Assembly (NCBI RefSeq): GCF_007692655.1
Contig: NZ_REBQ01000067.1
Location: 1-64,000, forward strand
Direction of reading: 5' to 3'
Source of the DNA: Halomonas sp.
Lineage (GTDB): Bacteria; Pseudomonadota; Gammaproteobacteria; Pseudomonadales; Halomonadaceae
DNA: 64,000 bases
The position numbers and the translations under genes are program-made. This document shows, in pieces, positions 1 through 64,000 of the stretch (its first letter is position 1; every line of letters begins with the position of its first letter). Under the pieces are notes generated by a model, which was not told where the DNA came from, did no database searches, and saw only the letters and a program-made list of their open reading frames with translations.

Positions 1-492
1 GAGATCGATTGGTAACCGGGTGAGGTTCTCGGTCGTCACCAAGCTTGATGAGCCTTGAAGATTTTTTCCAAGATATTTACAGGCCAGCACCGAAAAAAGC
101 TGCCCCCCTGTCTACCGGCCAGAGCTATCTGCTCTGCACTAATTGATGTCTAGGCCTGTATGCGACAGATACTTATTTTCTGGTCTTTGAACGATTATTT
201 TTAACACATTCTCAACTACCTCCGCAGCGCGTTGCGCCATGAATCTCCATAGAAGGTGACTGAGAATGGTAGGCCTTACGAGTCTCGCTTCAGACAATGG
301 CATGTGTTTAAAGATTAGACGCATAGACGATATCAATATTTTGACGCGCCGCGAATGTGTACTTTATGAACTCAATTTCTTACTAAATATCTAGTTCTTT
401 TGAATGGCGTTGATGCACCAAACGATTTAACGAGCAATACTAGAAGTGTGCTTATTGACTAGTCATCTAAAAACAATAAATTCGAGCATATT
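1..492. other. Left-edge region without a recognisable gene
   Basis: I see no credible coding sequence here. A 65-codon minus-strand frame at 139-336 has no ribosome-binding site and no recognisable motif. The stretch from about 340 is AT-rich. A TGACTAGTCA palindrome at 456-465 lies about 30 bases before the following broken gene and could be part of its old promoter. Confidence 0.5.
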
Positions 493-998
493 ATGACCTC
501 TATTCGCCAACTGCTTAACGTCAACGAGCATGGCCATGGCACGACACCATTGTTGCTGATTCACGGCTTAGGTTGTGACCAGACGGTTTGGCGGTGTCTT
601 CTTGCCATGCTTGAAAACTACTACCACCTGATCCTCTTGGATATCGACCACTTTAAAACAGTCAATGATCACCATGGCCATGCGGTCGGTGACCACGTGC
701 TGCAGCAGCTTGCCAAATTGCTTGTATCGCAACTACGAGATCGAGACCTTGCACCCGCATCGGCGGCGAGGAGTTTGCCTTGTTAATGCCCGATACTTCA
801 ATAGATGAAGCCAGCAGCGCTCTTGAGCGATTACGCTGTGCCATTGAGGAGTATCACTGGCAGCCAGTGACCATTACCGCCAGTTTTGGAGTAACCGGCT
901 ATCTGTCTGGAGACACGGGTGAGAGCCTAATGGCGCGTGCTGATGTCGCCCTCTATACAGCCAAACACCTGGGGCGTAACCACGTCGCCAAAGGATGA
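493..998 (+). pseudogene. Chimeric remnant: RsbQ-like alpha/beta hydrolase N-terminus fused to a frameshifted GGDEF domain
   Basis: The first 40 or so codons read like the start of an RsbQ-type alpha/beta hydrolase (LLLIHGLGCDQTVW, the oxyanion-hole region). The frame then passes directly into the middle of a diguanylate cyclase domain (LLDIDHFKTVNDHHGHAVGD). The hydrolase nucleophile and the rest of its fold are missing. At about 753-756 the frame is lost: restoring it by removing two C residues or adding one base gives D-L-A-R-I-GGEEF-A, which continues in the frame ending at 998 (ASFGVTGY, ADVALYTAKHLGRN). This is therefore a deletion fusion of two neighbouring genes followed by a frameshift. 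The GGEEF half could have been active before the frameshift. A sequencing error at 754 cannot be excluded, but the hydrolase truncation would remain. Confidence 0.75.
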
Positions 999-1011
999 GT
1001 AGGAGCTTGTG

Positions 1012-4000
1012 ATGCGAGTTACAGTGGCTGAGCCGAGAGCACGCAACGATGCTGGTTTACCGTATCGTGTACGCGACGTTGCTTTAGATGTTGGCATGTT
1101 GATGGCGGCCGCTACCTTTACCCTCTTAGGCGGCACGGGGCTTTTAGGCTATCTCGCGGGCATCACCTATCCCCTGAGCAGGTTAATGGTGGCTGACGCT
1201 GCTCTGGCTGGATTTTTAGCCGGTCTCTGCCTGCTGGGCTGGTTGTTTCATCAGCGGTGGCTGGGCTACTTAGCTGCTATACCACTCGTCATGATCACTC
1301 TTTACACACTGGTGCACAATTTTTTGGCAGGCGGGCCATGGGATGGACAGTCATGGGTGTCAGGTGGCCCAAGAATCCTCTCGATGGCAGCATTAATGCT
1401 GTTGTTGGTCGCCTTATGTACTGTCCTAGGCATGAAGCGGCCTTGGCATCGTTGGGTTTGGGCATTCAGTGGGTTACTGGCATTGGGAGCAGGCGGGCTT
1501 TCCATGATGCTAATCATTAACCCGATCAGCCGCCTTGGTTGGGCAGAAAACTTTGTTTCATCCCCTATCCTAGCCACGCTTTACGCTTTAATGGGGGGTA
1601 TAGCCTTAATTGGGGCTGCATGGCGCGGCAGTCGCCGCTTACTTCCCTTAGGATGGCTGACTCAGTTCGCGGTGGTGGCCGGTGTGTTGGTTAGTTGTTT
1701 GGCATGGTACACCCTTAACTGGAGCGCCCAGAGCGACATACAGCGCCAGGCTGAAATATTGATGGATAATGCAGCACTCAACGCTCGACATACTATGCAA
1801 TCAGAGCTGGAGGTGATTCAGCGTCTAGCTTGGCGACAAGGGCTTGGTAACGGTGTGGAAGGGTGGGAGCACGATGTTCAGGCCTACTTCCAACATGCCC
1901 CGTATTTAAAAACGCTGGCCTTACTGGGACCTGATGGTGAATTTGAGGATATTCGTGCTTCATCTGAGCAATACCGACTTCGCTTAGTTCAAGAAGTGAA
2001 CGCGTTGCGTCTTCAAGAGACATTGCCACGTGACTGGTCGGGAACAGCTTCTTTTACGGTGCCTAACCGCCCTAGTCATCTGCTGTTAGTGACCCCTTTG
2101 GGTAATCTTGATGCAGGACAACTAATAGCCGAGGTAGATTTGGCGGAACTGCTAGGGCAGCAGCTTAAAGTTCAGTTGAACCAGTTCAGGCTCACTGCTG
2201 GCGGGGATAGCTCTTTCCTTATCTTGGAGCAACCGGGAAGAGCTATTTATGACAGCTTCTTGCGCCCACTGCCGCATTTGGGTCGACGACACGTAGGTCT
2301 TCCTGGCGGATCTGGTCTGACACTCGATGTTCACATGAACTCCGTTTCGGGCATGCTTCATGCTGGCATCATGCCCGCCGGTTTCGCGATTGCAGGCCTG
2401 ACGCTTAGCTACCTGTTAGCCCTTAGTTTGGCCTTGGTTAGGCTGTTGCTGTTGCGTTCACATGAGGTTTTAGCCGCTCGACAGCATCTTGAGGCGCAAT
2501 ATGATCTCGAACAGCGATTCCGGTCTCTTTATCTTTATAATCCTGATGGCGTTTTCTCTATCGACCGAGAAGGCCGTGTTGTCACTGCTAATGAAGCCTG
2601 CAGTCATATCACCGGTCGTTCTAACGACGAGGTATTGGGCAATCACTTTTCCACGCTATTACAGCCGCAGGATATTGGACGTATGCAAGCGCTCCATGCT
2701 TCGACGCTGATCGGTCACCCTGACCAAGTGGAATTACAGATAGCACACACCGACGGTCATATGAAAATTTTAGACCTGACCACGATGCCTATCATTGTAG
2801 GCGGTGTGACGAAAGGGGTGTTTTGCATCGCAAAAGACATTACTCAGCAAAGCGAACAGGAAGCCCAGTTAGCTTATCTGGCAAGGCATGACTTGCTCAC
2901 CACGTTGCCCAACCACGCTACCTTTGATGAGCGTTTGAATAAGGAATTTGAGCAGGCAAAGCGCATGGGCAGTCTTCTGATCGTCATGCATCTCAACCTG
3001 GACGGTTTCAAAACAATCAATGATGGACTGGGATATCATATTGGCAATCAACTTTTGGTGTTGGTGGCAGGCCGACTGCTTGAGGTAGTAGGTCAGGATA
3101 ATACCCTGGCTCGCCTCACTGGCGATGAGTTCGCCTTACTCTTCATCAGCCTTGATGACCGTCAGGCGGGACTCGATATGGCTCAGCGCTTGCTGGACAC
3201 GCTATCAGCTCCTTTCCAAATTGAGGGAACACCTGTTCAAATCAGTGCCAGTATTGGCATAGCCTGTAACTGTGCGTCGGCGAAACATGCCTATAAGCTA
3301 ATGCAGCGCGCAGGCCTTGCCATGAGTGATGCCAAGCAACAAGGGCGCAATACGTGGCAATGGTATCAAGGCGAAGAGCAACAGATTACTAAAGCGTCGG
3401 TGCTACTACGGCACGATTTGCATACTGCGCTTCAGGAAGAGCAGTTTGAACTTCACTACCAGCCTATCGTAGAAGCAATGAGCGGTCGCATTCATAGCTT
3501 TGAGGCCTTGATTCGCTGGCAACATCCTGAAAAGGGCATGATTTCTCCTGACGTGTTTATCCCCCTCGCCGAGCAGACAGGACAGATCATTTCGTTGGGG
3601 CGCTGGATTATGTATCGCGTCTGCCAAGATGCCGCAATCATGCATGCTACAAGCCACCGTGCGCTCCCGGTAGCTGTCAATATATCGTCGCTACAGTTTC
3701 GTCGGGCAGGATTCCTTGAAGATGTTCAGCACGCGCTGACCGCATCTGGCCTTCCTGCCAAATTCTTGGAGCTGGAGGTGACTGAGAGTGTATTGCTGGA
3801 TGGTGCCGAGCAGGCCATCGAACTGGTCAACAAGCTCAAGGCAATGGGCATTAACGTCGCACTTGATGACTTTGGCACTGGTTTTTCTAGCTTGAGCTAT
3901 CTGCGTGACCTACCTATTAACAAAGTAAAATTGGATCGTGCCTTCATAAAGGACATAACGACCGATCTTCGCAATGCAGCTATTGTGCAGGGAATTATTA

Positions 4001-4182
4001 CCATGTCGCACCAACTAGACCTTGTGGTGGTTGCTGAGGGGATAGAAGAGCGCGATCAACAGCAGGATCTGGTACGCCGTCACTGCGATTTCCTGCAGGG
4101 ATTCCTTTTTGCGAAACCCATGCCTCTCTCTACAGTCATGGAACTGCCTGATCACCTACTTCCGACCCTTGAGCTGGATTAA
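1012..4182 (+). CDS. Membrane-bound sensor with PAS, degenerate GGDEF and EAL domains (cyclic-di-GMP phosphodiesterase)
   Basis: A 1056-residue c-di-GMP signalling protein. Residues about 25-240 hold seven or so hydrophobic helices. A probable extracytoplasmic sensor segment (about 245-460) follows, then one more membrane helix, a PAS domain (about 500-615), GGDEF (about 640-800) and EAL (about 815-1050). The GGDEF signature at 703-707 is TGDEF, so cyclase activity is doubtful. The EAL domain keeps the expected motifs: EAL at 831-833, ELEVTES, DDFGTGFSSL, KLDRAFI and AEGIEE, so it probably hydrolyses c-di-GMP, perhaps with the GGDEF half as a GTP sensor. ATG 1012 is preferred to GTG 1009 because AGGAG at 1001-1005 is better spaced. 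The gene lies 13 bases after the broken GGDEF remnant. Confidence 0.88.
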   Translation: MRVTVAEPRARNDAGLPYRVRDVALDVGMLMAAATFTLLGGTGLLGYLAGITYPLSRLMVADAALAGFLAGLCLLGWLFHQRWLGYLAAIPLVMITLYTLVHNFLAGGPWDGQSWVSGGPRILSMAALMLLLVALCTVLGMKRPWHRWVWAFSGLLALGAGGLSMMLIINPISRLGWAENFVSSPILATLYALMGGIALIGAAWRGSRRLLPLGWLTQFAVVAGVLVSCLAWYTLNWSAQSDIQRQAEILMDNAALNARHTMQSELEVIQRLAWRQGLGNGVEGWEHDVQAYFQHAPYLKTLALLGPDGEFEDIRASSEQYRLRLVQEVNALRLQETLPRDWSGTASFTVPNRPSHLLLVTPLGNLDAGQLIAEVDLAELLGQQLKVQLNQFRLTAGGDSSFLILEQPGRAIYDSFLRPLPHLGRRHVGLPGGSGLTLDVHMNSVSGMLHAGIMPAGFAIAGLTLSYLLALSLALVRLLLLRSHEVLAARQHLEAQYDLEQRFRSLYLYNPDGVFSIDREGRVVTANEACSHITGRSNDEVLGNHFSTLLQPQDIGRMQALHASTLIGHPDQVELQIAHTDGHMKILDLTTMPIIVGGVTKGVFCIAKDITQQSEQEAQLAYLARHDLLTTLPNHATFDERLNKEFEQAKRMGSLLIVMHLNLDGFKTINDGLGYHIGNQLLVLVAGRLLEVVGQDNTLARLTGDEFALLFISLDDRQAGLDMAQRLLDTLSAPFQIEGTPVQISASIGIACNCASAKHAYKLMQRAGLAMSDAKQQGRNTWQWYQGEEQQITKASVLLRHDLHTALQEEQFELHYQPIVEAMSGRIHSFEALIRWQHPEKGMISPDVFIPLAEQTGQIISLGRWIMYRVCQDAAIMHATSHRALPVAVNISSLQFRRAGFLEDVQHALTASGLPAKFLELEVTESVLLDGAEQAIELVNKLKAMGINVALDDFGTGFSSLSYLRDLPINKVKLDRAFIKDITTDLRNAAIVQGIITMSHQLDLVVVAEGIEERDQQQDLVRRHCDFLQGFLFAKPMPLSTVMELPDHLLPTLELD

Positions 4183-4399
4183 GGAAACAGGTACAGCGAC
4201 CTACCACCATACACGGACGTTTTAATAGCTAGTCAAAATTACTGAAGTAAGTTAGGTTGCCAGTTGGAAGGGGCCAGCGGAGGTCATATAAAAGGGCGGT
4301 TTTTGTAAGCAAAGCAGACCATCAACCATGCTCAGTAAATTTATAAGGATGTTTTCGGGGTTAATCACAAAGACAAGTTGTTCTGCAGGGAGCGTGGGA

Positions 4400-4705
4400 A
4401 TGAAGAAAAATTTAATACTAGGCTTATGCTTTGTTTTTTTGCCTACTTTGGTTTTCGGCCAGACAATTGACGAGTGCAGAGATCGCCAGAAATTAACCGA
4501 AATGGCGATTGAGGTCAGGGATCGCGTAGACGAAGGGGAATCGAAGGAAAGCTTGCTGAATTGGGCCGACAATATTGAAGCCCCAGGGTTACAGGCAGCA
4601 GGGTATAAAGCTGTTGAAGCCTATACCTTTAGTCCGCCATCCAAAAACATTCCTATGGTAGTAACGGTTATGAGTTATTTGTGTAATAAAACTTACAGAC
4701 CATGA
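4400..4705 (+). CDS. Small secreted protein of unknown function
   Basis: A 101-residue protein starting with a clear signal peptide (MKKNLILGLCFVFLPTLVFG, cleavage before QTIDEC). ATG 4400 is chosen over an upstream ATG at 4328 because it places the signal peptide at the N-terminus and has AGGGAG about ten bases upstream. The mature protein is about 80 residues, with one Cys near its start and one near its end (YLCNKTY) that could form a disulfide. The rest is mixed charged and helical. I do not recognise a family. It stands alone between a c-di-GMP protein and fetAB. Confidence 0.6.
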   Translation: MKKNLILGLCFVFLPTLVFGQTIDECRDRQKLTEMAIEVRDRVDEGESKESLLNWADNIEAPGLQAAGYKAVEAYTFSPPSKNIPMVVTVMSYLCNKTYRP

Positions 4706-5029
4706 TCTGAAATAACGTAGTGAGCCAGAGGCCAGCACCACGAACATCAGCCCATTTAGAGAAGGCGTGTCCTAACAAGCTCGATGACGGCAAACGGTAT
4801 TGCAATACATTCATTGACCCTGATCTGCGGCGCATTACTGCCTCCCTCCCATGGTTATGATTCAGCTTTCACCAGACCAAGCGATCAGAAGGTTCCTTGT
4901 AGTGTGAATGCTGGCTTGGTAAAGCGAAAACCGATATCGACTTCGTTTTGGGCTATATAGGCGTCAAGATAAAGAGTCATTATGGTCTGCTTGCCGACTT
5001 GTTACTGATGAAGGACTGCACCCCAATAT
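4706..5029. other. Intergenic region, nothing recognised
   Basis: About 320 bases between the small secreted protein and fetA. I found no open frame with a ribosome-binding site, no RNA gene and no convincing terminator. The fetA promoter presumably lies here. Confidence 0.4.
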
Positions 5030-5629
5030 ATGCTCTCGTTCAAGGACCTGACCACTTCCCACTTGGCACCGCAGACCCGACAGCTGGATAATGGTCGAAT
5101 CGTCTGCTTGTCTGGCGCGTCAGGCTCCGGCAAGAGTTTGCTGCTACGTGCACTTGCTGACTTGGATGCACATGGGGGCGACGTCTATTATGACGACATT
5201 GCGCAATCCGCCACGCCGGCTCACCTCTGGCGACAGTGGGTACGGCTGGTGCCAGCTGAAAGCCAGTGGTGGGCCGACAATGTCAATGATCATTTTGCTC
5301 AACCGCCTGCCCCTGCTGATCTGAAGGCATTGTTGTTACCGGAGACAGCACTGGACTGGACAGTCAGCCGCTTGTCGTCAGGGGAGAAGCAGCGTCTGGC
5401 ACTTTTGCGCGCCATCAACACCGCACCTAAAGCCTTGCTACTGGATGAGCCCACAGCCAACCTTGATCAGAAAGCCCGGCGTGCAGCCGAAGAGTGGTTG
5501 TTGGAAAAAATTCGGGCTAATGGCTGGCCAACACTCTGGGTGGCGCACGACGAGGATCAGATTCTGCGTGTCGCTGATCAGTTCTGGCACCTGGAGAATG
5601 GCAGTCTGATTTGTAGGGAGCACGCCTGA
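5030..5629 (+). CDS. fetA: ABC transporter ATP-binding protein, FetA/YbbL family
   Basis: A 199-residue ATPase with Walker A (GASGSGKSLL), signature (LSSGEKQRLALLRA), Walker B (ALLLDEPTANLD) and the switch His (WVAHDEDQ). The short length and the partner downstream match E. coli FetA (YbbL), the ATPase of a two-gene exporter linked to iron homeostasis and oxidative stress resistance. The start is ATG 5030. Its ribosome-binding site is weak (AAGGA about 15 bases upstream). The stop is one base before fetB, so the two genes form an operon. Confidence 0.85.
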   Translation: MLSFKDLTTSHLAPQTRQLDNGRIVCLSGASGSGKSLLLRALADLDAHGGDVYYDDIAQSATPAHLWRQWVRLVPAESQWWADNVNDHFAQPPAPADLKALLLPETALDWTVSRLSSGEKQRLALLRAINTAPKALLLDEPTANLDQKARRAAEEWLLEKIRANGWPTLWVAHDEDQILRVADQFWHLENGSLICREHA

Positions 5630-5630
5630 G

Positions 5631-6440
5631 ATGGAACTGATTGAGATTTCCTACTTCGAACTAATGCTGGCGGGTCTACTGGTCATCTTGCTGGCAGCAG
5701 TTTCCTGGTGGGCAAGGCTGGGGATCGGTCATCGGTTTCTTATTGCCGCCGTCCGCACGGTTATCCAGTTGTCGCTTATCGCCCTGGTTCTGGAGGCCAT
5801 TTTTGACGCAGAAGGCTTTCTTTGGATCGCCTTGATGGCAACCGTCATGCTGTTGGTGGCCGGTAGGGAAGTGGCTAATCGACAGAACCGGCGCTTTGCC
5901 CGTGGACAGTCGTTCGCCATTGGCACTTTCTCTATGTTTCTGTCTGGCTTCAGCGTGACCCTGTTTTCACTGCTCGTCATCATCGGCCCAGATCCCTGGT
6001 ACTCGCCCCAGTATGCCATTCCGTTGTTGGGCATGATGTTGGGCAATACCATGAACGGTGTCGCTGTCAGCCTGGACCGACTGACGCAATCTGCTTGGGA
6101 GCAACGCGCAGTCATCGAAACCCGCCTAATGCTGGGCCACACCTGGCAGGACGCCATCGGATACCTGAGGCGCGAGGCTATGCGCAGCGGTATGATCCCG
6201 ACAATAAATGCCATGGCCACGGCCGGCATTGTCAGCCTGCCAGGTATGATGACTGGCCAGATACTTGCAGGCACTGCACCGGCTCTGGCTGTGCGTTATC
6301 AGATCCTGATTATGCTGACTATCGCCGTGGGTACCGGATTCGGAACCATGGCGGGTGTTTTAATTGCCAGCCGACGACTGTTTGACGGACGGCAACGCCT
6401 ACGCCTGGACCGTTTACAGGCGCCTGGGAAAGGCTGGTAG
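5631..6440 (+). CDS. fetB: ABC transporter permease, FetB/UPF0014 family
   Basis: A 269-residue inner-membrane protein with about seven hydrophobic helices. It carries the family stretch PLLGMMLGNTMNGVAVSLDRL and a C-terminal LPGMMTGQILAGTAP segment typical of UPF0014 (YbbM/FetB). The start ATG follows the fetA stop by one base, with GGGAG inside the fetA end as ribosome-binding site. Together with FetA it should form a small exporter, reported in E. coli to affect iron handling. The actual substrate cannot be read from sequence. Confidence 0.85.
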   Translation: MELIEISYFELMLAGLLVILLAAVSWWARLGIGHRFLIAAVRTVIQLSLIALVLEAIFDAEGFLWIALMATVMLLVAGREVANRQNRRFARGQSFAIGTFSMFLSGFSVTLFSLLVIIGPDPWYSPQYAIPLLGMMLGNTMNGVAVSLDRLTQSAWEQRAVIETRLMLGHTWQDAIGYLRREAMRSGMIPTINAMATAGIVSLPGMMTGQILAGTAPALAVRYQILIMLTIAVGTGFGTMAGVLIASRRLFDGRQRLRLDRLQAPGKGW

Positions 6441-6676
6441 CACGTGACTGTTTGAAATGCCTTAATTTAGCCGACCTGAAAGTGTGTAGTCTGATTAAGA
6501 TGCATCCGGACCCTCTACAATTTCCTCTTTAATCTGCTTAAGGATGTGAGAAGGGGATATTCCCGCTTACTGGTTTAGTCAGCCCCAATCAAATGAAGAA
6601 CGAACGCCTTACCTCATTCATGATCGCTCATGGAATTATGGTTAAGTCTCTCTGTGCGATATTCAGAGGTCCTTAT

Positions 6677-7399
6677 TCACAAGTCCTTGATCAGGTTAGG
6701 CTCAGCATTGTCCAGGTGTAGGTAGCGTACTTTGAAATCGGCATATTTCTTGAGTCCCGGCCAATCCGTCACTTCTACTCTTCGGCCTTCAAAAGTGATC
6801 AAACCCTCCGCTCGCAACCGCATCATGACACGGTTGGTATGGACGACCGTGATGCCCATGGCTTCGCTTAACTGGGCTTGTGTGAGCGGCAAGTAAAAGT
6901 GATGATCCTCCGTGAGCCCAGCTGCTCTTACGCGGATAAGTAGTTCACAAATCAGGTGTGCGAGACGCTGATGAGAGGGGCGTGACCCCACGTTGAGCAG
7001 CCATTCCTGAAGGATAGAGAACTCATTGAACGCCAGCCAGTTAAAGGAGCGAGCCAGGCGGTGATTTTCTCGGGAGATTTCTTCAATTCTCTCGTGCGGA
7101 ATATAAGCAATCACAGAGGGGGCGACAGTACCGATGGAGTATTCGATACAGTGAGCAAGATTGGTATGAAGGTTGCAAAAATCGCCGGGGATGTGGAAGT
7201 TAAGCGTCTGCACTTTTCCGTGCATGTTCAACCTATAACGACTAACCCAACCTTTAACCACAAGGTACACATGCCGGGATTTGTCTCCTTCCTGAATCAC
7301 GTCCTCGTCTTTGCCAAAGGATCTTTCGTTGCTCACAGCATTTTCGAGTAATTTAATATCTTCTGCCGTATGAGCTTGAAAATTGTTCAACTTTGACAT
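6677..7399 (-). CDS. Crp/Fnr-family transcriptional regulator
   Basis: A 240-residue regulator with an N-terminal cyclic-nucleotide-binding-type beta roll (EGDKSRHVYLVVKGWVSRYR, FHIPGDFC) and a C-terminal winged helix (LPLTQAQLSEAMGITVVHTN then RLRAEGLI). It lacks the N-terminal cysteine cluster of FNR, so it is not an oxygen-sensing Fe-S protein of that kind. The ligand is unknown. The frame is open for another 59 codons upstream to 7576. I chose ATG 7399 because it gives the usual family length. ATG 7489 is an alternative, and neither has a strong ribosome-binding site. It faces away from fetAB and has no obvious operon partner. Confidence 0.8.
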   Translation of the reverse strand: MSKLNNFQAHTAEDIKLLENAVSNERSFGKDEDVIQEGDKSRHVYLVVKGWVSRYRLNMHGKVQTLNFHIPGDFCNLHTNLAHCIEYSIGTVAPSVIAYIPHERIEEISRENHRLARSFNWLAFNEFSILQEWLLNVGSRPSHQRLAHLICELLIRVRAAGLTEDHHFYLPLTQAQLSEAMGITVVHTNRVMMRLRAEGLITFEGRRVEVTDWPGLKKYADFKVRYLHLDNAEPNLIKDL

Positions 7400-7621
7400 G
7401 AGAGGTTTAATATAGTTTTTTATATTAAAGCCTGCTTGATTAGTGCCAATGCCATCCAAAATATACCCTAACCAATCAGTGTAGCTCATCAAAATATTTT
7501 CACTTATCCTCTCTGCCACAACATCAATCCCAACAGCTCTAAATGGGAAATGGTAAAGAGATCCAGTCGCCACCAATGTCTCTCGTCTTCGTTATAGTTG
7601 CACCGAGAACGCTTAGATCAG

Positions 7622-7657
7622 CAAAAGAAAAGCCCAGCCGATGGGGGCCGGGCCTTT
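7622..7657 (-). terminator. Intrinsic terminator of the Csr/Rsm-like RNA
   Basis: Minus-strand hairpin GGCCCGGCC / GGCTGGGC with a CCCAT loop, one mismatch and one bulge, followed by TTTTCTTTT. It may also stop transcription coming from selC. Confidence 0.7.
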
Positions 7658-7795
7658 CCTGTCACCGCTTCCTTGCGGGCACCTATGAGCGTCCTGCTCA
7701 AACCTTCCTGGTGGCATCAAGCTTTCCTTGCTCGGAACATCCTTGCGAGAGCATCCGCTGCTCATGAACATGATGGCATGGTGTCGAGTCGTCTC
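7622..7795 (-). ncRNA. Probable CsrB/RsmZ-type small RNA that titrates CsrA/RsmA
   Basis: On the minus strand this stretch holds at least six short hairpins that present GGA in the loop, the binding signature of CsrA/RsmA. The hairpins are GAGC-AGCGGAT-GCTC (7749-7763), TCG-CAAGGATGTTC-CGA (7732-7748), AGC-AAGGAAA-GCT (7720-7732), ACC-AGGAA-GGT (7702-7712), GAGC-AGGAC-GCTC (7687-7699) and CCGC-AAGGAA-GCGG (7665-7678). A seventh, unpaired ACAGGAAAGG precedes the terminator. There is no open frame. An intrinsic terminator ends it and a GacA-like box lies about 85 bases upstream of the assumed 5' end. The 3' end is well supported. The 5' end near 7795 is a guess. Known RNAs of this class sequester CsrA under control of the GacS/GacA (BarA/UvrY) system. 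Confidence 0.75.
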
Positions 7796-7871
7796 TTATG
7801 ATCTAGGTTAATGCCCACCGCTTTTTGGTCATGGGATTAATCTAAAATGTTGAACCGGCGAACGCGATTTT

Positions 7872-7889
7872 AGTAGGCAGTCGCTTATA
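7872..7889 (-). promoter_or_regulatory. GacA/UvrY-type upstream activating box
   Basis: The minus strand reads TATAAG-CGACTG-CCTACT. Against the Pseudomonas GacA consensus TGTAAG-N2-AT-N2-CTTACA it matches 10 of the 14 defined positions. It lies about 85 bases upstream of the putative Csr/Rsm RNA start and downstream of selC, where such a box is expected for rsm/csr RNA genes. Confidence 0.5.
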
Positions 7890-7959
7890 GTTAGGGCATC
7901 ACGCCGGTGCTTGTCAGCGAGTCTGCGTTAGGTAGGGTTGGGCGAAGAGCCCAAAAGAG

Positions 7960-8055
7960 TGGCGGAAGAGCGTGGGAGTCGAACCCACCAGGGACTGCTG
8001 GCAGCCCCTGCCAGATTTGAAGTCTGGCCGCCCCACCGGGGGTCGATTCTCTTCC
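7960..8055 (-). tRNA. selC: tRNA-Sec, anticodon TCA
   Basis: The minus strand folds as a selenocysteine tRNA. The acceptor stem is GGAAGAG/CTCTTCC with discriminator G and encoded CCA (7960-7962). The anticodon stem is CCAGA/TCTGG around loop CTTCAAA, with anticodon TCA at 8018-8020. A long variable arm (GGGGCTG-CCAG-CAGTCCC) and the T arm with GTTCGA complete it. The length of 93 nt plus CCA fits the oversized selC class. It begins 15 bases after the selB stop, so it is probably co-transcribed with selAB. It decodes UGA in fdoG. Confidence 0.97.
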
Positions 8056-8070
8056 ATGAGCGTGCGTCGC

Positions 8071-9999
8071 CTAGTTCCACAGGGCGGTGCGGCGAATGCA
8101 GCGTTCATCCCGCACCCGACGCGTAAAACCTATCCTATCAAAGAATTCGAGAATGTGAATGGCCAGTTTGCGTCCGGTGCCGATGCGGTCGCGAAACTCT
8201 GCGCTACGAATAGCGCCGTGTTCTTCCATCACCTCACGGGCAATATTTGCCAGCTCGTGTGTCGCAGAGGCGAGGTAGAAGTGGTCTTTGCGCACCTGAT
8301 AGAGCCTGCCAAGGCGGGCACAGGCTGTCAGTGCCTGACGCACACGCTGTTCATCGAGCCCGCTGGTTGCTGCCAGGTCGCGAACCCGGGGTGGCTGAAA
8401 GGGGGCTTCAGCCAGCAGGGGCTCGAGCCGTTGCCAAAGCGCCTCGTCGTGGTCACTGAGTGCTGCGCGATGGCCGGGTAAAGAAATGAAGGGGCCACTG
8501 CTATCGAGCTGGCCCGCCTCGATCAGTGGCTTGAGCAGGCAGCGGAAGAGAGGGGCAGGTAGCCGGGGGGCTGCTTGACGGTTCAGCCGTTCGCGCTCGG
8601 TACCCAACATGGCGGGCTCGCTCTCATGGTTGTCGGCGACGACTTGGGTAATCCGCACTCTGAGTGATTCGACGGCTGCCCAGGAGAGGGCTCTAACTTC
8701 GCCCTCGGCGGTGAGGACCTGACCAGCGGACGACTCGACAAGGGGCGTTAGCTCCTCAACGCTGCTGTTAAGGTTGCGCGCCATGGCGTGGAGGTCCAGC
8801 CCGTCGGGATGGAGGTCGAGCGCGGCACGCAGCGGTTCGTGAAGGTCGTAGGGCGGGGCGGCGCTTGCGCATTCGGCGAGTGCTGCCAGCCAGGCCAGAC
8901 GCCCGGGGGTGCGCTGACCACGGCGCGGTGGGTCGCCGTCCAGTGCGATCCCTCCGCCGAGGGTAATATGCCCGCTATGATCGCGGATGACGAAGCGATC
9001 CCCCAGGCAGGCGTGTACCGGAGTGTCGCAGACCAGTTGGCCAAGCATGTTGTTGCCAGGCTCTAGCCGCTGCCCTTCGAGCAGCGAGACCCGCCCCATA
9101 AGATGGGCGGCCCCCAAGTGTATATGGACCGGCGTCCAGTGCTTGAGCGGCGCGGCGGAGGCGAGCAGCCTTAGCTGGACATCAAGTCGCTTGATGGAGG
9201 GCGTTTCCAGCGACTCGGCGACGACCCAGTCACCGCGCCTAATGCGATCCCGTTCCACACCGGCTCCAGCAAGGTTGAGCGCTACCCGGTCGCCCTGGCG
9301 TGCCTGCTCGCTCTCGCGATGCTGACGCCGCAGCTGGCGTACCCTGGCCTTATGGCCGTCGGGCACCAGTCGCACCTGATCACCCTTGGCGATGCAGCCG
9401 CTGAGTGCGGTACCGGTCACTATCAGGCCTGCGCCGGGCAGCGCAAAAACGCGGTCCACGCTAAGGCGGAAATGCCCATGCGGAGATGACGCATGCGGGT
9501 GAGCCGCCTGCGCCCATAGCGTGTCGCGCAGGGCCTCTACTCCTTCGCCGCTATGGCTCGAGACGTCATACAGCGGCGCCTTGGCGAGGGGTGTTCCCGC
9601 TAGCAGGCTGGTGATTTCTCGGCGGACTTCCTGGCGCCGTGGTTCGTCGACTCGGTCGATCTTGGTCACAGCCACCACGCCGCGGTCGACGCCGAGCAGG
9701 CCGAGGATCTGGACATGTTCGATGGTCTGGGGCATCACGCCATCGTCGGCGGCTACCACCAGCAGGGCCGTGTCGATGCCAGCGCTACCCGCGAGCATAT
9801 TATGCAGAAAGCGATGATGCCCGGGCACATCGACAAAACCGAGCTCGATGCCTTCCGCTACCTCGGGGTAGGCGAAACCGGCTTCGATGGTCAGCCCGCG
9901 TGCCTTCTCCTCCTTGAGGCGGTCAGTATCAATACCTGTCAACTGCTGGATCAGGGCGGTCTTGCCATGGTCGACATGGCCGGCAGTGCCGACGATCAC
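8071..9999 (-). CDS. selB: Selenocysteine-specific elongation factor SelB
   Basis: A 642-residue GTPase that carries Sec-tRNA to the ribosome and reads the SECIS hairpin. The G1 motif is GHVDHGKT (residues 7-14), G3 is DVPG (57-60) and G4 is TKID (112-115). EF-Tu-like domains 2 and 3 follow, then the C-terminal winged-helix repeats that bind SECIS RNA (for example [16 protein letters not shown]). The length is close to E. coli SelB (614). Its ATG overlaps the selA stop by four bases (ATGA), showing translational coupling. selC follows 15 bases downstream. Confidence 0.96.
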
Positions 10000-11459
10000 G
10001 GCTGGTTCTCCTCATGCCGGTCTTGCTGGCTCTCGTAGCGCTGCTTCAATGCCGGGAGTTGGGCGGTGAAGGTGTCCTCGTCTGCAGGGCGATGCAGGCA
10101 GCGCAGGTCGAGAGTGAGGGCGCCCTCGTGGATGCGGCCGATGACCGGGCGGGGCAGTTGACGAAACGCCGCTTCCATGCGTCTGAGGCACCGCTCCCTG
10201 GCGTGGCGGTCACGGCTTAGCGGGCGCCAAGCCAGCGCGTAGCTGGGCAAGCGGTCGACGGGCAGCGAGCCGCTGCCAAGCTGACTCACGCAGGGGGCTA
10301 GGGTAACGTCGATGTCGTCGAGCAGGGCCTGGGCGGAGGAGAGCAGACGTTCGCCGGTTGCCGCGATGTCGGCGGCGGGTCGGGTCAATATCGCCAGGGT
10401 GGGGATATCCCGCTGCGGTGCGTCGCTGTCGCGATAGAGGCGCAGGGTGGCTTCCAGCGCGGCCAGGGTTAGTTTGTCGAGGCGCAGGGCGCGCTTCAGT
10501 GGGTGTCGTTTGATGATGTCGATCAGTTCACGGCGGCCGACGATCACGCCCGCCTGCGGGCCACCCAGGAGCTTGTCGCCGCTGAAGGTGACAACGTCGG
10601 CACCGGCGGCGATCGCCTCGCGAGGTTGCGACTCATGGGGCAGGCCAAGGGCAGAAAAGTCGGCCAATGCGCCGCTGCCTAGGTCGACCATAAAGGGGAC
10701 GCCATGAGCGTGGGCGATGGCCGCCAGTTCGCGTTCGGACACGCTTTTGGTAAAGCCGGTGATGGCGTAGTTGGAGGTGTGTGCCTTGACGATCAAGCCA
10801 GTGTCTTCGCCCAGAGCAGTCTGAAAATCCCGGGCATGGGTGCGGTTGGTAGCCCCTACCTCATGCAGTCGGCAGCCCGCCGAGGCCATAATGTCGGGCA
10901 TGCGAAAGGCGCCCCCTATCTCAATCAACTCCCCCCGCGAGATAACCGCCTCGCGACCACTGGCCAGGGCGCTCAAGGTCAGCAGCACTGCACCGGCGTT
11001 GTTGTTGACCACGGTAGCGGCTTCGGCGCCGGTTAGTTCGCAAAGCAGAGGCTCCACCAGTCTGTCCCGGTCGCCGCGGCCGCCGCTCTCAAGGTCATAC
11101 TCGAGCGCCATGGGATAACGGGCAGCCTCGGCCATGGCCTCAATGGCGGGCTCAGCAAGCGCTGAGCGGCCCAGGTTGGTGTGGATGACCGTACCGGTCA
11201 GGTTAAAAACGCTGCGACTGCTGGGCAGCGCCAGCTGTTCCAGGCGTTCAAGCGCTCGGTCAGTGAGGGTTTCGAGTGAGAGGGTGGTGGGCTGATGCTC
11301 GGTACGCCCGGTGTAATCGGCGAGGCGCGAGCGCTCGCTCTCCAGGGTCATGCGAATAGCCTGTCTGACCAGGCGCCAACTATGATAGCGCTGGGCTTGC
11401 TGTAGAGCGGGATGCGCCAGTAGGGTGTCTACGGCGGGCAGGTTGCGTCGAACGTCCAT
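9996..11459 (-). CDS. selA: L-seryl-tRNA(Sec) selenium transferase SelA
   Basis: A 487-residue PLP enzyme that converts Ser-tRNA(Sec) to Sec-tRNA(Sec) using selenophosphate. Visible family features are the N-terminal LPAVDTLL segment, [14 protein letters not shown] (about 86-99), [10 protein letters not shown] (151-160) and the PLP lysine in [13 protein letters not shown] (K296). The length matches E. coli SelA (463). It is the first of the sel genes and is followed by selB with a four-base overlap. No selD (selenophosphate synthase) is present in this window, so the selenium donor must be made elsewhere. Confidence 0.95.
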
Positions 11460-11561
11460 GGTCGTCTTAAAGTCCTGTCGTCTTCATATCCGTGCCGGGT
11501 TGCAAACTCTAAACATATAGCATGGCGGGTGAGGGCCGTCCATGGCCGCTCAGGGATGGCC

Positions 11562-12488
11562 TTATCCACCAACGACCAGCAGTGGGTTGAAGCCGCTGCG
11601 TTGATACTGCTCTTCCTCGGCGAGCAGGAGATCTAGCGCCAGGCTGGCAAGGTCGTCGGCAAGGGGCTCTCCTTGGGGGTCGACGCCGTGTGAAATCACC
11701 TTCAGATAAGTACCGCAGTCACCGCAGGTTTCTGCTTGGGCGGGCAGCGCGGGTTCGCCCGTTTCGTTCTCCAGGCTAAGGTAACCCAGCTTGCCGGACT
11801 GCTCACAAACGCTGCAGATCGAGCGCTCAAAGTACCACTGAGTGGCGCACAGGCCGCACTGCAGGTAACGCACCCCGCTTCGCTCTGGGGTAGCCTCGAT
11901 CACGCTGGCCACCGGCGGCGAGCCGCAGCAGGGGCAGAGCGCTCGGGCTTCGGCGCTCGGCCGGTCAGGCGCACGGGGTAGCGACTGCGTCAGACGCAGC
12001 CAGGCGACCTGCATGGCGGCGGCCACCAGCGGCATCATCCCACGCCGTTCCGGGTCGCCGGGGCTTGCCGCCAGTACGTCATCCGCCATCAGGTCGACTT
12101 CATCGCGCGGTAATTCTCTCAGGCGAATCAGCAGCGTTCGTTGGGCCTCGCCTACATGAAGCTCCAGGGCATCGAGCATAACGGCGAGCTCTGTATGCAG
12201 GTCGATGTCCTGGCGCAGCGCCCGCACGTTCAACGGCGGCATGCCATGCTCCAGCGCTGGCACGAAAGCCTCGTCAATGGGAGCCCAGGCGGGGTCGGCG
12301 TGCTCCAGCGCCACCTGCTGGGCGCTGGCCAGTTGTGCCATGAAGGTGAGGAACTCACCCAGTGGCTCTACGCGCTGGGACAGTTCCTGCAGGCGTAGGG
12401 CGCGAATGGCGAAGTGGTCAGGAGTGGGTAATACCACATCCGGAGGGGCCATGACCCCGCTAGGAGAGTTGCCGTATGTGTGTTTCAC
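11562..12488 (-). CDS. fdhE: Formate dehydrogenase accessory protein FdhE
   Basis: A 308-residue protein, nearly the length of E. coli FdhE (309). Four CxxC pairs in the C-terminal half (CPCCGS, CGLCATQW, CSVCEQS, CGDCGTY) form rubredoxin-like metal-binding knuckles. FdhE is needed for maturation of membrane-bound formate dehydrogenases. GTG 12488 is chosen: it lies one base past the fdoI stop, has GAGGA upstream and gives the family length. The frame stays open to 12542, and ATG 12452 is a shorter alternative. The gene lies between fdoI and selA in the same direction. Confidence 0.88.
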   Translation of the reverse strand: MKHTYGNSPSGVMAPPDVVLPTPDHFAIRALRLQELSQRVEPLGEFLTFMAQLASAQQVALEHADPAWAPIDEAFVPALEHGMPPLNVRALRQDIDLHTELAVMLDALELHVGEAQRTLLIRLRELPRDEVDLMADDVLAASPGDPERRGMMPLVAAAMQVAWLRLTQSLPRAPDRPSAEARALCPCCGSPPVASVIEATPERSGVRYLQCGLCATQWYFERSICSVCEQSGKLGYLSLENETGEPALPAQAETCGDCGTYLKVISHGVDPQGEPLADDLASLALDLLLAEEEQYQRSGFNPLLVVGG

Positions 12489-12489
12489 G

Positions 12490-13182
12490 CTACTCGAGTC
12501 CTCGCGGTTGTGACGACGTATGCTGGCGCTCGATCTCACCACGCCTGTGCTCCTTTTTCATCTCTTCCTCGTACCACAGGCCATGATGGTGCTTGGCCCA
12601 GGCCTTACTGACATGCCCCCTGATCATGGCCTGGAAAGAGCCTTTCACCCAGATGCCTGAATATATATGAATGATCAAAGTGGTGATGGCAAGGAAAGCA
12701 ATATAGGCGTGCCCCATGGAGGCCAGTCGCCGCAGTGTGATTGACACAGCGTCGGCAAAATAGGGCTGCCAGATCAACAGGCCCGTCACCAGCAGGCCGG
12801 CCACGCAGAACAGCATGATCCAGTACACCAGCTTCTGGCCGGCGTTGTTTTTGCCCACCGGAGGAAGGCGTTCGTCGCGATTGGTCAGCACGTCGCGGAT
12901 CTGCTTGAGCCACTGGATATCGTGTCTTTTAAGCAGGCTCTCCTTGAAGAAGCTGACGGCCATGATCAGGAAGAAAAGCGTCATGAACAGGCCGATGTAG
13001 GGATGCAGTATGCGGGTCATGGTCGGCCCCCCGAATAGCCCTGTCAGCGACCAGAAGAAGGGGTGAAAGAAGGGCAGTCCACTAAGCACCAGCAGCACGA
13101 AGCTGATGGCGACTAGCCAGTGGTTGAGCCGCGTCCAACCGCTATAGCGAAGCAGCCCCTTCTCCTGCCGGTCGGCGGTCAT
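12490..13182 (-). CDS. fdoI: Formate dehydrogenase cytochrome b556 subunit (gamma)
   Basis: A 230-residue membrane protein with four transmembrane helices and conserved haem-ligand histidines in [19 protein letters not shown] and the last helices ([25 protein letters not shown]). It matches the gamma subunit of FDH-N/FDH-O, which anchors the enzyme to the inner membrane and passes electrons to quinone. Its start overlaps the fdoH stop by four bases. Its C-terminus has an extra charged tail of about 20 residues after [15 protein letters not shown]. Confidence 0.93.
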
Positions 13183-14141
13183 GACCGCTCCTCCCTGTTA
13201 CGCTCAGAGGCTTCTCTTTCGGCTTTCCTCTCAGCTTCACGCGCTTCGTCGGCGCGTACGGCTTCGATGTCCTCTTCGGAGAGCTCTTTAGGCCCGGCAG
13301 TGACATAGTGAAAGAAGCCCGTAAGAGCGGCCAGGCCAATGGCGGCCGACATCAGCGGTTTGGTGACTCCCTTCCAGGCGTCGACCATTGGGCTGATGCG
13401 TGGGTCGCGGGGCAGGTCGTTGTAGATCTCTGGCTTATCGGCGTGCTGAAGCACATAGATGACGTGGGTGCCGCCAACGCCCGAGGGGTCATAGATGCCA
13501 GCGCTGTCGAAGCCTCTGCTCTTGAGGAAATCGGTGCGGGTTTCGGCAAGATCGAGCATGTCCTTCTTGGTGCCGAACATGATCGAGCCGGTGGGGCAGG
13601 ATTTGACGCAGGCCGGCTCCAGGCCATTGAAGACACGGTCGGAGCAGAGCGTACATTTGTAGGACTTGCCGTCCTTTTTTGAGATGCGCGGCACATCGAA
13701 AGGGCAGCCAGCCACACAGTAGCCGCAGCCAATGCAGAGCTCAGAGTTAAAATCGACGATACCGTTGGCATACTGAACAATAGCGCCGGGCGCTGGGCAC
13801 GCCTCGCGGCAGCCCGGTTCGGCGCAGTGCATGCAGTTGTCTTTGCGGATCAGCCACTCCAGGTTGCCTTGCTCATTCTCGTACTCGTTGAAGCGCATCA
13901 CCTGCCAGGTGTTAGGTGATAGGTCTGCCGGGTTGTCGTATTCGCCTACGCACTCGCCCACTTCGTCGCGCAGGTCGTTCCATTCGGAGCATGCCACCTG
14001 GCATGCCTTGCAACCGATGCAGCGGGATACGTCAATCAGCTTGGTAACCGTGTCAATGCCGCCGTCTCGCTCCTGGGGCGAGGGCACTGAGGTTGCCGAG
14101 CGAGCGATGATGTTTTGCGAGTTGATCTGTTCTCCACGCAT
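13179..14141 (-). CDS. fdoH: Formate dehydrogenase iron-sulfur subunit (beta)
   Basis: A 320-residue protein with four ferredoxin-type [4Fe-4S] motifs: [11 protein letters not shown] (about 40-51), [24 protein letters not shown] and CTLCSDR...CVKSC. One C-terminal membrane helix ([18 protein letters not shown]) matches FdnH/FdoH, which relay electrons from the selenoprotein alpha subunit to cytochrome b. AAGGAGGAG precedes the ATG. The last 35 residues are a highly charged Glu/Arg tail not seen in E. coli FdoH (300 residues). Confidence 0.95.
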
Positions 14142-14150
14142 GCTCTCCTC

Positions 14151-14176
14151 CTTGCATTACCGTCTTGCATTACAGT
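14151..14176. repeat. 13-bp tandem duplication at the fdoG/fdoH junction
   Basis: The unit CTTGCATTAC plus three bases occurs twice back to back (14151-14163 and 14164-14176). One copy spans the fdoG stop codon and the other lies just before the fdoH ribosome-binding site. It looks like a recent slippage duplication that lengthens the spacer. Confidence 0.7.
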
Positions 14177-17100
14177 TTGTCGACCCGTACCAGGAACGAC
14201 TTGTACTCTGGGGTCTGGGTGTTGGCGTCGCCCACCGAGGGGGTCAGGGTATTGGTCAGGTGTGCCTTCTTCGTTTCGCCCATAAACCCCCAGTGCAGCG
14301 GGATGCCCACCTGATGCACCGTCTGACCGGCGACCTGCAGAGGTCGGATGCGTTTGGTCACCACGGCCACGGCATCGATATGGCCACGCTTGGAGCTGAC
14401 CCGCACTCGATCGCCCTTCACAATGCCTAACTCTTGCGCCAGGGTTTCACCGATCTCGACGAATTTCTCCGGCTGGGCGATGGCGTTGAGGCGGTTATGC
14501 ATGGTCCAGTAGTGAAAGTGCTCGGTCAGCCGGTAGCTGGTGGCCGCATGAGGGAACTCCTCGAAGGAGCCGAAGTTCTCCCGGTCCTGCTCGAAAACCC
14601 GCGCCGCAGGATTGTTCTTGGCCAGAGGGCTGTTGGGGTGCATAGGGTTATTGGCGATGGGCGTTTCGAAGGGCTCGTAGTGCTCCGGGAAGGGGCCCTC
14701 GTTCATTCGATCACGGGCAAAGAGCTGGCCGCGCCCGGTCTGATTCATCACAAAAGGCCCCTGATTGGCACCGGGTGTAGAGTCTTCGGGGAAATCGGGC
14801 ACGTCGTTGCCAACCCAGCGCTGGCCGTCCCACCACACTACGGCCTTGTGTTCGGCCCAGGGCGTGCCGTCGGGACGTGCGCTGGCGCGGTTGTAAAGAA
14901 TCCGGCGGTTAGCTGGCCAGGCCCAGGCCCAGCCCAGTGTCTGGCCGGTGCCGTAGGGATCGGAGTTGTCGCGACGAGCCATCTGGTTGCCTTGCTCGGT
15001 CCAGCAGCCGGCAAATACCCAACAGCCGCAGGCGGTGCTGCCGTCTGCACGCAGCATGCCGAAGTCCTCCAGCTGTTCACCGGCTCGAACGGTGATGTTT
15101 CGTTCCGGGTCGACGACATCCTCCAGGGCCCAACCGTTGTACTCCCGGGCCAGCTCATGAGGGCTTGGATCATCGGGTCGGCGGTAGGGCCAGTGCAGAT
15201 TGAGAATCGGGTCGGGGAAGGCCCCGCCTTCCTCACGATATAGCCGCTGCAGGCGCAGGAAGAGCCCGGCCAGTATCGCGGCGTCCGGGCGCGCCTCGCC
15301 CGGCGGCGGGGCTGCCTGCCAGAACCACTGCAGCCAGCGGGAGCTGTTGACGATGGAGCCATCCTCTTCAGCAAAGCTGGTGGTGGGCAGCCGAAAGACC
15401 TCGGTGCCTATCTCCTCTGGATTTACATCGTGGTACTCGCCCTGATTCCTCCAGAACTCGGCGGTTTCAGTGCTGAGCGGGTCGATCACCACCAGGTATT
15501 TCAGGCGCGACAGCGATGCGGTGACCTTGGCCTTATGGGGGAAGGCGGCCAGGGCATTGAAGCCCTGGCAGAAGTAGCCGTTGATTTCGCCGTGGCTCAT
15601 CCGCTCGAAGGTGTGCAGGATGTCGTACAAGTCCTCCCCCATCTTCGGCAGCCAGTGGTAGCACCAGTCGTTCTCCGCGGTGGCGGCATCGCCGAACCAG
15701 GCCTTCATCAGGCTGACATGAAAGCGTTCGTAGTGGCGCCAGTAGGAGACTTCGTCAGGCACCAGCGGCGGGCGGGCGCGATCGAGAATGAACTGCTCGT
15801 ACTCCTGTTCATCGTTATCGGCTAGCGTCAGGTAGCCGGGCAGCTGGTCGGAGAGTAACCCCAGGTCGGTGAGACCCTGGATATTGGAGTGCCCCCGCAG
15901 GGCGTTGACGCCGCCACCGCGCATACCCATGTTGCCCAGCAGCAGCTGGACAATGGCGGCGGTGCGGATAATTTGCGAGCCAATGGAGTGTTGGGTCCAG
16001 CCCAGGGCGTAGAGAAAGGTCATGGTCTTTTCAGGCCTCGCCGTCTCGGCCGCCATGTCCCAGACGCGCTGGATCTTGTCGCGGGGAGTGCCGCATACCG
16101 ACGAGACGACATCGAGGCTGTAGCGGCTGAAGTGCTCGCGCATCAGTTGGAAGACACAGCGGGGGTGCTGCAGGGTATCGTCGCGCAGGGCGTGGCCTTC
16201 CTCGTCATATTCGTACTGCCAGCTGCCCATCTCGTATTCGCCGTTTTCGGCGTCGTAGCCGGTGAACAGGCCATCCTCGAAGCCGAACTCTTCTCTGACG
16301 ATCAGGCTGGCATCGGTATAGGCACGAACATATTCATGATGGATATGGTCGTTCTCGATCAGGTAGCTGATTAATCCACCGAGAAAGGCGATGTCGGTGC
16401 CGGTGCGGATCTCGGCAAAGAAGTCCGCGACGGCGGCGGTGCGCGTAAAGCGCGGATCGACCACTACCAGCCGGGCATCGTTGTGCTCCTTGGCTTCCAT
16501 CACCCAGCGGAAACCCACGGGGTGGGCCTCAGCGGGGTTGCCGCCCATACCGATGATCAGGTCGGCATTACGAATGTCGACCCAGTGATTGGTCATGGCA
16601 CCGCGACCGAATGTTGGGGCAAGACCTGCCACCGTCGGTCCGTGTCAGACGCGCGCCTGATTGTCGAATGCCACCATACCGAGACTGCGCACCATCTTCT
16701 GGGTCAGGTAGGCGGTCTCATTGGTCGAGGCCGAGGCTGCAAGGAAGCCCGTCGTGGTCCAGTGGTTGACCGTGTTGCCGTCGCCGTCCTCGGTGACGAA
16801 GTTGGCGTCCCGGTCATCCTTCATATGGCGGGCAATGCGCGTCAGTGCATCATCCCATGAGATACGCTGCCACTCATTGGTACCTGGCTCGCGAACCATG
16901 GGATATTTGAGTCGAGACTCGCTGCGGATATAGTCGAGCAGGCCCGCTCCCTTGGGGCAAAGCGAGCCCCGGCTGACCGGGTGGTCGGGGTCGCCTTCGA
17001 CATGGTAGACATCGTCGATGTTGTTGATGGCGGCATCGCCGCGGCTGTAGATCAGCACGCCGCAGCCCACGGAGCAGTAGGTGCAGTTGCTGCGGGTAAT

Positions 17101-17238
17101 CTTGGCACCGGTCAATTTAAAGTGGCGGACCGAGGCGACTACCGGCTCCGGTGCAAAGCCCAACATCGCCATGCTGGAGGTGGCCATGCCGGCTGCACCG
17201 AGTTTGAAAAACTGTCTTCGCGTAACCCTCAACGTCAT
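14170..17238 (-). CDS. fdoG: Formate dehydrogenase major subunit, selenoprotein (alpha)
   Basis: A 1022-residue Mo/W-bis-MGD formate dehydrogenase. The start ATG 17238 has AAGGAGG upstream and begins with a twin-arginine signal (TRRQFFKLGAAGMATSS), so the protein is exported folded to the periplasm. A [4Fe-4S] motif follows (CTYCSVGCG then SLCPKGAG). The frame is interrupted by UGA at 16645-16647, codon 198, in the context NQARV-UGA-HGPTVAGLAPTFGRGAM. This is where E. coli FdnG/FdoG has selenocysteine (residue 196), so it is read through as Sec and is not a stop. After it the molybdopterin domain runs to 14170 without interruption. The selenocysteine machinery sits downstream in the same operon. 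An annotation without recoding would split this gene in two. Confidence 0.96.
16608..16647 (-). promoter_or_regulatory. SECIS element just 3' of the Sec UGA codon
   Basis: After UGA the minus strand reads CACGGACCGACGG then TGGCAGGTCTTGCCCC. The apical GCAGGTCT matches, from memory, the E. coli fdhF SECIS loop (GGTTGCAGGTCTGCACC). A GGCA/TGCC stem closes the loop. Bacterial SECIS elements lie in this position and are bound by SelB. Confidence 0.85.
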
Positions 17239-17302
17239 GACGGCCTCCTTGCGATTTGTTCTAGATTTTAGTGTTGGATTTATGCTCTGCGGTGCCAACG
17301 GC

Positions 17303-17806
17303 TTATTCGGGGGAATCTTCGGCGCTAGCCTGTGGCTCGTCATCCTGATGACCGGTCAGCTCGGCACCTAGCGGTTCGTCGGGCAGGCCCTCATCTTCCT
17401 CTTCCCGCTCGGGAGATTGAGTTTCGTAGGCCGGGCCCTCATCGGAGGCCGCCGGGGGCGTCTGGAATATTTCATCGCCCTGGGTTTGGCCGCCTCCCGT
17501 CGTCTGGTCCTCCTGATCCATGTCAGACCCTGTGATGCTGCTGGTGGTGCCAGCCGAGCCGGTGGTCACATCCGGCTCATCGGGCATTGCATGGGGGGGC
17601 AATACGCCGGTTTCGTCCTGTGGAGCGGCCGATTCGTCGGCCTGGAGCGAGAACATGGTGCCAGCGCCTAGCAGGGCTATGAGCAGAGGGAGAACCCATT
17701 TTGAGATGCTTGAACGGCTCGAATGCGAATGTGGCCTCTGCGGCTGATCGGCGGCGTCGGCTGGCGCCTCAGGTTTGACTGAGGCATGCTCAAATAAGCG
17801 CTCCAT
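17303..17806 (-). CDS. Acidic membrane-anchored protein in the formate dehydrogenase operon
   Basis: A 167-residue protein with a short basic cytoplasmic N-terminus (HSHSSRSSISK), one membrane helix (VLPLLIALLGAGTMFSL, about 40-57) and a long, low-complexity, very acidic tail rich in Asp, Glu, Gly, Thr and Pro that should face the periplasm. ATG 17806 is preferred because AGGGAG lies about six bases before it. ATG 17812 abuts the same site. I recognise no family. It lies 64 bases upstream of fdoG in the same direction. It may be a periplasmic partner or simply an extracytoplasmic linker protein. Function unknown. Confidence 0.6.
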   Translation of the reverse strand: MERLFEHASVKPEAPADAADQPQRPHSHSSRSSISKWVLPLLIALLGAGTMFSLQADESAAPQDETGVLPPHAMPDEPDVTTGSAGTTSSITGSDMDQEDQTTGGGQTQGDEIFQTPPAASDEGPAYETQSPEREEEDEGLPDEPLGAELTGHQDDEPQASAEDSPE

Positions 17807-17908
17807 ACTCATCTCCCTGTATGGCTAGTATTGCGTCTCCTACCTTCTGTATAGACAGTAGTGCCACCTGGCGTCAAACAGAGTCACGGCGTCGAAATCG
17901 ACGATTGC

Positions 17909-18721
17909 TTAAGCGTTGCGCCATTGCCGAATACGCTCCACTACCCAGTCGGGGTCGTCGAGGGGGAGGTCATGACCAGCCTTGGGGTGTAGCTCGAGGG
18001 GCCATCCCCAACGTTCTGCCATAGCCTGGGAGCAGCGCCAGGAGACCATTTCATCGCTGCGCGAGGCCAGCAGCAGCGCTGGCAAGCCGGGCAGTTCTTG
18101 AGGAGGAGAGAACCCTCTTGCAGCGGCCAGCAGCTGACGCATCAGGTTGGCCTTGCTTACCGGTGCTTCGCGTTGCCAGCGTGCATGTTTTCGCGCCACC
18201 CCGGGCAGGTCGGACTGCAGCCGAGTGGTCATGCGCAGGATAAGGCGTTCGCGCTGCTCATGGCCGAGCGAGCGTAGTAGGGCAGTGAGCAAGCGTGGAT
18301 ACTGACGGGGGCGCAACCGTTGATAAAACGGAGCAATACCGCGCAGGCTTGAATTGATCATTACCAGGCACTGTACTTCATTGGGAAAACGCTGTGCCCA
18401 GCGTAGTGCCACCATGCCGCCCAGGGAAATCGCCAGCACCCGATGTGGACCACTACTGCCCGAATTTCCTAGCTGTTGTCTCAACGCGTCGACCATACCA
18501 TCGATACTGGTTGGGCTGGACTCGCGGCAGTGGGTACCATTGCCCGGTAGATCCAGCGCCCTGACGGGTTCCTGCAATGCCTGGGCCAGCTGTTCGGGCA
18601 GCCCTTCCCAATGTCGCGCCTCGCGTATTAAACCTCGCAGTAGCACCCAGCCAGGGAGAGGGGCATCGCTGCTTTGGTTGCCGGTGCAAACAGCCGATGA
18701 TTGGTCGTCGCGATGGCCCAT
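17909..18721 (-). CDS. Alpha/beta hydrolase (carboxylesterase-like)
   Basis: A 270-residue alpha/beta hydrolase with nucleophile motif AISLGGMVALRW (a variant of GxSxG with Ala first), a late acid in SRSDEMVSW and the catalytic His in AGHDLPLDDPDWV. The oxyanion region is WVLLRGLIREARHW. It resembles BioH/MhpC-type esterases, but there is no biotin gene nearby. It is the first gene on the minus strand upstream of the formate dehydrogenase genes and divergent from the P450. A role linked to formate is only a guess from position. Confidence 0.75.
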   Translation of the reverse strand: MGHRDDQSSAVCTGNQSSDAPLPGWVLLRGLIREARHWEGLPEQLAQALQEPVRALDLPGNGTHCRESSPTSIDGMVDALRQQLGNSGSSGPHRVLAISLGGMVALRWAQRFPNEVQCLVMINSSLRGIAPFYQRLRPRQYPRLLTALLRSLGHEQRERLILRMTTRLQSDLPGVARKHARWQREAPVSKANLMRQLLAAARGFSPPQELPGLPALLLASRSDEMVSWRCSQAMAERWGWPLELHPKAGHDLPLDDPDWVVERIRQWRNA

Positions 18722-18894
18722 TACTGAGATGCTCCTTTATATCCCTCTGTAGAGGCAGCCTTAGTGGTTTGCGCCGTTCCAACGCTCCGTAGGAGTTTCC
18801 TCTCTATAAAGTAGACAAGTTGCATGCACTATAAAATAGCCTATATTTGCAAGCAAAAGGAGGTAAAACAAGCGGCAAATTTAAGGAGAATAAT

Positions 18895-20241
18895 ATGTCT
18901 AAGGAATTGGATAAAAGCACATTGCCTACGGCTACATTGGGCGAAACCCTAGCCGTGATAGGTGATGTTTTCGTGCCCAATATCGCCAAGGGTGTGATCA
19001 TCCGTCGACCTAAAGTGGTGGGCATGGCCGAGAAGATGGGCCTTGATAAGCGCAGTATACGCAGGCTGCAGAAGCTCAACCAAAAGTACGGCGCTGGACC
19101 GCTAATGTTGAAAACGCCTGATAGTAAGCTAATGGCGTTGGTGCTTGATCCAGACCATGCGAACCGGGTGCTGAACGAGACTCCTGAGCCGTTCGCTACT
19201 GCCGAGTGGGCCAAACGTAAGGCACTTGAGCACTTCGAACCCGATATGGCCCTGGTGTCTCACGGCCCCGAACGTGCCGAGCGTCGACGCTTCAACGAGG
19301 AGGTACTACAGAGTGATTGCCCAGTTCATGGCTTGGGCGCGCGCTTTGTTCAGGTAGTCGAAGAGGAAGCCAATGAACTTCTGTCTCGCGTTGAAGCGGA
19401 GGGTGGAACACTCGACTGGGAGATGTTCGAGAAAACCTGGAACCGAGTAGTGCGCCGCGTGGTGCTGGGCGATTCCGCCCGCGATGATCAAGAATTGACA
19501 GAAATACTCGAAAAGCTACGCAGCGCCGCCAACTGGGCCTTCTTTCACCCGGGGCATGACCGCGTCAAAGAGGACTTCCACGAGCGCCTATGTACCTACC
19601 TGGAGCGTGGTGAGGAGGGCAGTCTGGCCGCGGAAATTGCCCGAGCACCAACGACTGATACCACTCAGCCTGAGCATCAGGTGCCGCAGTATCTATTTGC
19701 CTTCGACCCAGCAGGCATGGCTACTTTTCGGGCCTTAGCGTTACTGGCCGCTCATCCCGATCATGCCGAGCGGGCCCAGGAGGAGATAGCGGCCAACCTG
19801 CAACAGCCGGCGCCCAAGCATGATTATCTACGCGCCTGTGTACTTGAGTCTTTGCGGCTTTGGCCCACCACGCCCATGGTGCTGCGTCAAACAACAGAAG
19901 AGACCGAGTGGAATAACGGCACCATGCCGGCTAAAACCTCGGTACTGCTGCTTGCACCTTACTTCCATCGTGACGAGCGGGTTCTGGACTATGCCAATCA
20001 GTTCAATCCCGATCTCTGGCTGCAGGGTGGGGCTGGGGATTGGCCAATGATGCAGTTCAGTGGTGGCCCTGGTATCTGTCCTGGGCGTCACGTTGTATTA
20101 ACCGTGACCAGCCACATGTTGGCCAGCTTACTCCAAGGGCGAGAGTGTCAGCTGACCCCGCCGGACCGCCTGGTTGGCAGCAAACCCATGCCGCCGCTGC
20201 TCAACAACTACGACTTAGTCTTTAACTTAAAGACGTATTGA
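18895..20241 (+). CDS. Cytochrome P450
   Basis: A 448-residue haem monooxygenase. The haem-binding loop is FSGGPGICPGRHV with axial Cys 395. The K-helix ExxR is ESLR (318-321), and the I-helix region is LFAFDPAGMATF (about 267-278), where the usual AGxxT is slightly altered. ATG 18895 follows AAGGAG with good spacing and is preferred to an upstream in-frame ATG at 18847. There is no membrane anchor, so it should be soluble. No ferredoxin or reductase gene is adjacent, so its redox partner is elsewhere. The substrate is unknown. It is divergent from the hydrolase gene. Confidence 0.9.
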   Translation: MSKELDKSTLPTATLGETLAVIGDVFVPNIAKGVIIRRPKVVGMAEKMGLDKRSIRRLQKLNQKYGAGPLMLKTPDSKLMALVLDPDHANRVLNETPEPFATAEWAKRKALEHFEPDMALVSHGPERAERRRFNEEVLQSDCPVHGLGARFVQVVEEEANELLSRVEAEGGTLDWEMFEKTWNRVVRRVVLGDSARDDQELTEILEKLRSAANWAFFHPGHDRVKEDFHERLCTYLERGEEGSLAAEIARAPTTDTTQPEHQVPQYLFAFDPAGMATFRALALLAAHPDHAERAQEEIAANLQQPAPKHDYLRACVLESLRLWPTTPMVLRQTTEETEWNNGTMPAKTSVLLLAPYFHRDERVLDYANQFNPDLWLQGGAGDWPMMQFSGGPGICPGRHVVLTVTSHMLASLLQGRECQLTPPDRLVGSKPMPPLLNNYDLVFNLKTY

Positions 20242-20799
20242 TTTTACATCGAATCAGGGAGCGGGACTGGATCCTTTAACATAGGCAAAACTTGATAGGC
20301 ATAGCTAATGATTTGAACAGGGGCGGCAGGCCTACGCGAGTGACCAGTCCTATGCTCCCGCCCCCTGGAGTGAGTGCGCTACTAACGGCACCGAATAGCT
20401 CTGTTCGTCCTCGTTGGTCACGTTGGGTAATGTACTGTGTCACCGCGAGACGCGCCTTCAATACTGGCAAACAGACTACCCCTCCCTTGGTTCCCTACCA
20501 ATATGGCGGCACGCCACTGCTTAAGTGCTAGTTGAGCCGAACAGCCGTAGTAACACTTTTTCGCATCTTGCATTACTCACCTGCCTGCTAAGTGTGTTGG
20601 CGCTTCTTTTGATGTGGGTCAAGCGGTGACCAATTGCCTCGTGTCTTGCCTAGGCAAGTCAGCTAAACTTTAAAATCACATAAAGTTATTACTTTAGATC
20701 AAAAATGAATTATCAAGGCGATTGCTTCACTGTTGAATGCAGCAGGGTCTCGATGTCATTTGCTGAATCCACAATAACTTAATCCACTTAGGTGATTTT
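20242..20799. other. 558-base intergenic region, possible decayed sequence
   Basis: The first 370 bases are GC-rich, with short open frames on both strands but no ribosome-binding site or recognisable protein. It could be debris of an old gene. The last 190 bases are AT-rich and look like a promoter region for the DsrE-like gene, including the FNR-like site listed separately. Confidence 0.4.
20609..20622. promoter_or_regulatory. Possible FNR/ANR-type site
   Basis: TTGAT-GTGG-GTCAA differs from the FNR consensus TTGAT-N4-ATCAA at one position. It lies about 180 bases upstream of the DsrE-like gene. The distance is long, so this is tentative. Confidence 0.3.
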
Positions 20800-21273
20800 A
20801 TGACGATTAAAACGACACTGACACTCTCAGCTGCCGCTTTTGCCATTGGTTTTTCCGGCATCGCCATGGCTGATAACCACGAAGACGAGCAACGTGAAGA
20901 TCAGGCTTTGGTAATCCTCACAAGCGATTCAATCCAGACCCAAGGCATGGTTATGATTCTGTCCAATGCGATGCAGCAGCAGGGTACCGATCTGCATATA
21001 TTGCTTTGTGATACTGCGGGTGATTTAGCCACACAAGGCTTTCAAAGTGCGGAGGCAATTGCCACACCGCCAAGCAACCCAGCAGGCCGAGTAAAGCCGG
21101 AAGGTCTTTTGCATATGCTGATGGAAAATGGCGCCAACGTAGACGTCTGCGCCATCTATCTGCCTAACAGCGAGCACGACGAAGACGATCTTCTTGAGGG
21201 GGTTGGTGTGGCGTCACCCGGTGATATTGCAGAAATGATGCGCGATTCGACGATTCCTGTTTACAGCTTTTAA
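20800..21273 (+). CDS. Periplasmic DsrE-like sulfur-relay-type protein
   Basis: A 157-residue protein with a signal peptide (cleavage after SGIAMA, about residue 25), an acidic linker (DNHEDEQREDQ) and a DsrE/DsrF-like fold: ALVILTSDS, a helix, DLHILLCDTAGDLA, then GANVDVCAIYLPNS and a C-terminal GDIAEMMRDSTIPVYSF. Two cysteines (LLCD and DVCA) sit where DsrE-family proteins can carry sulfur. Most DsrE proteins are cytoplasmic; this one is exported. It is followed 29 bases later by a DUF2892 protein, a domain often fused or linked to rhodanese, which supports a link to sulfur or thiol chemistry. The exact role is unknown. Confidence 0.75.
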   Translation: MTIKTTLTLSAAAFAIGFSGIAMADNHEDEQREDQALVILTSDSIQTQGMVMILSNAMQQQGTDLHILLCDTAGDLATQGFQSAEAIATPPSNPAGRVKPEGLLHMLMENGANVDVCAIYLPNSEHDEDDLLEGVGVASPGDIAEMMRDSTIPVYSF

Positions 21274-21302
21274 GCATTTATAACGAAATGAAGGACTTCA
21301 TC

Positions 21303-21491
21303 ATGAAAAGCAATGTTGGCGGTATCGATAAGACGTTACGCATTCTGATCGGTATCTTGTTAATCGCACTTACCCTGGTTGGAGTCATTGGCAGTTGGGG
21401 ATGGGTAGGGGTGTTGCCATTAGCCACCGGTCTGTTCAACTTTTGCCCGGCCTATAAGCTGGTGGGGATCAATACCTGCAAGATGAAGTAA
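21303..21491 (+). CDS. DUF2892 (YgaP-like) small membrane protein
   Basis: A 62-residue protein of the DUF2892 family: KSNVGGIDKTLRILIGILLI, two hydrophobic helices, and the conserved end GLFNFCPAYKLVGINTCKMK with two Cys. ATG 21303 is used because GAAGGA lies eight bases before it. The ATG at 21288 overlaps that site. It resembles the membrane part of E. coli YgaP, a rhodanese. It is probably in an operon with the upstream DsrE-like gene. Confidence 0.85.
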   Translation: MKSNVGGIDKTLRILIGILLIALTLVGVIGSWGWVGVLPLATGLFNFCPAYKLVGINTCKMK

Positions 21492-21580
21492 TTACTTTCT
21501 GTCCTTCCTTGCTGGGCGCTAAGCGGGGAGGGCCATTGCCTGAACATGACGTTCGAGGTTCAACAGCGAAAGTAATTGGA

Positions 21581-21606
21581 GCCCCTGATTCGTCAGGGGC
21601 TTTTTT
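21581..21606. terminator. Strong intrinsic terminator
   Basis: GCCCCTGA-TTCG-TCAGGGGC followed by TTTTTT ends the DsrE/DUF2892 unit. It also sits 25 bases beyond the end of the opposing tmm gene. Confidence 0.92.
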
Positions 21607-21631
21607 GTTGCCTAAACGCTTTGACCTGCAT

Positions 21632-22984
21632 CTAAATCGCTGGCTCCTCGCTCAGGAAAGTCTCTAGAGAGTCATCCATTGCTTGCATCCAAGGCGTGTG
21701 ATGTTTCGGGGCAAGGGTTCCTGTGAGCGTTGAACGATAACTTCTATCGCGATAGCTGAGAATATCCGCCTCTTTATGGTGTTCCCACTCCTTAAAGATC
21801 TCTGCCACAGCCTCGACCTCAAAAGAGGGGTAATCGGTGGGCTGTAATAAATCACGTATGTAGGCAGCCTGGAAGTCGATGGCCTGGAATGGATTTTCGA
21901 CCTCTTGCTCCCGGTTGACCCAGCTTACTCTGTCGGCGGCCATGGCCGATTTATTGGGCAGGGTGATCCGATTAAGTATGACATCCCGCGCGTACCAAGC
22001 CTGGGCATCGAACATATTGAAGGTGTAGTACTGATCCTGCATTCCCAGGAATAACAACTTAGGGTTTTTCTCAAGAAAAATGCCCTTGTATAAGCCCTCT
22101 GGATAGAGTCTGTTATGGGTGCTCAGAGTTAGTTCGTCGGGCAGAAACGGAAAGTGGTGCTGGTAACCAGTGCAAAGAATAATGGCATCCACGTCCTGAC
22201 TACCGCCGTCCTTGAAGTGAGCCGTCTTGCCGACCACCTTTGTAAGCAGCGGTGCTTCCTTGAAAGAGTCAGGCCACTTGAACCCCATCGGCTTGCTGCG
22301 GTAGCTAAAGGTAACCGACTTCGCCCCGTATTTGTGACACTGAGTGCCGATGTCCTCGGCGGAGTAGCTACTACCGACAAGCAACAGATCTTTTCCAGCG
22401 AACTCCAAAGCGTCGCGAAAGTCGTGAGCATGCATGACTCGGCCCGGGAACTGATTGAGGCCTTCAAAATAGGGCGCATTCGGCGTTGAAAAATGACCGG
22501 TAGCTACGACCACATAATCAAACTCTTCGGTACGGAGTGCGTCCTGCTTAAGATCTCTTACGGTGACCGCGAACTTGCCCGTTTCTGCTGCATAGCTTAC
22601 CCAGTGAACCGCCGTGTTAAAGCGTATGTACTGACGCGCGCCACTCTTCTCGACTCGCCCCATGATGTAATCACGCAGTACTGCTCGAGGTGGATAGGAG
22701 GGGATGGGGCGGCCAAAATGCTCCTCAAAGCTGTAATCCGCAAACTCCAGACATTCTTTGGGGCCGTTTGACCAAAGATAGCGATACATACTGCCATGCA
22801 CTGGTTCCCCATAGGCATCAAGACCGGTGCGCCAGGTGTAGTTCCATAAGCCGCCTAAATCGCTCTGTTTTTCATAACAGACGACCTCGGGAATATCAGT
22901 GCCAGCGAGGCGTGCCGCTTCAAAGGCACGGAGTTGGGCCAGCCCGCTAGGACCAGCTCCCAGAATGGCGATTCTAAAGCTCAT
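21632..22984 (-). CDS. tmm: Flavin-containing monooxygenase, trimethylamine monooxygenase (Tmm)
   Basis: A 450-residue FMO. FAD motif GAGPSG (9-14), FMO fingerprint [11 protein letters not shown] (179-189), NADPH motif [11 protein letters not shown] (about 203-213) and the ATG motif [10 protein letters not shown] are all present. The C-terminal half follows the bacterial Tmm pattern closely: [23 protein letters not shown], and near the end [17 protein letters not shown]. Tmm oxidises trimethylamine to trimethylamine N-oxide with NADPH and O2. The divergent neighbour is a BCCT osmolyte transporter, consistent with methylamine or betaine metabolism. No TMAO demethylase (tdm) is in the window, so TMAO may be kept as an osmolyte or processed elsewhere. 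Confidence 0.88.
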
Positions 22985-23102
22985 AGTATTTCTCTGTTAA
23001 TCGTCTAGCGAAGCAAGCGCTTGGCTGTTCGATAAAAATAGTCGTGGCAGGGCAACGCCTACTAAGGGCAGGGCCAATAACCTCTAGGGAGAGCCACGAA
23101 GG

Positions 23103-23133
23103 CGCCCGCATGATGCAGAAAAATATGCGGGCG
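23103..23133. repeat. Perfect 9-bp hairpin in the tmm/BCCT leader
   Basis: CGCCCGCAT and ATGCGGGCG flank a 13-base AT-rich loop. No T-run follows on either strand, so this is not an ordinary terminator. It could be a structured RNA stem. Confidence 0.55.
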
Positions 23134-23197
23134 TAAAACGGAAGGTTCTGTTAGGAAAATTCGCTAAAAGGCGAAAATAAGAACGTACTAGACGTAA

Positions 23198-23217
23198 TTG
23201 GCAGTCTTGACTGCCAA
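23198..23217. promoter_or_regulatory. Perfect palindrome, candidate operator
   Basis: TTGGCAGTC-TT-GACTGCCAA is a perfect inverted repeat with 9-bp arms, about 350 bases before the BCCT gene. Its size suits a dimeric repressor. No regulator gene is adjacent. Confidence 0.4.
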
Positions 23218-23569
23218 GTGTCGAAGCGCCACTTGAAAGGTGGGAACACGAAAATGGTTAAAAAGCCTCAGACTAGCGCTCTTTCAAATGTTTAAGTCAG
23301 AGTAGCTACCATAACACAGGACTGACCCATTCATATCCAGCGGAAACACAATGGTCATAGCCGTCCATATATTTGGCTTTTAAAACAAAGGGATACCTGG
23401 CCGGAATTGTTAAGTGATGAAGTGCTGCTGTTAAACTTTAATCGCTTCATCAGCTATAGAGAGACTTGTAAAGGTTTAATAGTAACTTGGCGAGATCGGT
23501 TAATAGCTCCTACGTTGTTGTAAAGGCTTGTTTTAAAAATGGGATGAATAAACAACGGGAGAAAAAGTG

Positions 23570-25195
23570 ATGGATGCACTCGCGAGAAGGCTGGGCCTCA
23601 AGACAGATCCCACCATTTTTTTCACGTCTGCCGGGATCATGATTCTTTTTTTAGTCGCACTTTTGATTGCTCCGGGCCCAATAGGGGAAGCCTTCGGCGC
23701 GGGGAGGGAATGGATCGTAACTAATCTTGGCTGGTTCTTTATCTTAGGGGTGACGAGTTGGGTAGCTTTCCTACTCTGGGTGGCGCTCAGCCGTTATGGG
23801 GCGATCCGGCTGGGTGGCAATGATGCGAAGCCTGCCTATAGCAACGTCTCCTGGTTCACTATGTTGTTCGCTGGCGGTATCGGCACGGTACTCATGTTCT
23901 GGGGCGTAGCCGAGCCTATTTCCCACTTCTCATCTCCACCAAGGCCCGGAGTCGAGCCTTTCTCAGTGGCCGCTGCCGACGATGCCATGAGCTTTTCGAT
24001 CTATCACTTGGGGCTGCATACCTGGGCGATTTTCGCCATGCCGGGGCTGGCGTTTGCGTACTTTATCTATCGTTACAATCTCCCAATGCGATTCAGCTCG
24101 GTCTTCTACCCACTACTCGGTGAGCGCATTTACGGCCCTATCGGTAAAACCCTCGATATTTTTGCTATTCTCGGCACACTGTTTGGTGTGGCAGTTTCGA
24201 TTGGTTTGGGCACCCAGCAAATTAATGCGGGATTAACCGAACTGTTTGGTGTTCCGGATGCAGTGCTAACGAAAGTCCTGATTATCGCCGTCCTTACCAC
24301 CGTCGCGGTGGGGTCGATCATAGCGGGACTAGATTCAGGCATAAAGCGGCTTTCCAATATTAATATTGGTATGGCTGTAGGCCTGCTGATATTTGTGCTC
24401 TTTACAGGCTCAACCGTTTTCCTGCTCCGCGCCATCGTCGAAACCTTCGGCCTCTATATAACGAATTTGCTGCCCATGGCTTTTTGGAATGACACTCTAG
24501 CCAGCTACACCAGTAATGACGGTAGCGGCTGGGGGTGGCAGGGCAGTTGGACAGTGTTCTATTGGGCTTGGACAGTCACTTGGTCACCATTCATAGGGAT
24601 ATTTGTGGCGCGGATTTCCCGCGGGCGGACTATCCGTGAGTTCGTGCTTGGTGTGCTATTCGCACCCTCCATCTTTACGCTGATCTGGTTTGCGATCTTT
24701 GGCTGGTCTGCGATGGAGATTGATGGAATTGGAAGCGATGCTCGTGAAGCAATGGGGGATCAGGCCGGTGTATTGTCCGCTGCCGTTGGCGAAAGCATCC
24801 CCCTCGCCATGTTCGCCTTTTTCGAAAACTTCCCGGCCGCTACATTGATCCAGGGCCTGGCCGTCGTCATTGTTGCCATCTTCTTTGCTACGTCATCGGA
24901 TTCCGCATCTTTGGTCGTTGATATGCTTTGTACAGGCAAAGCGGACCCTGGACCCTGGCATCAGCGGGTATTCTGGGGTGTTTCTGAAGGTATGTTAGCC
25001 GCTATGCTCATCGTGCTTGCTGGTGATGCAGGGCTTACCGCACTGCAGGAGGTAATCACTGTTGTTGGCCTGCCGATGTTTATCCTGGTGTTTATCATGA
25101 TGTTTGCGCTTTACCGCGGCCTGTCTCATGAGGATCTCAGCGAAGTGAAGGTAGGCACTCCCCCTAGCCCGAAGGAGTTGCGGCCCGATGACTAG
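23570..25195 (+). CDS. BCCT-family betaine/choline/carnitine-type transporter
   Basis: A 541-residue transporter with about 12 transmembrane helices and the BCCT signature region GSWTVFYWAWTVTWSPFIG then FVARISRGRTIREF. The tryptophan-rich stretch forms the quaternary-ammonium binding box in BetP and CaiT. ATG 23570 is chosen over the adjacent GTG 23567; the GGGAG site serves either. There is no long C-terminal osmosensing extension of the BetP type. Placement opposite tmm suggests uptake of a methylated amine or betaine for osmoprotection or catabolism. The exact substrate is not determined. Confidence 0.9.
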   Translation: MDALARRLGLKTDPTIFFTSAGIMILFLVALLIAPGPIGEAFGAGREWIVTNLGWFFILGVTSWVAFLLWVALSRYGAIRLGGNDAKPAYSNVSWFTMLFAGGIGTVLMFWGVAEPISHFSSPPRPGVEPFSVAAADDAMSFSIYHLGLHTWAIFAMPGLAFAYFIYRYNLPMRFSSVFYPLLGERIYGPIGKTLDIFAILGTLFGVAVSIGLGTQQINAGLTELFGVPDAVLTKVLIIAVLTTVAVGSIIAGLDSGIKRLSNINIGMAVGLLIFVLFTGSTVFLLRAIVETFGLYITNLLPMAFWNDTLASYTSNDGSGWGWQGSWTVFYWAWTVTWSPFIGIFVARISRGRTIREFVLGVLFAPSIFTLIWFAIFGWSAMEIDGIGSDAREAMGDQAGVLSAAVGESIPLAMFAFFENFPAATLIQGLAVVIVAIFFATSSDSASLVVDMLCTGKADPGPWHQRVFWGVSEGMLAAMLIVLAGDAGLTALQEVITVVGLPMFILVFIMMFALYRGLSHEDLSEVKVGTPPSPKELRPDD

Positions 25196-25262
25196 ACGGG
25201 TGGGAAAAGCATCGTTTAACGCCTAGGCTATCGTATGCGAATGATCTCTTTTATATAAGGCA

Positions 25263-25300
25263 GTCCTCTTCACCACACTTAAAAAGCGGGTGAAGAGGAC
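25263..25300. terminator. Hairpin after the BCCT gene
   Basis: A 12-bp perfect stem GTCCTCTTCACC / GGTGAAGAGGAC with a 14-base loop lies between two convergent genes. There is no clear T-run, so its efficiency is uncertain, but the position suits a bidirectional terminator. Confidence 0.6.
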
Positions 25301-25341
25301 AGTAAGCAATCAAGCTTTACACAGATTTCATAACAGCCATT

Positions 25342-25512
25342 TTAGAATCCTGACCGATTGACCTGAGTCCCTCGAATGCAGTCACCGTAGGCCATCGTAT
25401 CGCCTGATTGCTCAGAGACCTGGCGGCAATCAGCAGTTCTGGAAGAGGAGGGCCCTGAACTGCAGCCTGCTAATACAAAGGCCAGCAAGCAAAGGGAGAT
25501 GAGGGTTTTCAT
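25342..25512 (-). CDS. Small lipoprotein of unknown function
   Basis: A 56-residue protein with a lipoprotein signal (MKTLISLCLLAFVLAGC, lipobox LAGC). The start ATG 25512 has AAGGA upstream. The mature part has a Ser-rich linker and two further Cys (DCRQ, GDCI) that may pair. No family recognised; small halophile lipoproteins of this kind are common. Confidence 0.7.
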   Translation of the reverse strand: MKTLISLCLLAFVLAGCSSGPSSSRTADCRQVSEQSGDTMAYGDCIRGTQVNRSGF

Positions 25513-25646
25513 GGTTAATTCCTTGTCAAAAAAATAAGCCTGTGACATTTAATATCATGGATATAGACGTGTCGAGTCAGCCGCAAGAGGAACGTCACGT
25601 TACATGCCTAGGACATAGTTAGCATACTTTTTATAGGGATAAGCAT

Positions 25647-25829
25647 ATGGATCGTGTATTTGCTTGGGATCACCATCGTGGTCAGGTTGTTTACCGTATT
25701 CCAGGGCACCAACATGAAGACGGTCGTGAAGACAGCGATTTGTCACCAGTGTGGTTACCCGCGGAGGAGTCAGACTTACCTGACGGTGTAACGGTTGAGG
25801 ACCTGCGCAAAGTATCAGTAAAGGAGTAG
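25647..25829 (+). CDS. Small conserved-looking hypothetical protein
   Basis: A 60-residue, acidic, soluble protein (VFAWDHHRGQVVYRIPGHQH, then VWLPAEESDLPDGVTVEDL). AGGGAT lies about ten bases before the ATG, and a hairpin (25865-25887) follows the stop. I recognise no family. Good codon texture and signals on both sides suggest it is real. Confidence 0.55.
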   Translation: MDRVFAWDHHRGQVVYRIPGHQHEDGREDSDLSPVWLPAEESDLPDGVTVEDLRKVSVKE

Positions 25830-25864
25830 TGCTTTATAAATCCGATGCTTGATTAGAAATAATA

Positions 25865-25887
25865 GGGGAGGCCGCAATGGCCTCCCT
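25865..25887. terminator. Hairpin after the 60-residue protein
   Basis: GGGGAGGCC-GCAAT-GGCCTCCCT forms a strong stem, 35 bases after the stop. The following bases (AATAAG) lack a T-run, so it is a weak or stabilising hairpin. Confidence 0.5.
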
Positions 25888-26019
25888 AATAAGTACTAAG
25901 CCTGGCTAATGGCCAAGAGACATTGTCGGCCCCTGCCTTTAAAGGCCCATCCCTATCCCCAGCAACATTTGCACCCACCTAGACGGCTTGCTGATTCTAA
26001 GCAATGTTTTTAAATAAAA

Positions 26020-26033
26020 AGACTACGTATTCA
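26020..26033. promoter_or_regulatory. Candidate LacI-family operator, distal copy
   Basis: AGACTACGTATTCA matches the perfect downstream palindrome TGAATACGTATTCA at 11 of 14 positions and has the central CG usual in LacI-family operators. The two centres are 88 bases apart, which would allow looping. Confidence 0.5.
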
Positions 26034-26055
26034 TTTGATTATACTAAAGTATAAG

Positions 26056-26067
26056 TGATATATATCA
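26056..26067. promoter_or_regulatory. Palindrome resembling an FNR/CRP-type site
   Basis: TGAT-ATAT-ATCA is a perfect 12-bp palindrome with the TGAT/ATCA half-sites of the FNR family, placed between the two LacI-like operators upstream of the TRAP operon. In AT-rich DNA it could arise by chance. Confidence 0.3.
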
Positions 26068-26107
26068 GTTACTTAAAAATATATTTTTATTAATTTTCCC
26101 ATAAATT

Positions 26108-26121
26108 TGAATACGTATTCA
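26108..26121. promoter_or_regulatory. Candidate LacI-family operator, proximal copy
   Basis: TGAATACGTATTCA is a perfect 14-bp palindrome with a central CG, about 100 bases before the first gene of the TRAP/BKACE operon. The operon's downstream LacI-type gene is the likely regulator. Confidence 0.6.
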
Positions 26122-26218
26122 TTTTATTCTAGAACTATTGATGTTGAACAATGCTTCGCTCCAGATAGGGGCGCGAAGCTTATAAAGTGTCGAATAATAA
26201 TCACAATAGGAGCTTGTA

Positions 26219-27217
26219 ATGAATAATGTCTCTTTAAAGCCTCTCCCGCTCTCAATCCTCGCCAGCACGGTGGCGATGACGATGGCCACTGCTGCCGTTG
26301 CTCAAGCAGAGCGGGTCATTGATGTGAGTTTGCCACTCGGTCCTGAGTCGCAGCAGGGGGTTGGCATATTAAAATTTGGCGAAGAGTTGGAGCGTCTCTC
26401 TGAAGGGCGCTTGAGCATTGAACCGCATTACAACAATGCCCTAGGGGCGGAGCGTGAAGTCGTTGAAGGAATGGGGTTCGGCATCATCGATGCTGGCATT
26501 ACATCAACAGGGCCAATGGGTGGTTTTGTTGATCAGTTTATGCTGTTTGACCTGCCTTACATTTTTGAAAATAACGAGCACGTCTACGCGTTTTTAGACA
26601 GTGAGCACGGGGAGGATCTGGCAACCCTTGCTGAAGAGCAGATGAACGTTAAGTTTTTGGCCTGGATGGAAAACGGCTTCCGCCATAACACCAATTCAGT
26701 GCGCGAACTTAACAGCCCTGAAGATCTTGAGGGGATTAACCACCGCACACAGGAAAGCCGAGTGCAGGTAGATACCTGGGAAGCCCTGGGCGCCAACGCT
26801 ACGCCGATGGCGTGGACCGAAGTCTACACTGCGCTTCAGCAGGGAGTCATGGATAGCCAAGAGAACCCGCTGGCGACTATCTACGATGTCAATTTCTACG
26901 AAGTACAGGACTACCTAAATCTGACCCAGCATGTCTACTCACCCGCACCGCTGATGATGGGGCTGGATCTGTTCAATTCATTTAGCGAGGAGGATCAAGC
27001 GATTATTTTGGAAGCAGCACAAATTGCGCTGCCTTATCAGCGGGACGCTAGCCAGGAGCTTGAAGAGCGCTACCTAGTCCAGCTTGAAGAGCTGGGTATG
27101 ACCGTCACGCATCCTGATCTTGAGCCTTTTCGTGAAGCTGTCCGGCCCGTCATTGAACAGTGGTCCTCTACGGTGGGGGAAGACCTTGTCGAGGCGGCCC
27201 TCAATTTTGAGTACTGA
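26219..27217 (+). CDS. TRAP transporter substrate-binding protein (DctP family)
   Basis: A 332-residue periplasmic binding protein with a signal peptide (cleavage after TAAVAQA, about residue 29). The DctP pattern is clear: LSEGRLSIEPHYNNALG, then LNSPEDLEGINHRTQES, ALGANATPMAWTEVYTALQQ and GVMDSQENPLATI. The conserved Arg that binds a carboxylate is in the NHRTQ segment. AGGAG lies about six bases before the ATG. It heads an operon with dctQ- and dctM-type genes and three catabolic enzymes, so the ligand is probably an organic acid that those enzymes degrade. Confidence 0.92.
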   Translation: MNNVSLKPLPLSILASTVAMTMATAAVAQAERVIDVSLPLGPESQQGVGILKFGEELERLSEGRLSIEPHYNNALGAEREVVEGMGFGIIDAGITSTGPMGGFVDQFMLFDLPYIFENNEHVYAFLDSEHGEDLATLAEEQMNVKFLAWMENGFRHNTNSVRELNSPEDLEGINHRTQESRVQVDTWEALGANATPMAWTEVYTALQQGVMDSQENPLATIYDVNFYEVQDYLNLTQHVYSPAPLMMGLDLFNSFSEEDQAIILEAAQIALPYQRDASQELEERYLVQLEELGMTVTHPDLEPFREAVRPVIEQWSSTVGEDLVEAALNFEY

Positions 27218-27283
27218 TTTATCTGAGTCAAGAGTAAGCGGGAGGCAAGCCTCCCGCGCTCTTTCGTCAACGTTGAGGCCGAT

Positions 27284-27811
27284 ATGAAAACGTTTCTGAT
27301 ACTGACCAATAGAGTCATAGATCAGTTTAATCGGGTTGTGGGGTGGGGCTTGGCGTTTTTGCTACTGACCATGACGGTGTTGATTTTCTGGCAAGTGTTC
27401 GCGCGATTTGTGGTTGGTAAACCGCTATTTTTTTCTGATGAAATAGCGCGATTTGCGATGATTTGGTTGACCTTCATTGGTGCGGGCTATGCCTATCGGA
27501 GAGGTGCACTCATCTCCGTTGATATTCTCCTTGAATATGCTGGCGCACGCTTTGCTTGCGTCTTAAGAGTACTGGTAGTGCTGTGTTCGGCGCTGTTTGC
27601 ACTAATCATCGTCAAATATGGTTTTGAACTGGTGGGGCGCGTTGCCAACCAGACAGCACCCAGTACGCGGATCTCCATGATGTGGCCTTATATGGCTGTT
27701 CCATTAGGTGGCATTGTTATTTTGGTCAATAGCATTGCGCTACTGATTGATGAAGTCATTGGTAGCGACCCATCCAAACAGGCGAACACCCAACCGCCGG
27801 AGGTTAGCTGA
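27284..27811 (+). CDS. TRAP transporter small membrane subunit (DctQ family)
   Basis: A 175-residue protein with four transmembrane helices and the DctQ pattern FWQVFARFVVG, then SDEIARFAMIWLTFIGAGYAYRRG. It pairs with the large permease, whose start lies two bases after its stop. In TRAP systems this subunit joins the M subunit to drive sodium-coupled uptake, which suits a halophile. Confidence 0.92.
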   Translation: MKTFLILTNRVIDQFNRVVGWGLAFLLLTMTVLIFWQVFARFVVGKPLFFSDEIARFAMIWLTFIGAGYAYRRGALISVDILLEYAGARFACVLRVLVVLCSALFALIIVKYGFELVGRVANQTAPSTRISMMWPYMAVPLGGIVILVNSIALLIDEVIGSDPSKQANTQPPEVS

Positions 27812-27813
27812 TC

Positions 27814-29082
27814 ATGGCAATGCTATTATTTCTCCTGCTACTTGGCCTGTTTCTGGTTGGGGTACCCATTGCTTTCTCGTTGGGCTTAGCGTCAGCCGTG
27901 ACGGTATGGCATGGCGATTTAATGCCAATGCTCATCGTGACCCAGCAGCTCATCGGGTCTGTGAATTCATTTCCCTTAATGGCGATTCCGTTTTTTATTC
28001 TGGCGGGATTTCTGATGCAGCATGGCGGTATCTCTGAGCGCCTGGTCAATTTCTCTAACACGCTGGTGGGAGGGATGACCGGTGGTCTGGCAATGGTGGC
28101 TATCGTGACCTCGCTGTTTTTTGCAGCTATTTCAGGCTCAGGCGCTGCAACAACGGCAGCCATTGGCTCTATCTTGATCCCTGCGATGATTGCCCGAGGC
28201 TATCCTGGAACCTACGCAGCGTCTAATCAAGCTGCGTCAGGCGCGCTTGGAGTCATTATTCCCCCCAGCATTCCATTGATCCTGTATGCCATTGCGGCCA
28301 ACGTATCCGTCGGAGATATGTTCATTGCCGGTATTTTTCCCGGCATTTTAGTGACGTTCTCACTGCTGGTCTTTGCCTACATCTTTGCGCGTAAAAATGG
28401 CATTGGTGGCAATAAAAAAAGCACGCCAAAAGAAATGCTGCTGGCTGCTCGTAAAGCGTTACTGGCGATCCTAATGCCCGTCATCATTTTGGGCGGAATT
28501 TACGGCGGAATTACCACGCCGACTGAAGCCGCCGTTATTGCCGTTGCCTACTCCTTTATTGTTGGTTTTGTGGTGTATCGCGAAATCAAACTGCGGGATT
28601 TTATGCGCATACTGCAAGACTCGGCCGTCACTACTGCGGTTGTGTTAAGTATTATTGCTGCAGCTGGGCTGTACGGAAGAATTCTGCAAAGCCTGCGTGT
28701 GCCTGCCATGGTGTCGGATTTTGCCCTTTCCACTATTGGTAGCCCTTGGACTTTCATCATTATGACCAATGCGCTGCTGCTGTTTGTCGGTATGTTTATT
28801 GAAGCCGCCGCGGCCATTCTCATCTTTGTTCCTATTTTGCTTCCAGTCGCGATTAGCTTTGGTTTCGACCCGGTCCATTTCGGCATCATCATGGTAGTGA
28901 ATTTGGCTATGGGTATGTTTACTCCGCCTGTTGGTTTGAATCTTTTCGTCGCGTCACAGATTTCTAAAATCGGTGTCGCTCGATTAACAGGCGCCATTTT
29001 GCCCTTTGTTGCCATCGTGCTCGTCAATGTGTTGATTATTAGCGTGATACCGGCGCTATCCACGTGGCTACCGTCACTTTGA
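27814..29082 (+). CDS. TRAP transporter large permease (DctM family)
   Basis: A 422-residue permease with about 12 helices. Family motifs include GVPIAFSLGLAS, FPLMAIPFFILAGFLM, ISGSGAATTAAIGSILIPAM and VIIPPSIPLILYA near the middle, and NLAMGMFTPPVGLNLFV near the end. It is the transport channel of the TRAP system and follows the small subunit by two bases. Confidence 0.94.
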   Translation: MAMLLFLLLLGLFLVGVPIAFSLGLASAVTVWHGDLMPMLIVTQQLIGSVNSFPLMAIPFFILAGFLMQHGGISERLVNFSNTLVGGMTGGLAMVAIVTSLFFAAISGSGAATTAAIGSILIPAMIARGYPGTYAASNQAASGALGVIIPPSIPLILYAIAANVSVGDMFIAGIFPGILVTFSLLVFAYIFARKNGIGGNKKSTPKEMLLAARKALLAILMPVIILGGIYGGITTPTEAAVIAVAYSFIVGFVVYREIKLRDFMRILQDSAVTTAVVLSIIAAAGLYGRILQSLRVPAMVSDFALSTIGSPWTFIIMTNALLLFVGMFIEAAAAILIFVPILLPVAISFGFDPVHFGIIMVVNLAMGMFTPPVGLNLFVASQISKIGVARLTGAILPFVAIVLVNVLIISVIPALSTWLPSL

Positions 29083-29108
29083 TACTCTTAATAACAAGGA
29101 AAACAACG

Positions 29109-29882
29109 ATGTCTGTTATCGAAAGCCTTATTCCCCGGCAAGGATTAAAAGTGCTGATTACCGCAGGTGCCAATGGTATTGGTCTAGCCATTGCTCACGC
29201 CTTTAAGGAAGCAGGGGCAACCGTGCATGTTTGCGATGTGGACGAAGCGGCGCTGGCTTCTCTCCCGGAAGATGTCTCTTACACGCTAGCGGATGTCAGT
29301 AAAGAAGCTGATGTCACAAGGCTATTTGAGGATGTGCAGCAGCTAGGCGGGCTTGATGTGGTGATTAACAACGCCGGAATAGCGGGGCCAACAGCTGCCG
29401 TGGAGGAGATTAGTGAAGAGATGTGGACCCGCACCATTGATATCAATTTGAATGGGCAATACCGGGTCGCTCGCCGCTCGGCGGCGTTGCTTCGCGAGAG
29501 CCAGGGGTTAATGATTAACCTTGCGTCAGTTGCCGGACGCCTGGGGTTTGCTTATCGAACGCCGTATGCGGCAAGCAAATGGGCGGTCGTTGGGTTGACT
29601 AAAAGCCTAGCATGCGAGCTAGGACCAGAGGGCGTTCGTGTTAATGCGATTTTGCCTGGGATTGTAAGAGGCCCCAGGATTGAGAACGTGATCAAAGATC
29701 GCGCGGCTAAACGAGGTATTAGCTACGAGGAGATGGAGCAGGAGAATCTTGCCAAAGTTTCCATGCGCAAAATGGTGGAACCCACTGATGTAGCGGCGAT
29801 GGCGTTATTTTTGTCTGCTCCCGGTGGATCGAACATCTCCGGTCAGGCACTTAGCGTGTGTGGCAACGTTGAAACGTTATAA
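29109..29882 (+). CDS. Short-chain dehydrogenase/reductase
   Basis: A 257-residue classical SDR. The NAD(P) motif is TAGANGIG (near residue 18), then NNAGIAG (about 90), the catalytic Ser in NLASVAG and YxxxK in YAASK. An acidic residue at the end of beta-2 (VCDVDE) suggests NAD preference. ATG 29109 with AAGGA upstream is used; an in-frame ATG at 29064 lies inside the permease gene. In this operon it probably oxidises a hydroxyl of the imported acid or inverts a stereocentre together with the next enzyme. Confidence 0.88.
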   Translation: MSVIESLIPRQGLKVLITAGANGIGLAIAHAFKEAGATVHVCDVDEAALASLPEDVSYTLADVSKEADVTRLFEDVQQLGGLDVVINNAGIAGPTAAVEEISEEMWTRTIDINLNGQYRVARRSAALLRESQGLMINLASVAGRLGFAYRTPYAASKWAVVGLTKSLACELGPEGVRVNAILPGIVRGPRIENVIKDRAAKRGISYEEMEQENLAKVSMRKMVEPTDVAAMALFLSAPGGSNISGQALSVCGNVETL

Positions 29883-29906
29883 ATATAAATAAGAGGCGCA
29901 ATATCG

Positions 29907-30878
29907 ATGCAATCAACAACAGCAAGTTCGCAAGCAGAGCCAGTATCATCAATGACGATTGGTGTGGTGGGAGCTGGTTTGATTGGCCGTGCCTGGGCAA
30001 TTGTATTTGCGCGGGCGGGGTTTTCAGTGAGCGTTTATGACATCAACGCAGATGCGCTCAAAAATGCAGGCGAGGCGATTCGACAGTCGCTGATGGATTT
30101 ACAGCAGGCGGGGTTAGTCGCTGGGGTTGATCACGTTATGAAGCATATTCGCTTTGACGCAGACCTCACTAGCGCCATGCAGGGAGTGGGGTACGTGCAA
30201 GAGTGCGGACCAGAGAATGTCGAAGGCAAGCGAGCGATTTATCTTGAGCTTGAAGCCGCCGTGTCAGATGAGACTATTTTGGCGAGTTCGACCTCCGGCA
30301 TTGCGGCATCACTGTTCAGCGACCATCTACAACACCCTCAGCGCTGTTTGGTCGCGCATCCGGTCAATCCGCCGTATCTGATTCCGTTGGTAGAAGTGGT
30401 ACCGACACCAGCAACGTCTGAAGCCGCAACGGCCACAACGTTGAAGCTCATGGAGGCAGCCCATCAGGCGCCTATTTTAGTGCATAAAGAAATTGAGGGC
30501 TTTGTACTCAACCGGTTACAAGGCGCGCTGCTTAATGAAGCGCTGCGCTTATTTCGCGATGGTTATGTCTCAGCAGAAGATCTCGACAAAACGGTGAAAT
30601 ATGGGCTTGGGCTGCGCTGGTCGTTCATGGGGCCGTTCGAAACGATTGATCTCAATGCGCCGGCTGGCGTGGTGGATTATGCCAATCGCTATGGGCCTCT
30701 GTACCACAAAGTAGACCAACAACGGGGGGACGAGAACCCGTGGGATGAAGCAACCCTAAATGCGCTGGATAAAGAGCGCCGCACCTTATTGCCCAGCACT
30801 GATTTATCGGCTCGTCATGAGTGGCGTGACCGTAGGTTGATGGCGCTAATGGCTCATCAACGCTCAATGACTGAATAA
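29907..30878 (+). CDS. 3-hydroxyacyl-CoA/L-gulonate/carnitine-type dehydrogenase
   Basis: A 323-residue NAD-dependent dehydrogenase of the HADH superfamily. The N-terminal Rossmann motif is GVVGAGLIGRAWA with DIN at the beta-2 end. SSTSGI and AHPVNPPYLIPLVEVVP (catalytic His region) follow, then a helical C-domain (GFVLNRLQGALLNEALRLF). It looks closest to L-gulonate 3-dehydrogenase (lambda-crystallin) and carnitine 3-dehydrogenase types, which act on free 3-hydroxy acids. Such an enzyme would make the 3-keto acid that the next gene product (BKACE) cleaves. ATG 29907 is used; ATG 29952 is an alternative. Confidence 0.85.
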   Translation: MQSTTASSQAEPVSSMTIGVVGAGLIGRAWAIVFARAGFSVSVYDINADALKNAGEAIRQSLMDLQQAGLVAGVDHVMKHIRFDADLTSAMQGVGYVQECGPENVEGKRAIYLELEAAVSDETILASSTSGIAASLFSDHLQHPQRCLVAHPVNPPYLIPLVEVVPTPATSEAATATTLKLMEAAHQAPILVHKEIEGFVLNRLQGALLNEALRLFRDGYVSAEDLDKTVKYGLGLRWSFMGPFETIDLNAPAGVVDYANRYGPLYHKVDQQRGDENPWDEATLNALDKERRTLLPSTDLSARHEWRDRRLMALMAHQRSMTE

Positions 30879-30912
30879 GCAGCGTCTGTTATTACAATAA
30901 GGAGACCCTAAG

Positions 30913-31845
30913 ATGGCTCAGAAACGGAAAGTCATTATTTCCTGTGCCGTAACCGGTGCTATCCATACACCCTCTATGTCGCCGCATTTGCCCGTAACAC
31001 CCGAGGAAATTGCTGAGGCCAGTATCGCTGCTGCGGAGGCGGGTGCTGCTATTTTACATCTGCATGCTCGCGATCCTAGTAATGGCAAGCCAACCCAAGA
31101 CCCTAAAATATTTGAGCAGTTTTTACCCAAGATCAAGGCATCAACTGATGCGGTGATCAACTTGACGACGGGGGGGAGCCCCCATATGACCGTTGAGGAG
31201 CGTATGCGTCCAGCCATGGAGTTTCAACCCGAACTGGCGTCAATGAACATGGGGTCCATGAATTTTGGGTTGTTTCCTATGCTTAATCGCTATCACTCAT
31301 TTGAGCACCAGTGGGAGCGTGACCATCTTGAGAACAGCCGTGATTTAGTGTTTAAAAATACCTTTGCCGATATTGAAAAAGCCATCACGCTGGGCACGAA
31401 GAACGGTACCCGCTTCGAGTGCGAATGTTACGATATTGGCCATCTGTATAATCTGCGCAATCTGGTTGATCGTGGGGTGGTTAAAGGCACGTTATTTGTA
31501 CAAAGCGTGTTTGGCATTCTTGGGGGAATTGGCCCTCATCCCGAGGATGTAATACACATGCGTCGAACTGCCGATCGCCTATTTAGCGATCGTTACGAGT
31601 GGTCGGTGTTAGGTGCTGGTAGTAGCCAAATGCGTATTGCCGCTCAGTCTGCTGCTATGGGTGGCCACGTCCGGGTAGGATTGGAAGATTCTCTGTGGCT
31701 GGCGCCAGGCAAACTGGCCGAAACCAATGCCAGTCAAGTCACCCGGGTGCGCGAGCTTTTAGAATCCTTGTCGTTTGAAATAGCCACTCCTGACGAAGCG
31801 CGTGAAATGTTAGCGCTTAAGGGGGCTGATAAAGTTGGCTTCTAG
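30913..31845 (+). CDS. Beta-keto acid cleavage enzyme (BKACE, DUF849 family)
   Basis: A 310-residue TIM-barrel enzyme of the BKACE family. The Zn-ligand motif is LHLHARDP, followed by NLTTGGSPHMTVEER, FECECYDIGHL and HVRVGLEDSLW. These enzymes condense a beta-keto acid with acetyl-CoA to give acetoacetate and a new acyl-CoA; Kce of lysine fermentation and the dehydrocarnitine cleavage enzyme are known members. AAGGAG lies before the ATG. The position after a 3-hydroxy-acid dehydrogenase gives a logical two-step route. Which of the BKACE substrate groups it belongs to cannot be told by eye. Confidence 0.92.
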   Translation: MAQKRKVIISCAVTGAIHTPSMSPHLPVTPEEIAEASIAAAEAGAAILHLHARDPSNGKPTQDPKIFEQFLPKIKASTDAVINLTTGGSPHMTVEERMRPAMEFQPELASMNMGSMNFGLFPMLNRYHSFEHQWERDHLENSRDLVFKNTFADIEKAITLGTKNGTRFECECYDIGHLYNLRNLVDRGVVKGTLFVQSVFGILGGIGPHPEDVIHMRRTADRLFSDRYEWSVLGAGSSQMRIAAQSAAMGGHVRVGLEDSLWLAPGKLAETNASQVTRVRELLESLSFEIATPDEAREMLALKGADKVGF

Positions 31846-31850
31846 ATGAA

Positions 31851-31872
31851 TAGGCCCTGCTTTTGGGGCCTA
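31851..31872. terminator. Weak hairpin between the BKACE and lacI-type genes
   Basis: TAGGCCC and GGGCCTA with an eight-base loop lie six bases after the BKACE stop. There is no clear T-run, so it may only reduce read-through into the regulator gene. Confidence 0.4.
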
Positions 31873-31924
31873 CTACTCTGCCTTGTTGCTCTAAGCCACA
31901 TTAACTGATTAATAAGTTGAATCA

Positions 31925-32947
31925 ATGAAAAGAAAATCTGTCACTTCACGGGATGTGGCTCATCTGGCGGGTGTTTCACAATCGGCTGTGAGCCGAAGTT
32001 TTTCACCTGCATCCAGCGTTTCTGAGAAAACGCGTAAAAAAGTGATGGAAGCTGCCCGGAAACTTGGCTATCGACCTAACACGATTGCCCGCTCGTTAAT
32101 AACGCGCTCCAGTCGTACCATCGCAGTTGTAACTTACAGTCTCCAGAACCCTTTTTACGCCTCCTTACTTGAAAAAGCGTCACGCTTTCTTCAAGAGCAG
32201 GGCTACCATTTATTACTGTTTTTTGCTCCGCAAAATGGTGATTTTGACATGGTGGTGGATGATTTAATTCGCAGCCAGGTTGAAGGTGTCTTGATGTTGG
32301 CAATCACGTTGAATCAACATCAAGCAGAAGAAGTTGCGGACTTTGGCATTCCTGTGGTGATTATTAACCGGACCGTTGAGTATTCGGGCATTAGCCAAGT
32401 AGGTAGCGATAATTACCAGGGTGGCTACTGGGCAGGACGCTATCTTGCTTCACTTGGGCGCAAACGCATTGCCTATTTAGCAGGTATCCCTGAGTCAACA
32501 ACGAACTGTCAGCGCGAGGAGGGCTTTAAAGCAGGCTTGGTAGCAGCCGGTCAAACGTGCGTTGGTTATGATGTGGGGCACTATCGTTACGATGATGCTT
32601 GCGATGCCACAAGACGTTTATTTTCAGCCCGCAAACTCAAGGAAGTACCCGATGCGGTTTTTGCCGCTAATGATTTGATGGCAATTGCAGTGATGGAAAC
32701 GCTGCGTGATGAGCTGCGTTTAACAGTGCCGGAGAATGTCTCAGTGGTAGGGTTTGACGACATGATGTTGTCGTCTTGGCCAAGCCACTCGCTAACTACG
32801 CTGCAGCAACCTGTAGAACAAATGATCATTAAAGCAACGGAGCTTTTACTCAATCACATTAGCAATCCTGAGGAACTACCCAAGCAGTTAGTATTGCCGG
32901 TGACTCCCAAAATACGCAAGAGTACTGCTCACTCTATGAAGATATAA
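31925..32947 (+). CDS. LacI-family transcriptional regulator
   Basis: A 340-residue repressor. The N-terminal helix-turn-helix (VTSRDVAHLAGVSQSAVSRS, about 6-25) and hinge region (RPNTIARSLIT) are followed by a periplasmic-binding-protein-like sensor domain (QVEGVLML, VVGFDDMMLSSWPSHSLTTL). It lies last in the TRAP/BKACE cluster. The two CG-centred palindromes upstream of the TRAP gene are its likely targets. The effector is probably the imported acid or a breakdown product. The ribosome-binding site is poor. Confidence 0.9.
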   Translation: MKRKSVTSRDVAHLAGVSQSAVSRSFSPASSVSEKTRKKVMEAARKLGYRPNTIARSLITRSSRTIAVVTYSLQNPFYASLLEKASRFLQEQGYHLLLFFAPQNGDFDMVVDDLIRSQVEGVLMLAITLNQHQAEEVADFGIPVVIINRTVEYSGISQVGSDNYQGGYWAGRYLASLGRKRIAYLAGIPESTTNCQREEGFKAGLVAAGQTCVGYDVGHYRYDDACDATRRLFSARKLKEVPDAVFAANDLMAIAVMETLRDELRLTVPENVSVVGFDDMMLSSWPSHSLTTLQQPVEQMIIKATELLLNHISNPEELPKQLVLPVTPKIRKSTAHSMKI

Positions 32948-33079
32948 AAGGGATTTTTTTAAGGCGCAAATGGCCGCTAGCGACTATTAATTTCACGCTA
33001 CCTATGGATTGTTTTCGACCGGAGTGACGCTATTATACTCCTTAGCTTGGCTTTGATAGCCCCCTAAGGAAAAACCGTC

Positions 33080-33244
33080 ATGTTAAAAGGCCTATTTGTG
33101 TGTTTTGCCGTACTATTTGCGCAATTGGCGGTATTACATTTGATTGACACTCGTCTTTATAATGGCTCGCAGGATATACGTAATGCAGCAGTAACCACGA
33201 CTACCACCAAACACGAAGATGAAGTAGAAGAAGTGCAAGGTTAA
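33080..33244 (+). CDS. 54-residue single-span membrane protein
   Basis: A small protein starting MLKGLFVCFAVLFAQLAVLH with one membrane helix (about residues 4-21). A polar segment follows, with five consecutive Thr and an acidic end (HEDEVEEVQG). TAAGGA lies about ten bases before the ATG, and a strong hairpin follows the stop. I recognise no family. It is easily missed because of its size. Confidence 0.6.
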   Translation: MLKGLFVCFAVLFAQLAVLHLIDTRLYNGSQDIRNAAVTTTTTKHEDEVEEVQG

Positions 33245-33269
33245 TCAGTTCTTTCTCTTCAAGAGATCG

Positions 33270-33296
33270 CCCAGCGGTATGCTTCACACCGCTGGG
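33270..33296. terminator. Bidirectional hairpin terminator
   Basis: CCCAGCGGT and ACCGCTGGG with a nine-base loop lie between the 54-residue gene and the convergent dienelactone-hydrolase-like gene. The following AATTCTATTT is a weak T-run. Confidence 0.6.
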
Positions 33297-33304
33297 AATT
33301 CTAT

Positions 33305-34063
33305 TTATAGCATTTCATCTAGCCAATCATTAAAAGCAGCCCATGAGCGGTGATCGGCACGTTCATGATAATCATCGCTATCAAATACGCTAAAGGCATG
33401 GGGAGCCCCGGAATAAATACCTACCTCATAAGTGACACCAGCGGATTCCAGCTCATCTGCCAACATGGCCACATCTTCTAGACTCACTACGCTATCGGCT
33501 CCGCCATGGGCGATGAAAATAGGCGCCGTCTCTTCTGAGTAGGCCTGACCTTCGGGAGTGGTTAATCCGCCATGAAAACTTGAGTAGGCAGCGATGTGTT
33601 CCGCTTCGCCAGAACGGGCGATCTCTAACGCAACCGCGCCACCAAAACAGTAACCCATGATGACGGTTTGCTCGGCGGCCCCTTGCTCGCGAGCTTGAGA
33701 CAATCCTGCCAGGGTTAATGTCCGCATGCGCTCCCTGTCATTGTAAAGACGATTCGTAGCCGCTCTTTTATCGTCGACTTCCTGGGGACGGTTACCCTCG
33801 CCGAACAAATCGACGGCGAAGACGTCATAACCTTCACTAGCCAGCATGTCTGCGCGTTGCCGCTCGTAGTCGTCCAGGCCATCCCAATCATGAATAATCA
33901 GCACACTACCTTGAGCATCTTCTCCCGCTGAGACAAAATACCCCTGGAACGCTTCTTCATTTACTGTGTACTGGACATCCGTTCCTGCAGGTGAAAAAGC
34001 GAACGCAGGCAGGGCCAACGTAAATAGAGCGATATAGCTCGTTGGTAATAGAATTTTTTTCAT
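33305..34063 (-). CDS. Exported dienelactone-hydrolase-family protein
   Basis: A 252-residue alpha/beta hydrolase with a signal peptide (about 22 residues, cleavage after LPAFA). The nucleophile is the Cys in GYCFGGAVAL, the acid is in GGADSVV and the His is in GAPHAFSV, the Cys-Asp-His triad of the dienelactone hydrolase family. The LIIHDWDGLDDYERQRADML segment is typical. The periplasmic location is unusual for a catabolic DLH, and no aromatic-degradation genes are nearby. It is probably a general hydrolase of unknown substrate. Confidence 0.85.
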   Translation of the reverse strand: MKKILLPTSYIALFTLALPAFAFSPAGTDVQYTVNEEAFQGYFVSAGEDAQGSVLIIHDWDGLDDYERQRADMLASEGYDVFAVDLFGEGNRPQEVDDKRAATNRLYNDRERMRTLTLAGLSQAREQGAAEQTVIMGYCFGGAVALEIARSGEAEHIAAYSSFHGGLTTPEGQAYSEETAPIFIAHGGADSVVSLEDVAMLADELESAGVTYEVGIYSGAPHAFSVFDSDDYHERADHRSWAAFNDWLDEML

Positions 34064-34225
34064 CTTTACGCTGTCCTATATGATGTGTTTAGCAAGCATA
34101 GCCAATTCTTGCTAACCTGAAACTGCGTTGATCAACTATTTGCGTGGAAGACAAAGGCTTGCGTCTGGAACTCGGTAACGGCATGCTTGTCCGTTGTTGG
34201 AAATACCATTAGGGAGCATTAACAC

Positions 34226-34906
34226 ATGGCTTACAACGATTCACGTATTGCACGTCCCCAGTCGGGTGACGTTGCCAATAGTGTCAGCACCAACAAGGTG
34301 TTGCGTAACACCTACGCATTACTTGCAATGACACTGCTGTTTTCAGCGGTGATGGCGGGTGCAGCAGTCGCCTTAGGCATTCAACAAATGAACATTTTTG
34401 TGTTCTTCATTGGTGCTTACGGGTTGATGTTTCTGGTTCACAAAACGGCTAACTCCGCAGCTGGTCTGCTAGCAACGTTCGCATTCACTGGCTTTATGGG
34501 CTTTACTCTGGGGCCAATCCTATCAGCGTATTTAACGCTGCCTAACGGCGGTGCGTTGATCATGAACGCATTGGCGATGACTGGCCTAACGTTCGTTGGT
34601 TTATCAGCCGTAGCGCTAACCACTAAGAAAGACTTTAGCTTCTTAGGCAACTTCCTGATGGCAGGTGCCATCGTATTGATTTTAGCGATGATCGCCGGGT
34701 TTATGTTAAATATCCCAGCGCTTTCGCTGATGGTCTCTGCAGGGTTTGTGCTATTCGCATCAGCCGCCATCCTGTATCAGACGAGCGAAATCATTCATCG
34801 CGCCGGTGAAACGAACTACATCCTTGCAACGGTTACTCTGTACGTATCTATCTACAACCTGTTCATCAGCCTGTTGTCGATTTTGGGCATTATGAGCAAC
34901 GATTGA
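34226..34906 (+). CDS. BAX inhibitor-1/YccA-family membrane protein
   Basis: A 226-residue protein with seven transmembrane helices and the family pattern VLRNTYALLAMTLLFSA near the N-terminus, TFAFTGFMGFTLGPILS in the middle and LYVSIYNLFISLLSILGI at the end. It resembles E. coli YccA, a substrate and modulator of the FtsH protease, and the wider TMBIM family. It is monocistronic, with AGGGAG before the ATG and a strong terminator after the stop. Confidence 0.9.
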   Translation: MAYNDSRIARPQSGDVANSVSTNKVLRNTYALLAMTLLFSAVMAGAAVALGIQQMNIFVFFIGAYGLMFLVHKTANSAAGLLATFAFTGFMGFTLGPILSAYLTLPNGGALIMNALAMTGLTFVGLSAVALTTKKDFSFLGNFLMAGAIVLILAMIAGFMLNIPALSLMVSAGFVLFASAAILYQTSEIIHRAGETNYILATVTLYVSIYNLFISLLSILGIMSND

Positions 34907-34958
34907 TAGAGATATAGCGCTAGCTATACCGCAGGAATACGCAGCGCTAGGTAATATG

Positions 34959-34992
34959 ACAGGCCCTATTTTTATAGGGCCTGTATTTTTTG
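34959..34992 (+). terminator. Strong intrinsic terminator after the YccA-like gene
   Basis: ACAGGCCCTAT-TTTT-ATAGGGCCTGT is a perfect 11-bp stem followed by ATTTTTT. Confidence 0.93.
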
Positions 34993-35016
34993 GTAACCAC
35001 TACCGAGAATCAGCTA

Positions 35017-35406
35017 ATGCAATATGGTTTACTAGTGATGGGAGCACCTTACAGCACTGTATCACCTCATTCTGCGCTGCGTTTTGCCCATGCTATTATT
35101 GCCCGAGGCCACTGCTTGGCAGGCGTTTTCTTCTATCATGATGGTGTCCATAATGCCTCTTCATTAATGGCGCCTCCTCAAGACGAACTTAATATGTGTC
35201 AGGCATGGGTTGAGCTACATCAACAGCATGAAGTGGCCTTGGATGTGTGCATTGCGGCGGCGCTACGGCGAGGATTGATGAGTGAGTCTGAAGCGCAACG
35301 CCATGGTAAGCAGGCTTTTAATGTAGCGCCTCCGTTTGAATTAACCGGGCTTGGCCAACTGCTTGAATTACAGCAGCGCTCTGATCGCTTTATCACCTTC
35401 GCTTAA
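35017..35406 (+). CDS. tusD: Sulfurtransferase complex subunit TusD
   Basis: A 129-residue DsrE-family protein: LLVMGAPYSTVSPHSALRFA, GVFFYHDGVHNAS and the active Cys in LDVCIAAALRRGLM, the pattern of E. coli TusD. TusBCD passes persulfide sulfur from TusA to TusE for 2-thiolation of tRNA U34. ATG 35017 matches the E. coli N-terminus; a longer frame reaches 34990. It is the first gene of tusDCBE. tusA is not in the window. Confidence 0.94.
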   Translation: MQYGLLVMGAPYSTVSPHSALRFAHAIIARGHCLAGVFFYHDGVHNASSLMAPPQDELNMCQAWVELHQQHEVALDVCIAAALRRGLMSESEAQRHGKQAFNVAPPFELTGLGQLLELQQRSDRFITFA

Positions 35407-35416
35407 AGGAGGGTTA

Positions 35417-35782
35417 ATGGCCCAATCTGATACATTGCTAGTTGTGATTAGACATGCACCGCATAGCACAAACCTCTTGCGTGAAGGATTAGATGCCGCA
35501 TTGGTGGCCGCTGCCTTTGGCCAGTCGGTACATTTACTGTTTATGGGGCAGGGTATACTCGCGCTGCTAGAAGAGCAGGGCAGTGGCGCACCAGGCCAGA
35601 AGGCCACATTGCCGACCATTGAGATGTTGGAAATGTACGATATTGATCAACTAATGGTGCCGACCAAAGACCTTCATGCAATGCACTTATCACATCATCA
35701 ACTGATTGAAGGTGTGACGTTGCTGGCGCCTGAAGATGTGCCGACACTGTTACAGCAGCACACTCAGATACTGACTTTTTAA
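35417..35782 (+). CDS. tusC: Sulfurtransferase complex subunit TusC
   Basis: A 121-residue DsrF-like subunit of the TusBCD heterohexamer (LLVVIRHAPHSTNLLREGLDAAL near the start). AAGGAGG lies just before ATG 35417, so the earlier in-frame start within tusD is rejected. Ten bases separate it from tusD. The central MGQGILALLEEQG loop is typical. Confidence 0.92.
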   Translation: MAQSDTLLVVIRHAPHSTNLLREGLDAALVAAAFGQSVHLLFMGQGILALLEEQGSGAPGQKATLPTIEMLEMYDIDQLMVPTKDLHAMHLSHHQLIEGVTLLAPEDVPTLLQQHTQILTF

Positions 35783-35807
35783 GTGAAGGTATTATGGTGA
35801 AAGTATT

Positions 35808-36098
35808 ATGATTTTGCACATTCTCACCAAGGCGCCTTACAGCTCGGTTGCTCAGCAAATGCAGCAAGCGATAGGTGAAGCCGATGCGGTGCTGCTAGTT
35901 GAAGAGGGTGTCACTGCGGCTCTCAGCCCGTCATGGACTGCTTGGAAGGCTTACCACTCCCGCATCTATATCTTGGCAGAAGATCTACTTGCCCGCGGGC
36001 TTAACGGCATTGCTGAGGCAAATGAGCTGCCTGTAATAGGTATGGATGAATTCGTAACGCTTACTGAGAAGTATGCACAAACAGTGACATGGTACTGA
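35808..36098 (+). CDS. tusB: Sulfurtransferase complex subunit TusB
   Basis: A 96-residue DsrH-like protein (MILHILTKAPYSS, DAVLLVEEGVTAAL, IYILAEDLLARGL). It is the small third subunit of TusBCD. The order tusD-C-B-E and the tight spacing to tusE support the assignment. Confidence 0.9.
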   Translation: MILHILTKAPYSSVAQQMQQAIGEADAVLLVEEGVTAALSPSWTAWKAYHSRIYILAEDLLARGLNGIAEANELPVIGMDEFVTLTEKYAQTVTWY

Positions 36099-36099
36099 C

Positions 36100-36450
36100 A
36101 TGAAGGATCAGCAAATATACCGTTATCTTGATGAAGAAAAAAAGTTGAGAGTCGATCCTGAAGGATATTTAGTTGACCAGACAGATTGGAGTGAAACAGT
36201 TGCTGAATTAATGGCAGCAGAAGAAGAGTTGGATTTAACGCCTGAACACTGGGAAATTATTGAGATCGTTCGTGCATTCTATCAGCGTTACGAGATGGCT
36301 CCAGCCATGCGGCCTCTTGTTAAAGCTACCAAGAACACATTAGGTGAAGAGAAAGGGCGCTCAATTTATCTTATGCAGCTTTTCCCAGGCAGTCCGGCTA
36401 AGCGTATAGCGCGCCTAGCCGGTTTACCAAAACCCACTAACTGCCTTTAA
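36100..36450 (+). CDS. tusE: Sulfur-accepting protein TusE
   Basis: A 116-residue DsrC/TusE-family protein with N-terminal LDEEKKLRVDPEGYLVD and C-terminal GLPKPTNCL, whose penultimate Cys accepts the persulfide. The second Cys about 11 residues upstream that defines true DsrC is absent here. It is therefore the tRNA-thiolation TusE and not a dissimilatory sulfur protein. It starts one base after the tusB stop. Confidence 0.93.
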   Translation: MKDQQIYRYLDEEKKLRVDPEGYLVDQTDWSETVAELMAAEEELDLTPEHWEIIEIVRAFYQRYEMAPAMRPLVKATKNTLGEEKGRSIYLMQLFPGSPAKRIARLAGLPKPTNCL

Positions 36451-36497
36451 TGCAGCATTACCACCATCAGCCAACGCCTGTTGATATGACGTAAGGA

Positions 36498-37439
36498 CTA
36501 TGGGATTTCCGAAAATGGCTGTCCTAACAGCGCTTTTAAATGGGCTTCAACGCCACTTGCCAATGATGTAGGGTTATAGCCACCTTCCAGTACCGACACA
36601 ATACGGTTATCGGCGTACAGCGTCGCTATTTCCATCGCCATGTGAGTAACCCAGTAAAAATCTTCGTCCTCCAAACAGATATCCCCCATGGGATCATCAC
36701 GATGTGCATCAAAGCCTGCAGATAGCATCACTAAATCTGGCTTGAAAGCATGCAGAGCAGGGAGCCAATGGTTTTCGACAATACGCCGAAATTCAGGGCC
36801 ATCGGTTCCCACTTCTAGCGGCGTGTTGACAACATTTTGCCATTCGCTGCGCAGGTATCGCCAGGGGTAAAACGGGTATTGGAAGCTAGTGCAAATTAAT
36901 ACTTCAGGATCATTTTTGAAGATATCAATCGTACCGTTGCACTGATGGACGTCAAAATCCAATATGGCAATACGCTTGGCGCCGTACTTGGCACGCGCAT
37001 GAGCAGCGCCAACGGCAATGTTATTGTAAAAGCAAAATCCCATGGCATCGCTTGCTTCCGCATGGTGACCTGGTGGCCTAACCGCGCAGAAAACGTTATC
37101 AGCCTGGCCTTTAAAAACTTGATCCACTCCACGAATCACCGCACCCGCAGCGACTCGTGCGGCTTGCAGGCTATCTGGGTTCATCATGGTGTCGCTGTCT
37201 AAGGTGACAATACCCTCTTTGGGCAAGCATTTTTCCAACGAGCGAAGATGACGTAAGGGGTGTACTCTGGCTAATGCCTCTTCACAGGCTTCCTTGGCAT
37301 CCGCCTGCATGGTTTGCTGTAATAGGCCGGTAAGCGATAGACGAGCGCGAATAGCCTCCAGACGCTGGGGGTTTTCAGGATGTTCAGGGCCCATATGGTG
37401 CAATGAGCAGTCTGGGTGAGTAAGGTAGGCGGTAATCAT
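36498..37439 (-). CDS. Histone-deacetylase-family amidohydrolase
   Basis: A 313-residue HDAC-like enzyme. It has the catalytic pair in VRPPGHHAE, FCFYNNIAVGA, the metal site in ILDFDVHQCNGT and a further ligand in LSAGFDAHRDDP. The family includes acetoin-utilisation AcuC, acetylpolyamine amidohydrolases and protein lysine deacetylases. It is divergent, with a 100-base gap, from a Pat-type protein lysine acetyltransferase. This suggests a paired acetylation/deacetylation function, as for AcuA/AcuC acting on acetyl-CoA synthetase in Bacillus. That link is inferred from position. Confidence 0.9.
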   Translation of the reverse strand: MITAYLTHPDCSLHHMGPEHPENPQRLEAIRARLSLTGLLQQTMQADAKEACEEALARVHPLRHLRSLEKCLPKEGIVTLDSDTMMNPDSLQAARVAAGAVIRGVDQVFKGQADNVFCAVRPPGHHAEASDAMGFCFYNNIAVGAAHARAKYGAKRIAILDFDVHQCNGTIDIFKNDPEVLICTSFQYPFYPWRYLRSEWQNVVNTPLEVGTDGPEFRRIVENHWLPALHAFKPDLVMLSAGFDAHRDDPMGDICLEDEDFYWVTHMAMEIATLYADNRIVSVLEGGYNPTSLASGVEAHLKALLGQPFSEIP

Positions 37440-37543
37440 TCAAGCGCTCCATTATTATTGATGCCACAGTAATCGCCTCCGGGCCTTCTGCGACAGTCTC
37501 CATAAGTCGTATGCCCGCTACCCATATCAGAGGAGACACCTTT

Positions 37544-40291
37544 GTGAGCACACGCTTTTTGCATCATTTTTTTGAACCTCGCACGATAGCGGTGATAGGG
37601 GCCTCTGAAAAACCCGCGTCGCTGGGCGGTTTGGTGCTGAGAAATATCCAAGAGGCTGGCTTTAAAGGAACACTCTGGGCTGTCAATCTTAAAGGCTATT
37701 CTCAGGTGTTTGGTGCCCCCTGTGTCAGCAATATTAGCGAGCTGCCGGAAATACCTGATTTAGCGGTGGTGTGTTCACCGATTAATGGTGTTCCTAACCT
37801 GATTAAAAAGTTAGGTCAGTATGGTGTCAAAGCAGCGCTTGTACTTTCGGGTGGTGCTTATCTGGACCGTGATAAAGGCAATAAGGGGTCAATTCGCGAA
37901 CGCATGCTAAGTGCAGCTCGCGTGTCGGGTATTCGCGTACTCGGCCCCGAGTGTATGGGGCTGATTGTTCCCGGTAAAAAACTAAATGCCTCATACGCGA
38001 GCCAGCCGGTGAAGGCAGGCCGCGTTGCCTACCTGGGCCAGTCGGGAATGCTTGCCAATGCGATGATAGATTGGGCCGCGGGACGTGATGTTGGCTTTTC
38101 ACACCTCATCACTGTGGGCGACAGCGTGGATGTTCTGCTGCCAGATTTAATCGATTATGTGAATCAATTTTCGCCCGCACAGGCTATTTTGTTGCATCTT
38201 GAGCGGATTAGTGACGCCCAACATTTTATGACCGCGGTGCGGGATGCGTCACGCAATCGCTTGGTACTGGCGATAAAAAGCGGCCGTACGCCAGAATCAG
38301 ATATTTCCGGGATGGCCCCAACGCCAGGCATTGCCAATCGTGACGTCGTATTTGATGCCGCTTTTGCCAGGGCGGGGGTGGTCCGCGTTGACGATTCCGA
38401 TGAGCTCCTTGACGCATTGGAAACCCTGTCGCGGATGAAGCCCTTAAAGGGCGACCGTTTGGCGATTGTCTCTAATGGCTTAGGGCCAGCCATGTTGGCT
38501 ATCGACAAACTGATTAGCGCCGGCGGCAAGCTTGCCGAGTTTAGCGCTGAAACCCAGGCAGCTCTCCATCATAGCCAGGTTGATATGAGCAAGCCGGGCG
38601 AGAACCCCATTGATCTTGGCGGCAACGCCTCACCCGAACGTTTTGTACAAGCGTTAGAGATTGTCACCGCAGACGCTAATGTAGATGCCGTGCTCGTTGT
38701 TCACGCTCCTACGCGTATGGCCCCCTCGCTGGTAACCGCTCAGGCATTGATCGATAACCGCAAAAAATTTCGCCGCAACCTGCTGACGAGCTGGATGGGC
38801 TTAAAAGAGGCCCTGAATGCCCGCCATGCGTTTAATTTGGCTGGAATTCCTACCTATATTTCACCAGAAAAAGCCGTAAAAGCATTTATGCATATGGTGA
38901 TTTACCAGCGTGTACAGGCACTTTTGCAGGAAATTCCGCCTAGTCTGCCATTCTCCACCAGCCCAGAAATACGCGCGCAATGCCGCCTGCTGATAAAACA
39001 GGCCAAAGAGCAGGGCAGGCAAACCCTTACACATTCAGAAACGGCCCAGGTGCTTGAAGCTTATGGCATTCCAACGGCGCCGAGTGTTTATCTAGCTAAC
39101 CCTGAAGAAGCATTTGAACGTGCTGCAGACATACCGGGGAGCAAGGCGCTTAAAGTTGTTCATGAGGGTAACTGTCGGCCTTATCGCTACCGCAAACATC
39201 CGCATAAAATATCGGCTGGTTTGCTCCAGGATCTGGAAACGCCGGAGCAGGTCGCTGAAGGGGTTCGCCAGCTTGGCGAAAAAGTGTTTGAGAAATTTCC
39301 TGAGTACGCAATTCGTGAGTACTGCTTACAGCCCATGCAGCGTGGCAAGCACTCGATGCAAATATGCGCGGGGATCACCCGGGACCCAGTGTTTGGTCCG
39401 TTGATTGTGTTTGGCATCGGCGGATACAAGGTCAACGTACTGGCGGATCGACAGGTGGCACTCCCACCATTGAACATGAGCCTGGCCGCAGATGTCGTAG
39501 GCAGAACCCACGCTGCCTCATTAATTCGCGAACACTCAGCTGATCCTGAGCGCGATATTAAGCACCTCTGCCAAATGTTGGTAAAGCTATCACAAATGGC
39601 TTCAGATCTAAGTGACTTACGTGGGCTAGAAGTGAACCCCTTGTTACTTAACCGCGACGGTATAGTCGCCGTCGACTTTGCTATGGATCTCGGCTCTCCT
39701 TCACGCTTTGCCATCATGCCGTACCCGGAAGAGCTCCGGGAGTGGGTGACCCTTAAGAACGGCTGGAAGGTAGAAGTGAGGCCCATTCGAGCTGAAGATG
39801 CCCACCTCATTACTATTTTTCATCGCCAGCTGTCAGAGGAGAGTATTCGCTTCCGCTATTTCCACAATAAATCCAACCTAACCCAGCGAGATTTGTCGAT
39901 CCTTTCGCATATCAACTACGACCGTCAAATGGCATTTATCGCTGAACACTTAAGCGCAGACGGTAGTAAAGAGATGCTGGGCGTGGTGCGGGTATGGAAT
40001 GACCCCGACAATATACGTACAGAGTTTTCGGTAATTATTCGGGACGATATGCAGGGCCTAGGCATTGGTAGCCTATTAATGAAAAAGATGATTGATTACT
40101 GCACCAATATTGGCACCTTGGAAATGATCGGCAAGATTATGGTGGATAACCACCCAATGCGGGCGCTGATGAAGCATTTGGGCTTTAAATGCCGCTATAA
40201 CATGGAAGAACAGGTCATTGATGCGGTGATGCGCTTAAACGAACCAGACAGTGAGTGGCAACGACACAGGCTCGAGAGCCTGCCGGATTAA
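37544..40291 (+). CDS. Pat/PatZ-type protein lysine acetyltransferase (acyl-CoA synthetase-like with GNAT domain)
   Basis: A 915-residue protein. The N-terminal part is an NDP-forming acetyl-CoA-synthetase-like region: CoA-binding IAVIGASEKPASLGG, then LGPECMGLI, GRVAYLGQSGMLANAM and an ATP-grasp region at about 490-700. The C-terminal 160 residues are a GNAT domain with the acetyl-CoA motif GLGIGSLLMKKM. This matches E. coli PatZ (YfiQ) and Salmonella Pat, which acetylate lysines on acetyl-CoA synthetase and other proteins. GTG 37544 with GAGGAG eight bases upstream is preferred to ATG 37511. A run-on hairpin (40300-40325) follows. Confidence 0.92.
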   Translation: MSTRFLHHFFEPRTIAVIGASEKPASLGGLVLRNIQEAGFKGTLWAVNLKGYSQVFGAPCVSNISELPEIPDLAVVCSPINGVPNLIKKLGQYGVKAALVLSGGAYLDRDKGNKGSIRERMLSAARVSGIRVLGPECMGLIVPGKKLNASYASQPVKAGRVAYLGQSGMLANAMIDWAAGRDVGFSHLITVGDSVDVLLPDLIDYVNQFSPAQAILLHLERISDAQHFMTAVRDASRNRLVLAIKSGRTPESDISGMAPTPGIANRDVVFDAAFARAGVVRVDDSDELLDALETLSRMKPLKGDRLAIVSNGLGPAMLAIDKLISAGGKLAEFSAETQAALHHSQVDMSKPGENPIDLGGNASPERFVQALEIVTADANVDAVLVVHAPTRMAPSLVTAQALIDNRKKFRRNLLTSWMGLKEALNARHAFNLAGIPTYISPEKAVKAFMHMVIYQRVQALLQEIPPSLPFSTSPEIRAQCRLLIKQAKEQGRQTLTHSETAQVLEAYGIPTAPSVYLANPEEAFERAADIPGSKALKVVHEGNCRPYRYRKHPHKISAGLLQDLETPEQVAEGVRQLGEKVFEKFPEYAIREYCLQPMQRGKHSMQICAGITRDPVFGPLIVFGIGGYKVNVLADRQVALPPLNMSLAADVVGRTHAASLIREHSADPERDIKHLCQMLVKLSQMASDLSDLRGLEVNPLLLNRDGIVAVDFAMDLGSPSRFAIMPYPEELREWVTLKNGWKVEVRPIRAEDAHLITIFHRQLSEESIRFRYFHNKSNLTQRDLSILSHINYDRQMAFIAEHLSADGSKEMLGVVRVWNDPDNIRTEFSVIIRDDMQGLGIGSLLMKKMIDYCTNIGTLEMIGKIMVDNHPMRALMKHLGFKCRYNMEEQVIDAVMRLNEPDSEWQRHRLESLPD

Positions 40292-40299
40292 CCCCGTAA

Positions 40300-40325
40300 C
40301 AGGCCTGGAGTCATCGCCAGGCCTG
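40300..40325. terminator. Hairpin between the Pat-like gene and pdxH
   Basis: CAGGCCTGG and CCAGGCCTG with an eight-base loop lie in the convergent gap. No T-run follows on the plus strand, so it is a probable but weak terminator. Confidence 0.55.
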
Positions 40326-40358
40326 AGAGTGCTTGAGAGAGTGAGTGCTTGAAGGGTG

Positions 40359-41003
40359 CTAGGGCGCTAAGCGGAAACGGTTCCACTCGCCGCCGTCACG
40401 GCGTTCAAAGCGCAGCCGGTCGTGTAGGCGGCTTGGCTGGCCTTGCCAAAACTCGATCATTTCGGGAGCTACACGATAACCTCCCCAGTGAATCGGACGC
40501 GGGATATCTTGACCGTGATAGGCTTGCTCGAATCGCTTCTGACGTTCTTCAATCCAATTGCGACCTGGTATCACAACGCTTTGTGTGGCAATCCAGGCGC
40601 CTAGCTGACTACCACGAGGGCGACTGGCAAAGTACTCGTCAGACTCATCCGCGGATACTTGCTCAACGGGGCCTTCAATACGCACTTGACGAGATAGAGA
40701 GGGCCACCAGAACGTCATCGCAGCATAGGGTACATTGCTGAGTTCACTTCCTTTGTGGCTATGATAGTTGGTGTAGAACACCATACCACGCTCGTCAAAA
40801 CCCTTGAGGAGTACGACCCGAGCGTGCGGTCTGCCTTGACTATCAACACTGGATAGCGTCATGGCGTTGCCATCTTTGCCCTCTTTTTCCAGTGCGAGAG
40901 TGAACCACTCGTCAAATAACAGAAAGGGGTCGTCAGGTGCCTGCGACTCATCGAGTCTACCGCCTTCATAATCACGCCTAATATCGGCTATGTTACGTGT
41001 CAT
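40359..41003 (-). CDS. pdxH: Pyridoxamine 5'-phosphate oxidase
   Basis: A 214-residue FMN enzyme that makes pyridoxal 5'-phosphate. Family features are RRDYEGGRLDE, FYTNYHSHKGSEL (FMN/phosphate site), WPSLSRQVRIEG, RPRGSQLGAWIATQS and the C-terminal RLHDRLRFER...WNRFRLAP. ATG 41003 with GGGAG upstream gives the normal length; the frame stays open to 41060. It is a single gene. Confidence 0.95.
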   Translation of the reverse strand: MTRNIADIRRDYEGGRLDESQAPDDPFLLFDEWFTLALEKEGKDGNAMTLSSVDSQGRPHARVVLLKGFDERGMVFYTNYHSHKGSELSNVPYAAMTFWWPSLSRQVRIEGPVEQVSADESDEYFASRPRGSQLGAWIATQSVVIPGRNWIEERQKRFEQAYHGQDIPRPIHWGGYRVAPEMIEFWQGQPSRLHDRLRFERRDGGEWNRFRLAP

Positions 41004-41243
41004 TGAATGCTTCTCCCTTGAAGTTTTACCCATGTTCGCCGCTATATCCACAAAGCTCAAGCCATCGCGACAAAAGGATGCAAGTGCCGTTTTAAGCGCT
41101 TTTTCGGCTAGCTGACCTATATTCTTTGAGAAAGACCGAATAAATGCGAAACTATCTCACCCAGTGCTGTCTCACTCAGTACTAACTCGCCCACTGTTTT
41201 GTTTTATCAATATTCGCTCGCAGTTACTGACAAAGGATAGGCT

Positions 41244-41933
41244 ATGCGCAATACCAAGGTAGCTGTTGATGTGTGGGATATTTGGATCCGGCTATTTCAT
41301 TGGGGCTTAGTGGCGGCGGTGTTGATATCTTTTTATACCACCAAGACTAGCGGCATGCCCTTTCTATTTCCTATCGACGTCCATGCTCAGGCAGGCTACT
41401 TAGTGCTTGGTCTGTTAGTTTTTCGCTTGATTTGGGGCCTTCTCGGCAGTGTTTACGCGAGATTTAGCTCTTTTTTATACTCGCCGAGCCAGACAGCAGC
41501 TTATTCAAAAGCACTTTTACAACGTCAAACCAGCGCCTATGCCAGCCACAACCCGCTAGGCGGATGGATGGTGGTGATCATGCTGCTATCCCTAGGCTTT
41601 CAGGCGGTGAGTGGCCTGTTTTTAAGTGACGATATCTTTTTCCAGGGGCCTCTGTATGGCCTGTTTGGGCAAGACATCAGTGGCCAGCTCAGAACGTTAC
41701 ACTCCTTAAACAGCGACTTATTACTGATATTAATCGGTCTGCATCTTGTAGCGGTGGCCATGCATCGGTTGCTTGGTGAAAGGCTGTTGGCGGCTATGCT
41801 GTCAGGTACAAAACACTTTTTCCAACCGCCGATTGATGCGCGTAACGAGCCATTAACTTCTTCTACACTGCATTTACGCGCAATCGGTGCCATATTAATA
41901 GCCGCTGGGGTTGTGCTTTGGCTATGGTTTTAA
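41244..41933 (+). CDS. Cytochrome b561-type membrane protein
   Basis: A 229-residue membrane protein with about five helices and the pattern of the Ni-hydrogenase-type cytochrome b561 family: VWDIWIRLFHWGLVAA near the N-terminus, HAQAGYLVLGLLVFRLIWG, and haem-ligand His in LRTLHSLNSDLLL and LIGLHLVAVAMHRL. AAGGAT lies before the ATG. It probably transfers electrons between the quinone pool and an unknown c-type or periplasmic partner. No partner gene lies beside it. Confidence 0.85.
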   Translation: MRNTKVAVDVWDIWIRLFHWGLVAAVLISFYTTKTSGMPFLFPIDVHAQAGYLVLGLLVFRLIWGLLGSVYARFSSFLYSPSQTAAYSKALLQRQTSAYASHNPLGGWMVVIMLLSLGFQAVSGLFLSDDIFFQGPLYGLFGQDISGQLRTLHSLNSDLLLILIGLHLVAVAMHRLLGERLLAAMLSGTKHFFQPPIDARNEPLTSSTLHLRAIGAILIAAGVVLWLWF

Positions 41934-41952
41934 GTTTGGTTTTAAGCCTATC

Positions 41953-42995
<1,043 letters not shown>

Positions 42996-43051
42996 TCAAC
43001 AAAGGATTTGCTAAATGAGATCCAATTTTGAGACCTATGTTACCAGAGCGG

Positions 43052-43522
43052 TTAGGGTCTCAGGGCAATTGGCATTTCGATAGGCAGTAAAAGCGCATTA
43101 TGTGTTTCTGGCAAACGTAGGTAGACCCACGCATTGCTGCCATCAGTGAGGGTTTTTTTGACTCTCTCATAACGAATACCCAGACGCTCGTAACGGTCTA
43201 AACGCGCCAATTCGGTGGCATCAACGCGTAATCGCAGCCCTTCAACCTGGCTTCCAGGCTGTTGTGAAAGGTCCAGCCCACTGCGTTGATACCCCTCCAA
43301 TACGGCTTCTTCAGGGGCACCAAAGCTGCCCATAACCACCAACCGCACGGGAGCTAAACGTAGCGTTCCGTAAACAAACACTTGATGTGAACGCTGCTCA
43401 ATATCAGGGAGATCGTCTGGCCGGTCATAAAACCACGGGCTGAGCATGGTTAACCATAACCATCCGGCGACACTGATTAGCCCTAAGCCACTGCCTATTA
43501 ACAGCCGTTTTAGCCAAACCAT
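43052..43522 (-). CDS. Membrane-anchored gamma-glutamylcyclotransferase-like (AIG2) protein
   Basis: A 156-residue protein with an N-terminal membrane helix (about 9-30) and a GGCT/AIG2-like domain (VFVYGTLRLAPVRLVVMG, GYQRSGLDL, LARLDRYERLG). The YGTLR loop is the substrate site of the fold, and the Glu in the LDRYE segment may be catalytic. The membrane anchor is unusual for this family. Its substrate is unknown. Confidence 0.75.
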   Translation of the reverse strand: MVWLKRLLIGSGLGLISVAGWLWLTMLSPWFYDRPDDLPDIEQRSHQVFVYGTLRLAPVRLVVMGSFGAPEEAVLEGYQRSGLDLSQQPGSQVEGLRLRVDATELARLDRYERLGIRYERVKKTLTDGSNAWVYLRLPETHNALLLPIEMPIALRP

Positions 43523-43722
43523 ATGTCTCTCGCTGCTATTTGAGGGGAGGGCATAGCTTGGCGCGCCATAGCACCAATGACAACCCTTGGGAGTCCGAGT
43601 CGTTCAATCTTGACCGATTGAGGCGAGAGGCCTCTATTTAACGAATTGCTCCTATGTTATCGACTTATTGATTCTGCTGAAACAAACTAGGTGCTTACCA
43701 GACCCTACTAGAGGAGCCTGTT

Positions 43723-44313
43723 ATGAATCAGCTACTTCGTGATGAGATGGATTTTCGCGCTTTAGTGGGCGATGTTAAGCCGCTACCGCCGAGTAACCGC
43801 GCTGATCCTTCCTCTAGTCGTAAAAAACCTTCTGAGGCGCAACTGGCCCGCCGTGAAAGGGCGGCAGAAGAGCTCGGCTCGCGTAATTTTCTGTCCGACG
43901 ATTTTGTTGACCTGGTACCCGCCTTCGACCCCATAGAGTATCGGCGAGAAGGGATCCAGCAGGGTGTCGTTGACAAGTTAAAGCACGGTGGTTACAGCGT
44001 TCAGGCGCAGCTACACCTGCTCAGGCGACCGTTGGGTGAGTGCCGTCGCATGGTGTTTCCGTTTATTCAGGAAGCCTATGCAAACGATTTGCGCTCAGTG
44101 TTAATCGTTCATGGTCGTGGACGCGAGATAGACAGTCCAGCCAACGTGCTGCGCTCCTATCTGGCGAAATGGCTGAGTCAGTTTGAGGAGGTCCAGGCGT
44201 ATGTCTCGGCGCAGCCTTCCGAGGGTGGGCTAGGCGCTACCTGGGTGATGCTGCGAAAAAGTGATCGTGCCAAGGCCAATAACCGTGAGCGTCAGCAAAA
44301 ACGGCGGGGATAA
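43723..44313 (+). CDS. smrA: Smr-domain protein (SmrA-like DNA endonuclease)
   Basis: A 196-residue protein with a basic N-terminal linker and a C-terminal Smr domain. VLIVHGRGREID holds the HGxG motif, then NVLRSYLAKWLSQFEEV and a Gly-rich GGLGATWVMLRK segment. The usual LDLHG motif at the domain start is replaced by AQLHLLRRPL, so only the His of that motif remains. E. coli SmrA is a DNA endonuclease. The gene is monocistronic and followed by a strong terminator. Confidence 0.85.
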   Translation: MNQLLRDEMDFRALVGDVKPLPPSNRADPSSSRKKPSEAQLARRERAAEELGSRNFLSDDFVDLVPAFDPIEYRREGIQQGVVDKLKHGGYSVQAQLHLLRRPLGECRRMVFPFIQEAYANDLRSVLIVHGRGREIDSPANVLRSYLAKWLSQFEEVQAYVSAQPSEGGLGATWVMLRKSDRAKANNRERQQKRRG

Positions 44314-44336
44314 TAACACCGTTATCAACTAGGCAT

Positions 44337-44364
44337 AAAAAGGGCAGCCGAAGCTGCCCTTTAA
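44337..44364. terminator. Bidirectional intrinsic terminator
   Basis: AAAGGGCAGC-CGAA-GCTGCCCTTT lies between the convergent smrA and DUF934 genes, with A- and T-runs on the two sides. Confidence 0.9.
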
Positions 44365-44382
44365 CACAAACGCCACCGCTGA

Positions 44383-44937
44383 TTACTTACTGGCGGCTAA
44401 ACGACGCTCAAACAGCGCCTGGCGTTCTTCCACATCGGTTTGGTAGCGAACGCTGAAGAAAGTCAACGCGCGCAGGGCATCGTCAGGATGCTGGTCATCA
44501 CGCAGTGCCATGGCATTAAAGCCACAGCGGCGCATGTAATCCAACTGATCAACTAATACGTCACCCACGGCACGTACTTCACCGCTATAGCCGTAGCGCT
44601 CACGCAGCAGGCGGGCGATGGTGTAGCCACGGCCATCGGTAAACGCAGGAAAATCAACGGCAATCGCGCTGGCACTCGCTAGCTGCTGACCTAATTCGGC
44701 ATTAAGTTCGGTATCACTCGTCAACAGCGGCGCCAGCTCAGCGTCGTCTTGATTAGCTTGCCATAGCGCCAGCGGGACAAACGCTGGGCGCTGCTCAGGC
44801 AGGTTGTCTGCATCGTAAGAGACACACCAGGCGTTCTCCGCCGCCAGCTCGCCATTGGCAATCAGGTGATCAACATGAACCGGCGTCTGTTCAACCGCTT
44901 CAGTTTGCGTCTCTTCGGGCTTATTGGATTTAGGCAT
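44383..44937 (-). CDS. DUF934 protein, sulfite-reductase partner
   Basis: A 184-residue protein of DUF934. Conserved segments are AIAVDFPAFTDGRGYTIARLLRERYGYSGEVRA (split across about 90-122) and LVDQLDYMRRCGFNAMAL. This domain is nearly always found next to siroheme sulfite reductases and is presumed to help assimilatory sulfite reduction. ATG 44937 is chosen because AAGGAG is seven bases upstream; it overlaps the cysI end by eight bases. Confidence 0.85.
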   Translation of the reverse strand: MPKSNKPEETQTEAVEQTPVHVDHLIANGELAAENAWCVSYDADNLPEQRPAFVPLALWQANQDDAELAPLLTSDTELNAELGQQLASASAIAVDFPAFTDGRGYTIARLLRERYGYSGEVRAVGDVLVDQLDYMRRCGFNAMALRDDQHPDDALRALTFFSVRYQTDVEERQALFERRLAASK

Positions 44938-46582
44938 AGACACGCTCCTTAAAGGGTTTTAGACCAATACGGCGGTAAGTATCCAAGAAGCGTTCGTCCT
45001 CATGGCGCTGTGACACATAGACTTCCAATACTTTTTCGACGACATCGGGCACGTCGGAGCGGAAAAATGATGGGCCTAGAATCTTACCCAGTGAGGCATC
45101 GTCGGTTGAGTTACCGCCAATGGAGATCTGGTAGAACTCTTCGCCCTTTTTATCAACGCCCAGGATGCCGATATGGCCAACGTGGTGGTGACCACAGGCA
45201 TTCATGCAGCCGGAAATATTCAGATCCAGCGGGCCAAGGTCATACAGGAAGTCTAGATCCTCAAAGCGCTCCTGCAGCGCCTGAGCGATGGGAATCGATA
45301 CCGCATTGGCCAAGCTGCAGTAGTCGCCGCCAGGGCAGCAGATAATGTCGTTGAGCGTGCCCACGGTGGGGTTCGCCATGCCCAATGCCTCAAGCTCTTT
45401 CCAGAGCGCTTCAAGCTCATCAACCGGTACATCAGATAGCACCAGGTTCTGCTCATGGGTCACCCGTACTTCGCCAAAGCTGTAGCGGTCAGCTAGATCA
45501 GCAACGGCTTCCATCTGGTCGGCGGTAACATCGCCCGGCGCATGCTCACGACGTTTCAGCGACAGCGTGACGGCTTTGTAACCGGGCACCTTATGATCAG
45601 TCACATTGTTGGTGACAAAACGCGCAAAGCTACGGTTTTCAGCGCGCAGGCGGTCAAACTCTTCCGTTGCTGATGCTGCAACCGGACGACGCTCAGGCTC
45701 TGGGAAGTGGACTTTGGCTGCATCGACGGCCGCTTGATTGAGCGTTTGCGGACCATCTTTTAAATGTGCCCACTCTTCATCGACACGGCGACGGAACTCT
45801 TCAATACCCAGTGCTTTAACCAGTATCTTGATACGCGCTTTAAACTTGTTATCCCGGCGGCCAAACTGGTTATATACCCGAACACAGGCTTCTAAGTAGG
45901 TCAGCAGATGTTGCCAAGGCAGGTCTGCGCGGACTACATCAGCAATCATGGGCGTACGGCCTAGGCCACCACCGGCCAAGACTTTAACCCGCAGTTCGCC
46001 ATCGGCATTTTTCCAAAGGCGCAGTCCAATATCGTGCACCTGAATGGCCGCACGGTCTTGAGCAGCGCCACTAACGGCAATTTTGAACTTGCGAGGCAAG
46101 TAAGCGAATTCTGGGTGCAGGGTAGACCACTGACGAATTAGCTCGCACCAAGGACGCGGATCTTCCACCTCATCATTGGCAATACCTGCAAACTGATCAC
46201 TGGTGGTGTTGCGAATGCAGTTACCGCTGGTCTGGATCGCATGCATTTGTACCTTGGCGAGATCCGCCAGGATGTCAGGCACGTCTTCAAGAGCAGGCCA
46301 GTTCAACTGCAGGTTTTGCCGTGTGGTGAAGTGACCGTAGCCGCGGTCGTAGCGGCGGGTAATCTCTGCAAGGGCACGCAGCTGGTTGCCAGCCAGCATG
46401 CCATAAGGGATCGCAATACGCAGCATAGGCGCATGGCGTTGAATGTAGAGGCCGTTTTGCAGCCGCAACGGACGGAACTCTTCTTCTCCCAAACGCCCAG
46501 CGCGATAGCGTTCCATTTGGTCACGGAACTGAGCGACCCGCTCATCAACCAGTGTTTGGTCGTGAATATCATAACGGTACAT
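44930..46582 (-). CDS. cysI: Nitrite/sulfite reductase haemoprotein (CysI-like)
   Basis: A 550-residue siroheme/[4Fe-4S] enzyme. Ferrodoxin-like half-domains repeat twice (YGHFTTRQNLQLNW and FGEVRVTHEQNLVL). The Fe-S/siroheme cysteines are in CCPGGDYCSLANA and SGCMNACGHHHVGHIG. It reduces sulfite to sulfide for cysteine synthesis. ATG 46582 with AGGAT upstream matches the family N-terminus (MYRYDIHDQTLVDER). There is no cysJ flavoprotein nearby, as in pseudomonads with this type. The following gene is DUF934. Confidence 0.92.
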   Translation of the reverse strand: MYRYDIHDQTLVDERVAQFRDQMERYRAGRLGEEEFRPLRLQNGLYIQRHAPMLRIAIPYGMLAGNQLRALAEITRRYDRGYGHFTTRQNLQLNWPALEDVPDILADLAKVQMHAIQTSGNCIRNTTSDQFAGIANDEVEDPRPWCELIRQWSTLHPEFAYLPRKFKIAVSGAAQDRAAIQVHDIGLRLWKNADGELRVKVLAGGGLGRTPMIADVVRADLPWQHLLTYLEACVRVYNQFGRRDNKFKARIKILVKALGIEEFRRRVDEEWAHLKDGPQTLNQAAVDAAKVHFPEPERRPVAASATEEFDRLRAENRSFARFVTNNVTDHKVPGYKAVTLSLKRREHAPGDVTADQMEAVADLADRYSFGEVRVTHEQNLVLSDVPVDELEALWKELEALGMANPTVGTLNDIICCPGGDYCSLANAVSIPIAQALQERFEDLDFLYDLGPLDLNISGCMNACGHHHVGHIGILGVDKKGEEFYQISIGGNSTDDASLGKILGPSFFRSDVPDVVEKVLEVYVSQRHEDERFLDTYRRIGLKPFKERVYA

Positions 46583-46723
46583 GTGGCACGATCCTGCTAA
46601 AAGCGAAATGGTCACGTTGAGACGGACGTTAATGTAGCGTCACCTTAACGCGCGCGTCATATTCTACAAAAGAATATATAATTATCTTTTTATCTCTAAA
46701 AGCTATTAAGAACTTCAATGGTT

Positions 46724-48049
46724 TTAAATGGCAGCTGTTAGCCAGTGTCGTCGCTGCCATACCCATAAAAACCCTGCTGAATTAACCAGCCGGTAAAGCA
46801 GCTGTATTAACCATATGCCGAGTAAGCCTTGATCCAACTCAATACCCACCCACCAAGCCAGAGGTAAAAAAAGCAGCCACTGCATACCTAAGGTCAGCAT
46901 CATTACCGTGCGTTGCGCACCAGCCCCCATGAGTGCTTGAGCGAGAACCAATGCTCCTGCGTCAACAACAATCATAACCGCGGTAAGCTGGAGGGGCAGC
47001 TTACCCAAAGCGATTAGGCTCGCACTTTCAAAAAAGATGCCCAATATAATATCGGGTATCAATAGCATTGGTAATGCCAGGATGGTAAGCAGTAGCCAAG
47101 CAACACTCAAGGCGTCAAGCCCCCAGCGATGAGCTTCCTTCTGTGCATCGCGACCCATCGCCTCTCCCACAAGGCTCATCGCGGCCACACCTAACCCCAC
47201 CCCCGGCAAAATCAACAGCAGCGATAAATTAATCAGTACATGAGCAACGGCAACGCTGGATGTACCCAGTTGGCCTATTAATAAAAACAGCACCGCGTAA
47301 CCTGCCGCAAAACAGAACTGCTGAATAGAGTGCGGCACCGCAAGTAAAAGCGTTCTTCTTAGTGTGGGTAGACTTGGCCAATGGGTCAAAAAACCATGGC
47401 TACGCGCTCCCTTTAGGCTTACCCAAACCCACAGTGCTAACCCGGTAAAAAGCGACAGGGTGGTACCCACACCAGCACCACTAGGGCCCATTTCAGGCAG
47501 CCCAGCAAGCCCATATATTAACCCGGCGCTGACCAGCACATTCAGCACATGAACGGCCACAATGATCCGCAAATAGAGAGTCGTACGTTGGCGACCGTTC
47601 CAGTAGCCCCTGAAACATAGCGTTAGGGCAATGGCTATCAGGGACACCACTCGCCAACGGAAGTAGTCGACAGCAACGCTTTGTACGTCGGCCGTCTGAT
47701 TGATCAAACCAATCAGCAACGGCGCTTGCCACCAGGCCCATAACGAAAGCACCAGCGCAACCGCCAACCCTATAGTAAGCCCAGATTGTAGAGGCTGCGC
47801 AATTCCTGTCGCGGTAGCGCCAACGCGCTGGGCGGTTTGAGACTGCACGCTAGAGGAAAGGCCAAAGACGATGGCGGTTAGCATAAACATGGCATAACCA
47901 CCGACGCCTACGCCCGCCAGCGCAACTTCACCTAACCGCCCAACCAAAGCGGCATCGATCAGGTTAAGCATGCTCTGGGAGAGCATGCCCAGCATGACGG
48001 GAAAGGCGAGGCGGATCACCTTGCCATGGCGGCGGGTGACAAACAGCAC
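46724..48049 (-). CDS. MATE-family multidrug exporter
   Basis: A 441-residue transporter with about 12 helices and MATE features: LAFPVMLGMLSQSMLNLIDA at the start, VGRLGEVALAGVGVGGY and, at mid-protein, PHSIQQFCFAAGY. It exports cationic compounds using sodium or proton gradients. It begins three bases after the metH stop and may be transcribed with metH, though the functions are unrelated. Confidence 0.92.
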   Translation of the reverse strand: MLFVTRRHGKVIRLAFPVMLGMLSQSMLNLIDAALVGRLGEVALAGVGVGGYAMFMLTAIVFGLSSSVQSQTAQRVGATATGIAQPLQSGLTIGLAVALVLSLWAWWQAPLLIGLINQTADVQSVAVDYFRWRVVSLIAIALTLCFRGYWNGRQRTTLYLRIIVAVHVLNVLVSAGLIYGLAGLPEMGPSGAGVGTTLSLFTGLALWVWVSLKGARSHGFLTHWPSLPTLRRTLLLAVPHSIQQFCFAAGYAVLFLLIGQLGTSSVAVAHVLINLSLLLILPGVGLGVAAMSLVGEAMGRDAQKEAHRWGLDALSVAWLLLTILALPMLLIPDIILGIFFESASLIALGKLPLQLTAVMIVVDAGALVLAQALMGAGAQRTVMMLTLGMQWLLFLPLAWWVGIELDQGLLGIWLIQLLYRLVNSAGFLWVWQRRHWLTAAI

Positions 48050-48052
48050 CTA

Positions 48053-51000
48053 TTAGCTCGGGTCGTAAGAGAGCACCGGTGCGAGCCAGCGCTCCATTTC
48101 TTCAAGGGGCATTTGCTTACGCTCAGCGATCGCCTCGACCTGGTCGCGGGTAATCTTGCCGGTCGAAAAGTATTTCGACTGCGGGTGAGCAAAATACCAA
48201 CCAGACACCGCTGCGGCAGGCCACATGGCAAAGTTCTCTGTTAGCGCTAAGCCGGTGTTTTCGGTGGCATCGAGCAGCCGAAACAAGGTAGCTTTTTCGG
48301 TGTGATCCGGGCAGGCAGGATAGCCAGGGGCAGGGCGGATACCCTGATATTTCTCGGCAATCAATGCATCGTTATCCAGCGTTTCCTCGGGCACATAGCC
48401 CCAGAACTCTTTGCGGACGCGTTCGTGCATGCGCTCTGCAAACGCTTCCGCCAAACGGTCTGTCAGTGCCTGCACCATAATGGCGTTGTAGTCGTCTCCA
48501 GCGGCTTCATACGCCTTAGAGAGCTCATCAACGCCATGACCTGTAGTCACCGCAAAGCCACCAATCCAGTCGGCTTTGCCACTCTCTTTTGGGGCAATAA
48601 AGTCGGCCAGGCTGTAGCAAATGCCGTCGCGGCCTTTCGTGGTTTGTTGACGTATATGATGCAAACGCTCCACGACTTCACTGCGTGATTCATCCGCATA
48701 CACTTCAATGACGTCATCATCAACGCTGTTGGCAGGCCAAAGACCGATAACACCGCGGGCCTGAACGCGTTTCTCCGTCACCAGTTTGTGCAGCATCACC
48801 TTGGCATCTTCAAACAGGTTGCGTGCCGCTTCACCAACGACATGATCGTCAAGAATTTTCGGATATTTACCCGCCAGCTGCCAACTCATAAAGAACGGCG
48901 TCCAGTCAATACGCTCAATCAGCTCTTCAAGGTCGTAGTTATCAAATGTCTGCAGCCCCAGTACATGAGGCTGGGCAGGGGTATAGCTGCTCCAGTCGGT
49001 ACGAAAACGTCGCTTACGGGCCTGGGTGTAATCCAAATCCGCCGCTTTAGGCCGACGCTTGGCGTTACGCTCGCGTACCTTTTCATACTCTTCGCGGATT
49101 TCTGCCACGTAGGCGGCTTTTTGATTGGGGGCGAGCAAGCGACCCGCTACTCCTACGGCCCGAGAGGCGTCGGTGACATAAATCACCGGATGTTGGTACT
49201 GTGGCTCAATCTTAACCGCCGTATGCGCTTTGGAAGTCGTTGCGCCACCAATCAACAGCGGAATATCCATGCCACGGCGCTGCATTTCTTTGGCCACGTG
49301 AACCATCTCATCCAGTGACGGAGTGATCAGCCCTGATAAGCCTATAATATCGGCATTGTGGTCCTTGGCTGCCTGTAAAATCTTATCCGCAGACACCATG
49401 ACACCGAGATCAATCACCTCGTAGTTATTGCACTGCAGAACAACGCCAACGATATTTTTACCGATGTCGTGTACGTCGCCTTTCACCGTCGCCATGATGA
49501 TTTTGCCTTTGGCTTTGGTTTCTTCGCTTTTTTCGGCTTCGATATAGGGGATCAAGTAGGCCACTGCCTGCTTCATTACGCGTGCTGATTTAACAACCTG
49601 GGGCAGGAACATCTTGCCATCGCCAAACAGGTCGCCCACCACGTTCATGCCGTCCATTAGCGGGCCTTCGATGACTTCAATCGGCCGCTCGGCCTCGGCA
49701 CGCGCCTGTTCGGTATCGTCTTCGATATAGACCGTAATACCTTTCACAAGCGCGTGTTCAATACGCTTGTTAACCGGCCAGCTGCGCCACTCCAGGTCCT
49801 CTTTCTTGACCGCGCCGCTGCCATCGCCCTTATATTTATCGGCTATATCCAGCAGCCTCTCGGTGCCATCGCTGCGCCGGTTGAGGACCACATCCTCAAC
49901 CGCATCGCGTAGCTCGGCTGGCAGATCGTCATAGACGGCAAGCTGGCCAGCATTGACGATCCCCATGGAGAGACCCGCACGGATCGCGTGATAAAGGAAC
50001 GCTGAGTGGATCGCTTCACGAACCGGATTGTTGCCACGAAACGAGAAAGAGACGTTGGAGACACCGCCGGAGATCATTGCGTGGGGCAGGTGTTCGCGAA
50101 TCCACTGCGTCGCTTCGATAAAATCGACGGCGTAGTTATTGTGCTCTTCAATCCCTGTCGCAATGGCAAAGATATTCGGGTCGAAAATAATATCTTCTGC
50201 GGGAAAACCGATCTCATCCACCAACAGGCGATAGGCACGCTGACAAATTTCGGTTTTGCGGACAAAGGTATCTGCCTGGCCGTCTTCGTCAAAGGCCATC
50301 ACGACAATGGCAGCACCAAAACGGCGGCACTTGGTGGCCTGCTCACGGAAGGCGGCTTCGCCCTCTTTAAGCGAGATAGAGTTCACCACCGCTTTACCTT
50401 GAACGCACTTCAGTCCCGCTTCAATGATGTCCCATTTGGAGGAGTCGATCATGATCGGCACCCGGGCGATATCTGGCTCGCCCGCGATTAAGTTAAGGAA
50501 GCGCACCATCGCCTCCTTAGACTCAAGCATGCCTTCATCCATGTTGATATCGATGATCTGGGCACCGCTTTCAACCTGTTCAAGCGCAACTTCTAGCGCC
50601 GTTGTAAAGTCCTCTTCCACAATCAGCCGCTTAAAGCGCGCCGAACCGGTGACATTGGTACGCTCACCAACGTTCACAAACAGAGAGTCTGCCTCAATGT
50701 TATAGGGCTCAAGGCCGGAAAGGCGGCAGGCGCGGCTGCGTTCAGGAATGACCCGCGGCGGCATATCTCGCACAGAGTCGGCAATGGCGCGAATATGTTC
50801 AGGCGTTGAGCCACAGCAGCCGCCAATGATATTGACCAGACCGCTTGCCGCAAACTCACTGACAATCTCAGACATCTCTTCAGGGGTTTGGTCGTATTCA
50901 CCAAACTCGTTGGGCAACCCAGCGTTAGGGTGGGCAGAAACGAAGGTGTCGGCTTTAGTAGAGAGCTCTTCAAGATAGGGCCGTAGCTCTTCAGCGCCCA

Positions 51001-51748
51001 GCGCGCAGTTCAAGCCCACTGACAACGGCTGAGCGTGGCGGATAGAGTTCCAGAACGCCTCTGTGGTTTGGCCTGAAAGCGTACGCCCCGAAGCATCGGT
51101 AATCGTACCGGAGATCATGACGGGCAAACGTTCGCCACGGTCATCAAATAGCTCTTCAAGGGCATAGATCGCCGCTTTGGCGTTAAGCGTATCAAAAATG
51201 GTTTCGATCATAATCAGATCGGCGCCGCCTGAAATCAGCGCTTCAGCGGCTTCGTAGTAGTTCTCGCGCAGCTCATCAAAGGTGACGTTACGCTTGGCCG
51301 GATCGTTAACATCCGGCGACAGTGACGCAGTACGGGAGGTAGGGCCTAAAACGCCTGCCACATAGCGGGGAATACCGGTTTCAGCCGCCACTGCATCGCA
51401 TACCTCACGGGCAAGGCGCGCTGACTCACGGTTGAGTTCCACTACCAGCGCTTCCATGCCGTAATCGGATTGCGACAGTTGGGTGCTGTTAAAGGTATTG
51501 GTTTCAATGATGTCTGCACCGGCCTCTAAATAGTCGCGGTGAATACGCGCAACCACATCGGGGCAGGTGAGCGCCAACAAATCGTTATTGCCTTTGAGAT
51601 CTGAGGGCCAGTCGCTGAACCGCTCGCCGCGAAAGTCTTCCTCGCTCAACTGGGCATTCTGCAGCATGGTGCCCATGCCGCCATCCAAAATCAGGATGCG
51701 TTGGGCAAGGCGTTGGGTAAGTGTTGCGGTCAAAGCGCTATCAGCCAT
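48053..51748 (-). CDS. metH: Cobalamin-dependent methionine synthase
   Basis: A 1231-residue multidomain enzyme. The homocysteine-binding domain is at 1-330 ([11 protein letters not shown], Zn ligands in [11 protein letters not shown]). The methyltetrahydrofolate domain is at about 355-620 ([16 protein letters not shown]). The cobalamin domain, with the His ligand in [11 protein letters not shown], is near 755-765. The SAM-dependent reactivation domain follows (about 890-1225, with [12 protein letters not shown]). The length equals E. coli MetH (1227), so it is complete. GGAG lies about 15 bases before the ATG. Confidence 0.97.
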
Positions 51749-52059
51749 GGCAGGGGGAGTTCTCCAGCGTCACAGTCGTCAAAGGGAATATTGTTATCGT
51801 CGGAAAAACAGCATCTGTCGTTAAGAGGCGCGCAATTATATCAAAAGGGATAGCAAAAGGCGCCCTCTGAGGTGGCTATGGACAGCATTTGAAAAGGTAA
51901 TTAACCCAATCAGGTCAGTATGGGTAAATAAATAGCGAGCAGCCTGCGAAATAGCCTACTAAAATACTCGGGATTGTGTCGGCGCGCCGTTTTGCTTACC
52001 ATAGTAACAAATGACATGTGAAGTGGCGCCGCCACTACCACGGGAGGAAGACAGCCCTC
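51749..52059. other. Divergent promoter region of metH and nfuA
   Basis: No gene was found. A perfect 15-base palindrome AGTGGCG-C-CGCCACT at 52022-52036 lies directly before the nfuA ribosome-binding site. It may be an operator or an RNA hairpin affecting nfuA translation. Confidence 0.4.
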
Positions 52060-52683
52060 ATGACCACGACTAGCGAAACAGTGACTAACGTTGATACCCA
52101 AGGTATTGATATTACAGATAGTGCGCAAGAGTACTTGGCCGAACTGCTAGAGAAGCAGAACGTCGAAGGCATTGCTGTACGTATTTTCATTACTCAACCG
52201 GGCACTCCCTATGCGGAAACCTGCTTGGCGTACTGCCGCCCCGGTGAAGAAGAGCCTACTGATGTCACGCTGGAGCTCGAGAAAATCAATGTATTTCTCG
52301 ATAAAAACAGCTTGGCCTTTTTGGAAGAGGCGGTGGTGGACTTTAACGCTGACCGCATGGGCGGCCAGCTGACCATTAAAGCGCCCAACGCCAAGATGCC
52401 CAAGGTGAATGCTAATAGCCCGCTGGAAGATCGCGTTAATTACGTGCTTTATAGCGAAATCAATCCAGGCTTGGCGGCCCACGGTGGCGAGATCAAACTG
52501 GTAGAGCTCACCGAAGAGCAGTACGCCATCCTAGCCTTTGGCGGCGGCTGCCAGGGGTGTGCTGCGGTCGACTTAACCCTGAAAGATGGCGTTGAGAAGA
52601 CGCTGATGGAGCGCATTCCAGAACTTGCCGGCATTCGCGACGTCACCGATCACAGCGACACGACTAACGCGTATTACCGCTAA
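52060..52683 (+). CDS. nfuA: Fe-S biogenesis protein NfuA
   Basis: A 207-residue protein with an N-terminal degenerate A-type scaffold domain ([20 protein letters not shown]) and a C-terminal Nfu domain with the cluster motif [11 protein letters not shown]. It delivers [4Fe-4S] clusters to target enzymes, especially under stress. ATG 52060 with GGGAGGAAG upstream is used. sufE lies 2.6 kb downstream. Confidence 0.95.
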
Positions 52684-52759
52684 TGCCGTGTATTACGCTA
52701 ATGCATTGCCAGCGCGGGTGAGCGGCGGACACCGGCGCTAAGGCTTTGCGCTGCTCTCC

Positions 52760-52785
52760 ATGACCACCTCAAACGAGGTGGTCAT
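52760..52785. terminator. Bidirectional terminator between nfuA and the KfrA-like gene
   Basis: ATGACCACCTC-AAAC-GAGGTGGTCAT is a perfect 11-bp stem followed by TCATTT, in a convergent gap. Confidence 0.8.
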
Positions 52786-52801
52786 TCATTTGGGTGGCTG
52801 T

Positions 52802-53854
52802 TTACTGATGGCTATCGGATTCCTTATTAGCTAAAGAGATTGGCAGGTCGGCTAGCTGCTGTTGCAGCGTCTCCATGCGCTGCCACAACTTCTCCTGCCA
52901 TGCTTCCTGCAACTCTTTTTCCTGCTCGGCTTCACGCTGGGCATGTGCCTTTGCTTGTTGCTTGAGTGCGGTCTGCGCTTCAGCCAACTGCTCGGTTAAC
53001 GCCTGGTGCCGCTCTACAAGGTCACTGTTTTGCCTCTGGGCTTCATTAAGCTGTTGCTCACGCTGGCTAATCTCTACCTGCAACTGATGCATGGCCTGCT
53101 GCTTCGCCTTGGTCTCTTGGCTTAATGCCTCAATCCGTTGCTCACCCTGCTGTAGACGCTTCTGATAAGTTTTCTCTTCCTGTGCGCGGGTCTGCTGGGC
53201 CGCATCCAGCATTGCCATTAGCCTTCCCTCTGCCGCTTCGTGGCGCTGCTCCTCCTGAGAGATGCGCTTTTCGAACACTGCCTGCTGCTGTTTTAGCTCA
53301 GCCTCATGGGCTCGGGCGTTCTCTTCCAGTTGAGACGCTAACTGCTGCTGACCCTGCTGCAGCTGGCTGGCTTCCTTGCGCGACTCTTCAGCTATCTGAC
53401 GCCAGTGACTTTCACTTGTTTGACTGGCGGCCAGCTCTCGATTCAACGCTTCCATGCGCTGCTCAACATGACGCAAGTGCTCGGCAATAGCGCCTTCACG
53501 CTGTTCAGCGTTAGCGGCCTGTTGAGTAGACGCCTCAACTTTGAGGTGGGCCGCTTCGACTTGACGATCAGCTTCTTCGCGGTAGTGGAGCAGCGTCTGA
53601 TTAGCCACCTCTTGCGCCTCACGCCATAGCTCACTGGCCAATGCCACTACCACCTCGGGCATGCCTTTAGGCGGAGGTACATCGCGATTTTTCTCACGCT
53701 CGCTGCGCCACTGGCGAAAGTGTTCACTAATCGTTGTGAAACTGCCGGTACCTAACACATCACGAATACGCTGAACGCTAGGCGTATCACCTCGGGTAAG
53801 CAGCGTATCGATAGCGTGCTGAACATCACTGTATTGAATACCGCTACGCGCCAT
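52802..53854 (-). CDS. KfrA-like DNA-binding coiled-coil protein
   Basis: A 350-residue protein. The first 55 residues form a KfrA_N-type DNA-binding domain (IQYSDVQHAIDTLLTRGDTP, then VQRIRDVLGTGSFTTISEHF). The rest, about 90-340, is an almost continuous Gln/Glu/Ala-rich coiled coil. Plasmid KfrA proteins bind palindromes in their own promoter and form long multimers. ATG 53854 has AGGA eight bases upstream. It is divergent from a tyrosine recombinase, and the gap holds a 26-base palindrome that may be its own operator. It lies between nfuA and sufE, with no plasmid or phage genes nearby. Confidence 0.88.
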   Translation of the reverse strand: MARSGIQYSDVQHAIDTLLTRGDTPSVQRIRDVLGTGSFTTISEHFRQWRSEREKNRDVPPPKGMPEVVVALASELWREAQEVANQTLLHYREEADRQVEAAHLKVEASTQQAANAEQREGAIAEHLRHVEQRMEALNRELAASQTSESHWRQIAEESRKEASQLQQGQQQLASQLEENARAHEAELKQQQAVFEKRISQEEQRHEAAEGRLMAMLDAAQQTRAQEEKTYQKRLQQGEQRIEALSQETKAKQQAMHQLQVEISQREQQLNEAQRQNSDLVERHQALTEQLAEAQTALKQQAKAHAQREAEQEKELQEAWQEKLWQRMETLQQQLADLPISLANKESDSHQ

Positions 53855-53937
53855 CTTGGCATCCTTTTCTTGAGAGCTTTCTTTTCTTAAAAGCTTTATA
53901 GCCAACTATTGTCGAGGCTACTGCACCAAAAGGCAAT

Positions 53938-53963
53938 AATTACGTATTATGTAATACGTAATT
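53938..53963. promoter_or_regulatory. Near-perfect 26-base palindrome, candidate KfrA-like operator
   Basis: Arms AATTACGTATTA and TAATACGTAATT are separated by TG, giving 12 perfect pairs. It lies about 85 bases before the KfrA-like start. The two-base spacer fits a dimeric DNA-binding protein better than a recombinase core site. Confidence 0.6.
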
Positions 53964-53983
53964 TTATTTACACCATGATGTAT

Positions 53984-54015
53984 AAATTCAAGATTACCCG
54001 TATTATCTTGAATTT
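53984..54015. repeat. Inverted repeat with 11-bp arms, candidate recombinase binding site
   Basis: AAATTCAAGAT and ATCTTGAATTT flank a ten-base spacer (TACCCGTATT), 95 bases before the tyrosine recombinase start. Arms of 11 bp resemble Xer/dif-type half-sites, although usual spacers are 6-8 bases. It could also be a second operator or an RNA hairpin. Confidence 0.5.
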
Positions 54016-54109
54016 TTATCAGCACAGCGCCACACTTAGCTCGAAAGGTCACCCTTAACTAGATATACATTGATCGCTTAAAATTAATCGCTTCAAAAAA
54101 GGTACTTAG

Positions 54110-55264
54110 ATGCCGGACGAGGGAACAACCAGTGGGATAAAGCCTGTATCCCTTGATATTGCCCTAGCAGGGGAGTCAGTGAGCAGGATTACTGCCCAAA
54201 ACGATGCTCAGGCGGTGATGGGATGGCTAGCGGAATATAGTGACAGCCCACAAACCTGGAAGGCTTACCGTCGCGAGTCAGAAAGACTTCTCTTATGGTT
54301 AATCGACCAACGGCTTACGCTGGCAGACGTCAACCGAGAAATGCTGCGTCGGTTTGAGATTTTTCTAGCGGATCCAAAGCCCAGAGAGCAGTGGGTTGGG
54401 CCCTCCAAGCCGCGCGCCCACCCGGCATGGCGACCATTTCGCGATGCGCTAGCCCCTAGCAGCCGACGACAAAGCCTGGTCATACTGCAGGGCATGTTTG
54501 CCTGGTTGGTAGAAGCGGGGTGGGTGAGCCATAACCCGTTTCGCTTAATGCGCGATAAATCACGGCGCTTGAATAACCAAACACCCCGCATTGAGCGCTA
54601 CCTGGAAAGCGATCTATGGGCTTGGTTATGGCAGTGGCTAAATAACCCCATCGCAGCAGAGGAGGGCAGCCGAGCCTATTTCGAACACGCCCGGCGGCGC
54701 TTTATCTTTGGCTTTGCTTATTTACTTGCTCCGCGAATAAGCGAAATGGCAGATGCGCGCATGGGGGATTTTCAGCGCAGTGAAGGACGCTGGTGGTGGA
54801 GTGTCATAGGCAAGGGGAGCAAGGTGGCACGAATTCCTCTTCCGGAAGACATGCTGGACTGCCTTCGCCAGTGGCGCAAAGTGCTGGATCTCACGGAGCT
54901 ACCTAGCCAGTTAGAAGCTGAGACACCGGTATTACGCGCCCTGGATAGAAAGCGCGGCCTGGGGCATAACCAACTTTACCGGCTTATTCGAGGGACGTTC
55001 CAGCAGGCGGCAGAAGTGCTGGAAGTGTCTAACGGTCCCCCGGAGCATGTGACCGCATTGCGCCAAGCAACTCCCCACTGGCTAAGGCACACCTCGATTA
55101 CTCACCAAGCCCAGTCGGGAATAAGCCTGCGGCATTTAGCGGAAAGTGCTCGCCATGCCCGACTCGACACTACTTCTCGCTATTTACACACCGAAGATAG
55201 TGAATGGCATCGCGAACAGCAGCGCCATCGTTTAAGCAATTTACGTTCTGACGACTCCCTATAG
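54110..55264 (+). CDS. Tyrosine site-specific recombinase
   Basis: A 384-residue integrase-family protein with all catalytic residues visible: R209 (APRISE), K235 (IGKGSK), H323 and R326 (HWLRHT), H349 (ARHARL) and nucleophile Y358 (RYLH). The N-terminal SAM-like core-binding domain spans about 30-145 (SPQTWKAYRRESERLLLWL). It is not XerC or XerD by length and sequence. There is no excisionase, att site pair or phage gene beside it, and both flanks are core Fe-S genes. It may therefore be a resident recombinase working with the divergent KfrA-like protein. Confidence 0.92.
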   Translation: MPDEGTTSGIKPVSLDIALAGESVSRITAQNDAQAVMGWLAEYSDSPQTWKAYRRESERLLLWLIDQRLTLADVNREMLRRFEIFLADPKPREQWVGPSKPRAHPAWRPFRDALAPSSRRQSLVILQGMFAWLVEAGWVSHNPFRLMRDKSRRLNNQTPRIERYLESDLWAWLWQWLNNPIAAEEGSRAYFEHARRRFIFGFAYLLAPRISEMADARMGDFQRSEGRWWWSVIGKGSKVARIPLPEDMLDCLRQWRKVLDLTELPSQLEAETPVLRALDRKRGLGHNQLYRLIRGTFQQAAEVLEVSNGPPEHVTALRQATPHWLRHTSITHQAQSGISLRHLAESARHARLDTTSRYLHTEDSEWHREQQRHRLSNLRSDDSL

Positions 55265-55330
55265 CCACCGCTGAGCCGTTATAATGGGGGCAGTTAATTG
55301 CTATTACTAAACCATCGAAAAGGAAATATC

Positions 55331-55747
55331 ATGAGCACTTCCGGCGCCGAGCAGGCCCAGCAAGAGCTGATCGAAGATTTCGAGATATTTGATAACTGGA
55401 TGGATCGTTATCAATATATTATCGACATGGGCAAGCAACTACCTGAGTTTCCAGAGGATTGGAAAACGGAAGAGTATAAAATACAGGGCTGCCAGTCGAA
55501 CGTATGGATGCGTCATGAAGAGGCGGGCGACAAATTAGTATTCAAAGCGACGTCAGATGCGGCTATTGTTTCCGGCCTAATTGCCATTCTTATTAGAATC
55601 TACAGCGAGCGCACGGCGGCTGAAATATGCGCCACCGAACCGCACTTTTTAGCCGACCTGGGACTGGATAAGCATCTTTCGCCCACGCGCAGCAACGGCC
55701 TGCATGCCATGCTTGAGAAAATTTATCAGGTTGCACAACGTAGTTAG
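55331..55747 (+). CDS. sufE: Cysteine desulfuration protein SufE
   Basis: A 138-residue SufE/CsdE-type protein with the active Cys in IQGCQSNVWM and segments DRYQYIIDMGKQLPEFP and ATSDAAIVSGLIAIL. It accepts persulfide sulfur from a cysteine desulfurase for Fe-S assembly. ATG 55331 with AAGGAA upstream is used. The partner sufS is not in the window. Confidence 0.94.
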   Translation: MSTSGAEQAQQELIEDFEIFDNWMDRYQYIIDMGKQLPEFPEDWKTEEYKIQGCQSNVWMRHEEAGDKLVFKATSDAAIVSGLIAILIRIYSERTAAEICATEPHFLADLGLDKHLSPTRSNGLHAMLEKIYQVAQRS

Positions 55748-55810
55748 TGACGTATAGACGTTAGAGGCGCATAAACGTCAGTAACGCATCAACGAATAGG
55801 GCGCTAGCAT

Positions 55811-56146
55811 TTAGCGTGAATGGTGGTCACAGCAAGAGGGCGGAGACGCTTGCTTGTTGTTCTCCTCATCGTCTTCATGGCAAAGCTGTTCGCTACGCCC
55901 GCCAGGAACCGGATCCATACCGCCGGGATGGCCAGGGTGGCATTTCACAATCCGTTTCGCCGCCATCCAGCCGCCTTTTAATGGCCCATGCACCTGAATA
56001 GCTTCTATCGCGTAGGACGAGCAGCTGGGCCAAAAACGGCAGCGCGGACCCAGCAAGGGGCTGAGTGTATATTGGTAAACTTTCACACAGCCGATCATGA
56101 GCTTCATCACCGCTGTTCTTAACAAGCCGCTTAAACTGGAACCCAT
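55811..56146 (-). CDS. yidD: Membrane protein insertion efficiency factor YidD
   Basis: A 111-residue protein with the YidD core: [39 protein letters not shown] and [18 protein letters not shown]. It associates with the inner membrane and assists YidC-dependent insertion. ATG 56146 with GGAGG six bases upstream is preferred to the longer frame starting at 56200. Here it is not in the usual rnpA-yidC cluster. The last 30 residues are an added acidic/His tail. Confidence 0.93.
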
Positions 56147-56168
56147 CACTGACCTCCAAGAGACATCA

Positions 56169-56645
56169 CTAAACTCCGCCTTTTTTAGCGTATAGCTCAT
56201 CAGGGTCTATCAGGGGGAGGCTATTAATCGACGCCTGGGTTTCATCGACGGCAATGTAGAAGCAGCTGCGTCGCCCAGTGTGACAAGCGGGGCCTGTTTG
56301 TTCCACTTGAAGCAGTACCGTGTCGCCATCGCAATCAAGCGCAGCGGAGATGAGTTGCTGCTGCTGGCCCGATGACTCACCCTTACGCCACAGTTTTTCA
56401 CGGGAGCGCGAGTAATAGCAGACACGATGAGTGCTTAATGTCTCTTCCAATGCTTGGCGATTCATCCACGCCATCATCAACACTTCTTTAGTGTCGTGCT
56501 GCTGGGCAATGGCAGGAATCAGACCAGCGGCATTAAAACGCGCCGCCAAAAGCAGGGTAGATGTAGCGGGTAAGCTATCTTCTGGCGTTGCACGCTCTAG
56601 CTGTTTGAATAGCGCATCCGGTGCGACTTGGTCAAAACGGGTCAT
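56169..56645 (-). CDS. hisI: Phosphoribosyl-AMP cyclohydrolase
   Basis: A 158-residue His[56 protein letters not shown] and RRSCFY, with the Zn/Mg-binding Cys and Asp residues of the third step of histidine synthesis. It is monofunctional; there is no HisE domain. ATG 56645 lies five bases after the zur stop. The 12 codons upstream are open but overlap zur. The gene is away from any other his gene. Confidence 0.93.
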
Positions 56646-56650
56646 ACAAT

Positions 56651-57097
56651 TTACTCGCTTGCTGTTCGACAGTCCTGGCAAAGCCCCAAAAGCTCAATGG
56701 TTTGGCGCTCAACCTTAAACCCTTGCCGTTGCGCCAACCCCGCCAACTGTTCGCTAATCTCATCTAAATGCAGCTCTTCCACATAGCCGCACTGGCGGCA
56801 AATAAGCAGCTGAAAACCATGCACGTGTTCAGGGCAAGCGCACGCCACATAGGAGTTTTGCGACTCAATACGGTGTACGAGCCCCTGATCAATTAAAAAC
56901 TCAAGCGCGCGATACACCGTCGGTGGGCGGGCCGCTGCGTGTTCGGTGGAAAGCTTATCTAATAGATCATACGCTTTGAGTCCACCGCCATTTTCGGCAA
57001 TCAGCTCAAGTACTCGCCGCCGGATAGGAGTAAATCTTACCCCACGAATATGGCACTGGGATTCAGCCTGTTGCAGTAGTGTATTTGCGTGGTTCAT
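56651..57097 (-). CDS. zur: Zinc uptake regulator Zur (Fur family)
   Basis: A 148-residue Fur-family repressor with an N-terminal winged helix (RGVRFTPIRRRVLELIAENG, then PPTVYRALEFLIDQGLVHRI). The C-terminal metal region holds CACPEHVHGFQLLICRQCG and LCQDCRT, the four-Cys structural zinc site of Zur. It represses zinc-uptake genes when zinc is sufficient. No znuABC lies nearby, and its partner downstream is hisI. HisI is zinc-dependent in some bacteria, so the pairing may have meaning. Confidence 0.88.
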   Translation of the reverse strand: MNHANTLLQQAESQCHIRGVRFTPIRRRVLELIAENGGGLKAYDLLDKLSTEHAAARPPTVYRALEFLIDQGLVHRIESQNSYVACACPEHVHGFQLLICRQCGYVEELHLDEISEQLAGLAQRQGFKVERQTIELLGLCQDCRTASE

Positions 57098-57245
57098 GGG
57101 CAACTCATTGGACGTTATTAAGCTGTGCTGTTACACACCAAGCTTTTACACCTTAGGCTCTGTACGAAAACTCCTTGCGCTCAGCGACTTTTCGCACAAA
57201 TCCTAGCTTTATATATGACTGAGACCTTTCTTTATAAGGCCCAGT

Positions 57246-58256
57246 CTACGCGCTAGCAGAGGAGGTGTCAGAGCTTTTATCCGCGCTGTCTACCAGCTCA
57301 CTTTGGCGGGCAAAATGGTGTTGGGCAAATGCCACTCGCTGCTTGACGGGCACACCGTCAGGTTGGCGCTCAATAAGGTCAAGCCGGCGACGCAAACCTT
57401 CACCATTGGTCATTTGAATCGCCAAACCAGGGCGGGCGTTGAGTTCAAGCAACATGGGGCCATGCTCGCGGTCTAGCACCATATCGGTCCCCAGATAGCC
57501 TAACCCCGTCATTTCATAACAGCCTGCTGCCAAGTTGAGCAGTGTTTCCCACTGAGGAACCACTAGGCTTGCTAAGTCATGGCCTGTGTCAGGGTGACTA
57601 AAACATGGTCGATCAAATTGAACCGCACGCAGTGCAACCCCTGTGGCAATGTTTAAGCCTACGCCAACCGCGCCTTGGTGCAAGTTCGCTTTGCCATCGG
57701 ATGCAGCGGTAGAGAGACGCATCATGGCCATCACGGGATAGCCTTTAAAGATAATAACCCGGATATCAGGAACACCCTCATAAGTGTAGTCCATCAGGCT
57801 TTCATCAAAATTAATCAGTGTTTCAATCACTGCTACATCAGGGGAACCACCTAACGAGTAAAGCCCTGAAAGAATATTAGAGACGTGCCGCTCAATATCG
57901 ACAAGGGTCTGCTTCATACCACTTGGCTTGATAAAGTTATTATCTTCGACCTTTTCTATGACCAGAATGCCTTTGCCGCCGCTGCCTTTGGCAGGCTTAA
58001 TAACAAAGCCTGCGTGGCCAGTGAGCATTTCACCGATGTGCTTAACCCCAAATTGAGTGGTCACGGTACCAATCAATTTTGGCGTCGTGATTCCATACTG
58101 TTGAGCCAGCAATTTGGTCTTGAGCTTGTCGTCGACTAGCGGGTATAAGCGGCGATTGTTATAGCGGCCAATATAGCGAATATTGCGCCGGTTCATGCCA
58201 ATGATACCTTTGTCGCGCAAACGCGTCGGCCAGGTCCAATTTTTCAACCAACTCAT
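57246..58256 (-). CDS. ATP-grasp alpha-L-glutamate-ligase-like protein
   Basis: A 336-residue ATP-grasp enzyme related to RimK and sugar-transfer-associated ATP-grasp proteins. ATP-binding GFVIKPAKGSGGKGILVI is at about 92-109, and the metal/catalytic segment near the C-terminus is MLLELNARPGLAIQM. The N-terminus is RNIRYIGRYNNRRLYPLVDD. It should ligate an amino acid or peptide to an acceptor with ATP. Its start overlaps the stop of the 7TM protein gene by four bases, and the two are translationally coupled. With the retropepsin-like gene it forms a recurring proteobacterial cluster whose substrate I do not know. Confidence 0.85.
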   Translation of the reverse strand: MSWLKNWTWPTRLRDKGIIGMNRRNIRYIGRYNNRRLYPLVDDKLKTKLLAQQYGITTPKLIGTVTTQFGVKHIGEMLTGHAGFVIKPAKGSGGKGILVIEKVEDNNFIKPSGMKQTLVDIERHVSNILSGLYSLGGSPDVAVIETLINFDESLMDYTYEGVPDIRVIIFKGYPVMAMMRLSTAASDGKANLHQGAVGVGLNIATGVALRAVQFDRPCFSHPDTGHDLASLVVPQWETLLNLAAGCYEMTGLGYLGTDMVLDREHGPMLLELNARPGLAIQMTNGEGLRRRLDLIERQPDGVPVKQRVAFAQHHFARQSELVDSADKSSDTSSASA

Positions 58257-59776
58257 GATGGTTTCTCGTCATCAGTAATTGGTTTGAAGCGGCGTAACTC
58301 TAATAGCCGATACCCGGTGTAATTACCCAACAGCAAAATCAACGCCATCAAGATCAATTGAACACCCAGGAAGTTGAACGTGATGTGACGTATCCACGGG
58401 TTATTCATCGCCAAATAAGCAAGAACAGCCGTTATCAAGCTACCGCCACCCTGGATCAACACCTGCTTTGGACCTTCCTCCTCCCAAAGAATCGACATCC
58501 GCTCAATGGTCCAGGCAAGGATGATCATCGGGAAGAACGTGATCGTTAACCCTGCACTGAGCCCCATGCGGTAAGCCAGCACCGTAAAAATAGAGATAAT
58601 CGCAATCACCGTTATGATGACCGCCGACACCCTGGCCACCAACAGCAGATTCAAATAAGACAGGTAGTTGCGAATAATCAAACCAATAGCAACGATCAGT
58701 AAGAAGCCAATAAGGCCCGTCAGAAGGGTGGTCTGAATGAAGGCGAGGGCGATCAATACCGGCATAAAAGTACCGGATGTTTTAATACCGACAAACACAC
58801 GTAAAAGGACAACCATCAGCGCACCAATAGGAATCAGCAAGATCGTTTGGAATAACGCTTGCTCTTCCAGCGGTAAACTGTGAATGGAGAAGTTCAGCAG
58901 CGTGTCGTCAGAGTAATGGTTACGAACTGCCGCTGATGCCGGCTGGTCATGGGTCATCATTGAGAAGGTCACGCGTGAATTGGTGCCTCCCTGTACTTCC
59001 AGCACTGCGCGGCCGCCGGTTTCCCACAGTAAAAGGTTATCCGGCCGTCCTTGTTCGCCCGTGATAGGGTGAAAGATTGTCCACTCGCTGCCGTCTTCGT
59101 TAAACACCTGAATCCAGCTGCTTAGGGTTTGCCGGCGGCGACCATCTTCCAGCATTAAACCACTGACTTCCCGCGCAGAGACGTCCGCTTGATTCAGCAA
59201 GCGCACCACCAGGGCGGCGGGGTCTTCTTGGGTCAATAATAGACGAGCATTCTCTCCCTGCCGGTTACCGTTTACATCACGAATCAACTCCCGAGCAAAC
59301 GTTGCGTTATTAGCGCTGCGGGCCCAGGCCTGATCAATCAGCTGGCTGGCAGCGGAGTCATAGGGACTTTGCCAAGGCGTTACTGATGTTGGCTCAGGCG
59401 GTGTCTGTACTGGGGCACGCGCGTCCTGGGACACCAGCATTTGCACAGAGTAATACAACTGTTGGCCACCTGAAGCGTTTCTAATCGTCCACTGGGCAGA
59501 GCGGCCTAACTCGTCCGCACGATAGGCCAGCCCGTAACCTGATGAAGCTGTGTTCTCGGTTAATACACGGTAGCCAGCTTGATGAGAGGGCAGCGCCATA
59601 TCGACTTGGACAGGGCCATCCTGACCATTAAACGTAATAACAGCTTCAATTTCCCACACTTGGCGCTGCTCGCCGGGCAGCCAAGGTATTTCAAACTGCA
59701 CATGGCGATGCACGCTGGTGGCGATACCCGCCACCAGCAGAAAGCCGACAATAATATAAAACATTAACCGTGACAT
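58253..59776 (-). CDS. Inactive transglutaminase fused to seven transmembrane helices
   Basis: A 507-residue membrane protein. One N-terminal helix (about 3-20) is followed by a 290-residue periplasmic part that resembles a transglutaminase-like domain without a visible Cys-His-Asp triad. Seven C-terminal helices span about 315-490 (TILLIPIGALMVVLLRVFVG, IKTSGTFMPVLIALAF, and so on). This architecture is known as inactive transglutaminase with 7TM (Pfam Transglut_i_TM and 7TM_transglut). It occurs with ATP-grasp ligases and retropepsin-like proteases, as here. It may bind a periplasmic peptide and signal or transport it. Confidence 0.85.
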   Translation of the reverse strand: MSRLMFYIIVGFLLVAGIATSVHRHVQFEIPWLPGEQRQVWEIEAVITFNGQDGPVQVDMALPSHQAGYRVLTENTASSGYGLAYRADELGRSAQWTIRNASGGQQLYYSVQMLVSQDARAPVQTPPEPTSVTPWQSPYDSAASQLIDQAWARSANNATFARELIRDVNGNRQGENARLLLTQEDPAALVVRLLNQADVSAREVSGLMLEDGRRRQTLSSWIQVFNEDGSEWTIFHPITGEQGRPDNLLLWETGGRAVLEVQGGTNSRVTFSMMTHDQPASAAVRNHYSDDTLLNFSIHSLPLEEQALFQTILLIPIGALMVVLLRVFVGIKTSGTFMPVLIALAFIQTTLLTGLIGFLLIVAIGLIIRNYLSYLNLLLVARVSAVIITVIAIISIFTVLAYRMGLSAGLTITFFPMIILAWTIERMSILWEEEGPKQVLIQGGGSLITAVLAYLAMNNPWIRHITFNFLGVQLILMALILLLGNYTGYRLLELRRFKPITDDEKPS

Positions 59777-59815
59777 GGAGATTCCTTTCTGCGTAAAACG
59801 CCAGGGGTGAACAAG

Positions 59816-60652
59816 TTATTCTTCGCTATCGTCGTCATCAACTGCTTCATCTTCGGCAGCTTGTTCGGCTGGCTCGCCACCCGGGAACTCTGGGCGATCG
59901 TGTAGATAAGTTTCAGCCACATCGATTAAGGCGATGTCTAGCAAAAAACGTCTACCGAGCAGGACGGGGTAATCTAAGTGGGAACGATCATTGAGGGTAA
60001 ACTCGACATTTTCACTAATTGGACCTAATGTCATTAGTAGGGAAATAACAGGGCGCGAAGCCTCACCTGAGGCTTGAACAATACGTACCCGACGCTCAAT
60101 GGGGGCTTCTATCCACTCACCACGCACAGATTCAACGACAACATCGTCATCGGTCAGCGCTAGCTTGAAGCGCACCCAATCCTCACCGTCACGCTCGAAA
60201 CGCGTAATGTCGGATGCAGATAGTGACGAGGTGTTGGCACCCGAATCAACGCGTGCCTTTAAATAAGTGCCAATGCTTGACAATCCCACCCACTCACTGC
60301 GACCTACCAGGGTTTTGGTGGTCAAGACATCATCAACGGCACACTCTTCACGTATAACAACGGGCTCTTCACTGCGTGTGTCTAGCTGTTGAACATCTTG
60401 ACGCAGATAGCGCAGGAGGCTGCCAACTTCACGCACATCGGCGGTCAGCGCCTGCTGCTGAGTTAACTGACGCGTCTGCAATTCAGAGTGGCTATTACAT
60501 TGCTGAGTAAACTGACTTTCCAGTTCCAGGATGCGAGCATTAAACGATGCCTCGCTTAATGGCGGTGGTTCATTAGATTCCGGCTGGGTTACAGCACAGC
60601 CAGCGATCGAAAGCGACAAGCCAGCCATTAGCCACAAAACACCTGGGCGCAT
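59816..60652 (-). CDS. Retropepsin-like aspartic protease lipoprotein (PF05618 family)
   Basis: A 278-residue lipoprotein. The signal with lipobox (LSIAGC) is at about 1-18 and a coiled coil lies at about 30-100. The retropepsin-like domain has VDSGANTSSL as the catalytic D-S-G and PVLLGRRFLLDIAL near the end. An acidic tail follows. Despite the old name ATP-dependent zinc protease, the fold is that of an aspartic retropepsin. ATG 60652 is used, so the signal is N-terminal. The gene lies 39 bases upstream of the 7TM gene in the same direction and probably acts with it in the periplasm. Confidence 0.85.
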   Translation of the reverse strand: MRPGVLWLMAGLSLSIAGCAVTQPESNEPPPLSEASFNARILELESQFTQQCNSHSELQTRQLTQQQALTADVREVGSLLRYLRQDVQQLDTRSEEPVVIREECAVDDVLTTKTLVGRSEWVGLSSIGTYLKARVDSGANTSSLSASDITRFERDGEDWVRFKLALTDDDVVVESVRGEWIEAPIERRVRIVQASGEASRPVISLLMTLGPISENVEFTLNDRSHLDYPVLLGRRFLLDIALIDVAETYLHDRPEFPGGEPAEQAAEDEAVDDDDSEE

Positions 60653-60876
60653 AACAGGGGATATCCTTAGACAATAAGTGGAAGAATGATAAGGAGAAGG
60701 AGGACTAGTGTCCAACGTCAGAGAGTTTTTTGAACATCCATCCATCTGATTTAACATAATATATATTAAGCGAACCCAGCGAACTGACAGTAGCCATGCC
60801 GGATTGGGTGTTTTATGCTACGAGAAATCTCTACCATCATTATACGGCAATTAACATTCATACAGGAAATGCCTAC

Positions 60877-61416
60877 ATGACTCGATCACTGCGTTTTGCC
60901 TGTTTCACCCTTCTACTCCTGTTGGTTGGCTGCGCCGGTGTAGACATTGAAGACTACGCTGAATCTGAACCCAGGCTGGATATAGCCGAATACTTCACTG
61001 GCACCACACGAGCATGGGGCATGGTGCAGGATTACTCTGGAGAGGTACAGCGACGTTTCACCGTAGACATAGAAGGTACCTATGAAAACAACACGCTAAC
61101 CTTAGATGAAGCCTTTGTATTCTCGGATGGCGAGACCGATCGTCGAGTTTGGACATTCGAACGAATCGATGAACACCACTGGATTGGCACCGCCAATGAC
61201 GTACAAGAACCCGTTGAGGCTCGTCAGTACGGACACGCGTTTCACATGCGCTATCCACTGGAAATTGAAATCAGCGGCCGTATGATCACTTTCACCATGG
61301 ACGATTGGATGTATTTGCAGCCAGATGGCCGATTAATCAATAGGACATCTATGCGTAAATTTGGTTTGACGCTTGGCGAGATTACGCTAATTTTTGAACA
61401 AACCGGGCCATCGTAA
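60877..61416 (+). CDS. DUF3833 lipoprotein
   Basis: A 179-residue lipoprotein (LLLLLVGC lipobox) of DUF3833: EYFTGTTRAWGMVQDYSGEV, FERIDEHHWIGTANDV and LINRTSMRKFGLTLGEITL. The lipocalin-like beta pattern suggests a small outer-membrane or periplasmic lipid-binding role, not established. ATG 60877 with AGGAA upstream is used; the frame stays open to 60796. It is divergent from the retropepsin-like gene. Confidence 0.82.
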   Translation: MTRSLRFACFTLLLLLVGCAGVDIEDYAESEPRLDIAEYFTGTTRAWGMVQDYSGEVQRRFTVDIEGTYENNTLTLDEAFVFSDGETDRRVWTFERIDEHHWIGTANDVQEPVEARQYGHAFHMRYPLEIEISGRMITFTMDDWMYLQPDGRLINRTSMRKFGLTLGEITLIFEQTGPS

Positions 61417-61453
61417 TGGCGTAAAGTGATGAATTAAGCCGCTGTACGTAAAA

Positions 61454-61495
61454 CAGTATGTAAAAATCAGTACGCAAAAATCAGTGCCTAAAAAA
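61454..61495. repeat. Three tandem 14-bp repeats
   Basis: CAGTATGTAAAAAT, CAGTACGCAAAAAT and CAGTGCCTAAAAAA follow one another without gaps, just upstream of the terminator between the DUF3833 gene and ectC. Confidence 0.7.
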
Positions 61496-61530
61496 AGCAG
61501 CCTGCTCTTGGCAAGGCTGCTTTTCCTTTT
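61491..61530. terminator. Bidirectional intrinsic terminator
   Basis: AAAAGCAGCC and GGCTGCTTTT with a 12-base loop are flanked by A-rich and T-rich runs, between the convergent DUF3833 and ectC genes. It probably ends the ectABC transcript. Confidence 0.88.
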
Positions 61531-61549
61531 CTACATCTTTTGCATGAAG

Positions 61550-61939
61550 TTACTCAGATGGCGCGTAAGAACCGTCTTCCTGGTGAACTTCATTGCCCGT
61601 AATAGGCGGTGTAAAGACACATGCTAAATGCATGGTTTTATGTGCACGAAGAAGATGCTCATCATGCTGGTCAAGAATGTAAATATCGCCAGGCTTGATA
61701 GGCCAGATCTTGCCATCAGCAAGCGTTTCTACCTCACCTTCCCCTTCGATACAGTAAACCGACTCGTAATGGTGCTTGTAGTGAATATGTGTTTCTGTGC
61801 CCTCAAAAATGCGTGTAATGTGAAATGAGAAGTTTCCACCATCACTGGCTAACACCAAGCGTGTACTGTCCCAGTTTCCATTTTCAGCGGTTACCAAACG
61901 TTCGGTCTGGCGAGCTTCTTCGATATTACGAACGATCAT
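61550..61939 (-). CDS. ectC: L-ectoine synthase
   Basis: A 129-residue cupin enzyme that closes N-gamma-acetyl-diaminobutyrate to ectoine. It has the full EctC pattern: [16 protein letters not shown] at the start, [20 protein letters not shown] (metal and substrate site) and [15 protein letters not shown] 61939 with GGAG eight bases upstream is used instead of the longer open frame to 62050. It is the last gene of ectABC. No ectD (hydroxylase) follows. Confidence 0.97.
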
Positions 61940-62099
61940 AGGGAGTACTCCGTTTGAAGCGGCTAGAAATAACCAACCGCAGTATCCTTTAAACTGAAGG
62001 CACTGAGCTAGGAAACCTCTGACTAACGATTGCGCTTGGCCGTACTGCATTAATCAGAGGCTACCGAACTGCTTACTCAACCTTCATCGTAGCGACAAA

Positions 62100-63470
<1,371 letters not shown>

Positions 63471-64000
63471 TTAGAAGCGGCCTGTTTGAAAGGGACCAAT
63501 ACGGACCAGGTTTTCCGGATCATGCTCTCCTCCGAGCTGTTCGGTAGAAAAGTATTCACGGCTATTAAGAGGAGCATGCCAGCGCGCCGCCAAGCGGCGA
63601 AACAAGCCCCATGAGGCCAAGTTGTCGGGTGTAATCGTTGTTTCTAAATGGTGTACGTCATCGAGCTCAGGGCGGGACATAATGGCTTCAACCAAGCGTC
63701 TTGCCAGGCCCGTACCACGGGCTTTTTCACCCACCGCAACCTGCCATAAGAAGTAGGTATCTGGTGCATTGTCTTTCACATAGCCCGAGACGAAGCCAAC
63801 GATTTCACCCTCTTCGTTGGTCGCAACTGCACATGTGTCGCGAAACTGCGTAGCCAATAACAAGTAAGCGTAAGCAGAGTTTACGTCCAATGGCGGGCAG
63901 GCCTTCACTAACTCATAAATACCCCAGCCGTCATCTGCATTGGGCTTACGAATGTACAAAGGCGTTTCCGCATGACCAACCACTGCATCTGCCACTGTTG
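63471..64000 (-). CDS. ectA: L-2,4-diaminobutyrate acetyltransferase, 5' end beyond the window
   Basis: A GNAT enzyme acetylating diaminobutyrate at the gamma position, the second step of ectoine synthesis. The visible part (about 175 codons) contains LYIRKPNADDGWGIYELVK, LATQFRDTCAVA, acetyl-CoA motif ARGTGLARRLVEA and the C-terminus HDPENLVRIGPFQ. A GTG at 63995 could be mistaken for the start. By comparison with H. elongata EctA (192 residues, from memory) it is an internal valine, and roughly 18 more residues lie beyond the right edge. The gene is therefore partial here. Confidence 0.95.
   Translation of the reverse strand, partial: TVADAVVGHAETPLYIRKPNADDGWGIYELVKACPPLDVNSAYAYLLLATQFRDTCAVATNEEGEIVGFVSGYVKDNAPDTYFLWQVAVGEKARGTGLARRLVEAIMSRPELDDVHHLETTITPDNLASWGLFRRLAARWHAPLNSREYFSTEQLGGEHDPENLVRIGPFQTGRF

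Follow-up and report, generated by a model that had tools for sequence, protein, structure and literature searches.

On the minus strand of the window, the stretch of 64,000 nucleotides of Halomonas sp. DNA analysed here, we identified a candidate small RNA of the CsrB/RsmX kind. We propose, with a probability of roughly 0.87, that it is a free-standing RNA of about 160 nt (about 7782-7623) and represents an extra copy of a plasmid-type lineage. The initial annotation had suggested a CsrB/RsmZ-type sponge for CsrA at this place, and this is still the best reading, considering the GGA loops, the covariation of the stems and the fact that both CsrA and GacA are encoded in the genome. At the level of sequence the sponge reading is well supported, and the best-supported account is that the RNA would work like CsrB/RsmX, with membership of this kind resting on CsrA binding. 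Very probably, it titrates the global regulator CsrA. The RNA family to which it belongs is uncatalogued, occurs in halophilic bacteria and reaches high copy numbers in some of their genomes.

The covariance-model match extends over positions 7623-7782 (minus strand), with 132.2 bits (model positions 1-161) for the first model (R1) and 86.9 bits for the second (R2). Seven GGA motifs had been described in about 110 bases of this strand, and all seven were found within 100 nt (first G at 7756, 7742, 7727, 7708, 7694, 7672 and 7659). The description of the loops as AGGA or AAGGA fits six of the motifs, the first one being CGGA. We counted a motif as looped when it was enclosed by a stem of at least four pairs, at least three of them Watson-Crick. 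By this rule, four of the seven motifs (7756, 7727, 7694 and 7672) are looped, fewer than the six originally claimed; the motif at 7708 (AGGA, 7706-7708) sits on a 3-bp stem recognized by eye as a fifth hairpin, which fails the rule. The four hairpins consist of a 5-bp stem GAGCA/TGCTC with a GGA loop (7749-7763), a stem CGAGC/GCTTG with an AAGGA loop (7718-7734), a stem TGAGC/GCTCA with the loop AGGAC (7686-7700), which is the most conserved one, and a 4-bp stem CCGC/GCGG with an AAGGAA loop (7665-7678). One further motif (AAGGA, with the GGA at 7740-7742) lies outside any strong stem-loop, and the last (AGGA, with the GGA at 7657-7659) is located directly ahead of the terminator stem. This probable intrinsic terminator (7623-7656), a G+C-rich hairpin whose T-rich tail runs to 7623, had also been proposed before. 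Its hairpin forms in RNAfold and the stem is conserved with compensatory changes among relatives, which bears out the proposal, although a simple promoter and terminator scan of the minus strand reported nothing, the terminator included.

Seven GGA motifs are the joint highest count for any 110-nt stretch on both strands of the window (tied with a stretch at 49967, plus strand), and four hairpin-looped motifs are likewise a joint maximum (tied at 24549, plus strand). When the 126 nt before the terminator were subjected to 2000 dinucleotide shuffles, seven GGA motifs were reached in 0.65% and four looped motifs in 0.15% of cases. For the complete 209-nt segment, the advantage in folding over shuffled versions is slight (RNAfold, z = -1.81, with 9 of 200 shuffles folding as well).

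Homologous RNAs with several GGA motifs and terminators were found before any model was built, which supports the sponge reading. An earlier plain DNA search of 58 relatives had returned matches in four, one of which was the own genome. A model-free DNA search of 82 genomes of the genus recovered homologues with the same anatomy in six genomes (E up to about 0.001) in addition to the own genome; at E <= 0.1, matches were obtained in 31 of the 82, own genome included. The remaining listed matches of this search spanned 18-40 bases and were attributed to chance. Two covariance models were used, R1 from eight sequences and R2 from 33 sequences, and because the window copy is included in both, its own scores are not independent evidence. 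R1 matched 69 of the 82 genus genomes at E <= 0.1. In many of these genomes, the copies are arranged in tandem, with a distance between starts of about 180-750 bases and in some cases of a few kilobases. R2 matched 140 of 201 genomes and 19 of 24 genera of the family at E <= 0.01 (15 candidates scored per genome), many of the matches being weak (E 0.001-0.01) and possibly due to chance. Among 145 genomes of the order, R2 matched seven at E <= 1e-5, three in Halomonadaceae (59.9 to 143.3 bits) and four in other families. Since the latter reached 31 to 36.5 bits, strong matches are confined to Halomonadaceae in this sample. Viral contigs, searched with one exact pattern, and phage records, searched with blastn, yielded no sponge match.

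The Rfam models of CsrB, CsrC, RsmX and RsmZ did not match the window at their gathering scores. The best match of the CsrB group was RsmY (RF00195) with 18.4 bits as opposed to a gathering score of 57, and at raised E-values no match of the group reached the gathering score either. Comparison with these models, a way of checking the RNA that had been proposed with the initial annotation, thus returned a best match far below its cut-off. The loci of six relatives, seven core or plasmid loci and nine further loci were likewise devoid of CsrB-group matches at gathering.

An alignment check for compensatory changes in the stems, also proposed earlier, gave a clear positive result. We used a structure-free alignment of 33 copies (A4) and evaluated two GGA hairpins as well as the terminator in it; five of 38 rows were left out (L070:8770-8820, an antisense terminator, L072:3307-3443, L066:1121-1274, L078:1274-1412 and L082:901-1039). 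Pair cells were paired in 93.8% of cases compared to 83.0% after shuffling, 68 cells showed changes on both sides compared to 22.1, and covariation amounted to 0.438 compared to 0.233 (0 of 500 shuffles in each case), with a shuffle control that leaves the relatedness of the sequences in. Both-side changes were present in 12 of 16 pairs, and structures slid along the alignment, a control that retains relatedness, paired at most 46.2% of cells. The hairpin at 7718-7734 (helix 1) was paired in 85.9% of cells with both-side changes in 3 of 5 pairs, the central AGGA hairpin at 7686-7700 (helix 2) in 97.6% with compensatory changes in all 5 pairs, and the terminator stem (helix 3) in 96.9% with compensatory changes in 4 of 6 pairs. 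Across the 33 sequences, the relatives keep their GGA loops while the stems covary.

With the seven plasmid-type copies of A4, the window copy shares 51-62% identity, compared to 39-40% with the core copies of its own genome. In the tree, it joins the plasmid-type clade with a support of 1.000; the inner branches are weak since the sequences are 160 nt long. The other members of this sub-lineage reside mostly on small plasmids. Most of the closest relatives were found on small contigs of 8978 bp (L077), 7605 bp (L078, two copies), 6148 bp (L080) and 5340 bp (L081). Terminal overlaps, as circular assemblies have, were detected for L077 (121 bp), L078 (121 bp) and L081 (55 bp), and none for the 6148-bp contig. 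Additionally, the encoded proteins include a Rep3 initiator (L077) and a member of the Replicase family (L081). One of the seven plasmid-type copies in A4 (L079) is located on a 71-kb contig of unsettled nature.

Further, the sponge is present on pIGAnt2 of Halomonas sp. Ant2 (L082, NZ_KP228014.1), a deposited circular plasmid of 6811 bp that is included in PLSDB. This plasmid carries three tandem covariance-model matches (374-1039, plus strand). A fourth copy, identified by eye, runs across the start of the record on the opposite strand to the other three (about 6700 to 60, minus). It has five GGA motifs, a terminator and an upstream TAACTCAGGTTAAG that resembles the core promoter element, and its part before the record start scores 14.4 bits with R2 (E = 0.023). 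DNA searches of PLSDB (72,556 records) with the plasmid-type sponges found pIGAnt2 alone. A single, short match of the window copy over the terminator, on a Mycolicibacterium plasmid, was taken as chance. No R2 match at E <= 1 was obtained for five further named Halomonas plasmids, which have a gene in common with the sponge plasmids. No CsrA-like frame was seen in a crude sequence-pattern check of 11 plasmid or plasmid-type loci.

Several other features recur on these plasmids. A palindrome like TATAAGCGTGA-N4-TCACGCTTATA is located before or after several of the plasmid sponge genes (L077, L078, L080, L081 and L082). Two small genes follow the plasmid sponge genes (L077:5930-6417 and L082:1119-1600, with similar frames on L078, L080 and L081). 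Their products on L077 have 75 and 86 amino acids (MALRKISDLKP... and MSRPRALQA...) and no Pfam match, and relatives of the first gene were seen on sponge-free plasmids as well, as judged by the model search. A nearly identical secreted-looking protein of 92 amino acids is encoded on the sponge plasmid L078 (176-454, minus strand) and on the 71-kb contig (L079:10005-10283, plus strand).

Core copies share a strongly conserved element, TAnCnnAGGTTAGATAA, some 30 nt ahead of their modelled start, and TATAAG or TATAGG often comes directly after it. Its best site falls at -28 to -35 in 17 of 18 copies, and in the remaining one a similar site can be recognized by eye at this place, the count covering 18 of the 25 core-type copies in A4 with those of L066, L074, L075 and L076 left out. 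The upstream regions of L074 and L075 look less alike at this position. At the corresponding place, the window has TAACCTAGATCATAAGA (7794-7810, minus strand), a weak candidate promoter element. Its best position in a scan with the position weight matrix (PWM) is -28 with a score of 2.4, which 11.6% of shuffles equal or exceed, so that it is not significant alone. The same PWM scan found no significant promoter site in nine plasmid-type copies.

The window copy could be a decaying, functionless remnant of a plasmid-type sponge stranded in the chromosome, as no significant promoter element was found on the minus strand. The site is also isolated and lineage-specific: none of 13 other selC regions of the genus that exceed the tRNA-Sec cut-off has a copy beside selC (R2, E <= 1), and R1 found no copy in 11 of these regions. 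However, the seven GGA motifs, the four strong hairpins and the terminator are present, and with this number of motifs the copy lies exactly at the median of 7 for the 33 sequences of the alignment, which carry 6-10 each. We consider decay unlikely.

Alternatively, the element may act in cis as a leader or attenuator of the downstream Crp/Fnr-type gene (6677-7399, minus strand; reading frame open from 7576; NCBIfam FixK/Fnr matches below cut-off), with read-through set by CsrA or by the terminator. It adjoins this gene on the same strand, and the fourth copy on pIGAnt2, identified by eye, also adjoins a Crp/Fnr gene, though on the opposite strand. On the other hand, relatives with the same anatomy adjoin unrelated genes, and the two Crp/Fnr proteins are 29% identical. 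We regard a leader as improbable. A tie to the neighbouring regulators, raised as a possibility in the initial annotation, likewise finds no evidence, because the 13 other selC regions of the genus above the tRNA-Sec cut-off lack a copy and the relatives lie beside other genes. The upstream neighbour is selC itself (tRNA-Sec, 7964-8055, minus strand; 74.8 bits with the Rfam tRNA-Sec model, also called by ARAGORN). A second selC 3' end that could mark an island border was not present in the window with up to three mismatches. As a separate observation, a SECIS_3 element (83.2 bits; 16592-16650, minus strand) is part of a gene resembling formate dehydrogenase. Downstream of it follow selA-, selB- and selC-like genes, all oriented alike (gene names assigned by eye), which apparently makes up a complete selenocysteine cluster.

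The proposal of the initial annotation amounts to an ordinary, vertically inherited and GacA-driven CsrB/RsmZ gene of this genome. The architecture of the RNA fits such a gene, and the proteins are encoded: CsrA (G000:C62:549-704) exceeds the curated cut-off of its equivalog model, and a GacA/UvrY equivalog (G000:C41:46630-47256) reached 292.7 bits with NF007018 (cut-off 280). The best match to the BarA model, a GacS/BarA candidate, had 623.1 bits against a cut-off of 890, which was exceeded in 1 of 14 control genomes. However, the genome already harbors two canonical copies on another contig (C89:4559-4717 and C89:5240-5397). An M42-type peptidase and an OmpV-like gene are their neighbours, as seen in the two core loci with genes listed, and the own locus additionally has a DASS transporter gene. 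Between the DASS and M42 peptidase genes lies a purine-rich stretch with six GGA motifs and a terminator (C89:7020-7193, L064; 31.9 bits); it shows no clear GGA hairpins by eye and was not counted as a third canonical copy.

Also against an ordinary gene stand the low identity of the window copy to these core copies, its grouping with the plasmid-type copies and the copy-free selC loci in the rest of the genus. In addition, the GacA-like box, for which 10 of 14 consensus positions had been claimed, did not hold up. The consensus of the GacA box is TGTAAG-N6-CTTACA, and the best site matched it at 9 of 12 positions. When upstream regions of this kind were shuffled by mononucleotide, 34 of 300 shuffles scored at least 9. 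Its 5' half, TATAAGC, aligns to the sequence downstream of selC in five relatives that lack a sponge at this place (exact in two of the five and similar in the others), in an alignment with a mean column identity of 51%. The box was rejected on both grounds. Of the implied regulatory cascade, the proteins CsrA and GacA are encoded in the genome; the box falls within chance, and the copy is extra to the two on C89. An ordinary gene was already disfavoured, and we judge it slightly less probable still than a leader. A chance GGA-rich spacer, although other GGA-rich stretches of the window tie on single measures, can practically be dismissed given the shuffle frequencies of 0.0065 and 0.0015, the homologues and the covariation over 33 sequences.

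Following our preferred reading, an extra and functional CsrB/RsmX-type RNA of the plasmid-type lineage that resides in the chromosome beside selC, the RNA would be transcribed from the minus strand and end at the intrinsic terminator. By binding several dimers of CsrA, it would free mRNAs held by this protein, and the window copy may be under the control of GacA. The interval between selC and the Crp/Fnr gene was probably reached by horizontal transfer of a plasmid-type copy. More broadly, we see an even chance that small Halomonadaceae plasmids, with up to four sponges on a single one of 6.8 kb, pull the CsrA regulation of their hosts toward the Gac-active state, and that such RNAs enter chromosomes and have multiplied in some genera to at least a dozen per genome.

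High copy numbers were observed in three genomes of two other genera (G205, G211 and G231; loci L116-L145), which were picked for their high R2 counts and for which 150 candidates were scored each. They yielded 16, 21 and 12 R2 matches at E <= 0.01, respectively, and 12, 17 and 10 at E < 1e-7. Overlaps of 28 and 39 bases were seen in two pairs of adjacent matches. All 30 matches fetched from these genomes have 6-9 GGA motifs each, and 29 of the 30 end in a G+C-rich hairpin. In G231, the sponge array is flanked on one side by a Guanidine-II riboswitch, a single site that appears as both L116:1848-1898 and L131:379-429. When named genomes were scanned with a pattern, 116 stretches were returned. 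Among the 80 that were listed, 62 had titles that we assign to Halomonadaceae, Billgrantia and Modicisalibacter being frequent names. The remaining 18 show a scattered distribution and are probably due to chance.

CsrB and CsrC of enteric bacteria are CsrA sponges with many GGA motifs under the control of GacA/UvrY, and CsrB is over twice as long as the window RNA, with many more GGA motifs. The window RNA differs from these in having no Rfam match at gathering. It resembles RsmX, RsmY and RsmZ of Pseudomonas in being a short RNA with repeated GGA loops, an intrinsic terminator, CsrA/RsmA as partner and GacA in the genome. It differs from Pseudomonas RsmY in its subthreshold score with that model and in the lack of an above-chance GacA box in the window, and the Halomonas core copies differ from RsmX/Y/Z in having their own conserved promoter element. 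Several antagonist RNAs per genome are also found in Pseudomonas amygdali pv. phaseolicola, for which seven (rsmX1-5, rsmY and rsmZ) are named (PMC7600136). In contrast to these seven, the three Halomonadaceae genomes contain 12, 16 and 21 R2 matches, and some copies of the Halomonas family are located on small plasmids. Among the matches listed in a search of the open-access PMC literature, we found no report of a genome with more than seven named antagonist RNAs.

Mobile elements are known to carry another part of the Csr/Rsm system. Two articles describe the Rsm protein RsmQ (PMC9928087) and csrA alleles in PLSDB (PMC7366521). Plasmids and phages thus bear the protein in those cases, whereas the Halomonadaceae plasmids bear the RNA antagonist. 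The latter article, a survey from 2020, lists Halomonas anticariensis as having a Gac-Csr cascade with an unknown antagonist RNA (PMC7366521). Among the matches listed from the open-access PMC literature (for two of the queries the best 20 of 683 and the best 15 of 55), neither a CsrB-type RNA of Halomonas nor one carried by a plasmid was reported. The main text of an article on a sequence-based predictor of CsrB-type RNAs contained none of five terms looked for (PMC5568370).

With this RNA family, a usable covariance model is now supplied for a putative antagonist in the Gac-Csr system of Halomonas. If plasmids indeed influence their hosts through such sponges and pass them on to chromosomes, this would parallel, at the RNA level, the CsrA proteins that plasmids carry, RsmQ being one example, and the family would be the largest of the CsrB type known to us. 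As halomonads are production hosts, the Csr switch may also have practical use. Genomes with 12-21 model matches allow asking why so many sponges are kept, and the plasmid-borne members suggest that mobile elements may sway their hosts by titrating CsrA, the reverse of what plasmid-borne CsrA proteins do.
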